Below the pieces are notes generated by a model. That model ran no database searches and was not told the origin of the DNA. It saw only the letters and a list, made by a program, of their open reading frames with translations. DNA of 55,909 nt from Klebsiella pneumoniae (GTDB taxonomy: Bacteria > Pseudomonadota > Gammaproteobacteria > Pseudomonadales > Pseudohongiellaceae), in the NCBI GenBank assembly GCA_945877175.1, contig CAMCRC010000009.1, positions 1 through 55,909 on the forward strand, written 5' to 3'. Position 1 is the first letter of the stretch, and the number at the start of each line of letters is the position of its first letter. The position numbers and the translations under genes were made by a program. Shown here in pieces: positions 1 to 55,909 of this stretch.

Positions 1-82
1 TTGCCTCGGCAGGGTAGGCCAGTACTTTGCCATCCAGCAACTGCAATGCAGCTTGACGAATTTTCCACTGACCGGATTGCAC
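1..82 (-). CDS. tsaC: threonylcarbamoyl-AMP synthase TsaC, N-terminal part (runs off window)
   Basis: Only the first 27 codons are in the window. Read from a GTG at 82, the peptide ends with KVLAYPAEA, which matches the N-terminal strand of the YrdC/Sua5/TsaC family (E. coli has VIAYPTEAVFG at the same distance from the start). The family makes threonylcarbamoyl-AMP from threonine, bicarbonate and ATP for the t6A modification of tRNAs reading ANN codons. It begins 17 bp after the purE stop on the same strand, so the two are probably co-transcribed. Having tsaC close to dprA is the usual arrangement in Pseudomonas. The start is inferred from family length; no strong ribosome binding site is visible. 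Confidence 0.72.
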   Translation of the reverse strand, partial: MQSGQWKIRQAALQLLDGKVLAYPAEA

Positions 83-99
83 AGTATCGTTCCAGGGCG

Positions 100-603
100 C
101 TACTTGCGTGAGTCCTGCAGCGCACGATCCTGCGCTTGGACATTTGCCGCTTTCTGCTCTCGCTCTGAACGAACTCGTTTGGCGAGATCAGAATCCTGCA
201 ACGCAAGAATCTGAGCAGCGAGATAGCCAGCATTCCTGGCGCCTGTCTTGCCAATTGCGACAGTGGCTACGGGAATTCCAGCGGGCATCTGCACTGTAGA
301 CAACAGGGAGTCCATGCCCTGCATGGGGCCGGAATCAATTGGTACGCCGATTACCGGCTTCAAGGTGTGGGCCGCGACAGCACCGGCCAGGTGAGCTGCA
401 AGTCCGGCGCCGGCGATGAACACTCCGCAGCCTCTTGCTTCGGCATCACTTATGTAAAGCTGTGTAGCCGCTGGTGTGCGGTGAGCAGACGTAATTTTCA
501 TTTCGCATTGAACACCAAGGATTCCCAGAACATCACTGGCTCCCTGCATCACAGGAAGGTCTGACTCAGAACCCATGAGAATCGCAACAAAAGGTCGGGA
601 CAT
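100..603 (-). CDS. purE: N5-carboxyaminoimidazole ribonucleotide mutase PurE
   Basis: 167 residues, the normal length of class I PurE, which converts N5-CAIR to CAIR in purine synthesis in the cytoplasm. Visible motifs are the N-terminal MGSESDLP (residues 10-17), SAHRTP (39-44) and [10 protein letters not shown] (65-74) with the conserved histidine at 71. The C-terminal part carries the [10 protein letters not shown] and [11 protein letters not shown] segments of the family. I chose the methionine before [11 protein letters not shown] rather than the one five codons upstream because it fits the family start. The usual partner purK is not beside it; purE sits between dprA and tsaC instead, which differs from the purEK pairs of many relatives. 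Confidence 0.93.
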
Positions 604-651
604 TCTGCATCTCTCCACACGAAAAATAGAGCGGGTGAAATTACAGGACTC

Positions 652-1803
652 TCAATAGCCTTGCAAGGGCGCCTGCCGGAGCAAGGTATAGCGCCCGGAC
701 ACCACTGTTATCGCTCCTGCGAGTTCCAGGGACAGGAGTTCCGTTTGCAGATCAAAGACGCTCAGGTTTGTCCGAGCAGCAATACTGTCAAATGAAATCG
801 GATCGAATCCCATGGCCTCAATAATTTTTTGCTGATTCACAGTAGGCGCTATCCCCGGGACTTTCGCGTTGACTGTACTTCTTGAGTTCTTGAGGTCGGG
901 GGCTCCAGGCTCCAGTGCAAGTGTCAGTAGCCCGTCCAGTTGATTCCATAGATCCTGAGGCGTTTCCGCCAAAGTCGCCCCCTCTCTGATCAACTTGTGA
1001 CAGCCTCTGCTGAGCGCGTTGCGTATGGAGCCTGGGACGGCAAAGACCTCGCGGTTCTGCTCCATCGCCATTCTGGCCGTGATGAGAGATCCGCTTTGCA
1101 ATGCAGCCTCGACGACGAGGACGCCGATGCTCAATCCGCTGATGATACGATTACGGCGCGGGAAATTGGCAGGTAGCGGACGGTAACCCAGTGGAAATTC
1201 TGAAACCAGAGCGCCATTCTCGAGAATTCTTGAGGCAAGGTGCGCGTTGCTCCGTGGATATATGTGGTCAACTCCGGTCGCGACTACGCTGACGGTAATT
1301 CCGCCACTATCTACAGCCGCCTTGTGCGCTGCCGTATCGATACCCGTAGCGAGACCACTGCAAACTCCAAGTCCTTGCCCGACGATCCCTGTTGCAAACA
1401 AGTCTGTAATCTCCCGCCCATCAACACTGCAGCGTCGGCTACCTACGATCGCGATCTGAGGAATCGAAAGGGCTCTGGCGTTTCCACGCACAAAAAGAAG
1501 AGGAGGGGGGTCTGCAATCTCGCGCAGCAGGGGAGGATAGGTCGAATCTCTTAGCGTGATGATTGTATTGTCAGACAACCGGGACCATGCAATTGAAGCC
1601 TCTGCGAGCCATCGTGCTTCTGCGGAGCGCATGGCAACTGAGATGCGCGATGCAGCGTCTTCCAGATTCGCTGAAGAACATTCCGAAAAAGTATCACCCT
1701 TTACCGGAAAATCTCGATTCAGCATCAGCTTGCGTAGCAATGCAACAGTGATGTTTTCTGCGTGAAACAGCGTCAGCCAGTCAAGCAGCTCGGAGTCATT
1801 CAT
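652..1803 (-). CDS. dprA: DNA-processing protein DprA/Smf
   Basis: 383 residues from the ATG at 1803. DprA binds incoming single-stranded DNA during natural transformation and loads RecA. The Rossmann-like DprA domain is clear: IAIVGSRRCS (about 118-127), CSGLATGIDTAAH (148-160), FPRRNRIISGLS (214-225) and the VVEAALQSGSLITA segment. The C-terminal third resembles the winged-helix DprA extension (about 320-383). An upstream in-frame start at 1872 would overlap the LysM gene; the ATG at 1803 follows a purine-rich GGAAGATCAAAGAG and is preferred. It follows the LysM gene on the same strand, as PA0021 follows PA0020 in Pseudomonas. No other competence genes are in the window. Confidence 0.93.
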   Translation of the reverse strand: MNDSELLDWLTLFHAENITVALLRKLMLNRDFPVKGDTFSECSSANLEDAASRISVAMRSAEARWLAEASIAWSRLSDNTIITLRDSTYPPLLREIADPPPLLFVRGNARALSIPQIAIVGSRRCSVDGREITDLFATGIVGQGLGVCSGLATGIDTAAHKAAVDSGGITVSVVATGVDHIYPRSNAHLASRILENGALVSEFPLGYRPLPANFPRRNRIISGLSIGVLVVEAALQSGSLITARMAMEQNREVFAVPGSIRNALSRGCHKLIREGATLAETPQDLWNQLDGLLTLALEPGAPDLKNSRSTVNAKVPGIAPTVNQQKIIEAMGFDPISFDSIAARTNLSVFDLQTELLSLELAGAITVVSGRYTLLRQAPLQGY

Positions 1804-1846
1804 TCTCTTTGATCTTCCATGATCCAAAGGACTTTGCGGGTAACAC

Positions 1847-2896
1847 TCAGGGAGTGCGGACGGTATCTCCAACAGCAGAAGGTTGGGTCAGGGACAGGAT
1901 GACACCATAGCTCATCCGGTCGAACACTCTGTAGACCAGAAGCATGCCGATCTCCGTCGAAGGCAGACGTACATCCTTGCGCGTGACGGGATCAGAAACT
2001 TCGTCTCCTTCGCGGAAAATTGACAGTACATCGCCTTCGGTGAGTCCATCATTTCCGCCCAGATTGAGCACTGTCGATTCGAATTGCGCGGCCTGACTCT
2101 CGTTGTTGAGCAAGCCGATGATGCTCCCTTGCAGCGCTGCGTCCGGAGTCGTCGGAAAGTAGTCAATGTTGATCCGGGCCGTTTCCTGTGGCAGCAAGTG
2201 GTCACCCGCCTTGAGTTCTTCACTGCTCTGAACGATCAGTGCCCGCTTGAGTCCTTCTCCCTCGTCAGACACTACGTTCAGCGCGCCGAGCTTGATGGCT
2301 TCCTGGCCAAGGACTTCGCCCTCTGCGCCCACGTAGGTGGCGCCAAGCCGAAAAATTTCATAACCAGTCGCATCGCTTGCCCATTCACCTCGGACAATCA
2401 CTTCGTGACCGGCACCCATAATCAAATTTCCAGATGCGCTGGAAATTATGTAAGGCGACGCTTCAAAGCTTTCCGCCTCGACAATGCGATTCTCGATCAG
2501 GAAGCCCTCCAGTGCCTGGCGCGGAATCACGGGAATAGGGTTCAAAAGCGGGGTTTCACGTACTGTCGGGCTCAGTCTTACAGTCTGACGGTCTCCTCTC
2601 TCCATGACGATGCGAGGTCCGTTTGCTGAGGCCACAAGGCGCAGAATATCTCCCGGGTAGATGAGATCCGGATCCTGCACCTCTGGATTGCCTTCCCAGA
2701 TTTCGGGCCAGCGCCAGGGCTCTTCAAGAAATATGGATGCAATATCCCAGAGCGTGTCACCTTCTTTTACGACATAGGAATCGGGAGACCCAGGCGCCAA
2801 AGACAGGATTTGTGAATATGTAGAAACGAAGGGAAACACGGTAAGAACGCCAAACACGCAGAATACGATCAGCCTCTTCAGTCTTGGCACGTTCAT
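1847..2896 (-). CDS. LysM-domain envelope protein
   Basis: 349 residues. The N-terminus (1-29) has two lysines/arginines followed by a hydrophobic stretch and reads as a Sec signal peptide or anchor. Residues about 39-87 form one LysM domain (YVVKEGDTLWDIA ... NPEVQDPDLIYPGDIL), a peptidoglycan-binding fold. The remaining ~250 residues have no motif I recognise but resemble the long conserved tail of the Pseudomonas PA0020-type LysM proteins found next to dprA and def. It is divergent from def, with a 131-bp shared upstream region. Envelope location and glycan binding follow from the domain; the precise role is unknown. Confidence 0.85.
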   Translation of the reverse strand: MNVPRLKRLIVFCVFGVLTVFPFVSTYSQILSLAPGSPDSYVVKEGDTLWDIASIFLEEPWRWPEIWEGNPEVQDPDLIYPGDILRLVASANGPRIVMERGDRQTVRLSPTVRETPLLNPIPVIPRQALEGFLIENRIVEAESFEASPYIISSASGNLIMGAGHEVIVRGEWASDATGYEIFRLGATYVGAEGEVLGQEAIKLGALNVVSDEGEGLKRALIVQSSEELKAGDHLLPQETARINIDYFPTTPDAALQGSIIGLLNNESQAAQFESTVLNLGGNDGLTEGDVLSIFREGDEVSDPVTRKDVRLPSTEIGMLLVYRVFDRMSYGVILSLTQPSAVGDTVRTP

Positions 2897-3027
2897 ATTT
2901 ACAATCCGGCTTTGTTGGGCGAGGTTCGGTATCTTAGCAATAAGGTATACTGATCACTAGAAGCAGTTCACAGTACTGAAATTAATTTTCTACCCTAAGT
3001 TACGGGCTTTCTTGGTAATTGTTGCAT

Positions 3028-3534
3028 ATGGCCATATTGAATATCCTGGAGTTTCCCGACCTGAGGCTGCGTCGGAAAGCTACGCCCGTTACAGACTTCA
3101 CACCAGAGTTGTCGAGAATCATCGACGACATGTTCGAGACGATGTACGCCGCGCCAGGAATCGGGCTGGCTGCTACACAGGTCAATATCCACAAGCAGCT
3201 GATAGTGATTGATATATCCGACAATAAAGATGCCCCTCTCGTGTTCATCAATCCCCGCATCGAGATTATAGACCAGACGCTTGAAGACTATGATGAAGGC
3301 TGCCTTTCAGTTCCCGGTTTTTATGAAACGGTGTCGAGGCCTCGGGTGGTGCGGATCAGTGCGCTTGACCGAACTGGAGAGCCTTTGGTCATGGAAACCG
3401 ACGGTCTGCTGGCAACCTGCATTCAGCACGAATTGGACCATCTCAACGGCAAATTGTTTGTCGATTACCTGAGCACGCTCAAGCGCGAGCGAATTCGCAA
3501 GAAGCTCGAGCTGGCGCACAAGGAATCGGCCTGA
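3028..3534 (+). CDS. def: peptide deformylase Def
   Basis: 168 residues, against 169 in E. coli. The enzyme removes the formyl group from the N-terminal methionine of new proteins and uses Fe2+ or Zn2+. All three family motifs are present: GIGLAATQ (44-51), EGCLSVPG (90-97, metal ligand Cys92) and QHELDH (133-138, ligands His134 and His138, catalytic Glu135). The ATG at 3028 matches the family N-terminus [11 protein letters not shown]; an in-frame TTG three codons earlier is less likely. It starts a rightward run def-fmt-rsmB-trkA-trkH; the def-fmt pairing couples both ends of the formyl-Met cycle. Confidence 0.97.
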
Positions 3535-3593
3535 TTACCCGCGTGCTACTTACTTTCACGACTCGCACAGACCCCCCCGACTTGGGAACTTGA

Positions 3594-4559
3594 ATGACTG
3601 CATTGAGAATCGTATTCGCGGGAACCCCCTCTTTTGCTGCGCACATTCTGGAGGCGCTTCTGAACGCCCAACATGAAATTGTCGGCGTCTACACACAACC
3701 AGATCGGCCGGCCGGTCGGGGCAAGCAACTGCAGGCTAGTGCGGTCAAGCAGGTTGCACTTGCGAATGGTATTCCCGTGTTCCAGCCAGTCAGCCTGCGA
3801 GCTGAGAGCGAGCAAGAAGCATTGGCAAGGCTGGGTGCCGATCTCATGGTCGTTGTGGCGTATGGGCTGATCCTGCCGCAGGGAATTCTCGACACCCCTC
3901 GCCTTGGCTGCATCAATGTTCACGCTTCGCTGCTGCCGCGCTGGAGAGGCGCTGCCCCGATTGAACGCGCGTTGATGGCTGGCGACACTCGCACTGGCGT
4001 GACCATCATGCAGATGGAGAGGGGTCTGGACACTGGCGCAATGCTTTGCAAAGAGGAAGTTGAAATATTTGAAGAAGACGATCGACTAAGCCTGGAACGC
4101 AAACTTGAAGTTGCCGGCACGAAAGCGCTTTTTGAAGCCCTTCACAATATTGACCAATTCATGGCACAAGCAGAGCCGCAGGATCACAGCACCAGCACCT
4201 ATGCCAACAAGCTTGAGAAATCGGAGGCCCTGGTAGACTGGAAGCTGGATGCCTCTGCAATCGATCGACTGATTCGCGCTGGCGTTGGCCGCAATCCCGC
4301 ATACAGTGAGTACAATGGCGAGCGGATCCGATTCCTCAAAGCATCAGTTCTGGTGGCCCGGGTTCCAGAAATCGCAGGCGTCATCATTCAAGCAGACAAA
4401 GAGGGACTTCAAGTGGCCTGTGGAGAGTCTGTCCTGAACATAACCGTCATCCAGTTACCAGGTAAAAATCCCGTGTCGATGCGAGAATTCGTCAATTCCC
4501 GCAAGGACTTCTTCGCACAAGGCTCACGTTTTGACACCAGCGCTGTATTGGTGCCATGA
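3594..4559 (+). CDS. fmt: methionyl-tRNA formyltransferase Fmt
   Basis: 321 residues, typical for the family (E. coli 315). It transfers a formyl group from 10-formyl-THF to initiator Met-tRNA. The N-terminal catalytic domain has the FAGTPSFAA start, the NVHASLLPRWRGAAP signature with catalytic Asn108 and His110, and the catalytic Asp146 in GLDTGAM. The C-terminal half (about 205-321) is the tRNA-binding OB-like domain. Its last codon overlaps the rsmB start by 4 bp (ATGA), which points to translational coupling. Confidence 0.97.
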   Translation: MTALRIVFAGTPSFAAHILEALLNAQHEIVGVYTQPDRPAGRGKQLQASAVKQVALANGIPVFQPVSLRAESEQEALARLGADLMVVVAYGLILPQGILDTPRLGCINVHASLLPRWRGAAPIERALMAGDTRTGVTIMQMERGLDTGAMLCKEEVEIFEEDDRLSLERKLEVAGTKALFEALHNIDQFMAQAEPQDHSTSTYANKLEKSEALVDWKLDASAIDRLIRAGVGRNPAYSEYNGERIRFLKASVLVARVPEIAGVIIQADKEGLQVACGESVLNITVIQLPGKNPVSMREFVNSRKDFFAQGSRFDTSAVLVP

Positions 4560-5860
4560 AGCCAGGACAGCTGCGGGCCCTGGCCGCCACCATCCTGAGC
4601 AAACTTCTTCAACAACAAGGCTCGCTTGCTACATTGCTGGAAAGGCCATCTGTCGATGCGCAGGAGTTTCCCCTTTTGCAGGAAATTTGCTTCGGAACCT
4701 GCCGGTGGTACTTTCAGCTGGATGCCATGCTGGCTCAGCTTCTGGAAAAGCCGCTCAAGCCGAAAGATCTGGACGTGCGCTGCCTGCTTATGACCGGGCT
4801 CTATCAGCTTCACTATCTCAGGGTGCCGGAATATGCCGTCGTGAACGAGACAGTCGCGGCGACGCTGGTACTGAAGAAGCAATGGGCGAAAGGATTTGTG
4901 AATGCCATCCTGCGATCCTATCTGCGAGACAAGGATGAGATCGCCTCGCGAGCACTGCTCAAGGAACCAGGTCGTTTCGCACACCCACAATGGTTCGTCA
5001 GCCGCATGAAAGCAGCATGGCCTGAGCATTGGCAGGGGCTGCTGGAAGCCAACAACGAGCATCCGCCAATGACCCTGCGCGTCAATCTTGGTCGAATGTC
5101 TCGTCCAGCGTATCTGACCGCCTTGCTGGAGGCAGGCATCACTGCCCGCGCTGGCAACCTCTGCGCGTCGAGTATCTACCTTGAGGCTGCTTGTCCAGTG
5201 ACTGCCCTTCCCGGCTTCGAGGAGGGGCTCATCAGCGTACAGGACGAAGCCTCGCAGCTGATTCCCGGACTTCTGGAGTTGCAGTCAGGCCTCGCGATCC
5301 TGGATGCCTGTGCAGCACCTGGAGGCAAGACCTGCCATTTGCTGGAAAGCGGTTTTGCTTTCAGCCGCCTGGTTGCTCTCGACAACGATGCCCGCCGACT
5401 TGAGCGTGTGCAGCAGAATCTGCAGCGCCTGCAACTTCAGGCGGACGTGATCTGCGGCGACGCCGGACAAACAGCACAGTGGTGGGACGGCAATCAGTTC
5501 GATCGCATACTTCTGGACGCGCCTTGCTCTGCGACTGGCATCATTCGCCGGCATCCGGATATCAAACTATTGCGCCTTCCGGATCATGTTCTCGCACTTC
5601 AGAAGGTACAGCTCACCTTGCTGAAGTCACTCTGGACCTGTTTGACTCCTGGCGGCCTTCTCTTGTACTCCACCTGCTCAGTCCTGCCAGAAGAGAACTC
5701 CGACACCATCGGCGCATTCATTGCCTGTACGGAAGAAGCGAAACTCGAAGAAATCCCAGCGGAATGGGGAGTAGAATGCCCGCAGGGCAGGCAGTTGCTG
5801 CCAAGCGCCCAGGGACAGGATGGTTTCTATTTTGCGAGATTGCGCAAAGCACCACTTTGA
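4556..5860 (+). CDS. rsmB: 16S rRNA (cytosine-967-C5) methyltransferase RsmB
   Basis: 434 residues (E. coli RsmB 429). It methylates C967 of 16S rRNA using S-adenosylmethionine. Residues 1-135 form the NusB-like RNA-binding domain. The Rossmann methyltransferase domain follows, with the SAM motif DACAAPGGKTC (250-260), the DAPCSATG motif (Cys324) and the STCS motif (Cys374, the expected nucleophile). It starts inside the end of fmt. The gene order def-fmt-rsmB-trkA is the same as in Pseudomonas and E. coli. Confidence 0.97.
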   Translation: MKPGQLRALAATILSKLLQQQGSLATLLERPSVDAQEFPLLQEICFGTCRWYFQLDAMLAQLLEKPLKPKDLDVRCLLMTGLYQLHYLRVPEYAVVNETVAATLVLKKQWAKGFVNAILRSYLRDKDEIASRALLKEPGRFAHPQWFVSRMKAAWPEHWQGLLEANNEHPPMTLRVNLGRMSRPAYLTALLEAGITARAGNLCASSIYLEAACPVTALPGFEEGLISVQDEASQLIPGLLELQSGLAILDACAAPGGKTCHLLESGFAFSRLVALDNDARRLERVQQNLQRLQLQADVICGDAGQTAQWWDGNQFDRILLDAPCSATGIIRRHPDIKLLRLPDHVLALQKVQLTLLKSLWTCLTPGGLLLYSTCSVLPEENSDTIGAFIACTEEAKLEEIPAEWGVECPQGRQLLPSAQGQDGFYFARLRKAPL

Positions 5861-5917
5861 CTGCGACTCCTTCGCGGGACCAGCGCAAAAGATATGAATC
5901 CGGAGATTGCCTGCTAG

Positions 5918-7291
5918 ATGAAAATCATTATTTTGGGAGCTAACCACGTTGCCATTTCGCTCGCCGAAAACCTTGCCAGCGAAGCCAATGACATTACGAT
6001 TGTCGACCCTGATGCCGAGAAGCTGCGCGAGCTCAAGGACCGAATCGATATCGGCACGGCGGTAGGGCAGCCGTCCTATCCGGACGTGCTGCGCATGGCG
6101 GGAGGTGATGACGCCGACATGCTGATTGCGGTGACCGAGAACGATGAGGTCAACCTCATCGCCTGTCAGATAGCGCACGTCCTGTTCAAGACTCCCAAAA
6201 AGATCTGCCGTCTGCGTTCGGCCTCCTACATGTCCGCGGAAGGCCTGTTCGGCCCCGGCGCCATTGCAGCCGATGTGGTGATCAGTCCGGAACAGCTCGT
6301 TTCGCACTACATTGAGCGGCTGATCGATCTGCCAGGTTCATTGCAGGTTCTGGACTTCGCCGACGGCAAGGCCCAGCTCGTTGCTGTAAAGGCCTACTAC
6401 GGCGGGCCTCTGGTAGGACAGGAGATTCGCTTCCTGCGCGAGCACATGCCGAATGTGGATACCCGAGTGGCCGCAATATTCAGGCGTGATACCGCGATAA
6501 TGCCGGAAGGATCCACAGTGATTGAAGCCGATGACGAGGTCTTCTTCATCGCGGCGCAACGCAATATTCGCGCGGTCATGGGAGAGCTGCGCCGGCTGGA
6601 CAAGCCTTACAAGCGCCTCATCATTGCGGGAGGCGGCAATATCGGTTCGCGACTCGCAGAGGCTGTCGAGAAGCGCTACCAGACCAAAATCATCGAGCAC
6701 AATCCGCAGCGCTGCGCCTATCTTTCCGAGCGCCTGAACAAGACCATCATCCTGAATGGACTGTCTTCCGACAAGGAACTCCTGCTGGAAGAGAGCATTG
6801 AGGACACAGATGTATTTCTTGCGCTGACCAATGACGATGAAGCAAACATCATGTCTTCGATGCTCGCCAAGCGACTTGGCGCACGCAAGGTGATGACCTT
6901 GATCAACAACCCTGCCTATGTTGATCTGGTTCAAGGAGGCGAAATTGATATCGCCATCTCACCCCAGCTTGCCACCATCGGCAGCCTTCTGACTCATGTG
7001 CGGCGTGGCGACATTGTGAACGTCCACTCGCTGCGACGCGGTGCCGCAGAAGCACTGGAAGCCATTGCCCATGGTGACAGTCACTCGTCGAAAGTCGTTG
7101 GCAAGGCGATCGAAGACATTGAACTTCCGCCCGGGACAACAATCGGAGCCATCGTGCGGGACGAAGAAGTGTTGATTGCCCATGACAACATAGTCATACA
7201 ATCGGGAGACCACGTAATCCTGTTCCTTGTCGACAAGAAGCGAATTCCTGAAGTGGAACGACTCTTCCAGGTGGGACTGACTTTCTTTTGA
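5918..7291 (+). CDS. trkA: Trk potassium uptake regulatory subunit TrkA
   Basis: 457 residues, collinear with E. coli TrkA (458). TrkA is the cytoplasmic ring that binds nucleotides and gates the TrkH channel. It has two RCK repeats, each with a Rossmann (TrkA-N) and a TrkA-C subdomain. The second repeat has an intact GGGNIG motif (238-243). The first reads GANHVA (7-12) where E. coli has GAGQVG, so two of the three glycines of the dinucleotide motif are replaced. The rest of repeat 1 ([27 protein letters not shown]) is strongly conserved. trkH follows after 7 bp, an operon arrangement not seen in E. coli. Confidence 0.96.
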
Positions 7292-7298
7292 AGCCACT

Positions 7299-8750
7299 AT
7301 GCATCTAAGCGTCGTTTCAAAAATTCTGGGCTTGCTGCTGATGTTGTTCAGCATACTGGCGAATCTGCCGTCCATCCTGGTGTCGCTCTTTTATAGTGAT
7401 GGGGAGTTGTCTTCTTTCACAACCGCGCTTTTCATCACGTTCAGTACCGGCTTCCTTCTGTGGTTGATGACCTGGAGGTCCGCCAAGGAGTTGAGGACGC
7501 GAGATGGCTTTCTTATCGTCACTCTTTTCTGGACCGTCCTTGGAACGTTCGGGGCTCTTCCCTTCTATTTTTCTTTCGAATTGCCTCTTTCAATTACGGA
7601 TGCAGTGTTCGAATCCATTTCCGGACTGAGCACTACCGGTGCAACTGTCATCGTCGGCCTTGAAGAAGTACCAAAATCCCTGCTGTTCTATCGTGCTCAA
7701 CTGCAGTGGCTGGGCGGAATGGGAATCGTGGCGCTTGCTGTGGCTGTGTTGCCGATGCTCGGAATCGGCGGCATGCAATTGTACAGAGCAGAAAGTCCAG
7801 GACCGGTCAAGAACGACAATCTTGTGCCGCGACTGGCAGAAACTGCGAAGGCACTCTGGTATATCTACCTGGCGTTGACAGCCAGTTGCACATTTGCCTT
7901 CTGGGCAGCCGGAATGACTTTCTTCGACGCGATTTGTCACAGCTTTGCAACGGTGGCGATTGGGGGATTCTCAACCCACGATGCCAGTCTTGGATATTTT
8001 GACAGCTCGCTCATCAATATGATTGCGACGGTATTCATGCTGCTCGCCGGGGTCAATTTTGCACTGCATTTCACCGCATGGCGCATGCAAAGTCTGCGAC
8101 AGTATCTGCGTGACCCTGAATTCAAATTCTACCTGATATTTCTGCTCGTACTTTCGGTGGCAACGAGCGTAGTGTTGTACAGCACCGCCACCTACAGCGG
8201 CTTCGACTCGATCATTCACGGCGTCTTCCAGAGCGTCTCGATCGCCACTACAACAGGTTTTGTTACTGCTGACTTCAGTCAGTGGCCCTCCTTTCTTCCT
8301 TACATGTTGATCTATGCATCGATCATTGGCGCCTGCGCAGGGTCGACGGGAGGCGGCATGAAGGTCATCCGCATTCTTCTGATCTTGAAACAGGGTTTGC
8401 GGGAAGTGCAACGACTCATTCACCCCAATGCGATCATTCCGATAAAGCTGGGGAATACACTCGTTCCAGATCGTGTCATAGAAGCGGTGTGGGGTTTCTT
8501 TGCAGTATACGTAATGGTGTTTCTGGCGCTGCTGCTGGCATTGCTTGCAACAGGTCTTGACGTCATAACGGCGTTCAGTGCGGTTGGTGCGGCCATAAAC
8601 AATCTTGGCGCTGGGCTGGAAGGCGTCTCACAAAATTACAGTCTGCTGTCCGACCAGGCAAAATGGATTCTTTGTTTCGCAATGTTGCTCGGACGACTCG
8701 AAATATTTACCCTGCTGGTGCTGTTCCTTCCAATGTTCTGGCGACGCTAG
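7299..8750 (+). CDS. trkH: Trk potassium channel subunit TrkH
   Basis: 483 residues, the normal length of TrkH/TrkG. It is an inner-membrane K+ translocating subunit built from four M1-P-M2 repeats. The filter-like segments are visible: SISGLSTTGATV near residue 110, ATVAIGGFSTHD near 220, SIATTTGFVT near 317 and a final AAINNLGAGLEG near 433. Hydrophobic segments alternate throughout. It begins directly after trkA and should work with it. Its stop overlaps the end of the convergent acyltransferase gene by 4 bp. Confidence 0.96.
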   Translation: MHLSVVSKILGLLLMLFSILANLPSILVSLFYSDGELSSFTTALFITFSTGFLLWLMTWRSAKELRTRDGFLIVTLFWTVLGTFGALPFYFSFELPLSITDAVFESISGLSTTGATVIVGLEEVPKSLLFYRAQLQWLGGMGIVALAVAVLPMLGIGGMQLYRAESPGPVKNDNLVPRLAETAKALWYIYLALTASCTFAFWAAGMTFFDAICHSFATVAIGGFSTHDASLGYFDSSLINMIATVFMLLAGVNFALHFTAWRMQSLRQYLRDPEFKFYLIFLLVLSVATSVVLYSTATYSGFDSIIHGVFQSVSIATTTGFVTADFSQWPSFLPYMLIYASIIGACAGSTGGGMKVIRILLILKQGLREVQRLIHPNAIIPIKLGNTLVPDRVIEAVWGFFAVYVMVFLALLLALLATGLDVITAFSAVGAAINNLGAGLEGVSQNYSLLSDQAKWILCFAMLLGRLEIFTLLVLFLPMFWRR

Positions 8751-9754
8751 CGATAAAGTGCATTCTTGCTGTTGTCCGGTTGATGTTTGAAACGCCGGTA
8801 CTCCCATTGATACTGAACAGGCACTTCACGCACACAGCGTTCTACTTGCCGGTTCAATTCCGCTCCTGCAGTTTCCAGATCTTCTGCGGCGACACCGACG
8901 TCTGCCTCTGTGATCCTGATTGCAAACCCCTTTCCTTGCGGGAGTCGTTCCGCATACATCACGATCACTGCCGCTTGCGTCCTTGCCGCCAGCTTTGCTA
9001 CCAGCGTCATGGTCAGTGCAGGAACGCCGAAGAAGGGGGCGAAAACGCCACTGTCCAGCGCAGGCTCCTGGTCGGGGAGGATACCAACGATCTCCCCGCG
9101 CTCCAGGGCCTTTACGAGCATGGCAATTCCTTTTCGAGATGTGGGCGCAAGCCGGGCACCAGCGCGCCCTCGGTATGACACGATAGCGTCTTCAAACCCG
9201 ACCAGCTTGGGTGGCTTGTACAGATAAGTCGTCTGTGCGCGACGATCCAGGTACAGTCCACAAAGCTCCCAGTTGCCTATGTGGGGCGCGAGCACGATGA
9301 CGCCTTTCCCCCGGGCCAAAGCAATCTCCAGCACTTCTTGCCCGCTAACGGACACTATGCTGGCAAGCACTTCGTCCACCGAACGCAACCAGACTCGGCC
9401 CAACTCACAGGCAAATTTCGTGGTTTCAAGAGCACTGGCGCGCGCCAGCTTTTCTCGCTCCCGCTCCGTCAATTGTGGAAAGCAGAGCGCGAGGTTGCAG
9501 CGGGTGATTCGTCTGGAATCCGATGAAAGCGCCCAGACAATAGACGCTATGGGCGTCGCAATCGCATGGGCCCACCGCAGCGGCAGCAGCGCGCTGAAGT
9601 GCAGTGCGGCTTTGATCAGCAAGACCTTGGCGGTTTGGATTTGGTAACTCCTGAGCTTGTGGTCCAAGTGGCAAATTTGAAATCGATTCTCGCCACAGAT
9701 GGCGCAAACGGGCGGAAATTCTACCCCAGGCACTGCTCGGCAGCAAAACAGCAT
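8747..9754 (-). CDS. LpxL/HtrB-type lysophospholipid or lipid A acyltransferase
   Basis: Up to 335 residues; family members are usually about 290-310. The catalytic HX4E motif is HIGNWE (in VLAPHIGNWELCG), followed by downstream acyltransferase features such as GIAMLVKALERGEIVGILPDQ, where the DQE (DQEP) block is typical of LpxL/LpxM. A hydrophobic N-terminal helix begins near VLLIKAALHF. These enzymes add a secondary acyl chain to lipid A at the inner membrane; the Pseudomonas gene near glyQ (PA0011) is a lauroyltransferase, so a similar role is likely. The ATG at 9754 is the only ATG; the first ~40 residues look non-family, so a TTG at 9667 or 9622 may be the real start. Confidence 0.85.
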   Translation of the reverse strand: MLFCCRAVPGVEFPPVCAICGENRFQICHLDHKLRSYQIQTAKVLLIKAALHFSALLPLRWAHAIATPIASIVWALSSDSRRITRCNLALCFPQLTEREREKLARASALETTKFACELGRVWLRSVDEVLASIVSVSGQEVLEIALARGKGVIVLAPHIGNWELCGLYLDRRAQTTYLYKPPKLVGFEDAIVSYRGRAGARLAPTSRKGIAMLVKALERGEIVGILPDQEPALDSGVFAPFFGVPALTMTLVAKLAARTQAAVIVMYAERLPQGKGFAIRITEADVGVAAEDLETAGAELNRQVERCVREVPVQYQWEYRRFKHQPDNSKNALYR

Positions 9755-9842
9755 TGACTGTGCTGGCTGGCGTAAGTATGGATATTGATTGAAGAATCAA
9801 GGATAATCGCGACCTTCTCAAAATACGCTCCGGAGCTTTTTC

Positions 9843-10778
9843 TTGTCTGCCAACGACACACAACCTGATGTGAGAACCTTTCAAGGCTTGATTCTTGCGC
9901 TACAGCAGTTCTGGGCTAATCAGGGCTGTGTGCTCATGCAACCTCTTGACATGGAGGTAGGGGCTGGCACCTTCCACCCGGCAACATTTCTGCGCGCCAT
10001 CGGGCCGGAGAGTTGGAACACGGCTTATGTTCAGCCAAGTCGCCGACCTACAGATGGTCGTTATGGGGAAAACCCCAACCGTCTGCAGCATTACTACCAG
10101 TTTCAAGTCATTCTGAAACCATCTCCTTCCAATATTCAGGAGCTCTACCTCGAATCACTTGCCAGCCTGGGAATCGATACGCTTGTCCATGATATTCGTT
10201 TTGTCGAAGACAATTGGGAATCTCCAACACTCGGCGCCTGGGGCCTCGGCTGGGAGGTTTGGCTGAATGGCATGGAAGTAACCCAGTTCACTTACTTTCA
10301 GCAGGTTGGCGGGCTTGAGTGCCATCCGGTCAGCGGCGAAATCACATACGGTATCGAGCGCATAGCAATGTACCTGCAGGGTGTGGACAGCATCTATGAC
10401 ATCGTGTGGACCAATGGCCCCAATGGGATAGTGACGTACGGCGACGTGTTCAAGCAGAACGAAGTGGAAATGTCAGCTTACAATTTCGAACACGCTGATG
10501 TGGATATCCTGTTCCGCAACTTCACGGATTGCGAACAGCAGTGTCAGCGTCTCATTGAGAAAGGTCTGGCGCTGCCAGCCTACGAGCAGGTGCTCAAGGC
10601 TTCGCACTATTTCAATTTGCTCGACGCGCGACATGCCATTTCAGTGACCGAGCGCCAGCGCTATATCCTGCGCGTTCGGACTTTGTCACGGCTGGTGGCA
10701 GAAGCATACTTCGAAAGCAGAAAGGCATTGGGATTCCCGTTGGCACCGGCTGAATTGCGCAAACAGTATCTGGATTGA
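9843..10778 (+). CDS. glyQ: glycyl-tRNA synthetase alpha subunit GlyQ
   Basis: 311 residues (E. coli 303). It is the catalytic class II subunit of the alpha2beta2 bacterial glycyl-tRNA synthetase. The sequence is highly conserved: [19 protein letters not shown], the motif 2-like segment [18 protein letters not shown] (about 57-74) and the [17 protein letters not shown] block (about 156-172). The TTG start at 9843 sits seven bases after GGAG and gives the family-sized N-terminus; no ATG is available. It is divergent from the acyltransferase and is followed after 16 bp by glyS. Confidence 0.96.
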
Positions 10779-10794
10779 GAGCCCACAGCACACC

Positions 10795-12870
10795 ATGACA
10801 AAAAATGATTTTCTGGTAGAGATAGGCACGGGGGAGCTCCCACCAAAGGCGCTGAGACTGTTGTCCGAAGCGTTCCTTGCCAATACGCGCGCAGCATTCG
10901 AAAACGCCGGGCTGGCGTTCGATTCTATCGAAGGCTTTGCGACACCGCGGAGGCTGGCAATACGTGCCATGGGACTCATGGAGTCGCAGCCTGACAAAAC
11001 GGTAGAAAAAACCGGGCCAGCCGTTGCCTCCGCCTTTGACAAGGACGGAAACCTCACACCCGCGGCTGCTGGATTTGCCCGCTCATGCGGCACTACCGTT
11101 GATCAGCTCGAACGCGCCGAGAGGGACGGGGTGCTGAAGTTAGTATTCCGCAGTCTCGTGAAGGGCAACGACACTCGAGCACTGATTCCGGAGATCATCG
11201 CAAAAGCCTTGGCCAACCTGCCAATACCCAAGAAAATGCGCTGGGGAGCAAGTCGAGAGGAGTTTGTGCGTCCGGTTCACTGGGTTGTCATGATTTTCGG
11301 TGGACATGTAATTCCTGCGCAAATTCTGGGTATCAGCACTGGGAATGTCTCACGTGGTCATCGCTTCATGCACCCTTCGCCAGTGCCAGTCCTTGTAGCT
11401 GCTGACTATGAAGCAACTCTGCGGGCAGCCAAAGTTCTGGTGAATTACGAGGAGCGCAAAGCGCTCATCCGAACCTTGGTCGAAGCGGAAGGTGCTCGAC
11501 TGCATGCCTCTGTTGTCATTGAAGATGATCTTCTGGAAGAGGTTACGAGCCTGGTCGAATGGCCAGTAGCACTGACGGGCCGTTTCGAAAAACACTTCCT
11601 GGAGGTGCCCAGCGAGGCGCTTATCTCCTCGATGAAGTCTCACCAGAAATGTTTCTATCTTCTGGACAGTACTGGCGCATTGCTGCCAAATTTCATCACG
11701 GTCAGCAATATCGAAAGTACTGATCCCGCGCAGGTGATTGCCGGAAATGAACGCGTCATTCGTCCGCGACTCTCGGATGCCAAGTTCTTCTTTGATACTG
11801 ATCGAAAGACCACGCTCGATGCGCGGACAGCACAACTGAAAACCATCGTGTTTCAACAAGAGCTTGGCACGGTTTACGAAAAATCACAGAGAGTATCGCA
11901 TCTGTGCATCGCCATAGCGTCTGAACTGAATGCGGATGCTGGCATGTGCGAACGCGCAGCGTTGCTGGGTAAAGCGGATCTGGTTACCAATCTGGTATCG
12001 GAGTTTGCCGAGTTGCAGGGCATTGCCGGATACTACTACGCCTTGCACGATGGCGAGTCAGATGAAGTGGCGCTTGCCTTGAACGAGCAATATATGCCGC
12101 GATTTTCCGGTGACAAGTTGCCAGCTACCCTGACAGGAAGTGTGCTGGCGATCGCCGACAAACTGGACACAATCGTCGGACTGTTCGCGATTGGTCAGCC
12201 GCCTACTGGCTCCAAGGATCCGTTTGCATTGCGTCGCGCCGCACTTGGCATCCTGCGGATCATCGTCGAGAAAGAGCTGAATCTGGATCTGCTGAAAACT
12301 ATTCACGTAGCAAGCTCGCAGTACAGCAAGCTCACGCTGAAAGACGGCCTGGACATGCAGGTGTTCGAATTCCTGTTGGAGCGCTTCAAGGCGTGGTATC
12401 AGTCCGAAGGAATCAGCGCAGAGGTGTTTCAAGCTGTTCTGGCGGTCAAGCCGACCAAGCCGTTGGATTTCAATCTGCGCGTACATGCTGTTCATCGCTT
12501 CAGTCAGCTTCCAGAGGCGCAGTCTCTGGCTTCGGCGAACAAGCGGGTCTCCAATATTCTTCAAAAGCAGGGTAGTGGAGTCGGCTCGAGAGCCATCAAC
12601 CCCGCTTTGTTCAATCACCCGGCGGAAGCGGAACTTGTGCGCACTCTGGAGCGTTGCCGCAACGCAACCAAACCGCTGTTTGCTGTGCGCAAGTATGCAG
12701 AGGGTCTGGAAATTCTGGCGAGCTCCAAGGTTCCCATCGATTCATTCTTCGATAGTGTGCTGGTCATGGACGAAGACCTGAGCGTACGTCAAAACAGAAT
12801 CAACATCCTCGGCGAGCTTCGAAGCCTGTTCCTAGAGGTCGCTGATATATCTTGTCTGCAAACCAGTTGA
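10795..12870 (+). CDS. glyS: glycyl-tRNA synthetase beta subunit GlyS
   Basis: 691 residues (E. coli 689). It is the non-catalytic subunit needed for tRNA-Gly recognition. Family landmarks are the N-terminal FLVEIGTGELPPKAL, KKMRWGASREEFVRPVHW (about 140-157), SMKSHQKCFYLLD (about 279) and GSKDPFALRRAALGILRI (about 462-479, an HD-like region). The C-terminal part (about 580-691) is the DALR-type anticodon-binding domain with FDSVLVMDED. It is in an operon with glyQ, and gmhB starts 7 bp later. Confidence 0.97.
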   Translation: MTKNDFLVEIGTGELPPKALRLLSEAFLANTRAAFENAGLAFDSIEGFATPRRLAIRAMGLMESQPDKTVEKTGPAVASAFDKDGNLTPAAAGFARSCGTTVDQLERAERDGVLKLVFRSLVKGNDTRALIPEIIAKALANLPIPKKMRWGASREEFVRPVHWVVMIFGGHVIPAQILGISTGNVSRGHRFMHPSPVPVLVAADYEATLRAAKVLVNYEERKALIRTLVEAEGARLHASVVIEDDLLEEVTSLVEWPVALTGRFEKHFLEVPSEALISSMKSHQKCFYLLDSTGALLPNFITVSNIESTDPAQVIAGNERVIRPRLSDAKFFFDTDRKTTLDARTAQLKTIVFQQELGTVYEKSQRVSHLCIAIASELNADAGMCERAALLGKADLVTNLVSEFAELQGIAGYYYALHDGESDEVALALNEQYMPRFSGDKLPATLTGSVLAIADKLDTIVGLFAIGQPPTGSKDPFALRRAALGILRIIVEKELNLDLLKTIHVASSQYSKLTLKDGLDMQVFEFLLERFKAWYQSEGISAEVFQAVLAVKPTKPLDFNLRVHAVHRFSQLPEAQSLASANKRVSNILQKQGSGVGSRAINPALFNHPAEAELVRTLERCRNATKPLFAVRKYAEGLEILASSKVPIDSFFDSVLVMDEDLSVRQNRINILGELRSLFLEVADISCLQTS

Positions 12871-12877
12871 GTGTGAC

Positions 12878-13426
12878 GTGAAGCTGATCATTCTCGACCG
12901 GGATGGTGTCATCAACGAAGACTCCGACGATTACATCAAGTCGGCTGAGGAGTGGGTGCCCATCGCCGGCAGCATAGAGGCCATTGCAGCGCTCAGCAAG
13001 GCGGGTTACACAATCGCCGTTGCAACCAATCAATCCGGAATCTCCCGCCATCTGTTCGATGAATTTGACTTGGCTGCCATGCATCAGAAGATGTGTGATC
13101 TGGTGGAAGAGCAGGGCGGGGAAATTGCTGGTGTATTTTTTTGCCCTCATGGCCCAGACGACGGTTGCGAATGTCGCAAACCTGGCATCGGCCTGCTAAA
13201 ACAGATTGAAAGCGAGTTTGGAACATCTGTCACCGATGCCCCTTTTGTAGGTGACAGCGACAAGGATTTATTGGCTGCGAGGCTGGCGGGTTGCCGGCCT
13301 GTCCTGGTACTGACCGGCAAGGGAGCTGCGACCCAACTGGTGTGTAGCGACAGCGAACTTGCCGGCGTTGATGTACATCCCGATTTGAATGCCTTCAAGG
13401 ATGCTCTGCTGGGCCAATCATGCTGA
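12878..13426 (+). CDS. gmhB: D-glycero-beta-D-manno-heptose-1,7-bisphosphate 7-phosphatase GmhB
   Basis: 182 residues (E. coli 191). It is a HAD-family phosphatase of the ADP-heptose pathway for the LPS inner core. The HAD motif is LDRDGVIN with nucleophile Asp8 and acid Asp10. Motif II is ATNQSGI, and the zinc-binding loop CPHGPDDGCECRKP carries the expected His/Cys ligands. Motif III is FVGDSDKDLLAA. The stop overlaps the plsC start by 7 bp. The order glyS-gmhB-plsC-gyrB is that of Pseudomonas (PA0008-PA0004 reversed). Confidence 0.94.
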   Translation: MKLIILDRDGVINEDSDDYIKSAEEWVPIAGSIEAIAALSKAGYTIAVATNQSGISRHLFDEFDLAAMHQKMCDLVEEQGGEIAGVFFCPHGPDDGCECRKPGIGLLKQIESEFGTSVTDAPFVGDSDKDLLAARLAGCRPVLVLTGKGAATQLVCSDSELAGVDVHPDLNAFKDALLGQSC

Positions 13427-14151
13427 ATTATCTTCGCTCATTGGTGTTCTACGCCGGTTACTTCATTGCGACTGTGCTTACTTCCATCACCTGCATGATA
13501 ATTTTCTGGTTTATTCCGTTGAAGAAGCGGTTCATCGTTTACTCATTATGGTGCCGATTCGTCCTGTTCTGGTTGAGACTGACCTGTGGAGTTCGTTACA
13601 AGCTCGAAGGACTTGAGAACATTCCAACGCATCCTGTCGTTGTGCTGTCTACACACCAAAGCGCGTGGGAAACCATCTACTTGTATTATGCCGTCTCCCC
13701 TGTTTGTCCTATCCTGAAAAAGGAGCTATTGAGTATACCGTTCTGGGGCTGGGCCATGCGCCTGCAAAAGCCAATCGCAATAGATCGAAGCAAGCCCCGG
13801 GAGGCGGGGAGATCCTTGCTCACGCAGGGACGACAGCGTCTTCAGGATGGATTGTCGGTCGTAATTTTTCCGGAGGGCACGCGAAGTGCGGCAGGGGAGT
13901 TGAAACCATTTTCACGTGGTGGGGCCAAGCTGGCCGTTACCGCAAATACGCCCGTCCTGCCAGTGATCCACAATGCTGGCTATTGCTGGCCAGCACATAC
14001 GATCTTGAAAAAGCCGGGCATCATTCACGTACGCTTCGGCAAGCTGATTGAGGTGCAGGACAAAGATTCAACTGCCGTCACCAACGCTTTTTCAGATTGG
14101 GTGAGAGACAATATGGACGTCATCAACGACGACGCCCACAAGCTCATTTGA
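13420..14151 (+). CDS. plsC: 1-acyl-sn-glycerol-3-phosphate acyltransferase family protein
   Basis: 243 residues with an N-terminal membrane segment (about 8-35). The PlsC acyltransferase motifs are HQSAWE (HX4E in place of the commoner HX4D) near residue 74, then FPEGTRS near 148 and a proline-rich VLPVIHNAG block. It would acylate lysophosphatidic acid, or a related lipid, at the inner membrane. The Pseudomonas gene in this position (PA0005) has the same HQS-WET motif and is annotated as an LPA acyltransferase. It is convergent with gyrB, separated by 15 bp. Exact substrate is inferred. Confidence 0.9.
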   Translation: MLNYLRSLVFYAGYFIATVLTSITCMIIFWFIPLKKRFIVYSLWCRFVLFWLRLTCGVRYKLEGLENIPTHPVVVLSTHQSAWETIYLYYAVSPVCPILKKELLSIPFWGWAMRLQKPIAIDRSKPREAGRSLLTQGRQRLQDGLSVVIFPEGTRSAAGELKPFSRGGAKLAVTANTPVLPVIHNAGYCWPAHTILKKPGIIHVRFGKLIEVQDKDSTAVTNAFSDWVRDNMDVINDDAHKLI

Positions 14152-14153
14152 AA

Positions 14154-16659
<2,506 letters not shown>

Positions 16660-16695
16660 CTAGAAGCCTTTCAAGTCATGCTTGTGAGGCTCGCT

Positions 16696-17781
16696 TCAAA
16701 CAGGTGTTATTTTACCATGTTCCACGTGGAACTTTCTTGGGCATATGCTTGAAGGCCAGGCGTCATCGAGGTCCGAGGCGTCGACGCAGGTCAAGAATAC
16801 CTGGCTTTCAAGTTTGCAGAGGAGCTCACAAACAAGCTTTCTGTTGTTTTTGTCCAACTCAGATGGGAGATCATCCACAAGAAACAAAACCTTTGTCCCG
16901 GTCAATTCAGACAGCAAAACTCCTTGCGCTATCTTCATTGCGATTACCACGAGCTTTTGCTGACCTCGTGAAAGTATTTCGTCCGCGCGGCTTTTGCCAA
17001 CTCTGATTTGCAGGTCGGCCCTGTGGGGGCCTGTCTGTGTGGCGCCATAACGCACATCTCTTTCCAGAGAGGCGTTGAGAATATCTTTAAGCTCAACCCC
17101 ATCTTCCCAGCCTCGAAAATACTTGACCGCCAAGCCTTGAATGCCTATCAGGCTGGAAAGAGTTTTTTCGAGAGCCGGAAGAAACAGCGCAATGTATCTT
17201 TTGCGAGCACAATCTATCCTGGTCGCATATGTGCAAAGTTCCGCTCCCCAAGCCTCCAATTGTTGCTTATCTAGAGTTCGCTCTTTTAAAAGCAAGTTCC
17301 GTTGCGCGATGCACTTTGCAGCACCTCTCCAGTCTCCGGAGAAGTCATGTTCCACGTGGAACACGCCCCAATCGAGAAACTTGCGCCGAATCTTTGAGCT
17401 ACCCTCAAGAAGATCAAAACTATCGGAATTGAGAAGTTGGAGGGGAAGTTGTCGGGCAGTAGGCAGCCAATTGCTTTGTCGCTCACCCATTAACTTTAGA
17501 ATGTGATTACCCGATCGACTTTTTGTAATGCCAATCGTAGCTCCAGAGAATAACTCGGAAAAAACAGTAATTTCATCTAGACCGGACTGTATAACTGACT
17601 CGACACGCTGACTGCGAAAGGAGCGCCCAAGCCCCATGTAGTAAATTGCCTCCAAAAGGCTGGTTTTGCCACTACCATTAGGGCCAAAGAAGACATTGAC
17701 ACCCTGTCCGGGTAGCACCTGAACATTCGAAAGATTGCGTAAACCGAGTACATCAATCCGTCGAATAGCAGTCATAGTCAC
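16696..17781 (-). CDS. recF: DNA replication and repair protein RecF
   Basis: 361 residues (E. coli 357). RecF is an SMC-like ATPase that helps load RecA at gaps. Walker A is GPNGSGKT (33-40), the family segment DWGVFHVEH spans 137-145, the ABC signature region is LSRGQQKL (about 284-291), and Walker B is VLFLVDDLPSELD. Two ParB-binding parS palindromes lie inside the gene, and each encodes the peptide FHVEH (141-145 and 351-355). dnaN lies 18 bp upstream. Confidence 0.96.
   Translation of the reverse strand: MTMTAIRRIDVLGLRNLSNVQVLPGQGVNVFFGPNGSGKTSLLEAIYYMGLGRSFRSQRVESVIQSGLDEITVFSELFSGATIGITKSRSGNHILKLMGERQSNWLPTARQLPLQLLNSDSFDLLEGSSKIRRKFLDWGVFHVEHDFSGDWRGAAKCIAQRNLLLKERTLDKQQLEAWGAELCTYATRIDCARKRYIALFLPALEKTLSSLIGIQGLAVKYFRGWEDGVELKDILNASLERDVRYGATQTGPHRADLQIRVGKSRADEILSRGQQKLVVIAMKIAQGVLLSELTGTKVLFLVDDLPSELDKNNRKLVCELLCKLESQVFLTCVDASDLDDAWPSSICPRKFHVEHGKITPV
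16718..16733. promoter_or_regulatory. parS: parS site 1 (ParB binding), in the recF 3' end
   Basis: TGTTCCACGTGGAACT is one base from a perfect 16-bp palindrome of the Pseudomonas-type parS, TGTTCCACGTGGAACA. It encodes FHVEH near the C-terminus of RecF. parA and parB are present about 11 kb to the right, and parS clusters near oriC in this group. Confidence 0.88.
17348..17363. promoter_or_regulatory. parS: parS site 2 (ParB binding), inside recF
   Basis: TGTTCCACGTGGAACA is a perfect 16-bp palindrome and an exact Pseudomonas-type parS. It overlaps RecF codons for V-F-H-V-E-H, part of the conserved WGVFHVE segment of the RecF family. It lies about 3.2 kb from the oriC intergenic region. Confidence 0.92.
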
Positions 17782-17799
17782 CGCAGATGCGCGCCTCGA

Positions 17800-18909
17800 T
17801 CAAAGGCGCATGGGCATTACGACATACAAGGCATCAGCCTTCCCATCAGAGGCCTCGAGCAAGGCGCTGCTATTGGAATCATGAAGAGTGATCTTTACCT
17901 TCTCAGCCGCCAGTACAGTAAGCACATCGACGAGATAGCTGACATTGAAGCCTATCTCCAAGGACTCTCCACGATAGTCTACAGATACCGACTCTTCTGC
18001 CTCTTCCTGATCCGGATTGTTTGCAAGTATTCGAATCTCGCCGTTTGAAAGCAGCAATCGAACGCCCCTGTACTTTTCGTTCGAGAGAATAGATGCCCGC
18101 GAAAACGCCTGCTTAAGCTCTTGTCGATCGCCAATTACGTGTTTGTCCCCGCCCTTGGGAAGCACTCGGTTATAGTCAGGAAACTTGCCGTCCACAAGTT
18201 TCGAAGTGAAGGTAAAATCTTGTGTTTTTGCCTTGACGTGATTACGCCCGAATACCACCGAAACATTCTCTTGGTCACCAGTAAGCAGCCTACCAAGTTC
18301 AATGACACCCTTGCGGGGGAGAATCACCTGGATCGGAGTATCAATTTGCGCCTCAGACTGCATAGTTTGCATTGCGAGTCGATGTCCATCTGTCGCAACG
18401 ACACGAAGATAACCGGCCGACAACTCGAAGAGCATTCCATTCAGGTAATAACGAACATCCTGCTGGGCGATAGCAAATGAAGTGCCATCGAGAAGAGCTT
18501 TGAGAGCACTTTGAGAAAGAGTCAATTCGCAAGTGCCGGGCTCTTCTTCGGTGACAGGAAACTCGGTCGCTGGGAGTGTAGCCAAACTAAACCGACTGCG
18601 CCCTGACTTGATAACCATCTTGTTGTCTTCGACAGAGAACTCCAGCACAGAATCCTCTGAAAGTGACTTGCAAATATCCACAAGCTTTCTTGCTGGAACA
18701 GTGATATCTCCCGGTCGAGACGGGCCGGAGACTACTATCTTTCCAAGAAGCTCCACCTCAAGGTCGGTACCAGTAATGGATAGTTGGGAATTCGCGTCCA
18801 GTGACAACAAAACATTGGACAGAACCGGCAAGGTTTGTCGACGCTCCACAACACCTGTAACCAGTTGAAGAGGTTTGAGAATTGCTTCCCTTGAGGTTGA
18901 AAAATACAT
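17800..18909 (-). CDS. dnaN: DNA polymerase III sliding clamp, beta subunit
   Basis: 369 residues (E. coli 366). The dimeric ring clamp tethers DNA polymerase III and other partners to DNA. The three-domain fold is supported by family segments: the N-terminal LKPLQLVTGVVERRQTLPVL (about 11-30), GTDLEVEL, VVATDGHRLA (about 170-179), ILPRKGVIELGRLL (about 196), KFPDYNRVLPK and the C-terminal YVVMPMRL, which forms the partner-binding pocket. It lies between dnaA (68-bp gap) and recF (18-bp gap) on the same strand. Confidence 0.98.
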   Translation of the reverse strand: MYFSTSREAILKPLQLVTGVVERRQTLPVLSNVLLSLDANSQLSITGTDLEVELLGKIVVSGPSRPGDITVPARKLVDICKSLSEDSVLEFSVEDNKMVIKSGRSRFSLATLPATEFPVTEEEPGTCELTLSQSALKALLDGTSFAIAQQDVRYYLNGMLFELSAGYLRVVATDGHRLAMQTMQSEAQIDTPIQVILPRKGVIELGRLLTGDQENVSVVFGRNHVKAKTQDFTFTSKLVDGKFPDYNRVLPKGGDKHVIGDRQELKQAFSRASILSNEKYRGVRLLLSNGEIRILANNPDQEEAEESVSVDYRGESLEIGFNVSYLVDVLTVLAAEKVKITLHDSNSSALLEASDGKADALYVVMPMRL

Positions 18910-18977
18910 GCTTTTGCACTCTATCCTAATGTAGTTGTCGGTGGCCTGTAACCCTGCGAAATCTATTGCATTTGGCT

Positions 18978-20459
18978 TCAGGTTGCCAGCGCTCTGAGCA
19001 GATTGTTGTAGTCTTCCGAGAAGTCGAGAGAGATGCTTCTGAGATTCTTCACTTGCTTGCAGGCATGCAACACAGTCGTATGATCTCGACCACCAAACGC
19101 ATCACCAATCTCTGGAAGACTATGGTTCGTCAGCTCCTTGGAAAGACACATAGCCATCTGGCGTGGACGCGCAACTGAGCGATTGCGTCGCTTGGAAAGC
19201 ATGTCAGACATCTTGATCTTGTAGTACTCAGCAACAGAACGCTGAATATTGTCTATGGTAACGAGTTTGTCGTGCAGTGCAAAAAGATCCTTCAACGCTT
19301 CTTTTACAAGCTCAAGATCTATGGGGCGTCCTACAAACTTGGCATGCACGATGACTTTCTTCAAAGCGCCCTCAAGTTCTCGAACATGAGAACGCAAGCG
19401 CTGTGCGATGAACATTGCCGCATCTGCCGGCAAATCAACATTGCTTTGCTCTGCTTTGTTGATAAGGATGGCTGCTCTCGTTTCAAGCTCTGGCGGCTCG
19501 ACCGCCACAGAAAGCCCCCAGCCAAAACGCGACTTGAGCCTCTCTTCCAACCCATTGATTTCCTTGTGGTATTTGTCGCTCGTAAGAATAATCTGCTGAC
19601 CACCTTCCAAAAGCGCATTGAAAGTATGGAAAAACTCTTCCTGCGATCGCTCTTTGCCCGCGAAGAACTGGATATCGTCAATCAATAACGCATCAACCGA
19701 ACGGTAGTATCGTTTGAACTCATTAATGGCATTCAACTGAAGAGCGGTGACCATCGTCGCCACGAAAGTTTCCGAATGCAAATAGACTACTTTTGCATCG
19801 GGCTTTCGCTCCACAAGATAATTGCCTATGGCATGCATCAAGTGTGTCTTGCCCAGTCCGACTCCACCGTAAATAAACAGAGGGTTGTATGCGCCTCCCG
19901 GATTCTCGGCAACCTGCATCGCTGCAGCTCGCGCAAGTTGATTTGATTTCCCCTCAATGAAATTGTCGAAGGTATTCTCTGGATTCAAACTTCCCTTGTG
20001 TCGGAGCTTTCCATCAATAATGACTTCCATATTGCGAGAAGTCCGGCGAATCAAAGAGGTCTTGGAAACAGGAGAGCTTGGCGGGGGGACAATAACGGCT
20101 CCATCCCGGCTCTCGATCCGAGACACGAGAATCGACTCGTTGCGCTCAATCGCCAAACCTTGCGCATTGAGGGACTTAACCTCCATGGGCGAAGACTCAG
20201 AGCGCTCGATTTGACACTTGTCCCCAACTTCAAAGATCAACTCTACCGACCGATCAGGAGAATGCTCCTTGAGAAGCTCCTTGATCCTGACCAGAAACTT
20301 GTCTCTTACCCAATCCAGAATGAATCTGTTGGGGGCATAGAGTCGAAGCTCATTTGAACTGGCCTCTGCTTGCAGAGGCCGGATCCAGGTGTTGAACTGC
20401 TGGGAGGGAAGCTCACTTTTGAGACAATTGACACAGGTTTGCCAGTTTACCGAATTCAC
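18978..20459 (-). CDS. dnaA: chromosomal replication initiator DnaA
   Basis: 493 residues. DnaA binds DnaA boxes at oriC and, with ATP, opens the AT-rich element. Domain I spans about 1-85; domain II is a variable linker (about 86-155). The AAA+ domain III has Walker A GGVGLGKT (198-205), Walker [13 protein letters not shown] and the sensor region. Domain IV has the helix-turn-helix and signature [15 protein letters not shown] near the C-terminus. A TTGAAA-17-TAGACT promoter and a perfect DnaA box lie upstream, which suggests autoregulation. Confidence 0.98.
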
Positions 20460-20527
20460 TCTTTACTTACCCTTCGTGGATCTTCTTGTACTAGATTGGA
20501 AACGGATTCTAGCGCGTGAGAAGGTAC

Positions 20528-20536
20528 TTATCCACA
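20528..20536 (+). promoter_or_regulatory. DnaA box (perfect TTATCCACA)
   Basis: Exact match to the consensus 9-mer. It lies five bases downstream of the predicted dnaA -10 element (20541-20546, minus strand), so bound DnaA could repress its own promoter as well as act in origin function. Confidence 0.88.
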
Positions 20537-20540
20537 AACA

Positions 20541-20569
20541 AGTCTAAGTTAAACCACTATTCCTTTCAA
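20541..20569 (-). promoter_or_regulatory. likely dnaA promoter
   Basis: On the minus strand: -35 TTGAAA (20569-20564), 17-bp spacer, -10 TAGACT (20546-20541). The -35 matches 5/6 and the -10 4/6 of the sigma-70 consensus. It reads into dnaA with a leader of about 75 bp. The AT-rich element partly overlaps its -35. Confidence 0.55.
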
Positions 20570-20666
20570 TTTTTTTATTATAAATATCATGTTGTTACAG
20601 TTTGATAGGCGGGCTTGACACTGAAAATTCTGCAAATTTCGCCCTGATCCAAAATTCTTAATTACC

Positions 20667-20675
20667 TGTGGATAA
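20667..20675 (-). promoter_or_regulatory. DnaA box (perfect, TGTGGATAA on + strand)
   Basis: Exact consensus box on the minus strand. A weaker plus-strand box TTATCAACC follows at 20680-20688, making a closely spaced inverted pair. Confidence 0.88.
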
Positions 20676-20768
20676 CTTGTTATCAACCACGTATAGCTCA
20701 ACGGACTCAAGGAATCACGGGAAACTGCAGGCCAAACTGGATTACTGTGCTTTCTCCAGGCTTTGCAT

Positions 20769-20797
20769 TTGCAATGCCCCCTCTAAACGACTAGAAT
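20769..20797 (+). promoter_or_regulatory. likely rpmH promoter
   Basis: -35 TTGCAA (20769-20774), 17-bp spacer, -10 TAGAAT (20792-20797; 5/6 match). It lies about 50 bp upstream of the rpmH ATG. Two palindromes sit in the leader between this promoter and rpmH: TCGGTTT/AAACCGA at 20804-20818 and ATCTTTAAAGAT at 20822-20833. Confidence 0.5.
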
Positions 20798-20849
20798 TTG
20801 CGCTCGGTTTGAAACCGACTTATCTTTAAAGATCACATTGGAATTCATC

Positions 20850-20984
20850 ATGAAAAGAACCTTTCAGCCAAGTCTATTGAAGCGCGCACGTACTCATGGT
20901 TTTCGTGCTCGTATGGCGACCAAAGGCGGCCGACTTGTAATCAAGAGACGCCGTGCTTGTGGCCGTGCGAAACTCACAGCGTAA
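20850..20984 (+). CDS. rpmH: 50S ribosomal protein L34
   Basis: 44 residues, the standard L34 length. It is very basic and begins [20 protein letters not shown], with the family segments [16 protein letters not shown] and GRAKLTA. L34 is a late-assembling protein of the large subunit. The gene is first in the rightward set rpmH-rnpA-yidD-yidC-mnmE that flanks oriC in most gammaproteobacteria. The common C-terminal AKGR motif reads ACGR here. Confidence 0.97.
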
Positions 20985-21028
20985 ACGATTCAATCCTTAA
21001 GTCGACAGCACTCACACAAGTAGATCCT

Positions 21029-21409
21029 GTGTCTGAATTCAGATTCGGCAAAAAGCGACGTCTACTTGGCGCTTCGGACTTTCAACCTGTTTTCAAGAAT
21101 GCTCGCTTCAAGGTCTCCTGCCAGCACCTACTCGTGCTGGCGGTATCTGGCAATCTTCTCTGCCCTCGACTGGGACTGGTGATCGCCAAGAAGAACATCT
21201 CAAGAGCAGTTGACCGAAACCGAGTCAAACGCATACTTCGAGAGTCCTTCAGGCACAATCAAGGTTTGCTCCCTGCTGTAGACATCGTTATCCTAGCGCG
21301 CAGCGGAATCGGCTCCCTGGGCAAAGATGTCATTCGATCAAAGATCGAGAAACTCTGGCAGGACTTGATACAGAAATCCGGACGCCCCTTGTCACACGAG
21401 GCGAACTAG
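21029..21409 (+). CDS. rnpA: ribonuclease P protein component
   Basis: 126 residues from a GTG start at 21029, which gives the family N-terminus SEFRFGKKRRLLGASDFQPVF; the frame stays open upstream into rpmH, so the open reading frame alone overstates the length. RnpA supports the RNase P RNA in 5' maturation of tRNAs. The RNR signature is AVDRNRVKRILRESFR, and an N-terminal aromatic cleft precedes it. It ends directly before the yidD ATG (zero gap), which suggests coupled translation. Confidence 0.93.
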   Translation: MSEFRFGKKRRLLGASDFQPVFKNARFKVSCQHLLVLAVSGNLLCPRLGLVIAKKNISRAVDRNRVKRILRESFRHNQGLLPAVDIVILARSGIGSLGKDVIRSKIEKLWQDLIQKSGRPLSHEAN

Positions 21410-21661
21410 ATGTTGAGTAAACTGGTCATCAAGCTGATTACTGTCTACCAGCTCACTTTGAGTTTGTTGATCGGTCGTCAATGCCGCTTCTACCCTTCGT
21501 GTTCTCACTACACTCAGGAGGCCATTGAGAAACATGGCCTCGCTCGCGGTATACAACTGGGAACGAAACGAATTCTAAAGTGTCATCCTTGGCATGAAGG
21601 CGGTATAGATCTCGTTCCAGACATTTGTCATTCACGAAAATCCTCCAGCTCACCGAGATAG
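21410..21661 (+). CDS. yidD: membrane protein insertion efficiency factor YidD
   Basis: 83 residues (family 70-90). YidD is a small inner-membrane-associated protein thought to help YidC insert proteins. Family signature RQCRFYPSCSHYTQEAIEKHG (residues about 23-43) with paired cysteines, and KRILKCHPWHEGGIDLVP near the C-terminus, are both intact. An amphipathic N-terminal helix precedes them. It is placed, as usual, between rnpA and yidC. Confidence 0.96.
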   Translation: MLSKLVIKLITVYQLTLSLLIGRQCRFYPSCSHYTQEAIEKHGLARGIQLGTKRILKCHPWHEGGIDLVPDICHSRKSSSSPR

Positions 21662-21673
21662 CATTCAAAGAAA

Positions 21674-23353
21674 ATGGAATCCTTAAAATACCTCATCATC
21701 GGTGGCCTCGCGGTCGTGTCCTATATGCTTCTGCTTGCCTGGCAGGAAGATTATCCAAGGGTTGCACTCTCTGAACCTGTTTCCGAGCAAGTCGCGTCTG
21801 CAGCCATTGACACGCCGACTGCGCCAGCATCAACTGTCGCCGTTTCCAGTTCAGACGTACCGAATGTTTCTTCACCCAGCACTTCGCCGCCTCCGCAGGT
21901 CGGAGACACTCGCGTCGTCGTTTCAACTGACGTGTTGCACGTAACTTTGGACAGAAACGGTGGAGATATTCTCGAAATATCTTTACCACAGTACAGGCGC
22001 CAGATTGACGTTGAGAATGACCCGTTCATTCTCCTCGAAAGCAACGCTCAAAGAACATATGTCGCCAAGAGTGGCCTGGTCGGACGCAACGGCATCGACA
22101 ATACTTCACGCGCTCTTTACTCCGCACCGTCAGACAGTTTTACATTGAGTGACTCAGCTGAGTCCATCGACATCGACTTGCTTCATGTTGCTTCCAACGG
22201 GGTGCAAATAACCAAGCGATTTACATTTGAGCGAGGCAGTTATCTTGTCAAACTCAGTTACATCGTAAACAACACGACAAACAGTGTCTGGCAGGCCAAT
22301 TTGTTCGGTCAGATCAATAGAACAACATTTCCAGACCCCAGCAGCGCTGGTGGGATAGGGATGTCATCATTCATGGGTTTCGCCGCAACCGCACTCAATG
22401 ACCCCTACTACAAAGTAGATTTTGGCGATGTCGACAACGGCATATCACCACATGAGCTGACTGGCGGGTGGATCGCCATGAGCCAGCATTATTTTCTGTC
22501 GGCCTGGATTCCGTCCATTGATGCACTTAATACTTTTTCCATGCGCAGAAGCCCACAAAACCCCAGCGAATACATAGCAGGGTTTACCGGTCCTGAATTT
22601 ACCGTAGCGCCCGGTACTGAATTGACCCAGCAAGTGTCCTTTTATGCAGGCCCAAAGGATCAATACGTCCTCAAGGAAATTTCACCAAATCTCGATCTGA
22701 CGATAGACTACGGGTGGCTTTGGTTTGTCGCGTCGCCTATTTACTGGTTGCTGACAAAAATCAATGCGCTGGTCGGAAACTACGGGTGGGCCATTCTCCT
22801 TTTGACAGTCACAGTCAAAGGGCTGTTCTACAAATTATCTGCAACTAGCTATCGCTCAATGGCGAACATGCGTCGCGTCATGCCCAAGATGGTCCAACTC
22901 AAGGAGCGTTACGGCGATGATAAAATGAAATTGCAGAAAGCGACGATGGAGCTCTACCAAAAGGAAAAGATCAATCCTTTCGGTGGTTGCCTGCCCATGC
23001 TGGTACAAATGCCTGTATTCATCGCTTTGTATTGGGTATTGATGGAAAGTGTTGAGTTACGACAGGCGCCTTTTATTCTCTGGATCAATGACCTTTCAGT
23101 AATGGATCCCTTCTTTGTACTGCCCTTGCTGATGGGGATATCCATGTATGCACAATCTCTTCTCAGCCCGGTTCCTGCAGATCCCATGCAGGCAAAGATC
23201 ATGCGATTCATGCCTGTCGTAATGACGGTTTTCTTCTTGTGGTTCCCAGCCGGACTTGTACTTTACTGGCTTGCAAACAGCGTCCTCGGAATCATGCAAC
23301 AGTGGTACATCACGCGGAAAATCGACAAGGAGTACGAGGCCAAGAAAGCCTGA
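21674..23353 (+). CDS. yidC: membrane protein insertase YidC
   Basis: 559 residues (E. coli 548). YidC inserts and folds inner-membrane proteins alone or with SecYEG; F-type ATPase subunit c, encoded downstream in this window, is a classic client. TM1 is at 5-23, a Ser/Thr/Pro-rich linker follows, then the large periplasmic beta-sandwich domain (about 75-345), then the conserved insertase core with TM2-TM6. Core landmarks are [45 protein letters not shown] and the final [10 protein letters not shown]. Confidence 0.97.
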
Positions 23354-23360
23354 TACTGCC

Positions 23361-24764
23361 ATGTCGTTATCAATAGACAGCGACACCATCTGCGCAATCA
23401 CTACACCGCCGGGAAAAAGTGGCGTCGGTGTAGTCCGAGTTTCTGGTCCCCTTTGCTTGCACATAGCAGAGGGAATTCTCGGTTTTTCTCCAGTCCCTCG
23501 TTATGCACATTACTCCGCGTTTCTTGACCAGCATGGGGAGCCGGTAGATAAAGGTATTGCTCTCTTTTTTGCGTCACCGAATTCCTTTACGGGCGAAGAC
23601 ATATTGGAACTCCAGGGTCATGGTGGTTACTTCATCCTTGACTTGTTAGTGAAGGAAGTCCTCAAGTATGGAGCAAGAATTGCCAGACCTGGTGAGTTTT
23701 CAGAACGTGCTTTCCTTAACGGAAAAATAGATCTGGCACAAGCTGAAGCGATTGCTGATCTTATCGAATCCAGCAGCTCCGCTGCAGCAAGAAGCGCCGT
23801 TCGCACTTTACAGGGTGATTTTTCAAAACTGATTTACTCGCTGTCAGAGTCAATTGTTGAATTGCGAGTATTCATTGAAGCTGCAATTGACTTTGCCGAT
23901 GAAGAAATCGACTTCCTTACACAAGGTCGAACGGTAACAAGACTAAGTGAGATCATTGCATCTCTAGACGATATTTTCAGCCGCGCCAAGCAAGGCAGCA
24001 TTCTCCGTGAAGGTATGTCTGTCGTTATTGCTGGAAAGCCAAACGCTGGAAAATCCAGCTTGTTGAATGCTCTTGCTGGTAAAAATACGGCGATAGTCAC
24101 CGAAATTGCGGGGACAACTCGTGACACCCTTCTTGAGCACTTGAACATTGATGGCATGCCGCTGCATGTTACAGATACGGCAGGATTGCGAGAAAGCAAC
24201 GATCCTGTAGAACGAGAAGGCATAAGACGGGCCTTGAGCGCGATTGACCAAGCCGATCGGATTCTGCTTGTTGTAGATTCTGTGAATGACTCTCTGGAGG
24301 CTTCGTGCATTCAGGAGTACCTCGAAAACATGGAACCCTTCTTCAAGACTACCCGTCTGGATCCAGCACGGATAACCATCATTCGAAACAAAATTGATCT
24401 GCAGATGAAAGCACCTGCTTTGGAATCCCATCCAATTGCCGAGAATCAGTCAATAACCTCCGTTTACTTGTCGGCAAAGCACAAGAAAGGTATCGATATC
24501 CTGCAACAGCATCTGAAATCCTGCATGGGCTTTCAGGCGTCCGAAGAAGGTAGTTTTACAGCCAGGCGAAGGCACCTTCAGGCGTTGGAGTCCTCGCGTA
24601 ACCATCTTCACAGGGCACATGATCAGCTTTCATACCAAAGATCCTCCGAGCTGGTTGCAGAAGATCTGCGCTTGGCGCACCGGTATCTTGGAGAGATAAC
24701 CGGAGAATTTACCGCTGATGATCTGCTTGGCAGAATATTTTCCAGTTTCTGTATTGGAAAATAG
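23361..24764 (+). CDS. mnmE: tRNA uridine-5-carboxymethylaminomethyl modification GTPase MnmE
   Basis: 467 residues (E. coli 454). With MnmG it makes the cmnm5 group on wobble U34 of several tRNAs. The N-terminal folate-binding domain begins [19 protein letters not shown]. The G domain has GKPNAGKSS (G1), a GTTRDT-type G2 segment, DTAGLRES (G3) and NKID (G4). The C-terminus is FCIGK with the catalytic Cys at the fourth-to-last position region (C-I-G-K end). The ATG at 23361 fits the family; the frame is open 35 codons further into yidC. mnmG follows only after a 380-bp gap. Confidence 0.97.
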
Positions 24765-25144
24765 TTCTGTGGATCAAGCTGTGATTAACAGTGGGAAAAC
24801 ATATCTATAACCGGTGGATCAAAATTCAAGAAAAATCTCGAATGTATAAAGGTTCTCTTTGAACACAGGTAATAAACGGCTTGCAAAGAGCTTAAACCGC
24901 ATTAGTCAACCGACTTATAAATCCACAACAAATTGATTTTTATAAAAAAAAATCACTTTTCAACAGATAGCCTGCTTGCCATAATCAGTAACATCATTAA
25001 GTATTTGTCTTCAATCTCAATATTTAGAGATATATTTTTGTTTGTTTGTATAACTGCAACAGCCTGTTTTTTATAGCTTCAAATTTCAATTTGAGGGCTT
25101 ATACTGTCCGACCCTCGATCCTTGGCTCATTCACCGGGTAACTC
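24765..25144. other. 380-bp AT-rich gap before mnmG with DnaA-box-like motifs
   Basis: No gene is visible. The gap is far more AT-rich than its flanks, with tracts such as TTTTTATA followed by A-runs near 24940-24950. It contains TGTGGATCA (24768-24776, one mismatch from a minus-strand DnaA box), GGTGGATCA (24813-24821), AAATCCACA (24919-24927) and TTTTCAACA (24957-24965), each with two mismatches. In enterobacteria oriC itself lies next to mnmG (gidA). No perfect box is present, so a secondary or relic origin-like function is only a possibility. The right end holds the mnmG promoter. Confidence 0.55.
25078..25105 (+). promoter_or_regulatory. likely mnmG promoter with internal palindrome
   Basis: -35 TTCAAA (25078-25083), 16-bp spacer, -10 TATACT (25100-25105; 5/6). 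A perfect palindrome CAAATT-TC-AATTTG (25080-25093) overlaps the -35 and the spacer and could be an operator. Confidence 0.45.
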
Positions 25145-27055
25145 ATGATCTTTTCGAAAGAATACGACGTCATCGTGGTCGGTGGCGGACATGCCGGCAC
25201 TGAGGCAGCACTTGCTGCTGCCCGCATGGGTGTTCGTACCTTGCTGATTACTCACAATATCGAAACACTGGGTCAGATGTCCTGTAATCCTGCAATTGGC
25301 GGTATCGGCAAGACTCACCTTGTCAAAGAGATTGACGCTCTAGGTGGCGCGATGGCACGAGCCACGGACCGTGCGGGAATACAATTCAGAATTCTCAACA
25401 GCAGCAAAGGTCCTGCCGTTCGCGCTACACGAGCACAGGCTGATCGTGCCTTGTACAAGTCGGCTGTCAGAAGCATTCTGGAAAATCAGCAGAATCTTGA
25501 CATTTTCCAGCAAGCGGTCGATGACCTTATTGTGAATCAAGGCAAAGTGGCTGGTGTAGTGACACAGATGGGATTACGTTTCATGGCTGGGCGGGTTGTT
25601 CTCACAACAGGCACATTCCTGGGCGGCAAGATCCATATCGGACTGGAAAACAGTGCGGGCGGCCGTGCAGGTGACCCCCCTTCCATTGCGCTTGCAAGAA
25701 GACTTCGAGAGCTGCCTTTCAATGTCGGACGACTCAAAACAGGGACACCACCTCGAATCGATGCGAGATCTGTGGATTTTTCTGTCATGGAGAAACAGCC
25801 CGGCGACACACCGACTCCAGTAATGTCCTATCTAGGGAGTGTTGAAGAGCACCCACGCCAGATCAATTGCTACATCACCAGTACCAATGAGCGCTGCCAC
25901 GACATAATTCGCGGTGGGTTGGACAGATCACCAATGTATACAGGTGTCATAGAAGGGCTGGGGCCACGCTACTGCCCATCAATAGAAGACAAGGTAATGC
26001 GCTTTGCCGACAAGACATCCCACCAGATATTTGTCGAACCTGAGGGGCTCGGTACGCACGAGCTCTATCCCAATGGTATTTCGACCAGCCTTCCGTTTGA
26101 TGTTCAGCTGGCATTGGTAAGAGAAATCAAAGGCTTCGAGAATGCCCACATAACCAGGCCAGGTTATGCGATTGAGTACGACTTCTTTGACCCTCGCGAT
26201 CTGCATTATTCACTGGAAACCAGATTCATTGAGGGCCTTTACTTTGCAGGTCAGATAAATGGCACCACTGGCTACGAAGAGGCAGCAGCACAGGGTTTGC
26301 TTGCAGGACTGAATGCTGGGCTGGCAGCGCAAGGCAAGGAACCCTGGTGTCCTCGCAGGGATGAGGCCTATATCGGAGTTCTGGTTGACGACCTGATCAG
26401 TCTTGGCACCAACGAACCTTACAGAATGTTTACCAGCCGTGCGGAATATCGTTTGCTGTTGCGAGAAGACAACGCTGATCTGCGACTTACCAGTATTGGT
26501 CGAGATCTTGGACTTGTGGATGACAAGCGCTGGATACTTTTCAATCGCAAGCGTGATGCGATTGACGCTGAATTGGCAAGATTGCGTACAGTCTGGATCC
26601 AGCCAGACACTGAAAAAGCTTTTAAAATCAATGAAATGATAGAGAAGCCAATTTCAAGAGAATACAGCCTTGCTGATTTGCTCGCCAGGCCGGAAGTGCG
26701 CTACGAAAATCTGCTGAATGCGATTTCTGAAAAAGATAGAAACGGCACAGAAGAGCCCGAAGTCGCCAGACAGATCAATGAGCAGGTAGAGATCCACATA
26801 AAATACCAAGGCTATATTGACCGGCAGGAAGAAGACATCAAGAAGCTGAAGCGACAGGACAACACCATTCTGCCCGAAGATTTTGATTATGCTCAGATGC
26901 AGGGTTTGTCGAATGAACTCAAGCAGAAGTTGCTCAAGGCAAGGCCAGAAACCATAGCCAGGGCGACTAGAATTCCTGGAATGACTCCCGCTGCCATTTC
27001 CTTGTTGCTGATCTACCTCAAAAAGTACGACGCAATTCGCAAGAAGTCGGCTTGA
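25145..27055 (+). CDS. mnmG: tRNA uridine-5-carboxymethylaminomethyl modification enzyme MnmG (GidA)
   Basis: 636 residues (E. coli 629). It is the FAD- and NADH-dependent partner of MnmE in U34 modification. The FAD motif is [19 protein letters not shown] (12-30). Further family blocks are [50 protein letters not shown] and [20 protein letters not shown]. The C-terminal helical domain (about 550-636) binds MnmE and tRNA. Its stop overlaps a possible TTG start of rsmG by 4 bp. Confidence 0.98.
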
Positions 27056-27075
27056 ACAAGGCGGGTCGCATCTTC

Positions 27076-27738
27076 ATGGAAGAGACTGGATCACATAACC
27101 GAGCGGAACTACGCAGCGGTATGAATGCCATAGGGCTTTCGTTGAGCGATCATCAGGTCAATCAGCTCGTTGACTATCTTGAATTGCTGCTCAAATGGAA
27201 CAAGACGTTCAATCTTTCTGGAATCAAGGATTCTTCCAGCATGCTATCCAGGCATCTGCTGGACAGCCTGACGCTTGTTCCCATGATTACCGGCCGCTGT
27301 ATTCTTGATGTTGGCACCGGGCCCGGCCTGCCGGGAATACCACTGGCAATTTGCTACCCGGAAAAAACCTTTGTGCTTCTCGACAGCAATGGAAAGAAGA
27401 CTCGGTTTGTCTTTCAAGCCAAGGTGCAACTGGGGCTTGCCAATGTAGAAGTGCGCAATCTTAGAATAGAGAACTTCAAGGAGCCGCTTCCAATAGACAC
27501 TATTGTTACCAGGGCGTTTTCTTCCCTTGTGGATCTGGTGAAGCTCACGCAGCATTTGTTCAAGAGCGGAGCTCAGGACGTGCAGACAAGAATTCTGGCA
27601 ATGAAGGGCGTGCTTCCAGCAGAGGAGCTCGCCCAGCTCCCAGACAACGTAGTGATCGGAAGAGTGGTAAAAGTCAGTGTTCCTGGCTGTGACGGTGAGC
27701 GTCACATCATTGAGCTGCTTGCAAAGAACGCGGAGTAA
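27076..27738 (+). CDS. rsmG: 16S rRNA (guanine-527-N7) methyltransferase RsmG
   Basis: 220 residues from the ATG at 27076 (E. coli 207); a TTG at 27052, overlapping the mnmG stop, would add eight residues and cannot be excluded. It methylates G527 of 16S rRNA. The SAM-binding motif is DVGTGPGLPGIPLAI, preceded by YLELLLKWNKTFNLSGI and RHLLDSL, all characteristic of the GidB family. A VTRAFSSLVDLVKL segment follows. It sits between mnmG and parA, as is usual near gammaproteobacterial origins. Confidence 0.95.
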   Translation: MEETGSHNRAELRSGMNAIGLSLSDHQVNQLVDYLELLLKWNKTFNLSGIKDSSSMLSRHLLDSLTLVPMITGRCILDVGTGPGLPGIPLAICYPEKTFVLLDSNGKKTRFVFQAKVQLGLANVEVRNLRIENFKEPLPIDTIVTRAFSSLVDLVKLTQHLFKSGAQDVQTRILAMKGVLPAEELAQLPDNVVIGRVVKVSVPGCDGERHIIELLAKNAE

Positions 27739-27745
27739 GGACGAA

Positions 27746-28525
27746 TTGGCCAAAGTAATCGCAGTTGCAAATCAGAAGGGTGGTGTTGGTAAAACAACAA
27801 CCTCCGTCAATCTTGCCGCCTCACTGCGCGCCACGAAACGACGTACTCTGCTGATAGATCTTGATCCGCAAGGCAATGCAACGATGGGAAGCGGAATCAA
27901 CAAGGGTGATCTGTCCTTGTCGATTTATGAAGTGCTTATGGGCGAGGCAGTACTGGCGGATGCACTGTTGACTACGGCTGCTGGCGTTGACATCTTGCCG
28001 GCCAATGGTGATCTCACAGCAGCTGAAGTGGCCTTGTTGCAGAGGGATGGATCTGAAGGTCGACTTAAATCCTTGATCGCAGACGTTGCTGACAAATACG
28101 ATTTCATTGTCATAGATTGCCCACCGTCACTCAACATGCTGACTGTAAACGCGCTAGTGGCCGCACACGGCGTGATAATTCCGATGCAGTGTGAGTACTA
28201 TGCGCTGGAAGGGTTGTCGGCATTGGTGGACACTATTCAGGCAATTGCTTCCGCCTTGAATCCTGGTCTGAAGATCGAAGGCATTCTGCGTACAATGTAT
28301 GATCCTCGCAGCAAATTGACCCTGGAAGTCTCCAACCAGTTATTCACACATTTTGGCGACAAGGTCTATCGCACAGTAGTGCCACGAAATATTCGTCTTG
28401 CAGAAGCACCCAGTTATGGCATGCCAGTGCTTCAGTACGACAGACAATCACGTGGTGCAGTAGCTTACCTGGCGTTGGCGGGTGAGATGTTGAGGCGTCA
28501 GGAGCAGGCAGCACTGGCACAGTAA
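27746..28525 (+). CDS. parA: chromosome partitioning ATPase ParA (Soj)
   Basis: 259 residues from a TTG start at 27746, which follows TAAGGA with four-base spacing and gives the family N-terminus AKVIAVANQKGGVGKTTTSVNLAASL. The deviant Walker A is KGGVGKTT (11-18); DLDPQGNATMGSG and VIDCPPSLNMLTVNAL are the other ATPase motifs. ParA forms nucleoid-bound gradients that move ParB-parS complexes. It starts 7 bp after rsmG, and parB follows after 42 bp. Two parS sites lie in recF. Confidence 0.96.
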   Translation: MAKVIAVANQKGGVGKTTTSVNLAASLRATKRRTLLIDLDPQGNATMGSGINKGDLSLSIYEVLMGEAVLADALLTTAAGVDILPANGDLTAAEVALLQRDGSEGRLKSLIADVADKYDFIVIDCPPSLNMLTVNALVAAHGVIIPMQCEYYALEGLSALVDTIQAIASALNPGLKIEGILRTMYDPRSKLTLEVSNQLFTHFGDKVYRTVVPRNIRLAEAPSYGMPVLQYDRQSRGAVAYLALAGEMLRRQEQAALAQ

Positions 28526-28567
28526 GAAGGCATACCCCCCAAAAGAGTTCAGGAAAGTGGAACAAAA

Positions 28568-29464
28568 ATGACGGCCAAGAAAAAATTGGGCAGAGGGCTC
28601 GACGCGCTCCTGAGTGCCAGTAAAAACCAGTCTTCTTCAATCCAGAGCGGATCTGGGGATGCGATGGTGCCTGTTGCAGACAAAGACGGAGAGTTGCGCA
28701 ACATCCCGATAGAATTGATTCAACGAGGCAAATACCAGCCAAGAACAGACATGCATGAAGAGGCTCTTCAGGATCTTGCAAGCTCTATCCGGGCCCAAGG
28801 TGTCATGCAACCCATCGTAGTCCGGCCGATTTCAGATACCCGTTATGAGATAATTGCTGGCGAACGCCGCTGGCGCGCCAGTCAGATTGCCGGCCTCGAC
28901 AAGATCCCCGCAATCATCAAGCCAGTCTCGGACGAGTCTGCCATCGCTATGGCGTTGATTGAAAACATCCAGCGAGAAGATCTCAATCCTATTGAAGAAG
29001 CTATGGCGCTCAAGCGTCTTCAGGAAGAGTTCGAATTGACGCAACAAGAGGTCGCGGATGCCGTTGGCAAGTCGCGAGCCACAGTCACCAATCTCCTCCG
29101 GCTTATTACACTGAATCCTGATGTTCGCTTGATGCTGGAACATGGCGACATCGAAATGGGTCATGCCCGCGCAATGCTAGCCCTCTCTGATTTGAAACAG
29201 ACGGAAGTGGCAAAATTGGTAGCTGGAAAAGGTCTTTCCGTTCGTCAGACCGAGTCATTGGTTCGCAGAATATTGGTAGCTGCACCCGACAAGAAGGCCA
29301 GTGAGCTGGTGAGCGATCCCGATATTCGCAGGCTGGAAGAAAGCCTCTCAGAGACACTTGGGGCTCGAGTCCAGATACAACACACAACCAGAGGGGCTGG
29401 TAAATTGACATTGAAATACAACAGCCTGGATGAGCTGGATGGCATACTGGCTCACATAAAATGA
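28568..29464 (+). CDS. parB: chromosome partitioning protein ParB (Spo0J)
   Basis: 298 residues. The N-terminus KKLGRGLDALL is typical and probably contacts ParA. The CTPase/ParB-N domain includes IPIELIQRGKYQPR, RPISDTRYEIIAGERRWRASQIAGL (boxes I and II, GERR) and LIENIQREDLNPIEEA. The helix-turn-helix is LTQQEVADAVGKSRATVTNLLRL. The C-terminal dimer domain ends IQIQHTTRGAGKLTLKYNSLDELDGILAHI. It is expected to bind the parS sites at 16718 and 17348 and spread by CTP-dependent sliding. ATG follows AGGAAAGTGGA. Confidence 0.97.
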   Translation: MTAKKKLGRGLDALLSASKNQSSSIQSGSGDAMVPVADKDGELRNIPIELIQRGKYQPRTDMHEEALQDLASSIRAQGVMQPIVVRPISDTRYEIIAGERRWRASQIAGLDKIPAIIKPVSDESAIAMALIENIQREDLNPIEEAMALKRLQEEFELTQQEVADAVGKSRATVTNLLRLITLNPDVRLMLEHGDIEMGHARAMLALSDLKQTEVAKLVAGKGLSVRQTESLVRRILVAAPDKKASELVSDPDIRRLEESLSETLGARVQIQHTTRGAGKLTLKYNSLDELDGILAHIK

Positions 29465-29477
29465 AGGCGATATGGAG

Positions 29478-29506
29478 TTGATTAGGTCTACCATTGTCCC
29501 TATAAT
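29478..29506 (+). promoter_or_regulatory. atp operon promoter
   Basis: -35 TTGATT (29478-29483; 4/6), 17-bp spacer, -10 TATAAT (29501-29506; perfect). It lies 48 bp upstream of the atpI GTG and just after parB, well placed to drive the whole ATP synthase operon. Confidence 0.75.
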
Positions 29507-29553
29507 GCGATGCCTTTCACGGCATTGGATGCTGCTGGAAAGCTGAAAGCACT

Positions 29554-29940
29554 GTGTCAACCATAGAAGCTCCTCCAATCCGAAAAATAATTGTCAGCCA
29601 GTTCATAACTGCAGTTCTTCTTGCAGTGATCGGCTACGGGACACAGGATTTGGTAGTGGCTTATTCTTTGCTGTCTGGTGGATTGATCTGCGCCATACCG
29701 AATGCATACTTCTCTGTAAAAGCCTTTCGGCACAGAGGTGCTAGAGCGGCAAAGAAAATCGTCAGAGCGTTTTATGTCGGTGAAGGAATCAAGATTTTAT
29801 TGACCTGCGCCGGGTTTGGCTTGGTTTTTGTTTACGTAAAGCCTTTGAGCACACCAGCGCTGTTTTCAGGGTTCGTAGTTGTTTATTTGACAGGCTTGGT
29901 CTCGTTGATCCTGATGCAAACGGACAAGCGCGGAATTTAA
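29554..29940 (+). CDS. atpI: ATP synthase subunit I (AtpI)
   Basis: 128 residues from a GTG start. It is a small inner-membrane protein with four hydrophobic segments (about 18-35, 38-57, 78-98, 102-120), matching the AtpI family in length and in the conserved ALLSGGLICAIPNAYFS-like stretch (SLLSGGLICAIPNAYFS here). AtpI is not part of the final enzyme; it is thought to help assemble the c-ring. First gene of the atp operon, following the TTGATT-17-TATAAT promoter. Confidence 0.9.
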   Translation: MSTIEAPPIRKIIVSQFITAVLLAVIGYGTQDLVVAYSLLSGGLICAIPNAYFSVKAFRHRGARAAKKIVRAFYVGEGIKILLTCAGFGLVFVYVKPLSTPALFSGFVVVYLTGLVSLILMQTDKRGI

Positions 29941-29973
29941 GTCCCCAAAATTTACTTTTATAAAGTTTAATTC

Positions 29974-30822
29974 ATGGCAAATTCACACGAAGTAGTAGAA
30001 ACGGCACAAACAGCGTCCGAATATGTGCAGCATCACCTGGGGTTTCTTACCTATGGCAAACGTGCTGATGGCACTTGGGGATTTGCCCATTCGACTGAAG
30101 AAGCTGCAGAAATGGGCTTCTGGGCAATCAATGTAGATTCCATGATGATCTCCCTAATTCTGGGTGTATTGTTTCTCGGTCTTTTCCGTTTCTGCATTTC
30201 CAAGGCGACCTCTGACAAACCCGGTGGGTTGCAAAACTTCATTGAAATTATTGTCGAAATGGTTCAAACCAACGTCAAAAACACCTTCTTCGGCAAGAAC
30301 GATCTGATTGGCCCTCTCGCACTCACAATTTTCTGCTGGATCTTCCTGATGAACACGATGGATTTGATCCCGGTAGATATAATTCCATTGTTCGCGCAAT
30401 GGGTTGCCGGCGATCCGCATCTCTACTTCAAGGCAGTGCCAACAACCGACCTGAATATCACAGCCGGCTTTGCCATCGGCGTCTTCATTCTGATTATTTA
30501 CTACAGCATCAAAGTCAAAGGCCTGGGTGGATTCCTCGGTGAATTTGCGTTCCACCCCTTCGGCAAGTGGGCTATGCCGCTTAACCTGCTGCTTGAACTG
30601 CCCGGATTCTTCGCGAAATTTGTTTCACTGGCATTGCGACTCTACGGCAACTTCTTTGCCGGAGAGGTGATCTTCCTCGTGATCGCACTTTTGGGCTACT
30701 GGCAGTTACCGCTGCATTTTGGCTGGTCGGTATTCCACATTCTGGTGGTCACATTGCAAGCCTACCTGTTCATGATGCTGACCATCGTGTACATGAATCA
30801 GGCTCATCAGTCGACTCACTGA
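29974..30822 (+). CDS. atpB: F0F1 ATP synthase subunit a
   Basis: 282 residues (E. coli 271). It is the membrane stator subunit that forms the proton half-channels. The essential arginine is in LALRLYGNFFAGE (Arg222). Other landmarks are MNTMDLIPVD and the LGGFLGEFAFHPFGKWAMPLNLLLEL block. Several transmembrane helices are evident (about 56-74, 112-132, 163-180, 210-235, 240-275). 33 bp after atpI, 48 bp before atpE. Confidence 0.97.
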   Translation: MANSHEVVETAQTASEYVQHHLGFLTYGKRADGTWGFAHSTEEAAEMGFWAINVDSMMISLILGVLFLGLFRFCISKATSDKPGGLQNFIEIIVEMVQTNVKNTFFGKNDLIGPLALTIFCWIFLMNTMDLIPVDIIPLFAQWVAGDPHLYFKAVPTTDLNITAGFAIGVFILIIYYSIKVKGLGGFLGEFAFHPFGKWAMPLNLLLELPGFFAKFVSLALRLYGNFFAGEVIFLVIALLGYWQLPLHFGWSVFHILVVTLQAYLFMMLTIVYMNQAHQSTH

Positions 30823-30870
30823 TACAAGCTGATAACTCACTTTTAATTTTAGTAAACCTTGGAGATAAAA

Positions 30871-31113
30871 ATGGAAACTATACAAGCCTTTTCTTTGCTC
30901 GCAGCCGCAATCATTTTCGGCATCTGTGGTGCTGGAACCGCGATCGGTTTTGGTAGCCTGGGTGGCAAGCTGATTGAGAGCTCTGCTCGTCAACCGGAAC
31001 TGACGCCGAAACTGCAAACCCAGTTTTTCCTGGTGGCAGCCTTCGTGGACGTAATCTCCATCATCGGCGTCGGCATGGCGTTTCTGTTCATTTTCGCAAA
31101 CCCCTTCATCTGA
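30871..31113 (+). CDS. atpE: F0F1 ATP synthase subunit c
   Basis: 80 residues, a two-helix hairpin. The ion-binding carboxylate is Asp60 in QFFLVAAFVDVISIIGVG, as in proton-coupled E. coli subunit c; the residues typical of sodium-binding rings (Gln in helix 1 and Glu-Ser-Thr in helix 2) are absent, so proton coupling is inferred. The polar loop is SSARQPEL (37-44), and helix 1 has the glycine-rich GAGTAIGFGSLGGKLIE packing face. The ATG at 30871 follows GGAGATAAAA; the frame opens slightly upstream. Confidence 0.97.
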   Translation: METIQAFSLLAAAIIFGICGAGTAIGFGSLGGKLIESSARQPELTPKLQTQFFLVAAFVDVISIIGVGMAFLFIFANPFI

Positions 31114-31187
31114 TCGACAGGGCGGATAGCCAGGAAGTTAGCGGTTAGACCGATGTTGAATACAAATATTTATTTTGGGGTACTTGC

Positions 31188-31658
31188 ATGAATCTCAACG
31201 CAACCATAATTGGGCAACTTATTGCGTTCGCAGTATTTGTCATGTTCTGCATGAAGTATGTCTGGCCGCCCATTACCGCGATTCTTGAAGAAAGACAGAA
31301 CAAAATTGCTGACGGACTTGAGGCAGCAGAGCGGGCCCAGCGCGATTTGAATCTTGCACAGAACAAGGCGGCTGATGAGCTGCGCGCAGCGAAGCAGCAA
31401 GGAGCGGAGCTGATAGAGCAAGCCAGCAAGCGCGCCAACCTGATTATCGACGAGGCAAAAGACAAAGCGCGAGTCGAAGGACAGCGACTGATTGCTGCGG
31501 CGCAAGCTGAAATAGCCATGGAGACTCAAAGAGCCAGAGAAGCATTGCGAGCACAGGTAGCCGCAATTGCGATCGCAGGCGCTGAGAAGATCCTGGAATC
31601 CACGATTGATCAAGCCGCCAACGAAGAGCTTATGAACAAGCTCGCAGCAGAGCTATAA
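31188..31658 (+). CDS. atpF: F0F1 ATP synthase subunit b
   Basis: 156 residues, same length as E. coli. The N-terminal transmembrane helix starts [29 protein letters not shown], followed by a long Ala/Glu/Lys/Gln-rich helix (about 35-156) that dimerises as the peripheral stalk. The conserved KYVWPPI elbow after the membrane helix is present. It lies 74 bp after atpE and 3 bp before atpH. Confidence 0.96.
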
Positions 31659-31661
31659 GCA

Positions 31662-32198
31662 ATGGCAGAGTCAATTACACTAGCCCGACCCTACGCGAAA
31701 GCTTCTTTTGAAGTAGCACTCGCCGCTGGTGAGCTGAGCGTGTGGTCCCAGTCGCTCAAGCTGCTTGCACGAGTAGCTGCGCACGATACCGTTCGCAGGA
31801 CCATGCTGTCGCCTGCACTGACCGCAGCAGAACAGGCCAGCATCCTGATAAAACTGTGCGGCGATGAGCTGAAGCCCAAGGCCGGAAATCTCGTTCGCTT
31901 GCTGGCTGAGAACAAGCGACTGCAACTGCTGCCAGAAATTTCCGAGCTTTTCGAGTCACTCAAGGCCAATCAGGAAATGACAATAGACGTGGAGCTGTCG
32001 ACCGCGTTCGAGCTGAACAAAGACGTTGTGAAAAAAATTACTCAGGCACTTCAGACTCGCTTGAACAGAGAGATCAAGTTGCAGACCCGCGTGGACAGGA
32101 ATCTGATCGGTGGCGCAGTGATTCGCGCGGGCGACACCGTGATCGACAGTTCCGTCCGGGGAAAACTGACCAAATTAGCCGAAGCAATGAATTCCTAG
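31662..32198 (+). CDS. atpH: F0F1 ATP synthase subunit delta
   Basis: 178 residues (E. coli 177). It joins the b stalk to the top of the alpha3beta3 head. The N-terminal helical domain has [17 protein letters not shown]; the C-terminal domain has the signature [29 protein letters not shown]. It overlaps neither neighbour but starts 3 bp after atpF, in the standard operon order. Confidence 0.96.
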
Positions 32199-32223
32199 CA
32201 CGACTGGGAATGAGGGAAAAAGC

Positions 32224-33768
32224 ATGCAACAACTGAATCCATCAGAAATCAGTGAAATCATTAAGCAGCGTATCGAGAATCTCGATGTTTCCGTGCAAGC
32301 AAAGAATGAAGGCACGATCGTCAGCGTTTCCGACGGTATCATTCGAATTCACGGACTCGCTGACGTCATGTATGGCGAGATGATCGAGTTCGACGGCGGC
32401 ATCTTCGGTATGGCACTGAACCTTGAGCGCGACTCAGTGGGTGCGGTTGTTCTCGGCGACTACAAGACTCTTGCAGAAGGGCAGACATGCCGCTGCACCA
32501 AGCGCATTCTGGAGGTGCCGGTTGGCCCGGAGCTCGAAGGCCGAGTTGTAGACGCACTGGGCAAGCCAATCGATGGCAAAGGGCCCATCAATGCCAAACA
32601 CAGTTCTCCTGTTGAGAAAGTAGCTCCAGGCGTAATCGCCCGTCAGTCAGTTGATCAGCCCGTTCAGACTGGTCTGAAGGCAATTGATGCGATGGTGCCG
32701 ATTGGCCGTGGTCAGCGCGAATTGATCATTGGTGACCGTCAGGTAGGCAAGACTGCTGTGGCCGTTGACGCAATCATCAACCAGAAGGGCAAAGGCGTTA
32801 AGTGTATTTATGTTGCGATCGGACAGAAGCAGTCGTCCATTGCCAACGTTGTAAACAAACTGGAAGAGCACGGCGCGATGGAGTACACCATCGTTGTTGC
32901 TGCCAGTGCATCTGATCCCGCATCCATGCAATTCATCGCTCCGTACGCCGGTTGCTCAATGGGTGAGTTCTACCGCGATCGAGGCCAGGATGCCCTGATC
33001 ATTTATGACGATTTGACAAAGCAGGCGTGGGCCTACCGCCAGATCTCTCTGCTGTTGCGCCGTCCCCCGGGTCGTGAAGCATACCCAGGAGACGTGTTTT
33101 ATCTACACTCCCGTCTGCTGGAGCGCGCATCCCGCGTCAGCGCTGATTACGTCGAACAATTCACCAATGGCGAAGTGAAAGGCAAGACCGGGTCCCTGAC
33201 GGCACTGCCTATCATTGAAACACAGGCGGGCGACGTATCAGCCTTCGTACCGACCAACGTGATTTCAATCACTGATGGCCAGATTTTCCTTGAGAGCAAT
33301 CTGTTCAACTCAGGCATCCGTCCTGCGATCAACGCCGGTCTGTCGGTATCCCGAGTCGGTGGCGCCGCACAAACCAAGATCATCAAGAAGCTGGGCGGCG
33401 GTATCCGTATCGCGCTAGCTCAGTACCGCGAGCTGGCTGCTTTCGCGCAGTTCGCCTCTGACCTTGACGAAGCAACACGAGCGCAACTTGAACATGGTCA
33501 GCGCGTAACCGAGCTGATGAAGCAATCTCAGTATTCCCCGCTCTCCGTAGCCGAAATGGCTCTGGTGCTTTTCGCTGCCAACGACGGCTTCCTGAAAGAT
33601 GTGGAGCTGAACAAGGTTGTCGCATTCGAGCGCGCCCTGTTGTCGTATGCCAACAGTGAGCACACCGCTCTGCTGGCAAAGATCAATGAAAAGGGTGACT
33701 ACAACGATGACATCGCTGCGCAATTGAAGGCTGCGATTCAGAAGTTCAAGGCAACACAAACCTGGTAA
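32224..33768 (+). CDS. atpA: F0F1 ATP synthase subunit alpha
   Basis: 514 residues (E. coli 513). It is the non-catalytic nucleotide-binding subunit of the F1 head. The P-loop is GDRQVGKT (170-177), and the beta-barrel N-terminal domain, [18 protein letters not shown] and the arginine-finger region [11 protein letters not shown] (about 373-383) are intact. RBS GAGGGAAAAAGC precedes the ATG. Confidence 0.98.
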
Positions 33769-33789
33769 TTGACAGGAATACGGTGAGTT

Positions 33790-34650
33790 ATGGCTGTCGG
33801 CAAAGAGATTAGAACCAAGATCTCCAGCATCAAGAACACGCAGAAGATTACCAGTGCGATGGAAATGGTTGCGGCCAGCAAGATGCGCAAGGCTCAGGAC
33901 CGCATGGCGCTGGGGCGCCCTTATGCAACTCGCATGAGGGAAGTCATCGGACACGTTGCCAATGCAACCCCTGAATACCATCACGTTTACTTCTCCGAAA
34001 GGGACGTAAAGCGGGTTGGCTATATCGTAGTGTCATCTGACCGCGGCTTGTGCGGGGGACTGAACGTCAACTCTTTCAAAGCAGCCTTGCGCGCGATGAT
34101 GGGGTGGAAGAAAGAGAATGTCGGCATCGAGTTCTGCGTAATCGGCGCAAAGGCTGCCTCATTCTTCAACAATTTTGGTGGCAACGTTGTAGCGTCAGTC
34201 CGTGGGATTGGCGATACACCGAAAGTTGACGACGTAATCGGTGCCGTCAAGGTGATGCTCGACAAATTTGCTGCGGGCAGCATCGACCGTCTGTACATCG
34301 TCAGCAACACGTTCGTCAACACGATGACGCAGACCCCGGTAGTCGCGCAGCTTCTGCCGCTGCAGGCTGCCGAAAACAAGGAATACAGGCACCACTGGGA
34401 CTACATCTACGAGCCTGATGCGCAAGAACTACTTGATTCACTCCTTGTTCGCTACATCGAATCACAGGTATATCAAGCTGTTGTAGAGAATATAGCGTGC
34501 GAGCAGGCTGCCCGTATGATGGCAATGAAAAACGCTACGGACAACGCCGGAGATCTGATCAAGGATCTCGGGCTGATCTACAACAAGGCGCGTCAGGCAT
34601 CGATTACGCAGGAACTGTCGGAAATCGTGGGTGGCGCGGCAGCGGTATAA
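33790..34650 (+). CDS. atpG: F0F1 ATP synthase subunit gamma
   Basis: 286 residues (E. coli 287). It forms the central rotor shaft. The N-terminal coiled-coil helix begins [32 protein letters not shown] and the C-terminal helix contains [42 protein letters not shown], both diagnostic. The central Rossmann-like domain has the [11 protein letters not shown] motif. An 85-bp gap separates it from atpD. Confidence 0.97.
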
Positions 34651-34723
34651 GCCACACGAACAGTGCCTCGCCCCGCATGCGCAGGCAAATCAGACAAGCA
34701 AGATTCTGGAATTCAGTACTTAA

Positions 34724-36133
<1,410 letters not shown>

Positions 36134-36176
36134 TCCGAACCTGTCACTGGAATCTGTAAGCTGAGAGCAATGATTT

Positions 36177-36590
36177 ATGGCCATGACTATGCACTGTGAC
36201 ATCGTGAGCGCCGAGGAGAAAATCTACTCAGGCCTCGTGGAATTGCTGGTTGCCACAGGCACCTTGGGAGACCTCGGCATTGCGCCGGGGCACGCCCCGC
36301 TGCTGACGGCCCTGATTCCTGGCCCCGTCCGTGTTGTGCTGCAGGATGGAGCCGAGCAGATATACTACGTTTCCGGCGGCTTCCTTGAAGTACAGAGCGG
36401 CGTTGTTACAGTGCTTGCTGACACGGCATTGCGTGCCAATGACGTAAATGAAGCGGCAGCGCTGCAGGCAATTCAAGACGCCAATGACGCGATGACGAAC
36501 AAGGACTCCGAGTTCGAATACTCCCGTGCAGCGGCCCAGCTCGCTGAAGCTGCTGCCCAATTGCGAGCATTGCGTCAGCTGCGCAAGTAA
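36177..36590 (+). CDS. atpC: F0F1 ATP synthase subunit epsilon
   Basis: 137 residues (E. coli 139). It is the rotor subunit that inhibits ATP hydrolysis. The N-terminal beta-sandwich begins [15 protein letters not shown] and includes [19 protein letters not shown] and [21 protein letters not shown]; the C-terminal two-helix hairpin is Ala-rich (about 90-137). Last gene of the operon, followed by a strong intrinsic terminator. Confidence 0.97.
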
Positions 36591-36615
36591 ACTGGTAGAA
36601 AAGACATACCGGGAA

Positions 36616-36639
36616 GGGCAGCGCAGGCTGCCCTTTTTT
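36616..36639 (+). terminator. rho-independent terminator of the atp operon
   Basis: GGGCAGC (36616-36622), loop GCAG, GCTGCCC (36627-36633) followed by six T. Perfect 7-bp GC-rich stem, 25 bp after the atpC stop. Confidence 0.92.
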
Positions 36640-36653
36640 ATGCACGGCAAACC

Positions 36654-36681
36654 TTGTCGGCGCAATCTCAGTTAAGATAAC
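36654..36681 (+). promoter_or_regulatory. possible glmU promoter
   Basis: TTGTCG (36654-36659), 16-bp spacer, GATAAC (36676-36681). Both boxes match 4/6. It follows the atp terminator and precedes the glmU ATG by 31 bp. Confidence 0.4.
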
Positions 36682-36712
36682 CGCCTGTTCCGTCATCCAG
36701 AATCCCTTCGCC

Positions 36713-38092
36713 ATGAACTCATTGAACCCGCTCCCCCTCGAAGTTGTCATTCTTGCCGCTGGAAAAGGCAAACGCATGTTTTCCGACACGCCGAAAGTCC
36801 TGCACAAAGTAGCGGGCCGGCCGCTGTTGCAGCATGTCGTTGACTCCGCTCTGGCCTTGCAGGCCCGTGCTGTTCATATCGTTGTAGGCCATGAGGCGCA
36901 CCAGATACAGAGCAGCTTTCAAAGCGCGCCCGTGCAATGGGCAATGCAGTCAGAGCAACTGGGTACCGGACACGCCGTTGCCCAGGCCATCCCTCATGTC
37001 AATGATGAGAGTCTGGTGCTGGTGCTCTATGGCGATGTCCCGCTCATTCAGGCAAGTACATTGAATTCTCTAGTCGCCCTTGCGCAGTCTGGTGCACTGG
37101 CAGTTCTGACCTTGAAAAGCGCCGATCCCACCGGACTCGGACGCATCATTCGCGACACCAATGGCAATGCCATCGCCATCGTGGAAGAGAAAGATGCGAA
37201 TACAGAGCAGAAAAAGATCCGCGAAACCAATAGCGGCATCCTTGCCGTGAAAGCGTCGCAGTTGCGACAGTGGCTGGGACAGTTGAAAAACGACAACGCA
37301 CAAGGGGAATATTACCTTACAGACATCGTGGCACTGGCCGTGGTACAAGGATTGAAAGTGGAGACACTTATGGTCGATGACGAGCTTGAAGTGCTCGGCG
37401 TAAACAACAAAGTACAGCTTGCGCAGCTGGAAAGGCATTACCAGAGACGCATTGCACAGCAGCTTCTTGAAAGCGGCGTCACGCTGGCCGACCCGTCGCG
37501 CATCGATGTGCGTGGCGAATTGTTGTGTGGACGAGATGTTGAGATCGACATCAACTGTATTTTTGAAGGGAAGGTTGTCATTGGAAACCGCGTGCGGATT
37601 GGCCCCAATGTGTGCATCAAAAATGCGACAATTGGCGACAATTCAGTTGTGCATGCAAACTCCCACATTGATGGCACAAACATTGGTGCTGAATGTTTCG
37701 TCGGGCCCTTTGCCAGATTGCGAGCAGGCACTGTTCTGAATACAGGTTCCAAAATAGGCAATTTCGTGGAAACGAAGAAGGCTGTCATTGGGCCTGGCTC
37801 CAAGGTAAGTCATCTGAGCTATGTCGGCGACGCGATCATCGGGCGTGATGTGAATATCGGGGCCGGCACCATCACCTGCAACTACGACGGCGTGAACAAG
37901 TTCGAAACACTGATTGAAGACAATGTCTTTGTGGGGTCCAACACCGCGCTGGTGGCGCCTGTGAAGATTGGCGAAAACGCGACGATCGGTGCAGGCTCTA
38001 CCATCACCGGCGATGTGCCGGGCAAGCATCTCGCGATTGCTCGTGGGCGTCAGCGCAACATCGAGGGCTGGGAGAAGCCAGTCAAGAAATAA
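36713..38092 (+). CDS. glmU: bifunctional N-acetylglucosamine-1-P uridyltransferase / glucosamine-1-P acetyltransferase GlmU
   Basis: 459 residues (E. coli 456). It makes UDP-GlcNAc, the precursor of peptidoglycan and LPS. The N-terminal pyrophosphorylase domain has VVILAAGKGKRM (about 10-21), the QLGTGHAV segment and LVLYGDVPL. The C-terminal left-handed beta-helix with hexapeptide repeats starts near residue 250, with the acetyltransferase motif GAGTITCNYDGVNKFETLIEDNVFVGSNTALVAPV (catalytic His in the preceding VSHLSYVGDA). glmS follows after 93 bp, so both ends of the pathway are linked. Confidence 0.97.
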   Translation: MNSLNPLPLEVVILAAGKGKRMFSDTPKVLHKVAGRPLLQHVVDSALALQARAVHIVVGHEAHQIQSSFQSAPVQWAMQSEQLGTGHAVAQAIPHVNDESLVLVLYGDVPLIQASTLNSLVALAQSGALAVLTLKSADPTGLGRIIRDTNGNAIAIVEEKDANTEQKKIRETNSGILAVKASQLRQWLGQLKNDNAQGEYYLTDIVALAVVQGLKVETLMVDDELEVLGVNNKVQLAQLERHYQRRIAQQLLESGVTLADPSRIDVRGELLCGRDVEIDINCIFEGKVVIGNRVRIGPNVCIKNATIGDNSVVHANSHIDGTNIGAECFVGPFARLRAGTVLNTGSKIGNFVETKKAVIGPGSKVSHLSYVGDAIIGRDVNIGAGTITCNYDGVNKFETLIEDNVFVGSNTALVAPVKIGENATIGAGSTITGDVPGKHLAIARGRQRNIEGWEKPVKK

Positions 38093-38185
38093 TCCAGTCC
38101 ATAGTTCAGCCAGGGGCGGCGGCGAGGCCGGCGCGCGATCGCGCAAGCGCCCACCTGAATGCAACGACGTCAAAAGGAGCAGTAC

Positions 38186-40024
38186 ATGTGTGGAATAGTG
38201 GGCGCGGTTGCGCAGCGTGATGTTTCGGGAATTCTGCTGGAAGGCTTGCGCCGGCTTGAGTATCGCGGCTACGACTCTGCGGGAATGGCGCTGCTGGATT
38301 CCATCACCAACGACATCGACTTCATCAAGGCCACCGGAAAAGTCGCCAAGCTTGAAGAGTCCATGGCGCAGCGCCCCTTCGAGGGGCGCATTGGTATCGC
38401 GCACACGCGGTGGGCTACCCATGGCGAACCGAGTGAGCGCAATGCGCATCCCCACATGTCTGCGGGTCGAATCGCGCTCGTGCACAATGGCATCATCGAA
38501 AACTATCAGTCACTGCGCCAGGATCTGATCGCCCAAGGCTATGTCTTCACCTCAGAAACGGATACAGAGGCCGTAGTCCATCTGATTCATCAGGCCTGTT
38601 CAACCCAGGGGCTAACGCTGCTGGATGCGGTAAAGCAGACGGTGAAGAAACTGCATGGCGCGTACGGCCTGTGCGTGATCAGCACGAATGAGCCCGACAA
38701 GATCGTGGTGGCGCGCAGTGGCAGCCCACTCGTCATCGGTGTTGGCATCGGTGAAAACTTCATCGCATCCGATGCGCTGGCGCTGGGTCAGGTTACCGAC
38801 CGCTTCATGTACCTCGAAGAGGGCGACATCGCGGAGCTTAATCTGAAAGAGGTGAAGATATGGAACGCAGACAAGCGCGTGCAGCGTGAGGTCACCCACA
38901 TCACCAGCGAGATCGCCGAGGTCGAGAAGGGCGAGTACGGCCATTTCATGCTCAAGGAGATCCACGAGCAGGCACAGGTCATCCGCAACACTCTGAACGG
39001 GCGCATCAGTGATACGCATGTGCTGGAGGAGGCGTTCGGAGTGAAGTCCCGCGCTATCTTCGACAAGGTGCAACAGGTGCAGATAGTGGCCTGCGGCACC
39101 AGTTACCACGCTGGCATGATCACCAAGTACTGGCTCGAAAATATTGCCAAACTCTCGTCGCAGATCGATATCGCCAGTGATTACCGCTATCGCAACATCA
39201 TCGTGCAGCCCGGCACATTGTTCGTGACGATCTCGCAATCGGGCGAGACGGCCGACACCCTTGCGGCCCTGCGTTATGCGAAGGAAAGCGGCGCGTATGT
39301 CGGCCATCTGGCCATCTGCAATGTGGCCACCAGTTCACTCGTGCGCGAATCCGACTTCTGCCTGCTGACCACTGCCGGGCGCGAAATCGGCGTGGCTTCC
39401 ACGAAGGCCTTCACGACGCAACTGTGTGCACTTCTTCTGCTGACACTTGTGCTGGCGCGGCGCACAGGCATGAGCGAAGAGACGGAGCAAAAGCACGTCC
39501 GTGATCTGAATGCCTTGTCAGGACTGGTGTCGCGTACCTTGTTGCTGGACAAGCAGATCAAGCTGGTCGCCAAGAGCCTGATGGACAAGCATCATGCCCT
39601 GTTTCTCGGACGCGGCGTTCAATATCCGGTGGCAAAGGAAGGCGCTCTTAAACTGAAGGAAATCTCCTACATCCATGCGGAAGCCTATCCGGCGGGTGAG
39701 CTGAAGCACGGACCGCTGGCTCTGGTGGACGAGAAGATGCCGGTCATCGCCGTGGCGCCAAACGACGAACTGCTGGGCAAGTTGAAAGGCAATCTGGCAG
39801 AGGTGAGTGCCCGCGGGGGCAAGCTGTTTGTATTTGCGGACGAGTCAGCCGGCTTCGAAAACGATCGCAACTGCAAGGTTGTGAATATGCCCAGCGTCCC
39901 GGACATCCTGTCGCCGATCATTTACACGATTCCGCTGCAACTGCTGGCTTATCACGTGGCGATCTTCAAAGGCACGGATGTCGACCACCCGCGCAATCTG
40001 GCCAAATCGGTCACGGTGGAGTAA
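38186..40024 (+). CDS. glmS: glutamine--fructose-6-phosphate aminotransferase GlmS
   Basis: 612 residues (E. coli 609). It converts fructose-6-P and glutamine to glucosamine-6-P. The ATG at 38186 follows AAAAGGAG and gives MCGIVGAV, so the catalytic N-terminal Cys is exposed after Met removal. Glutaminase motifs TRWATHG and NGIIENYQ follow. The isomerase half has two SIS domains, with SQSGETADTLAAL (about 350) and the C-terminus LAKSVTVE. The 93-bp upstream region has no sign of a glmS ribozyme. It is convergent with the HexR-like gene. Confidence 0.97.
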   Translation: MCGIVGAVAQRDVSGILLEGLRRLEYRGYDSAGMALLDSITNDIDFIKATGKVAKLEESMAQRPFEGRIGIAHTRWATHGEPSERNAHPHMSAGRIALVHNGIIENYQSLRQDLIAQGYVFTSETDTEAVVHLIHQACSTQGLTLLDAVKQTVKKLHGAYGLCVISTNEPDKIVVARSGSPLVIGVGIGENFIASDALALGQVTDRFMYLEEGDIAELNLKEVKIWNADKRVQREVTHITSEIAEVEKGEYGHFMLKEIHEQAQVIRNTLNGRISDTHVLEEAFGVKSRAIFDKVQQVQIVACGTSYHAGMITKYWLENIAKLSSQIDIASDYRYRNIIVQPGTLFVTISQSGETADTLAALRYAKESGAYVGHLAICNVATSSLVRESDFCLLTTAGREIGVASTKAFTTQLCALLLLTLVLARRTGMSEETEQKHVRDLNALSGLVSRTLLLDKQIKLVAKSLMDKHHALFLGRGVQYPVAKEGALKLKEISYIHAEAYPAGELKHGPLALVDEKMPVIAVAPNDELLGKLKGNLAEVSARGGKLFVFADESAGFENDRNCKVVNMPSVPDILSPIIYTIPLQLLAYHVAIFKGTDVDHPRNLAKSVTVE

Positions 40025-40044
40025 CAGGCAAGACTGCAAAAGGG

Positions 40045-40923
40045 TCAGGACTTGTAGGTTCGCAGCGTGCGCAGGCTCTTGTTCATCCGCTTCAGGTGAT
40101 CCTTCAGCAGAGTCTTGCGGGAGCGTGCCACCCCCATGGCCAGCACGTCGATGACCAGCAAGTGCGCAATGCGTGACGACACCGGAGTGAACTCGTGCTG
40201 GTCCTCCTCGACATTCACATGGATCGCGATGCTGCATAGCTCACTCAGGGGCGTATTCTGCGGCGCCAGGCCGATGACGGTGGCCCCGGCCTCAAGTGCC
40301 AGATTGACACTCTGAATCAAGGCCTTGGAGCGCCCGGATTGCGAGATGGCCACCACCACATCGTTTTCGCCCAGGGAGATGGCTGACATCAGCTGAATGT
40401 GTGGGTCGGTATAGGCGGCGGAGGACACCTGCAGACGGAAGAACTTGTGTTGGGCGTCGGCAGCCACCGATCCGGAAGCGCCAAAGCCATAGAACTCCAC
40501 ACGGCTGGCATGACTTAGCCGGGTGATGGCCTGTTCCAGCACGGCGGGGTCCAGCTGGTCGCGCACCGTCAGCAAAGAGCCGATCGTCGAGTCGAACACC
40601 TTGTTGCAAAGATCTGCTGCCGTATCGTTGTCATCCACCGAGAACTGCGAATAGCCGCTGTTGGCGCCCAGGTGCTGGGCCAGCTGCAGTTTGAAAGACT
40701 GGAAGCCGTCATAGCCCAGCGCCCGGCAGAAGCGCAGTACGGTGGGTTCACTGACTTCGGCACTGGAGGCCACATCCACGATGCGCATGTTGATCAGTGC
40801 AGCGCTGTGGTCAAGAATGTAATCCGCTACCTTGCGCTCGGATTTGCGCAGGCTGTCGCGATGCTCCCTGATCTTGTTGATGGGGTTGTGCGGTTCCACG
40901 CGGTGTGTTCCTGGTTCGCTCAT
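40045..40923 (-). CDS. RpiR/HexR-family transcriptional regulator
   Basis: 292 residues. The N-terminal RpiR helix-turn-helix domain spans about 15-90 (RKSERKVADYILDHSAAL ... ASSAEVSEPTVLRFCRALGYDGF). The C-terminal SIS sugar-phosphate-binding domain spans about 125-265, with FYGFGASGSVAADAQHKFFRL and VVAISQSGRSKALI. The wording is closest to HexR, which controls glucose catabolism genes in Pseudomonas in response to KDPG. Here it stands next to glmS rather than zwf or edd, so its sugar-phosphate ligand may relate to hexosamine; this is inference. The MarR gene lies 29 bp upstream on the same strand. Confidence 0.88.
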   Translation of the reverse strand: MSEPGTHRVEPHNPINKIREHRDSLRKSERKVADYILDHSAALINMRIVDVASSAEVSEPTVLRFCRALGYDGFQSFKLQLAQHLGANSGYSQFSVDDNDTAADLCNKVFDSTIGSLLTVRDQLDPAVLEQAITRLSHASRVEFYGFGASGSVAADAQHKFFRLQVSSAAYTDPHIQLMSAISLGENDVVVAISQSGRSKALIQSVNLALEAGATVIGLAPQNTPLSELCSIAIHVNVEEDQHEFTPVSSRIAHLLVIDVLAMGVARSRKTLLKDHLKRMNKSLRTLRTYKS

Positions 40924-40952
40924 GGCTGCAATATAGCAGGAAATACAGATAT

Positions 40953-41396
40953 TTAGCTACCGCGAGACTGGTCAAGCGCCTCTTTCTCCATCACTGCCAT
41001 CACCCGGCACCAGTCTTCCATACACGCATCTCCCACTTGCTGCCTGACCCGCGCAAACACGTCGCGCTGCATGCCCGAGATCTGGTGTTCAAGGCGCTCG
41101 CCCTCGGGGCTCAGACAGAGGCGTCGGCGCCGCGCGTCCGCCGCATCGGTGCGCACCAGCACCAGGCCCTGGCGGAGCAGCGGCTGCAGCGTCTTGTGCA
41201 GCGCCTGATTGGTGACGGCCAGATGCGAAGCCAGATCCCCCACTGACAACTCGCCTTCGCGGCGGATCATGAACAAGGCCCGGTGATGGGCGCGGCCAAG
41301 CCCGGACTGCGCCAGCACGGCGTCCGGCCCGCGAACCAGCTCCCGAAACGCACGGTGCATCAAGGTCAGATAAGTATCCAGATTCACTTCGGTCAA
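40953..41396 (-). CDS. MarR-family transcriptional regulator
   Basis: 147 residues from a TTG start that follows GAGGAGG at good spacing. The winged-helix core is GLGRAHHRALFMIRREGELSVGDLASHLAVTNQALHKTLQPLLRQGLVLVRTDAADARRRRLCLS in short: recognition helix near VTNQALHKTLQ, wing with the D-R-R-R signature. N- and C-terminal helices would make the dimer interface. It is divergent from the broken SnoaL-like gene; two 14-bp repeats and a TTGATA-18-TATATT promoter lie between them, which fits an autoregulated switch controlling that gene. The ligand is unknown. Confidence 0.87.
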   Translation of the reverse strand: MTEVNLDTYLTLMHRAFRELVRGPDAVLAQSGLGRAHHRALFMIRREGELSVGDLASHLAVTNQALHKTLQPLLRQGLVLVRTDAADARRRRLCLSPEGERLEHQISGMQRDVFARVRQQVGDACMEDWCRVMAVMEKEALDQSRGS

Positions 41397-41436
41397 GGCG
41401 GGTCCTCCTCAGGGCATTGCCGCAAATTACATCAGG

Positions 41437-41487
41437 CATGTTGATATAAATCGGGGCGCAGTTATATATTAACCACGTTGATATAAA
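41437..41487. promoter_or_regulatory. divergent promoter and putative MarR operators
   Basis: Two direct repeats CATGTTGATATAAA (41437-41450) and CACGTTGATATAAA (41474-41487) differ at one base and start 37 bp apart. Between them lies GTTATATATTAAC (41461-41473), a near-palindrome. A rightward promoter TTGATA (41441-41446), 18 bp, TATATT (41465-41470) overlaps the first repeat and the palindrome. This is a typical layout for MarR repression, but binding is not proven. Confidence 0.5.
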
Positions 41488-41523
41488 CGGGAGCCACTCC
41501 ATGACCACTCTGTGCAGGCTTGC

Positions 41524-41553
41524 CTGCTTCTTGCTGCTTCTTGCTGCTTCTTG
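41524..41553 (+). repeat. 10-bp tandem repeat, three perfect copies
   Basis: CTGCTTCTTG occurs three times in a row. It sits 23 bp into a short frame starting at the ATG at 41501, which now stops at a TGA straight after the repeat. Loss of one 10-bp unit would put that ATG in frame with the SnoaL-like sequence beginning at 41571. Confidence 0.8.
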
Positions 41554-41570
41554 AGACAGGAATCACCCCC

Positions 41571-41993
41571 ATGACGACCCATGCCGCCGACCAGTCCCCA
41601 GGCCAGCTCCTCACCCAGGCATTCGCGGATGCCTTCGCCAGTGACTGGGTGGATGGCTGGAACAGCCACGATATCGAACGCATCCTGTCGCATTACAGTG
41701 CCGACTTCGAGATGCGCTCGCCCCTGATCGCCCAGCGCGGCTTCAACGCTAAAGGTCGTCTGCAAGGCAAGGACGCCGTCAGGGCCTATTGAGCGCCTGC
41801 CGTCGCTCCGGGCTCGGCGCTGCAGTTCGAGCTGTTGCAGGCCTTTGTGTCGGTAGACAGCATCGCCATTCACTACCGCTCGAACGGCTCGGGAGGACGG
41901 CTGTGTGTTGAAGTCCTGCAGTTCAACACAGACGGGAAAGTCATCGCAGGTGCTGCGCATTACTACCCGGCCATCGAGTCGTCTGCGAACTGA
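41571..41993 (+). pseudogene. SnoaL-like (NTF2-fold) gene interrupted by an in-frame TGA
   Basis: Read through its stop, the frame gives about 140 residues that resemble SnoaL-like NTF2-fold proteins: an N-terminal helix with WVDGWNSHDIERILSHYSADFEMRSPL, then GKDAVRAY-stop-APAV, then FVSVDSIAIHYRSNG and VEVLQFNTDGKVIAGAAHY. Codon 74 is TGA (41790-41792) where family members commonly have Trp after the RAY/RAYW motif, so TGG to TGA is the simplest explanation. No shift in frame is needed. ATG at 41571 follows AGGA. Either a recent nonsense mutation or a base-call error. The MarR gene is divergent. Function of the family member is unknown. Confidence 0.75.
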
Positions 41994-42069
41994 AGAAGCG
42001 TCAGTTGCCAAGCGGCGGCCCCATGTCCAGAATGCCCGGAGCAGTTCATCAGCGCAGGCGGGGCAGTCC

Positions 42070-43239
42070 TTGGCAGCAGCATACGAATTCCAGTTTCATT
42101 CTCGCATCGCCGACATTGACGCAGGGGTCTGGGACGCCCTGGCCGGAGGCGCCAGTCCGTTTCTGCGCCATGCCTTTCTGCACGCCCTCGAGGCAAGCGG
42201 CTGCGCGACGAAGGAGACAGGCTGGGAGCCGCAGCCTTTGCTGGTGCTGCAGGATGGTCGCCCCGTGGCCGCGCTGCCGCTTTATCTCAAGCGCCACTCC
42301 TGGGGTGAATATGTGTTCGACTGGTCCTGGGCCGACGCCTATCGTCAGCATGGAATGGCCTATTACCCGAAACTGGTGACGTCCGTCCCCTTCACGCCCA
42401 GCAGCGGCCCGCGCCTGCTCCTGGCCGGGGACACGGATCACGCCGCTGTCACGATGGCCATCGTCGCCGCCGTGCTGGGCAGGGCGAAGACAATCGGGGC
42501 CAGCAGCTGGCATGTGCTGTTCCCGACACCGGAAGAGCATGCACTGCTGAACGCCGCCGGACTGCGGCCCCGTATCGGCTGCCAGTACCACTGGTACAAC
42601 CGCGGCTACACCTGCTTTGACGATTTCCTGGCCACCTTCAATTCCCGCAAGCGCAAGAATCTGCGCAAGGAGCGCGCCGCCGTACACGGTGCCGGCATTC
42701 ATTTTCTGCACCTCAGCGGCCAGGAAATCACACCCGCTCTCTGGCAGACCTTCTACAGCTTCTATCAGAACACCTACCAGGTGCGCGGCCAGCAGGGCTA
42801 TCTGAACCTTGCTTTCTTCGAGCAACTGGGGCGCACGATGCCGGAGAATCTCCTGCTGGTGCTTGCCCTGCATGAAGGCACGCCCATCGCCGCCGCGCTG
42901 AGTCTGCGCGACGGGAACACTCTGTATGGCCGCTACTGGGGCAGCCGCGATGACTATCAGTTTCTGCACTTCGAAACCTGCTACTACCAGGGTATCGACT
43001 ACTGCATCGCCCACGGCTTGCAGCACTTCGACTCCGGCGCGCAGGGCGAGCACAAGATCCAGCGTGGTTTTGAACCGATCATCACGTATTCGAATCACTG
43101 GATCGCCGACCGCCAGTTCGATGCGGCGATTGGGGAGTTCCTGGTGCGAGAGGCGGAGCATATCCGGCAGTATCAAGGTGAGGCGGCGCAAATGCTGCCG
43201 TTCAGAATGACATCGGCAGCACAGGGGCACGAGCCATGA
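42070..43239 (+). CDS. FemAB/GNAT-like protein (DUF482 'peptidoglycan biosynthesis' family)
   Basis: 389 residues from a TTG at 42070 that follows a GGCGGGG stretch; the frame stays open upstream into the SnoaL remnant, but the family usually begins about here (YEFQFHSRIADIDAGVWDALAGG). The family has two GNAT-like halves as in FemAB enzymes. Recognisable segments are PFLRHAFLHALE, YVFDWSWADAYRQHGMAYYPKL, SRKRKNLRKER (about 192), FYQNTYQVRGQQGYLN and GRYWGSRDDYQFLHFETCYYQGIDYCI. No substrate is firmly known; aminoacyl-tRNA-dependent transfer is inferred from the fold only. Weak link to neighbours. Confidence 0.82.
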   Translation: MAAAYEFQFHSRIADIDAGVWDALAGGASPFLRHAFLHALEASGCATKETGWEPQPLLVLQDGRPVAALPLYLKRHSWGEYVFDWSWADAYRQHGMAYYPKLVTSVPFTPSSGPRLLLAGDTDHAAVTMAIVAAVLGRAKTIGASSWHVLFPTPEEHALLNAAGLRPRIGCQYHWYNRGYTCFDDFLATFNSRKRKNLRKERAAVHGAGIHFLHLSGQEITPALWQTFYSFYQNTYQVRGQQGYLNLAFFEQLGRTMPENLLLVLALHEGTPIAAALSLRDGNTLYGRYWGSRDDYQFLHFETCYYQGIDYCIAHGLQHFDSGAQGEHKIQRGFEPIITYSNHWIADRQFDAAIGEFLVREAEHIRQYQGEAAQMLPFRMTSAAQGHEP

Positions 43240-43331
43240 AATCCTCCGCGCCCAACTGTTTCACTCCCGCAAGCCCTTCGCGGTAGACTGCCAGCCAGCA
43301 CTCAGCCCTAACGCACACGGGAGACCCTGCC

Positions 43332-45299
43332 TTGAAAACAAGAACAACAGGCAAGACCACGGCTCGTCTGGTATTTGCCGCCAGCCTTTGCAGCCTCAGC
43401 CTCGGCGCCCTGGCGCAGCACGGCGTGACCGATGGCCAATGGCCCACCTACGGAGGCGATGCCGGCTCCACGAAATACACCAGTCTCAGTCAGATCAACG
43501 CCGACAATTTTGAACGCCTGGCCATTGCGTGGCGCTGGCAATCGCTGGATGGCGCGCTGAACCTGGAGGAAGTGGGCCAGGAAGTTTCGTTCGGGCGCAT
43601 GCAGGGCACGCCGCTGATGGTGGATGGCGTGCTGTACATGATCACTTCGCTGAACCAGGTGGCGGCCATTGATGCGCTGACGGGCACGACGCTCTGGAGT
43701 TTCAATCCGCAGATCTACTTGAGCGGCGCCCCCGTCGGCGCCCTCGGCTTCCATCAGCGCGGCGTGGCTTACTGGACCGACGGCCAGAAGAAGCGCGTGC
43801 TGGTCGCCACGCAGGATGGCTATCTGTATTCCCTGAACGCCGAGGACGGCGCCATCGACACCGAGTTTGGCAATGGCCAGGTGGACATGACCGACGGCAT
43901 TCCCCGCGCGGTGCGAGGGGAGCTGGACTGGCAGGGCGCGCCGCCCCTGGGCGCGGTGTCGCCGCCTATCGTGGTGGGCGACATTCTGGTGGTGTCCCAG
44001 ATCACCTCCAACCGCCCGCGCTTCAAGGAGCGCCCGCCGTTGTGGATTCGTGGCTATGACATCCGCACAGGCGAAGTGGCCTGGACCTTCCACACCATTC
44101 CCCTGGAAGGCGAGTTCGGCAATGACACCTGGGAAGACGACTCGTGGCGCACGGCGGGCAATACCGGCGTATGGTCCATGATGAGTGCCGACCTGGAGCT
44201 GGGTTACGTCTACCTGCCGATGGAAGCGGCTACCGACGACTTCTACGGCGGTCACCGGCCCGGCGACAACCTGTTCAGCGAGAGCATCGTGGCGCTGGAT
44301 GCCCGCACCGGCGAGCGCGTCTGGCACTACCAGACGGTGCATCACGGCGTCTGGGATCTCGACAACCCGGCGGCCCCCAATCTGCTGGACATCACCGTCG
44401 ACGGGCGGGTCATCAAGGCGGTGGCGCAGGTCACCAAGCAGGGCTTCACCTATGTGCTGGACCGGGAGACCGGAGAGCCGGTGTGGCCCATCAATGAAAC
44501 GCCGGTGCCCCAGGGTGGCGCCCTGTCCGGCGAGCGTCTGTCCCCCACACAGCCCATCCCCAGCAAGCCGCCTGCCTTCGCGCGGCAGGGCATGGAGCTC
44601 GATTTTCTGATCGACTTCACCCCCGAGCTGCGGGCCGAAGCTGAAGAAATCCTGAAGGAGTACACCTGGGGGCCGCTGTTCACGCCGCCATCCGAGACCA
44701 TCCAGGGCGGCAATCGCGGCACGCTCATGCTGCCGGGCGCCGGCGGGGGCGCCAACTGGCAGGGCGCTGGCGTGGATCCGCAGAACAACATTCTGTTCGT
44801 GCCGTCCACAGACAGTCCGAATGCGCCATTGATGACCACGCTGGACCCGAGCGAATCCAACTTCAACTACGTGCGCCTGTCCAACCAGGCCGTACGCGGG
44901 CCCCGCGGGCTGCCTCTGCTGAAGCCGCCCTATGCCACGATCACAGCCTTCGACATGAACAAGGGCGAGATCCTCTGGCAGGTAGCCAATGGGGATGACT
45001 TCGCGGCGGTCACCAATCACCCGGACCTGGCAGGCATCAATCTGCCTCCCCTTGGCGGCGGCGGCAAACACGCCGTGCTTGTGACGCCCACCTTGCTGAT
45101 TCACGCGCAGACCACACTGGAAGGCGCGGTGCTGGTGGCCCGCGACAAGCTGACGGGCGAGCAGCTGAAGACGATTCCCCTGCCTGCCAATGCCGGCGGT
45201 GCGCCAATGAGTTATGCGGTGGACGGTCGCCAGTACATTGCCCTGAGCATTCTCACCAACCCAGTGCCAGAACTGCTGGTGCTCGCCCTGCCGGAGTAA
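43332..45299 (+). CDS. periplasmic PQQ-dependent dehydrogenase (quinoprotein, glucose/alcohol dehydrogenase-like)
   Basis: 655 residues. Residues 1-28 are a Sec signal peptide ending ALA-Q. The rest is an eight-bladed quinoprotein propeller with PQQ repeats: WPTYGGDAGSTKYTSLSQI, GTPLMVDGVLYM, DALTGTTLWSF, DARTGERVWHYQTVHHGVWDLDNPA (the HHxxWDxD segment of membrane GDH-like enzymes), YVLDRETGEPVWPI and AFDMNKGEILWQ. It lacks the N-terminal five-helix anchor of E. coli Gcd, the C-terminal cytochrome c domain and the vicinal Cys pair of alcohol dehydrogenases (the only Cys is in the signal peptide). The substrate is unknown. 6 bp before an unknown secreted protein. Confidence 0.88.
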   Translation: MKTRTTGKTTARLVFAASLCSLSLGALAQHGVTDGQWPTYGGDAGSTKYTSLSQINADNFERLAIAWRWQSLDGALNLEEVGQEVSFGRMQGTPLMVDGVLYMITSLNQVAAIDALTGTTLWSFNPQIYLSGAPVGALGFHQRGVAYWTDGQKKRVLVATQDGYLYSLNAEDGAIDTEFGNGQVDMTDGIPRAVRGELDWQGAPPLGAVSPPIVVGDILVVSQITSNRPRFKERPPLWIRGYDIRTGEVAWTFHTIPLEGEFGNDTWEDDSWRTAGNTGVWSMMSADLELGYVYLPMEAATDDFYGGHRPGDNLFSESIVALDARTGERVWHYQTVHHGVWDLDNPAAPNLLDITVDGRVIKAVAQVTKQGFTYVLDRETGEPVWPINETPVPQGGALSGERLSPTQPIPSKPPAFARQGMELDFLIDFTPELRAEAEEILKEYTWGPLFTPPSETIQGGNRGTLMLPGAGGGANWQGAGVDPQNNILFVPSTDSPNAPLMTTLDPSESNFNYVRLSNQAVRGPRGLPLLKPPYATITAFDMNKGEILWQVANGDDFAAVTNHPDLAGINLPPLGGGGKHAVLVTPTLLIHAQTTLEGAVLVARDKLTGEQLKTIPLPANAGGAPMSYAVDGRQYIALSILTNPVPELLVLALPE

Positions 45300-45305
45300 G
45301 TCCCG

Positions 45306-46073
45306 ATGACGATTTTCAAATTGCTGTTTCGCCGCCTTCCAATGCTGGCAGTCGCCTTCGCCATGTTCCAGTCGGCGAGCGCCCAGGACTATGTCGAGTG
45401 GAGCACCGAGAACCGCACCTCGCTAAGCTTCCAGGTGAACCACGCGGGCGTCAGCCCCCTGCTGCCTGTCGGCTGGACACTGGCGCCCGTGGAGGGAGCG
45501 CCGGACAGAGCGGCAGTCTCCATCACCTTCATGGACCGACACCTGGTGCTGGACGGGCAGGGACAGGTGCTTCGTACGGGCACCAGCCGCTACATGGTGA
45601 TGTCGGTGCAGGCGCGCAACGAGGCCAGCGGACAGTCGGGCACCATGCTCGTCACCGGCATCTCGCCGGAAGGGCCCGGCGCTTATGAGGTGTATCAGCC
45701 GGCCGTGCAGGCCAGTGTCGAGAAGACCAGCACGGGGCAGGGCGAAGCGAGTGGGGAATCCCGCGAGACCTGGACGATGGAAGCGCAGAGCGGCGACCGT
45801 GCGCAGCTGAGCCTGGCCTATACGGAGGCCACTCCCGTGCGCCGCGAGTCGCGCATCGTCCTGCGCTCCGGCAAGCGTCCGGACTTCACCCGCACCTACC
45901 AGATCGACCAGGCCACCGATGCGCTGGGGCGTCCAGGCGAGCCCGGCAGCCGTATCAGCCAGCTGAGCTTCATCGCAGCGGGCCCGCTCTTCTCCCGTAT
46001 TTTCGATGGCACCGAAGTGCTCACGGGCGTGACGGCGATTCCGTGGTACAGCCGGGAGATATTCATTCCGTGA
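45306..46073 (+). CDS. unknown secreted protein, partner of the PQQ dehydrogenase operon
   Basis: 255 residues. Residues 1-26 form a signal peptide (two arginines, hydrophobic core, SASA-QD cleavage). The mature part is beta-rich with no transmembrane helix and no cysteine. The SPLLPVGWTLAPVEG segment (about 50-64) and the FMDRHLVLDG stretch faintly resemble acetoacetate-decarboxylase-like folds, but I do not recognise the family. It begins 6 bp after the PQQ dehydrogenase stop and so is very likely co-translated with it. A role with the periplasmic dehydrogenase is inference from position. Confidence 0.8.
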   Translation: MTIFKLLFRRLPMLAVAFAMFQSASAQDYVEWSTENRTSLSFQVNHAGVSPLLPVGWTLAPVEGAPDRAAVSITFMDRHLVLDGQGQVLRTGTSRYMVMSVQARNEASGQSGTMLVTGISPEGPGAYEVYQPAVQASVEKTSTGQGEASGESRETWTMEAQSGDRAQLSLAYTEATPVRRESRIVLRSGKRPDFTRTYQIDQATDALGRPGEPGSRISQLSFIAAGPLFSRIFDGTEVLTGVTAIPWYSREIFIP

Positions 46074-46183
46074 GTGTGGCAGGGCATCCGCGCGATTTTT
46101 TGCGCCCGCTGACCTGCGACAGCGTATACAATGCCCGCCATCACGCACCTCAATCCGCTGCTACCCCATTTAAAGGAGGGCTC

Positions 46184-46660
46184 ATGGCCTACCAACTCAC
46201 CATCAACGGACAAACCCACAACGTCGACGTGGAAGGCGACATGCCCCTGCTGTGGGCTGTCCGCGATCATCTGAATTTCACCGGCAGCAAGTTCGGCTGC
46301 GGCGTGGCCCAGTGCGGCGCGTGCACCATGCAGATCGACGGCGTAGCCACCCGCACCTGTGTGCTGACCGTGGCCAATGCCGTGGGCAGGAACATCACCA
46401 CCATTGAAGGGCTGCAGTCGCCCCAGGCCCGTGCCGTGCAGGCCGCCTGGGTGGAACTGCAGGTGCCGCAGTGCGGCTACTGTCAGTCCGGACAGGTGAT
46501 GTCTGCAACGGCGCTGCTGGAAAAGAACAGCGCGCCGACTGACGCCGACATCGAAGCCGCCATGGCAGGCAACATCTGCCGCTGTGGCACCTACTCCCGC
46601 ATCAAGGCCGGCATCCACATGGCCGCCGCACAGCTGAAGAACACCGGAGGAGCCGCATAA
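46184..46660 (+). CDS. iorA: isoquinoline 1-oxidoreductase-type alpha subunit, two [2Fe-2S] clusters
   Basis: 158 residues from the ATG at 46184, after a strong AAAGGAGGG. It is the small electron-transfer subunit of a xanthine-oxidase-family molybdenum hydroxylase. The plant-ferredoxin-type cluster is bound by Cys39, Cys44, Cys47 and Cys59; the second, alpha-helical cluster by Cys97, Cys100, Cys132 and Cys134 (QCGYCQSGQ ... NICRCGTYSRI). No FAD subunit is present, as in IorAB, where electrons leave to a cytochrome or other acceptor. The stop overlaps the iorB start (TAATG). Confidence 0.93.
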   Translation: MAYQLTINGQTHNVDVEGDMPLLWAVRDHLNFTGSKFGCGVAQCGACTMQIDGVATRTCVLTVANAVGRNITTIEGLQSPQARAVQAAWVELQVPQCGYCQSGQVMSATALLEKNSAPTDADIEAAMAGNICRCGTYSRIKAGIHMAAAQLKNTGGAA

Positions 46661-48834
46661 TGAACATCTCCCGATTCCTGAAAAGCCAGACTGTTGACCC
46701 CAGCCGTCGCAGCTTCCTGAAAGTCTCTGCCGGCACCACGGCCGGCCTGATGCTCGGTGTCAACTTTGGTGGCATTGCTGCCCAGGCACAGAGCGCTGCC
46801 GATGCCGCTCTCGAGTTCAATGCCTTCGTCAGCATCACTCCTGACAACGTCGTCAAGGTGATGATCAAGCACCTCGAAATGGGACAGGGCGTCTACACCG
46901 GCCTGGCCACCTGTATCGCCGACGAGCTGGATGCAGACTGGGCCCAGGTGGTGTGCGAGCACGCCCCGGCGAACACCGAGAAGTACGCCAATCTGCTGAT
47001 GGGCCAGCAGGGCACCGGCGGCAGCACTGCCATTGCCAACAGTTTCATGCAGATGCGTCAGGCCGGCGCCGCCGCCAAAGCCATGCTGGTGAACGCGGCC
47101 GCTGCGCAGTGGAGTGTGCCTGCCAGTGAGATCCGCGTATCCCGCGGTGTTGTGTCCCACGGCAGCCACACAGCCACCTTTGGCGACCTGGCCACGGCGG
47201 CTGCGCAGCAGAGCGCTCCGGACGTGACCGCACTGACGCTGAAGACGCCTGATCAGTTCACCTTGATCGGCCGCGATGACACCCTGCGCAAAGACACCGG
47301 CAAGCACAACGGCACGGCGATCTATACCCAGGACGTCCAGCTGCCCGGCATGCTGACCGCCGTCGTCGTGCACGCCCCCCGTTTCGGCGCCAAAGTGCGC
47401 TCCTTCGACGCCACTGCCACGCTGGCCCGTGCCGGCGTGGTCAGCGTCTTCGCCATCGATACTGGCGTCGCCGTGGTGGCTCGCGACTACTGGAGCGCCA
47501 CCAAGGGCCGCGAGTTGCTGAAGGTCGAGTGGGATGACTCGGCAGCCGAGACCCGCGGCACCACCGACATTCTGGCGCACTACCATGAACTGGTGGACAC
47601 CGAAGGCGCGGTGGCGGCCTCCGTTGGCAATGTATCAGAAACCCTGAACCAGTCCCGCGACGTGCAGACCCTGGTGTTCGAGTTCCCCTACCTGGCCCAC
47701 GCCCAGATGGAGCCCATGAACTGTGTGGCCAAAGTGGACGGCGCTGCCGCCGAGATGTGGTATGGCTGCCAGAGCGCCACCGGCGATCAGGCCGCCATCG
47801 CCCAGCTGCTGGGCACCGGCATCGAGAACGTGAAGATCAACACCGTGTTCGCCGGCGGGGGCTTCGGCCGTCGCGCCAACCCAGCCTCGGACTATGTACT
47901 GGAAGCAGTGCGTGTCGCCCGCGAAGTGCAGGGTACGCCGGTGAAGCTGGTGTGGTCCCGTGAAGACGACATGCGCGCGGGCTACTACCGCCCGGCCTAT
48001 GTTCACAAGCTGACTGCCGCACTCAACGTCAATGGCCGACCTACCGCCATCCAGGTGCGTGTGGCCGGACAGTCCATCATGGCCGGCACACCCCTGGCGG
48101 CCATGATGATGGTCAACGGCATCGACATTACCTCGGTGGAAGGGCTGTCCGATCTGGCCTATGAAATTCCCGAGCGGCAGGTGGAGCTGCATTCGCCCAC
48201 CAATGGTGTGCCTGTCCAGTGGTGGCGCTCCGTGGGCCACACTCACACGGCCTTCAGCAAGGAAGTATTCATTGATGTGCTGGCCCGCAAGGCTGGCGAC
48301 GACCCGGTGGCGTTCAGACTGGGCCTGCTCAAGAACAACCCCCGTGAAACCGCTGTTCTGCAACTCGCCGCCGAAAAAGCAGGCTGGGGCACCAAAGAGC
48401 TGCCGGCAGGCTGGGGACGCGGCGTTGCAGTGCATACCTCCTTCGGTTCCACCGTCGCCGAGATCGTGGACGTGTCGGTGCAGGGCACGAACTTCAAGGT
48501 GGAGCGCGTCGTTGCGGCCATCGACTGCGGCATCGCGGTGAACCCGAACGTGGTGCGCGCCCAGGTCGAGAGCGCCATCGCCTATGGCCTGTCGGCCGCG
48601 CTGGGGGATGAGGTGACCATGACCGCAGGCAATGTGGACCAGGACAACTTCCACACCTACCGCGTGCTGCGCATGGATGCCATGCCGGAAGTGGAAGTGC
48701 ACATCGTGGCGTCCACCAATGCGCCTTCCGGTGTTGGCGAGCCGGGCACACCGCCCATCGCGCCAGCCGTGGCAAATGCGCTGGCGGCCATTACCGGTCA
48801 GGTGATCACGCGTCTGCCCCTCAAGCTGGCCTGA
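46660..48834 (+). CDS. iorB: isoquinoline 1-oxidoreductase-type beta subunit, molybdopterin-binding
   Basis: 724 residues. A Tat signal is at the N-terminus (SRRSFLKVSAG, 15-25), so the IorAB complex should be exported folded to the periplasm. Molybdenum cofactor contacts are GQQGTGGST (115-123) and GGGFGRR (399-405); the substrate-activating glutamate is Glu694 in GVGEPGTPP. HAQMEPMN (347-354) is another family block. The family oxidises N-heterocycles and aldehydes; the substrate here is not predictable. Its stop (TGA) directly follows and overlaps the region before an SDR gene. No chaperone of the XdhC/PaoD kind is in the window. Confidence 0.92.
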   Translation: MNISRFLKSQTVDPSRRSFLKVSAGTTAGLMLGVNFGGIAAQAQSAADAALEFNAFVSITPDNVVKVMIKHLEMGQGVYTGLATCIADELDADWAQVVCEHAPANTEKYANLLMGQQGTGGSTAIANSFMQMRQAGAAAKAMLVNAAAAQWSVPASEIRVSRGVVSHGSHTATFGDLATAAAQQSAPDVTALTLKTPDQFTLIGRDDTLRKDTGKHNGTAIYTQDVQLPGMLTAVVVHAPRFGAKVRSFDATATLARAGVVSVFAIDTGVAVVARDYWSATKGRELLKVEWDDSAAETRGTTDILAHYHELVDTEGAVAASVGNVSETLNQSRDVQTLVFEFPYLAHAQMEPMNCVAKVDGAAAEMWYGCQSATGDQAAIAQLLGTGIENVKINTVFAGGGFGRRANPASDYVLEAVRVAREVQGTPVKLVWSREDDMRAGYYRPAYVHKLTAALNVNGRPTAIQVRVAGQSIMAGTPLAAMMMVNGIDITSVEGLSDLAYEIPERQVELHSPTNGVPVQWWRSVGHTHTAFSKEVFIDVLARKAGDDPVAFRLGLLKNNPRETAVLQLAAEKAGWGTKELPAGWGRGVAVHTSFGSTVAEIVDVSVQGTNFKVERVVAAIDCGIAVNPNVVRAQVESAIAYGLSAALGDEVTMTAGNVDQDNFHTYRVLRMDAMPEVEVHIVASTNAPSGVGEPGTPPIAPAVANALAAITGQVITRLPLKLA

Positions 48835-48851
48835 TGCGGGAGGGCGTGGTC

Positions 48852-49634
48852 ATGCACAAGGTCGTCATGATCACCGGGGCGTCATCGGGTTTCGGAGAGG
48901 CCGCTGCCCGGCGCTTTGCGCAGGACGGCTGCACCTTGATTCTGGCGGCGCGCAGTCTGGACAAACTGCAGGCCCTGGCGGCGTCGCTGGCAGGGCAGTG
49001 CAGCGTGTACGCCGCCGCGCTGGATGTGACCAGTCAGGACTCCGTGGATGCCTTCTTCGCCGCGCTGCCCGAGTCCCAGCGTGCCATCGACGTGCTGATC
49101 AACAGTGCCGGGCTGGCGCTGGGACTGGAGCCGGCCCATCGCGCCGACTTCAGTGACTGGGAAACCATGATCGATACCAATGTGACCGGCCTGCTGCGCG
49201 TGACGCGCGCGGTGCTGCCGGGCATGGTGGAGCGCAACACCGGCCATATCATCAATATCGGCTCCACGGCGGGCAGCTGGCCGTACCCTGGGGGCAATGC
49301 CTACGGCGCCACCAAAGCCTTCGTGCAGAACTTTTCCCGGGCGCTGCGTGCCGACCTGCTGGGCAAGCGGGTGCGCGTCACCAACATCGAGCCGGGCATG
49401 TCGGACACCAATTTCTCCACCGTGCGCTTCAAGGGCGACGCGGCACGGGCAGACAAGGTCTATGAGGGCACCAAACCCCTGAGTGCCGACGATGTCGCGC
49501 AGATCATCCACTGGGTGAACTCGGTGCCGGCCCACGTGAACATCAACACACTCGAAGTCATGCCCACGTGTCAGGCCTGGAGTGCTCTGGGTGTCAACCG
49601 CAACATGGAGGCGGAGCAATCCGGAACACACTGA
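48852..49634 (+). CDS. short-chain dehydrogenase/reductase, YdfG-like
   Basis: 260 residues. Classical SDR: cofactor motif TGASSGFG (8-15), NSAG (84-87), and catalytic Ser138, Tyr151 and Lys155 (YGATK). The AARS segment after strand 2 (Arg34) suggests NADP(H). The close resemblance is to E. coli YdfG (3-hydroxy acid / malonic semialdehyde reductase), including VRVTNIEPGM and EVMPTCQAWSALGVNR at the C-terminus. ATG at 48852 after GGGAGGG. It starts 17 bp after iorB and overlaps the next ATG by one base; co-transcription is likely. Confidence 0.9.
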   Translation: MHKVVMITGASSGFGEAAARRFAQDGCTLILAARSLDKLQALAASLAGQCSVYAAALDVTSQDSVDAFFAALPESQRAIDVLINSAGLALGLEPAHRADFSDWETMIDTNVTGLLRVTRAVLPGMVERNTGHIINIGSTAGSWPYPGGNAYGATKAFVQNFSRALRADLLGKRVRVTNIEPGMSDTNFSTVRFKGDAARADKVYEGTKPLSADDVAQIIHWVNSVPAHVNINTLEVMPTCQAWSALGVNRNMEAEQSGTH

Positions 49635-49915
49635 TGCACGCTCTGCTTCGCTCACTGTTTGCGCCCTTGTTGAACATTCTCGAGAAGGGTGACGAACCCT
49701 ACGGGTACAAGCCCTCGCACCGCAAGATATTGCTGGCAGTTGGTGCGCTGTTCCTGTTGCTGGCCGGCGTGTCGCTGTTCTTCGGCATGATTGCCGGGGG
49801 CGCCGGCGCTTTCCTGCCCGCCGCCGTGTTCTTTGTTGTCGGCGTGGTCTGCTTTGTCGTTGGTGCTGTGGGCAGTGAGCGTGCCGTGGCCAAACTGTGG
49901 GGCAGCCGGCCGTGA
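49634..49915 (+). CDS. small inner-membrane protein, unknown
   Basis: 93 residues. Two hydrophobic segments (about 34-54 and 57-78), a short cytosolic N-terminus with HRK before the first helix, and a basic C-terminus. No family recognised with confidence. Its ATG overlaps the SDR stop (TGATG) and its own TGA overlaps the GTG start of the M32 peptidase gene, so three genes are translationally chained. Confidence 0.75.
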   Translation: MHALLRSLFAPLLNILEKGDEPYGYKPSHRKILLAVGALFLLLAGVSLFFGMIAGGAGAFLPAAVFFVVGVVCFVVGAVGSERAVAKLWGSRP

Positions 49916-51423
49916 GCGCGCACTACCAGGCGCTGCTGACAAAGCTGCACACCCTGTCCGATATTCACAAAGCCATTGCCGTGCTGTACTGGGATCGCGA
50001 GACTTTCATGCCCGTGCATGGCAACACCGGCCGCACCCAGCAGATCACCACGCTCAACCAGCTGGCGCACGAGATGGCCACCAGCACGCAGATGGCCGAC
50101 CTGCTGGCGGCGGCGGAGCAGGAGCAGTCCGGCGCCGCGTACGACAGCGATGCCGCGAGTCTGCTGCGCCACGTGCGCCGGCAGTTTGATGAAGATCGCT
50201 TGTTCCCGACAGAGTTCGTGCGCCGGCGCAGCGAAGTCACAGGCGCAGCAGGGGCTGCCTGGGCCGATGCCCGCGAGCGCAACGACTTTGCCGCGTTTCG
50301 TCCGCATCTGGAAAGCGCGGTCGAGATTGCGCGGGAATCTGCAGAGATTCTTGGCTACGCCGACGAGAAGTATGATGCCCTGCTGAATCAGTACGAGCGT
50401 GGCATGAAGACGGCTGCCGTGCGCGACATCTTCGCTACGGTGAAGCGCGAGACAGTGCCCCTGATCCAGGCTATTGGCGAAAGGCTGGACGCTATCGATG
50501 ACCGCATTCTTTACCAGCCGTTTGCCATCGACGCGCAGCGTACTTTCTGTCGCCAGGCGGCCGAGTCGATTGGCTACGATTTCACCCGCGGCCATCTAGC
50601 CGAAGTGCAGCATCCCTTCAGTACCAGCTTCGGCCGCGAGGATGTGCGCATCACCACGCGCTACCAGCCCGACTTCGCCACGTCAGCGATTTTCGCGACA
50701 CTCCATGAGTCCGGTCATGCGCTCTATGAACAGGGGGTTGCAGAGGCGCTGTCCCGCACACCGCTGGCGCAGGGCACTTCGTCGGGCATTCACGAAAGCC
50801 AGTCGCGCCTCTTCGAGAATCAGGTGGGTCGCAGCCTGGGTTACTGGCAAAAGCACTTCGCCACACTGCAGGCGCATTTCCCTGCCCAGCTCGGCAATGT
50901 GTCGGTGACGCAGTTCCACCGCGCGATCAACAAGGTGCAGCCTTCGCTGATCCGTGTCGAGGCGGACGAGCTGACCTACAACATGCACATCATCCTGCGT
51001 TTTGAATTGGAACAGGCATTGGTGAATGGCGATCTGCTGGTGGCAGATCTGCCCGCCGCCTGGCGCGACGGTATGCAGGCACTGCTGGGCATCACGCCCC
51101 CCGATGACAGGCAAGGCGTGCTGCAGGATGTGCACTGGTCCCAGGCGGCATTCGGTTATTTCCCCACCTACACACTGGGCAACCTTTACGCCGCCATGTT
51201 CATGGCCGCGGCGAAACAGCAGGACATCCACATTGCCGCCGATCTGGAGCGCGGGGATGTTGCCCGACTGCTGGCCTGGCTGCGCACCCACATTCATCAG
51301 CATGGCAGCAAGTTTGATGCGCCAGAGCTGTGCCGACGTGCCACTGGTCAGGAGCTGACCGCGGTGCCCTTCGTGCAGTACGCCCGCGAGAAGTTCGGCA
51401 GGCTGTACGGACTGCCCAACTGA
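49912..51423 (+). CDS. M32-family carboxypeptidase
   Basis: 503 residues from a GTG overlapping the previous stop (the family is about 490-510). It is a cytoplasmic zinc metallocarboxypeptidase. The active-site helix is HESGH (265-269; the family usually has HETGH or HESGH), and the third ligand is the Glu in GIHESQSRLFEN (about 295). Other blocks are DVRITTRYQP, WQKHFATLQAHFP and YFPTYTLGNLYAAMF. It ends 13 bp before rlmA. Substrate range is unknown; family enzymes prefer broad C-terminal residues. Confidence 0.93.
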   Translation: MSAHYQALLTKLHTLSDIHKAIAVLYWDRETFMPVHGNTGRTQQITTLNQLAHEMATSTQMADLLAAAEQEQSGAAYDSDAASLLRHVRRQFDEDRLFPTEFVRRRSEVTGAAGAAWADARERNDFAAFRPHLESAVEIARESAEILGYADEKYDALLNQYERGMKTAAVRDIFATVKRETVPLIQAIGERLDAIDDRILYQPFAIDAQRTFCRQAAESIGYDFTRGHLAEVQHPFSTSFGREDVRITTRYQPDFATSAIFATLHESGHALYEQGVAEALSRTPLAQGTSSGIHESQSRLFENQVGRSLGYWQKHFATLQAHFPAQLGNVSVTQFHRAINKVQPSLIRVEADELTYNMHIILRFELEQALVNGDLLVADLPAAWRDGMQALLGITPPDDRQGVLQDVHWSQAAFGYFPTYTLGNLYAAMFMAAAKQQDIHIAADLERGDVARLLAWLRTHIHQHGSKFDAPELCRRATGQELTAVPFVQYAREKFGRLYGLPN

Positions 51424-51436
51424 GAGCAACACCGCC

Positions 51437-52294
51437 ATGAGCCTGCTCCCATTTCAGGCGCTGGCCTGCCCGCTCGACAGGCAGCCATTGCATCGCGCAG
51501 GGTCCAGTTTGCGCTGCCCGTCCGGCCACAGCTTCGACATTGCCCGCGAAGGCCATACCTACCTGCTCCCGGTGCAGAACAAGCGCTCCCGTGATCCGGG
51601 CGACAGCAAGGAGATGGTGGCCGCCAGGCGACGCTTTTTGAACGCCGGCTACTATCAGCCGATAGCCGCCGCCGTTTGCGCGGCCTTGATGAGGGATGGT
51701 CACGATGCGCCTTCCAATGCTGAGCCACTGTCGTGTCTCGATGCCGGCTGCGGCGAGGGCTACTACCTGCGCGCGCTGGCGGCTGCCACCGGGCAACCGC
51801 TGGCCTTGCTGGGACTGGACATCTCCAAGTGGGCGATACTGGCGGCCGCCAGGCAGGAACGCCTGTGCACCTGGGTAGTGGGCAGCAATGCGAACCTGCC
51901 CGTGCTGTCTCACTCTGTCGACCAGATCCTGTGCATGTTTGGATTCCCCGTCTACACGGAGTTTGCGCGGGTACTGAAGCCCGGTGGCTGCCTGCTGCAG
52001 GTGGACTCGGGTCCGGAGCATCTGCGCGAGTTGCGCGAGATCATCTACCCCACTTTGAAACCGGAGCGGGACAAGACACCACAGGTACCGGAAGGGTTTG
52101 TCCTCAAGCAGGAGAGTGCCCTGCGCTTCAGGCTGTCGCTGAGCACTTCGGATGCAATCGCCGATCTGCTGCTCATGACGCCCCATCTGTTCCGCGCCAG
52201 CGCACAGGGAAAGGCGCATGCAGCCGCTCTGGACAGGCTCGAGCTGACCGTGGATGTGCGTCTGCAGACTCTCGAAAGACAAGCGCTCGAATAG
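51437..52294 (+). CDS. rlmA: 23S rRNA (guanine-745-N1) methyltransferase RlmA
   Basis: 285 residues (E. coli 269). An N-terminal zinc finger recognises rRNA, then a SAM methyltransferase domain (CLDAGCGEGYYLRAL, about 98-112) methylates G745. The signature LLPVQNKRSRDPGDSKEMVAARRRFL, present in three consecutive pieces, is diagnostic of RlmA. In the zinc finger, E. coli has CPLC...C...H; here the second position is Asp (CPLD, Cys11, Asp14, Cys27, His31), so one of the four ligands is changed. It is close to the M32 gene (13 bp). Confidence 0.93.
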   Translation: MSLLPFQALACPLDRQPLHRAGSSLRCPSGHSFDIAREGHTYLLPVQNKRSRDPGDSKEMVAARRRFLNAGYYQPIAAAVCAALMRDGHDAPSNAEPLSCLDAGCGEGYYLRALAAATGQPLALLGLDISKWAILAAARQERLCTWVVGSNANLPVLSHSVDQILCMFGFPVYTEFARVLKPGGCLLQVDSGPEHLRELREIIYPTLKPERDKTPQVPEGFVLKQESALRFRLSLSTSDAIADLLLMTPHLFRASAQGKAHAAALDRLELTVDVRLQTLERQALE

Positions 52295-52390
52295 ACACAA
52301 TACGCGGAAACTGTCTGTATACTGCGCTCGCGCTCCCGCCCCAGGCAGCGCATCGGATGTCCAAGTCTCGTCCCAGGAGTGTCCCTGAAC

Positions 52391-53485
52391 ATGCAACCTG
52401 TTTTCACCAACGTCGCAGTCGCTCGCGCGCTTCTGCTCTTCATTCTGGCTGCGGGTGTCTATTTCTTCATTGGGTTCCTCGTGCCGGTGCTGGCAGCGTT
52501 GATCATCTGTTTCGCCAGCTGGCCGTTATACCAGCGTCTGCGGGCACGCTGTGGTGGCAGCAACAAGGTAGCCGCGTCCATCGCCGTTATTGCCATGATC
52601 CTGTGCATTCTGATTCCGCTCGCGGTTGCCTTCACCTTCGCACTGGAAGAAATCGGCACGGCAGTGAACTGGATCACCCATGCGAATCAGGAAGGCGCGC
52701 CGGTGCCCGAGTGGGTCGCGGCCCTGCCACTGGCAGGAAGCTGGCTCGCACAGCAGTGGACTTTGTATCTGGGCGAGCCGCAGCAACTGGGAGTCATCGT
52801 CAGTCTGGTAAGCGGTGAACAGATCACGGGCATTTCGCGCTGGGTGCTCAACCTCGGCTGGGACACCGCCGGCCTGTTGCTGACCCTTCTGTTCATGCTG
52901 ATTACGTTGTTCTTTCTGTACAAGGATGGCCAGGCCCTGTCAGGTGAGTTGGACAATGTGGGCGAACGCGTCCTGCCGGAGCGCTGGAAGCGCTATTCGC
53001 GGGTGGTGCCGGCCACGGTGACATCCACGGTGATGGGCATGACTGTCATTGCCATTGGGGAAGGGGTGGTGCTGGGCGTGGCCTACTGGATCGCAGGCGT
53101 GCCTTCGCCGGTAGCATTCGGCGTACTGACAGGCTTCATGGCTCTGGTTCCAGGGGGCGCGCCGCTGACCTTCACTCTTATTTCGATCTATCTGGTGGGC
53201 ACTGGCGACATCACTGCCGGCCTGGGTCTGCTGGCCTGGGGCACAGTTGAACTGTTCATTGTCGACAAGACACTTCGGCCGAAGCTGGTTGGTGGCCCGG
53301 TGAAGCTTCCTTTTCTCCCGACCTTTTTCGGCCTTATCGGGGGCGTGAAGACAATGGGGATTGTGGGCCTTTTCATCGGCCCGGTACTCATGGCGCTGCT
53401 GGTGTCGATCTGGCGCGAATGGATCCGGGAGACCGCCGTTATCGAGGTGCCGGCCTCCGCAACTGAAAACACGACCCTGCCCTGA
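52391..53485 (+). CDS. AI-2E transporter family (PerM/TqsA-like) membrane protein
   Basis: 364 residues from the ATG at 52391 (AGGAG 11 bp upstream; a GTG four codons earlier is possible). Seven to eight hydrophobic segments, with the AI-2E family's membrane topology: an N-terminal pair (about 10-55), TM near 70, a soluble central part (about 95-155), then the conserved C-terminal core with LLTLLFMLITLFFLYKDG, a GVPSPVAFGVLTGFMALVPGGAPLT block and GGVKTMGIVGLFIGPVLMALL. Family roles include autoinducer-2 export and sodium/proton exchange; the substrate here is unknown. Confidence 0.9.
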   Translation: MQPVFTNVAVARALLLFILAAGVYFFIGFLVPVLAALIICFASWPLYQRLRARCGGSNKVAASIAVIAMILCILIPLAVAFTFALEEIGTAVNWITHANQEGAPVPEWVAALPLAGSWLAQQWTLYLGEPQQLGVIVSLVSGEQITGISRWVLNLGWDTAGLLLTLLFMLITLFFLYKDGQALSGELDNVGERVLPERWKRYSRVVPATVTSTVMGMTVIAIGEGVVLGVAYWIAGVPSPVAFGVLTGFMALVPGGAPLTFTLISIYLVGTGDITAGLGLLAWGTVELFIVDKTLRPKLVGGPVKLPFLPTFFGLIGGVKTMGIVGLFIGPVLMALLVSIWREWIRETAVIEVPASATENTTLP

Positions 53486-53491
53486 TTGCGC

Positions 53492-54085
53492 TCAGCGTTT
53501 TTGCCACACCAGCAATTGATTGTTGGCAGGCATGGCGTTGTCTTCCAGCAGCCTCAGGCCCGCGTCTTCTGCCAGCCCCAGCACGGTTTCGATGTCGCGA
53601 ACGCCGCTGCGCGGATCGTTGCTCTTCAGCCAGAGATCGAACTGGGCATTGCTTGGCGTCGTGAACTCCCCTCCATACTTAAACGGCCCGTAGACGCAGA
53701 CAAGCGCACCGCAGTTGAGCACATGGGGAAGTGGCCGGAAGAAGTCCACCACCGCATTCTGCGGCATGATGTGCAGGCTGTTGGCGCTGAAGAGATAGTC
53801 AAGGCCCGTCACGGTCCAGTCCGGCTGCGTGACATCCAGAGACAGGGCCTCGGGCAGGTTGGACAGTGCTGCGGCGCCAATGCGCACATTCAGGCGTGCA
53901 AGGTTGGAGGGGATGTCAGTGCTCTGCCAGTGCAGCCAGGGCATCTGCGAGGCGAAGTGCACCGCGTGCTGTCCCGTGCCTCCGGCAATTTCAAGCACGC
54001 GGCCCGGTTTTGCAAAATGCCGCCGTAGCACTGCCAGAATGAAGTCCTTGTTGTTCTCACACGCCTGACTGAAGGGGAGCTCCAC
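53492..54085 (-). CDS. DUF938-family SAM-dependent methyltransferase
   Basis: 197 residues. N-terminal FSQACENNKDFILAVL is the family's characteristic start; SAM motif I is VLEIAGGTGQHAVHFA (30-45). Then WQSTDIP, ANSLHIMP (about 103-110) and YGPFKYGGEFTTPSNAQFD follow, matching DUF938 proteins, whose substrate is not established. It lies 3 bp downstream of yaaA on the same strand and is convergent with the permease (6-bp gap). Confidence 0.88.
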   Translation of the reverse strand: MELPFSQACENNKDFILAVLRRHFAKPGRVLEIAGGTGQHAVHFASQMPWLHWQSTDIPSNLARLNVRIGAAALSNLPEALSLDVTQPDWTVTGLDYLFSANSLHIMPQNAVVDFFRPLPHVLNCGALVCVYGPFKYGGEFTTPSNAQFDLWLKSNDPRSGVRDIETVLGLAEDAGLRLLEDNAMPANNQLLVWQKR

Positions 54086-54088
54086 GAA

Positions 54089-54862
54089 TCAGTCCTCTCT
54101 GCGCAGAAAGACCGGAGAGTGACCGGTCGAATCCTTCGCACTGTAGTGATAGCCATCGACATCGAATGCCAGCAGATCTTCCGGCTTCTTGAGGCGGTTG
54201 CGGAGGATCCAGGCGCTCATCAGCCCCCGGGCCTTTTTTGCAAAGAAACTCACGATTTTGTACTGCCCGTTGCTGAAATCCTTGAACACCGGGCTGATGA
54301 CGCGGGCCTGCAACTGCTTCTCGCGCACCACCTTGTAGTATTCGACCGAGGCAAGATTGACCAGCAGGGGCGAGCGCTGCTTCTGCAGTGCGTCGTTCAG
54401 TGCCGCTGTGACGCGCTCGCCCCAGAAGTCATAAAGAGAAGTGCTGCCCAATGCCTTGAACGTGGTGCCCATCTCCAGCCGGTAGGGCTGGATGAGATCG
54501 AGCGGGCGCAGAAGACCATACAGGCCGGACAGTATCCGCAGGTGCTCCTGCGCATAGCTGACGTCTGTCGCTGACAGTGCCGGGGCATCCAGCCCGAGAT
54601 ACACGTCGCCCTTGAAGGCGAACAGCGCCTGTCGGGCATTGTGCTTGTCGAAGGGTGTGTGCCAGGCGTTGAAGCGCTCGCGGTTCAAATCACCCAGCGC
54701 GGGACTGATGTCCATCAGCGCAGAAATCTGTGCAGGGGTCAGTTGCCGCAAATTGTCGACAAGCCGCGCGGAGTCTTCGAGAAAATCCGGTTGGGTGGCC
54801 TTGCGGATGCGCAGCGGGGATTCAAAGTCGAGCGTCTTTGCGGGAGAAATGACCAGCAGCAT
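54089..54862 (-). CDS. yaaA: peroxide stress protein YaaA (DUF328)
   Basis: 257 residues (E. coli 258). YaaA lowers free iron during peroxide stress and binds DNA structures. Family landmarks: MLLVISPAKTLDFESPL start, SPALGDLNRERF (about 50), ALFAFKGDVYLGLDA, GLYGLLRPLDLIQPYRLEMGT in two pieces, and KDFSNGQYKIVSFFAKKARGLMSAWIL. Ends 3 bp before the DUF938 gene; a 24-bp gap precedes it from the unknown gene at 55390, so all three leftward genes may form one operon. Confidence 0.95.
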   Translation of the reverse strand: MLLVISPAKTLDFESPLRIRKATQPDFLEDSARLVDNLRQLTPAQISALMDISPALGDLNRERFNAWHTPFDKHNARQALFAFKGDVYLGLDAPALSATDVSYAQEHLRILSGLYGLLRPLDLIQPYRLEMGTTFKALGSTSLYDFWGERVTAALNDALQKQRSPLLVNLASVEYYKVVREKQLQARVISPVFKDFSNGQYKIVSFFAKKARGLMSAWILRNRLKKPEDLLAFDVDGYHYSAKDSTGHSPVFLRRED

Positions 54863-54886
54863 CAGGGCCTCACAACAGCAGTTCGA

Positions 54887-55390
54887 TCACACCGGCGCGA
54901 GGAATTCCTGCCACCAGTCCAGAGGGGTCACGCCGTCAGCCGGGTCGTAGACGTTGCCATAGTACCAGACGGTGCCAGGAAACTGACCAATGATGCGGTC
55001 CAGCAGAATCTCCAGTGTCTGGAAGCCGATGGAAACGTGAATGCTGTACACCAGCAGCCGCAGAGTCTGCTGGTCGAGGCTGCCGTCGAGCAGCTCGAGC
55101 TCCGGCGACAGCACCTGCGCTACCGCGTCGAGGTCGTCTTTGCGCAGCACGCGGATGCTCAGATTGCCACTGCGCTTCAGCAGCTCGAATCCGGCTTCCT
55201 TGCGCGCTGGGAAGCGAATGCGATCGCCAGCGGCCAGGCCTCGCAGGAACCCCGGAGATTTCAGCAGACGGTACTCGTCGGCGGTCTTGGCGTCTGCCAC
55301 AACTTCAACACTGAGACGCTCCATGATGGTCTCGCCATCGGGGCGATAACCGGCAACCAGTGCAAGGGTCTGTGAAGGAGCAGGGTTCAT
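54887..55390 (-). CDS. conserved hypothetical protein, weakly DUF4265-like
   Basis: 167 residues, no signal or membrane helix, acidic. The pattern of strands and RYLL..P.F..G...GD.I (residues about 35-65) resembles the DUF4265 fold, but I cannot assign it firmly. The C-terminal part has YYGNVYDPADGVTPLDWW (about 141-158). Likely cytoplasmic. First of a leftward group with yaaA and the DUF938 gene. Confidence 0.6.
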   Translation of the reverse strand: MNPAPSQTLALVAGYRPDGETIMERLSVEVVADAKTADEYRLLKSPGFLRGLAAGDRIRFPARKEAGFELLKRSGNLSIRVLRKDDLDAVAQVLSPELELLDGSLDQQTLRLLVYSIHVSIGFQTLEILLDRIIGQFPGTVWYYGNVYDPADGVTPLDWWQEFLAPV

Positions 55391-55450
55391 TCGGGCGTCC
55401 GGAAAGGGTAGGCTTGCGGTATTCTAACCTGCGCCGAGGACTGCTGCGCA

Positions 55451-55816
55451 ATGCTCGAACAAATGCAGGGATATGCCCGGCGCTGGATGGCCTTGCGGCC
55501 AGTGCTGCTCGTCGTGGCCGTGTTGGCCCTTGGTGCTGCATTGCGCATCCTGCTGACGTCTGTGGACCAGGCCGGCGATGTCTATCTGATCCCGGCGCTC
55601 GTGCTGTTTCTGTGGTGCATCATGCTGCATGCGTTCCTCACACTTTTTGCGCGGGTGCCGCCACCCGCTGTCACGACATTGACTTGGCGTCAGCGCATGC
55701 TGATGCGTTGCAGACGCGTTTTCTACTACCTGTTTCTCGGGCTTTTCGCCGTGCTCTCGGCGCTGTTGCTGCTCACCAGCTGGCAACTGGCAGGAGCCTG
55801 GCGCATGATGTACTGA
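55451..55816 (+). CDS. small membrane protein, unknown
   Basis: 121 residues with three hydrophobic segments (about 17-35, 42-64, 92-110) and a basic cytosolic loop (WRQRMLMRCRRV, about 79-90). No family recognised. It is divergent from the DUF4265-like gene (60-bp gap) and is followed after 47 bp by the partial gene at 55864. Confidence 0.65.
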   Translation: MLEQMQGYARRWMALRPVLLVVAVLALGAALRILLTSVDQAGDVYLIPALVLFLWCIMLHAFLTLFARVPPPAVTTLTWRQRMLMRCRRVFYYLFLGLFAVLSALLLLTSWQLAGAWRMMY

Positions 55817-55863
55817 CTCTGACAAGTGACCCGAAGCGACAAAGACAACAACAAGGAGCGAGC

Positions 55864-55909
55864 ATGAGCCTGAAGAAAGTGGATGATGCAGATGTTGATC
55901 CGATGCCCG
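55864..55909 (+). CDS. partial unknown gene (runs off window)
   Basis: ATG at 55864 preceded by AAGGAGCGAGC, an almost ideal ribosome binding site. Fifteen codons are visible (MSLKKVDDADVDPMP), acidic and apparently without signal peptide. Too little to identify. Confidence 0.65.
   Translation, partial: MSLKKVDDADVDPMP

Follow-up and report, generated by a model that had tools for sequence, protein, structure and literature searches.

Genomic context of the two parS sites

The window, by which we mean the whole stretch of 55,909 nucleotides analysed here, carries dnaA, dnaN, recF and gyrB on its minus strand and a parA-parB pair on its plus strand (Table 1). The assignment of recF follows from a score above the curated TIGR00611 cut-off together with the dnaN-recF-gyrB context. 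Within its frame lie two sequences that fit the 16-bp palindrome type of chromosomal parS, TGTTYCACGTGRAACA, with 0 and 1 mismatch, respectively, and the internal one, TGTTCCACGTGGAACA, is identical to the Pseudomonas aeruginosa parS2/3 sequence. Both are read in the minus-strand recF frame, as GTG TTC CAC GTG GAA CAT (V-FHVEH) at the internal site and as AAG TTC CAC GTG GAA CAT (K-FHVEH) at the C-terminal one. An earlier note on this DNA had described a perfect and a one-mismatch parS, both encoding FHVEH in RecF, and its coordinates and codons are confirmed here.

Table 1. Coordinates of the origin-region genes, the parS sites and parAB in the window
Feature	Position	Strand	Basis and remarks
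gyrB	14167..16587	minus	NF011501 / TIGR01059 above cut-off; downstream border of the recF slot
recF	16696..17781	minus	TIGR00611 recf, 323 bits vs cut-off 172; frame holds both parS
parS C-terminal, TGTTCCACGTGGAACT, one terminal mismatch	16718..16733		RecF reads K-F-H-V-E-H, codons 16717-16731
parS internal, TGTTCCACGTGGAACA	17348..17363		RecF reads V-F-H-V-E-H, codons 17347-17361
dnaN	17800..18909	minus	TIGR00663, 354.9 bits; upstream border of the recF slot
dnaA	18978..20459	minus	TIGR00362, 594 bits; origin-region marker
parA (Soj-type ATPase)	27677..28525, start codon provisional	plus	Best NCBIfam match ParA_partition NF041546, below cut-off
parB, presumed reader of both parS	28568..29464	plus	TIGR00180 parB_part, 202.9 bits vs 58.45

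A pattern search of the draft genome, a Pseudomonadales MAG (2,638,866 bases in 126 contigs, 90% complete), found TTCCACGTGGAA only at the two recF sites, the next-nearest parS-like sites having 2 mismatches. When the whole window was shuffled, 1 of 100 shuffles reached two sites that differ from the classical parS at no more than 3 positions, and synonymous-codon shuffles of the window recF yielded two 14-mer parS in 0.095% of 20,000 cases.

In ParABS systems, ParB dimers load at parS sites by oriC, spread nearby, load SMC and are moved by ParA. Since dnaA marks the origin region, the distance between the two sites and the presumed oriC would be about 3-4 kb, and both fall inside the dnaA-dnaN-recF-gyrB cluster, that is, near the origin as chromosomal parS sites do. 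The partition genes are on the same chromosome (27677-29464): ParA scores below the cut-off of its best family but is ParA-like and adjacent to parB, and the window ParB shares 55-67% identity with its counterparts in many members of the class. parA directly precedes parB, as it does in P. aeruginosa (PMC3909081). The single mismatch of the C-terminal site is terminal; P. aeruginosa parS1 and parS4 still bind with a terminal mismatch, and position 1 of Burkholderia parSc1 is tolerant both in surface plasmon resonance (SPR) and in vivo (PMC5450999), so this site is expected to work as well.

Conservation of the parS codons across the class

In 276 genomes sampled across the class, recF was matched 229 times, and the best 150 of these genes were read; these are the best matches to the window RecF and are thus biased toward similar sequences. 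The 14-mer GTTYCACGTGRAAC occurs at the internal position in 127 of the 150 genes, at the C-terminal position in 121, at both in 112 and at one or more of the two in 136. Within the genus, the C-terminal AAG TTC CAC GTG GAA CAT is present in all 11 other members whose recF was fetched. Genome-wide, the 14-mer is present in exactly two copies in about 165 of the 276 genomes, and the spacing of the two recF sites, commonly about 620 bp, is always a multiple of 3.

The constraint on these stretches acts on the DNA. Among genes with FHV[E/K] at the internal position, 127 of 129 use CAC GTG RAA where the codon usage of the same genes predicts 8.3, and at the C-terminal position 121 of 126 do so (8.9 expected). 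The codon preceding FHV[E/K] ends in G in every case (129/129 internal, 126/126 C-terminal), and the first base of the fifth codon is invariably C, leaving the residue there free among H, P, Q, R and L. Synonymous shuffles of the 150 genes (200 runs) gave a mean of 16 sites and a maximum of 27, compared with the 248 present, all of which share one reading phase. The earlier note had proposed to ask whether the parS bases of related recF genes are conserved beyond codon need, which the codon test and the shuffles answer in the affirmative; relatives whose FHVEH codons break parS, which it named as counter-evidence, are rare (2/129 and 5/126).

Shared ancestry is controlled for by ranking the columns of recF itself, because all of them have an identical history. 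Of the 172 columns with a common residue, those ranked 1-7 for codon conservation are the seven parS codons, at 95-98%, whereas the next-best column reaches 78% and the median is 36%. Within the site, conservation is 98-100% except at the end positions 1 and 16 and at positions 5 and 12 (Y/R). These are the positions at which ParBc1 tolerates change: in SPR with Burkholderia parSc1, whose sequence is that of canonical parS, every symmetric change abolishes binding except at (1-16) and for the transition at (5-12) (PMC5450999).

Two further observations concern the codons. In one genome (G311, locus L207) the usual two are joined by a third 14-mer parS, which falls at codon 10 when the recF frame is counted from stop to stop and is read as VFHVKL. 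A coupling between the F codon and the E/K codon was considered and dropped, as TTC...AAA and TTT...GAA are the same DNA on opposite strands; the skew of these codons mainly reflects the excess of E over K together with base composition.

Dependence of the sites on ParB

We examined one order represented by 90 genomes, in 85 of which recF could be read. Chromosomal ParB was missing in 17, comprising 13 without any ParB match and 4 with weak matches only, which were taken as plasmid or other homologues; draft genomes may lack the contigs bearing ParB or the origin. An intact recF site was found in none of the 17 ParB-less genomes and in 54 of the 68 ParB-bearing ones (Fisher p = 8e-10, a value that counts related genomes many times over, the ParB-less families probably being mostly one clade). 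On a GyrB tree there are 3 independent losses of ParB, and loss of the sites matches in an average of 2.9 of 3 pairings, with 3 pairs being too few to reach significance.

The RecF proteins of the ParB-less genomes show what remains once the sites are gone. Internally, F-H is kept in 17/17 and is followed by other residues, e.g. FHHHT, FHQYT or FHNES, while the C-terminus keeps F-x-[V/I/M] in 17/17, e.g. FEVNV, FQVDT, FTVEK or FRVEQ. Some of these genomes have what looks like a decayed parS, ATG TTC CGC GTG GAA CAG, with one mismatch. The same is seen inside one genus, where G025, with ParB found, has both sites intact and its congeners G155 and G249, with ParB not found, have decayed sites whose changes include the synonymous CAT and GTA.

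The match with ParB has exceptions in both directions. Some ParB-bearing families (f187 and most of f173 and f175) are without an intact recF site, so that placement of parS in recF is not obligatory. Five f187 genomes (G329, G349, G367, G383 and G398; e.g. L224, L223) have a C-terminal MFHVEH with CAT for CAC (GTTYCATGTGGAAC), and the same five carry standard parS sites elsewhere. Conversely, three drafts have parS despite no ParB match, inside recF in G113 and G200 and just downstream of it in G114, for which missing contigs may be the explanation.

Paired variants were seen in five genomes. In the ParB-bearing G003 (L013), G022 (L028), G378 (L251) and G148 (L033), both recF sites have exactly one mismatch and the DNA change is identical at both; the same holds for G299 (L200), which lies outside the ParB search. 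The change is CACATG at both sites in four of the five and CACGTA in one. In G003 and G299 the two sites carry it on opposite strands, with the result that V->M is read at one of them and only the H codon changes, CAC->CAT, at the other. The recF pair constitutes the only GTTYCACRTRRAAC matches genome-wide in G003, G022, G148 and G299. In these genomes parS and ParB may have co-evolved, or the variant may be weak but tolerated, its origin being helped by C-to-T mutation at the central CpG.

Sites in genomes without recF

Loss of recF, which accounts for 7 changes on an unrooted tree, separates the site from its host gene. We collected the genomes that have parS and no recF match, regardless of where the parS lies (n=23). 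In 21 of them the site or sites are in the dnaN-gyrB gap, and in a 22nd (G100) a parS array stands just before gyrB, with dnaN outside the stretch read. Near gyrB, 13 of these recF-less genomes have two sites, 8 have one, and one has an array of 12. These intergenic sites resemble those of the window in having the identical 14-mer in the identical chromosomal slot, and differ in the lack of recF and in the pairs being usually 25-106 bp apart rather than about 620 bp.

Individual arrangements vary. The array of G100 (L171, 1287-1773) has its 12 parS at a 43-bp period. In G174 (L164, 1501-2236), the dnaN-gyrB gap holds two parS at a distance of 722 bp, flanked by inverted copies of one stretch (ATAGTTTTC...), and a RecF profile found no recF remnant in this 0.9-kb gap. 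G114 (L166, 470-1552) has a recF without parS and a parS pair directly downstream of it, before gyrB. The bases of the site are thus conserved apart from the gene that carries them, as seen in the codon test, in their retention without recF and, in one order, in their loss without ParB.

These results bear on whether something other than segregation keeps the palindrome, such as an mRNA hairpin, effects on translation or a factor regulating the dnaN-recF-gyrB operon. Excess ParB in P. aeruginosa does lower the expression of genes starting with PA0003 (recF), an effect ascribed by the authors to parS1/2, but in the same species the genes beside the intragenic parS1/2 are unchanged when ParB or parS is absent (PMC5521831), and the sites there serve segregation (PMC4368675). 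We consider a reader of this kind very unlikely, because the sites are still present, now non-coding, between dnaN and gyrB after recF is lost, disappear along with ParB, and vary in the way that the tolerance profile of ParB predicts.

Requirements of RecF and origin of the two copies

If RecF itself needed FHVEH at both places, the resemblance to parS would be a by-product of the peptide. A part of the peptide does appear to be a need of RecF, since F-H internally and F-x-[V/I/M] at the C-terminus persist without ParB. But the synonymous codons are fixed as well, the fifth residue may be any of H, P, Q, R or L provided that its codon starts with C, V-E-H is lost in ParB-less genomes, and 22 genomes retain parS beside gyrB with no recF at all. 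Moreover, the RecF of the solved structure 5z67 reads LDACISVIDKNY at the place where the window has LDWGVFHVEHDF, and among 397 genomes sampled from the phylum, 52 inside the class and 0 outside it have the internal site within its WG context, as judged with a pattern that covers the internal site only and is narrow enough to miss some class members too. FHVEH is therefore not a general RecF motif, and a protein-driven origin of the sites seems extremely improbable to us.

From these comparisons, RecF itself would require only F-H internally and F-x-hydrophobic C-terminally. The suggestion in the earlier note that parS uses a codon stretch already tolerated by RecF thus holds for these short anchors, whereas the remaining FHVEH residues, lost without ParB, would be imposed by the centromere. 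Likewise, the WGVFHVE segment that it regarded as a conserved feature of the family would be conserved because of parS, and not vice versa.

From the FHVEH shared by both window sites, the same note proposed that the internal pentapeptide was recruited to give the C-terminal copy. This is scarcely credible, given that the 60-bp flanks of the two sites are identical at 12/60 and 13/60 positions, i.e. at chance level, that the C-terminal F-x-V anchor exists without parS, that both sites co-occur in 112/150 recF genes, and that the phase alone forces the identity, since a parS placed in this reading phase can encode nothing but F-H-V-[E/K]-x. The data are better explained by two independent settlements, each site on its own pre-existing RecF anchor, than by copying.

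Interpretation

We conclude that the two sites are, very probably, the working chromosomal centromere of the window bacterium, embedded in recF. ParB binding and segregation function are here carried over from P. aeruginosa, for which alone in vivo binding of parS and its need in segregation are known (PMC5098823, PMC4368675). With both sites in the RecF frame, selection for binding by ParB would fix the parS bases as NNG TTY CAC GTG RAA CNN in that frame, and as parS fills five codons, this would settle both the codon choice and most of the amino acids, F-H-V-(E/K)-(H/Q/P/R/L). The centromere, acting through its DNA, would in this way dictate a peptide of RecF, and the low demand of RecF at these places (F-H; F-x-hydrophobic) is presumably why parS could settle there.

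Extended to the class, the comparisons make it likely that in most Gammaproteobacteria the centromere consists wholly or mainly of two fixed recF parS sites that have dictated two RecF pentapeptides over the history of the class. On this reading, ParB loss would let the peptides decay to near-parS forms, e.g. FRVEQ in Enterobacteriaceae-like genomes, while recF loss would leave the sites in their slot.

The locus would then be a clean natural example of a DNA element for chromosome maintenance that determines residues of a protein unrelated to it and survives the loss of its host gene. It is also a warning that FHVEH in RecF should not be taken for a catalytic or binding motif, and it suggests the recF codons as a simple genomic read-out of the presence of ParABS. 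Two questions follow, namely why the class keeps its centromere in the dnaN-gyrB slot, and how ParB spreading affects the replication-initiation genes.

Comparison with known systems

Two parS in recF are not new in themselves, being already known in P. aeruginosa. A search for literature on parS together with recF, with dnaN/gyrB or intergenic locations, or with synonymous selection returned only P. aeruginosa and a Caulobacter hot spot, subscription papers being mostly outside its reach, and an earlier description of the class-wide pattern is possible. In Caulobacter crescentus, the recF-gyrB region is reported as a hot spot at which additional parS insertions are tolerated, the native sites being elsewhere (PMC5815017), and this may be relevant to the preference for the slot.

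P. aeruginosa is the closest parallel. Its nearest parS lies about 4 kb from oriC, in recF (PMC3909081), and parS1/parS2 are located within that gene (PMC5521831), so that, like the window, it has two recF sites about 4 kb from oriC with parAB at about 7 kb in the opposite direction (PMC3909081, PMC5521831), and the same 16-mers, TGTTCCACGTGGAACC/A. In vivo, all of parS1-4 are occupied by ParB (PMC5098823), and any one of the four suffices for segregation; mutated parS1 and parS3 bind ParB less well, the parS1 changes having been designed as silent (PMC4368675). By our reading, the silent mutations TaTTtCAtGTaGAgCC and TGTTtCAtGTaGAgCA (PMC4368675) fit the frame F-H-V-E-x. The other Pseudomonadales read have VFHVEP/VFHVEQ and MFHVEH/LFHVEQ. 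Unlike the window, P. aeruginosa has two more high-affinity sites, parS3 and parS4, outside recF, whereas in the draft genome of the window no parS besides the recF pair is perfect or near-perfect.

Intragenic parS sites as such are familiar. The parS of Bacillus subtilis lies inside spo0J. In P. aeruginosa, 9/10 parS sites are intragenic (PMC4368675). The window resembles both in having a ParB site embedded in coding sequence. What distinguishes it from these other intragenic parS is that the same two codon stretches of recF are used across most of the class, and thus the site would govern a protein motif on a deep time scale.
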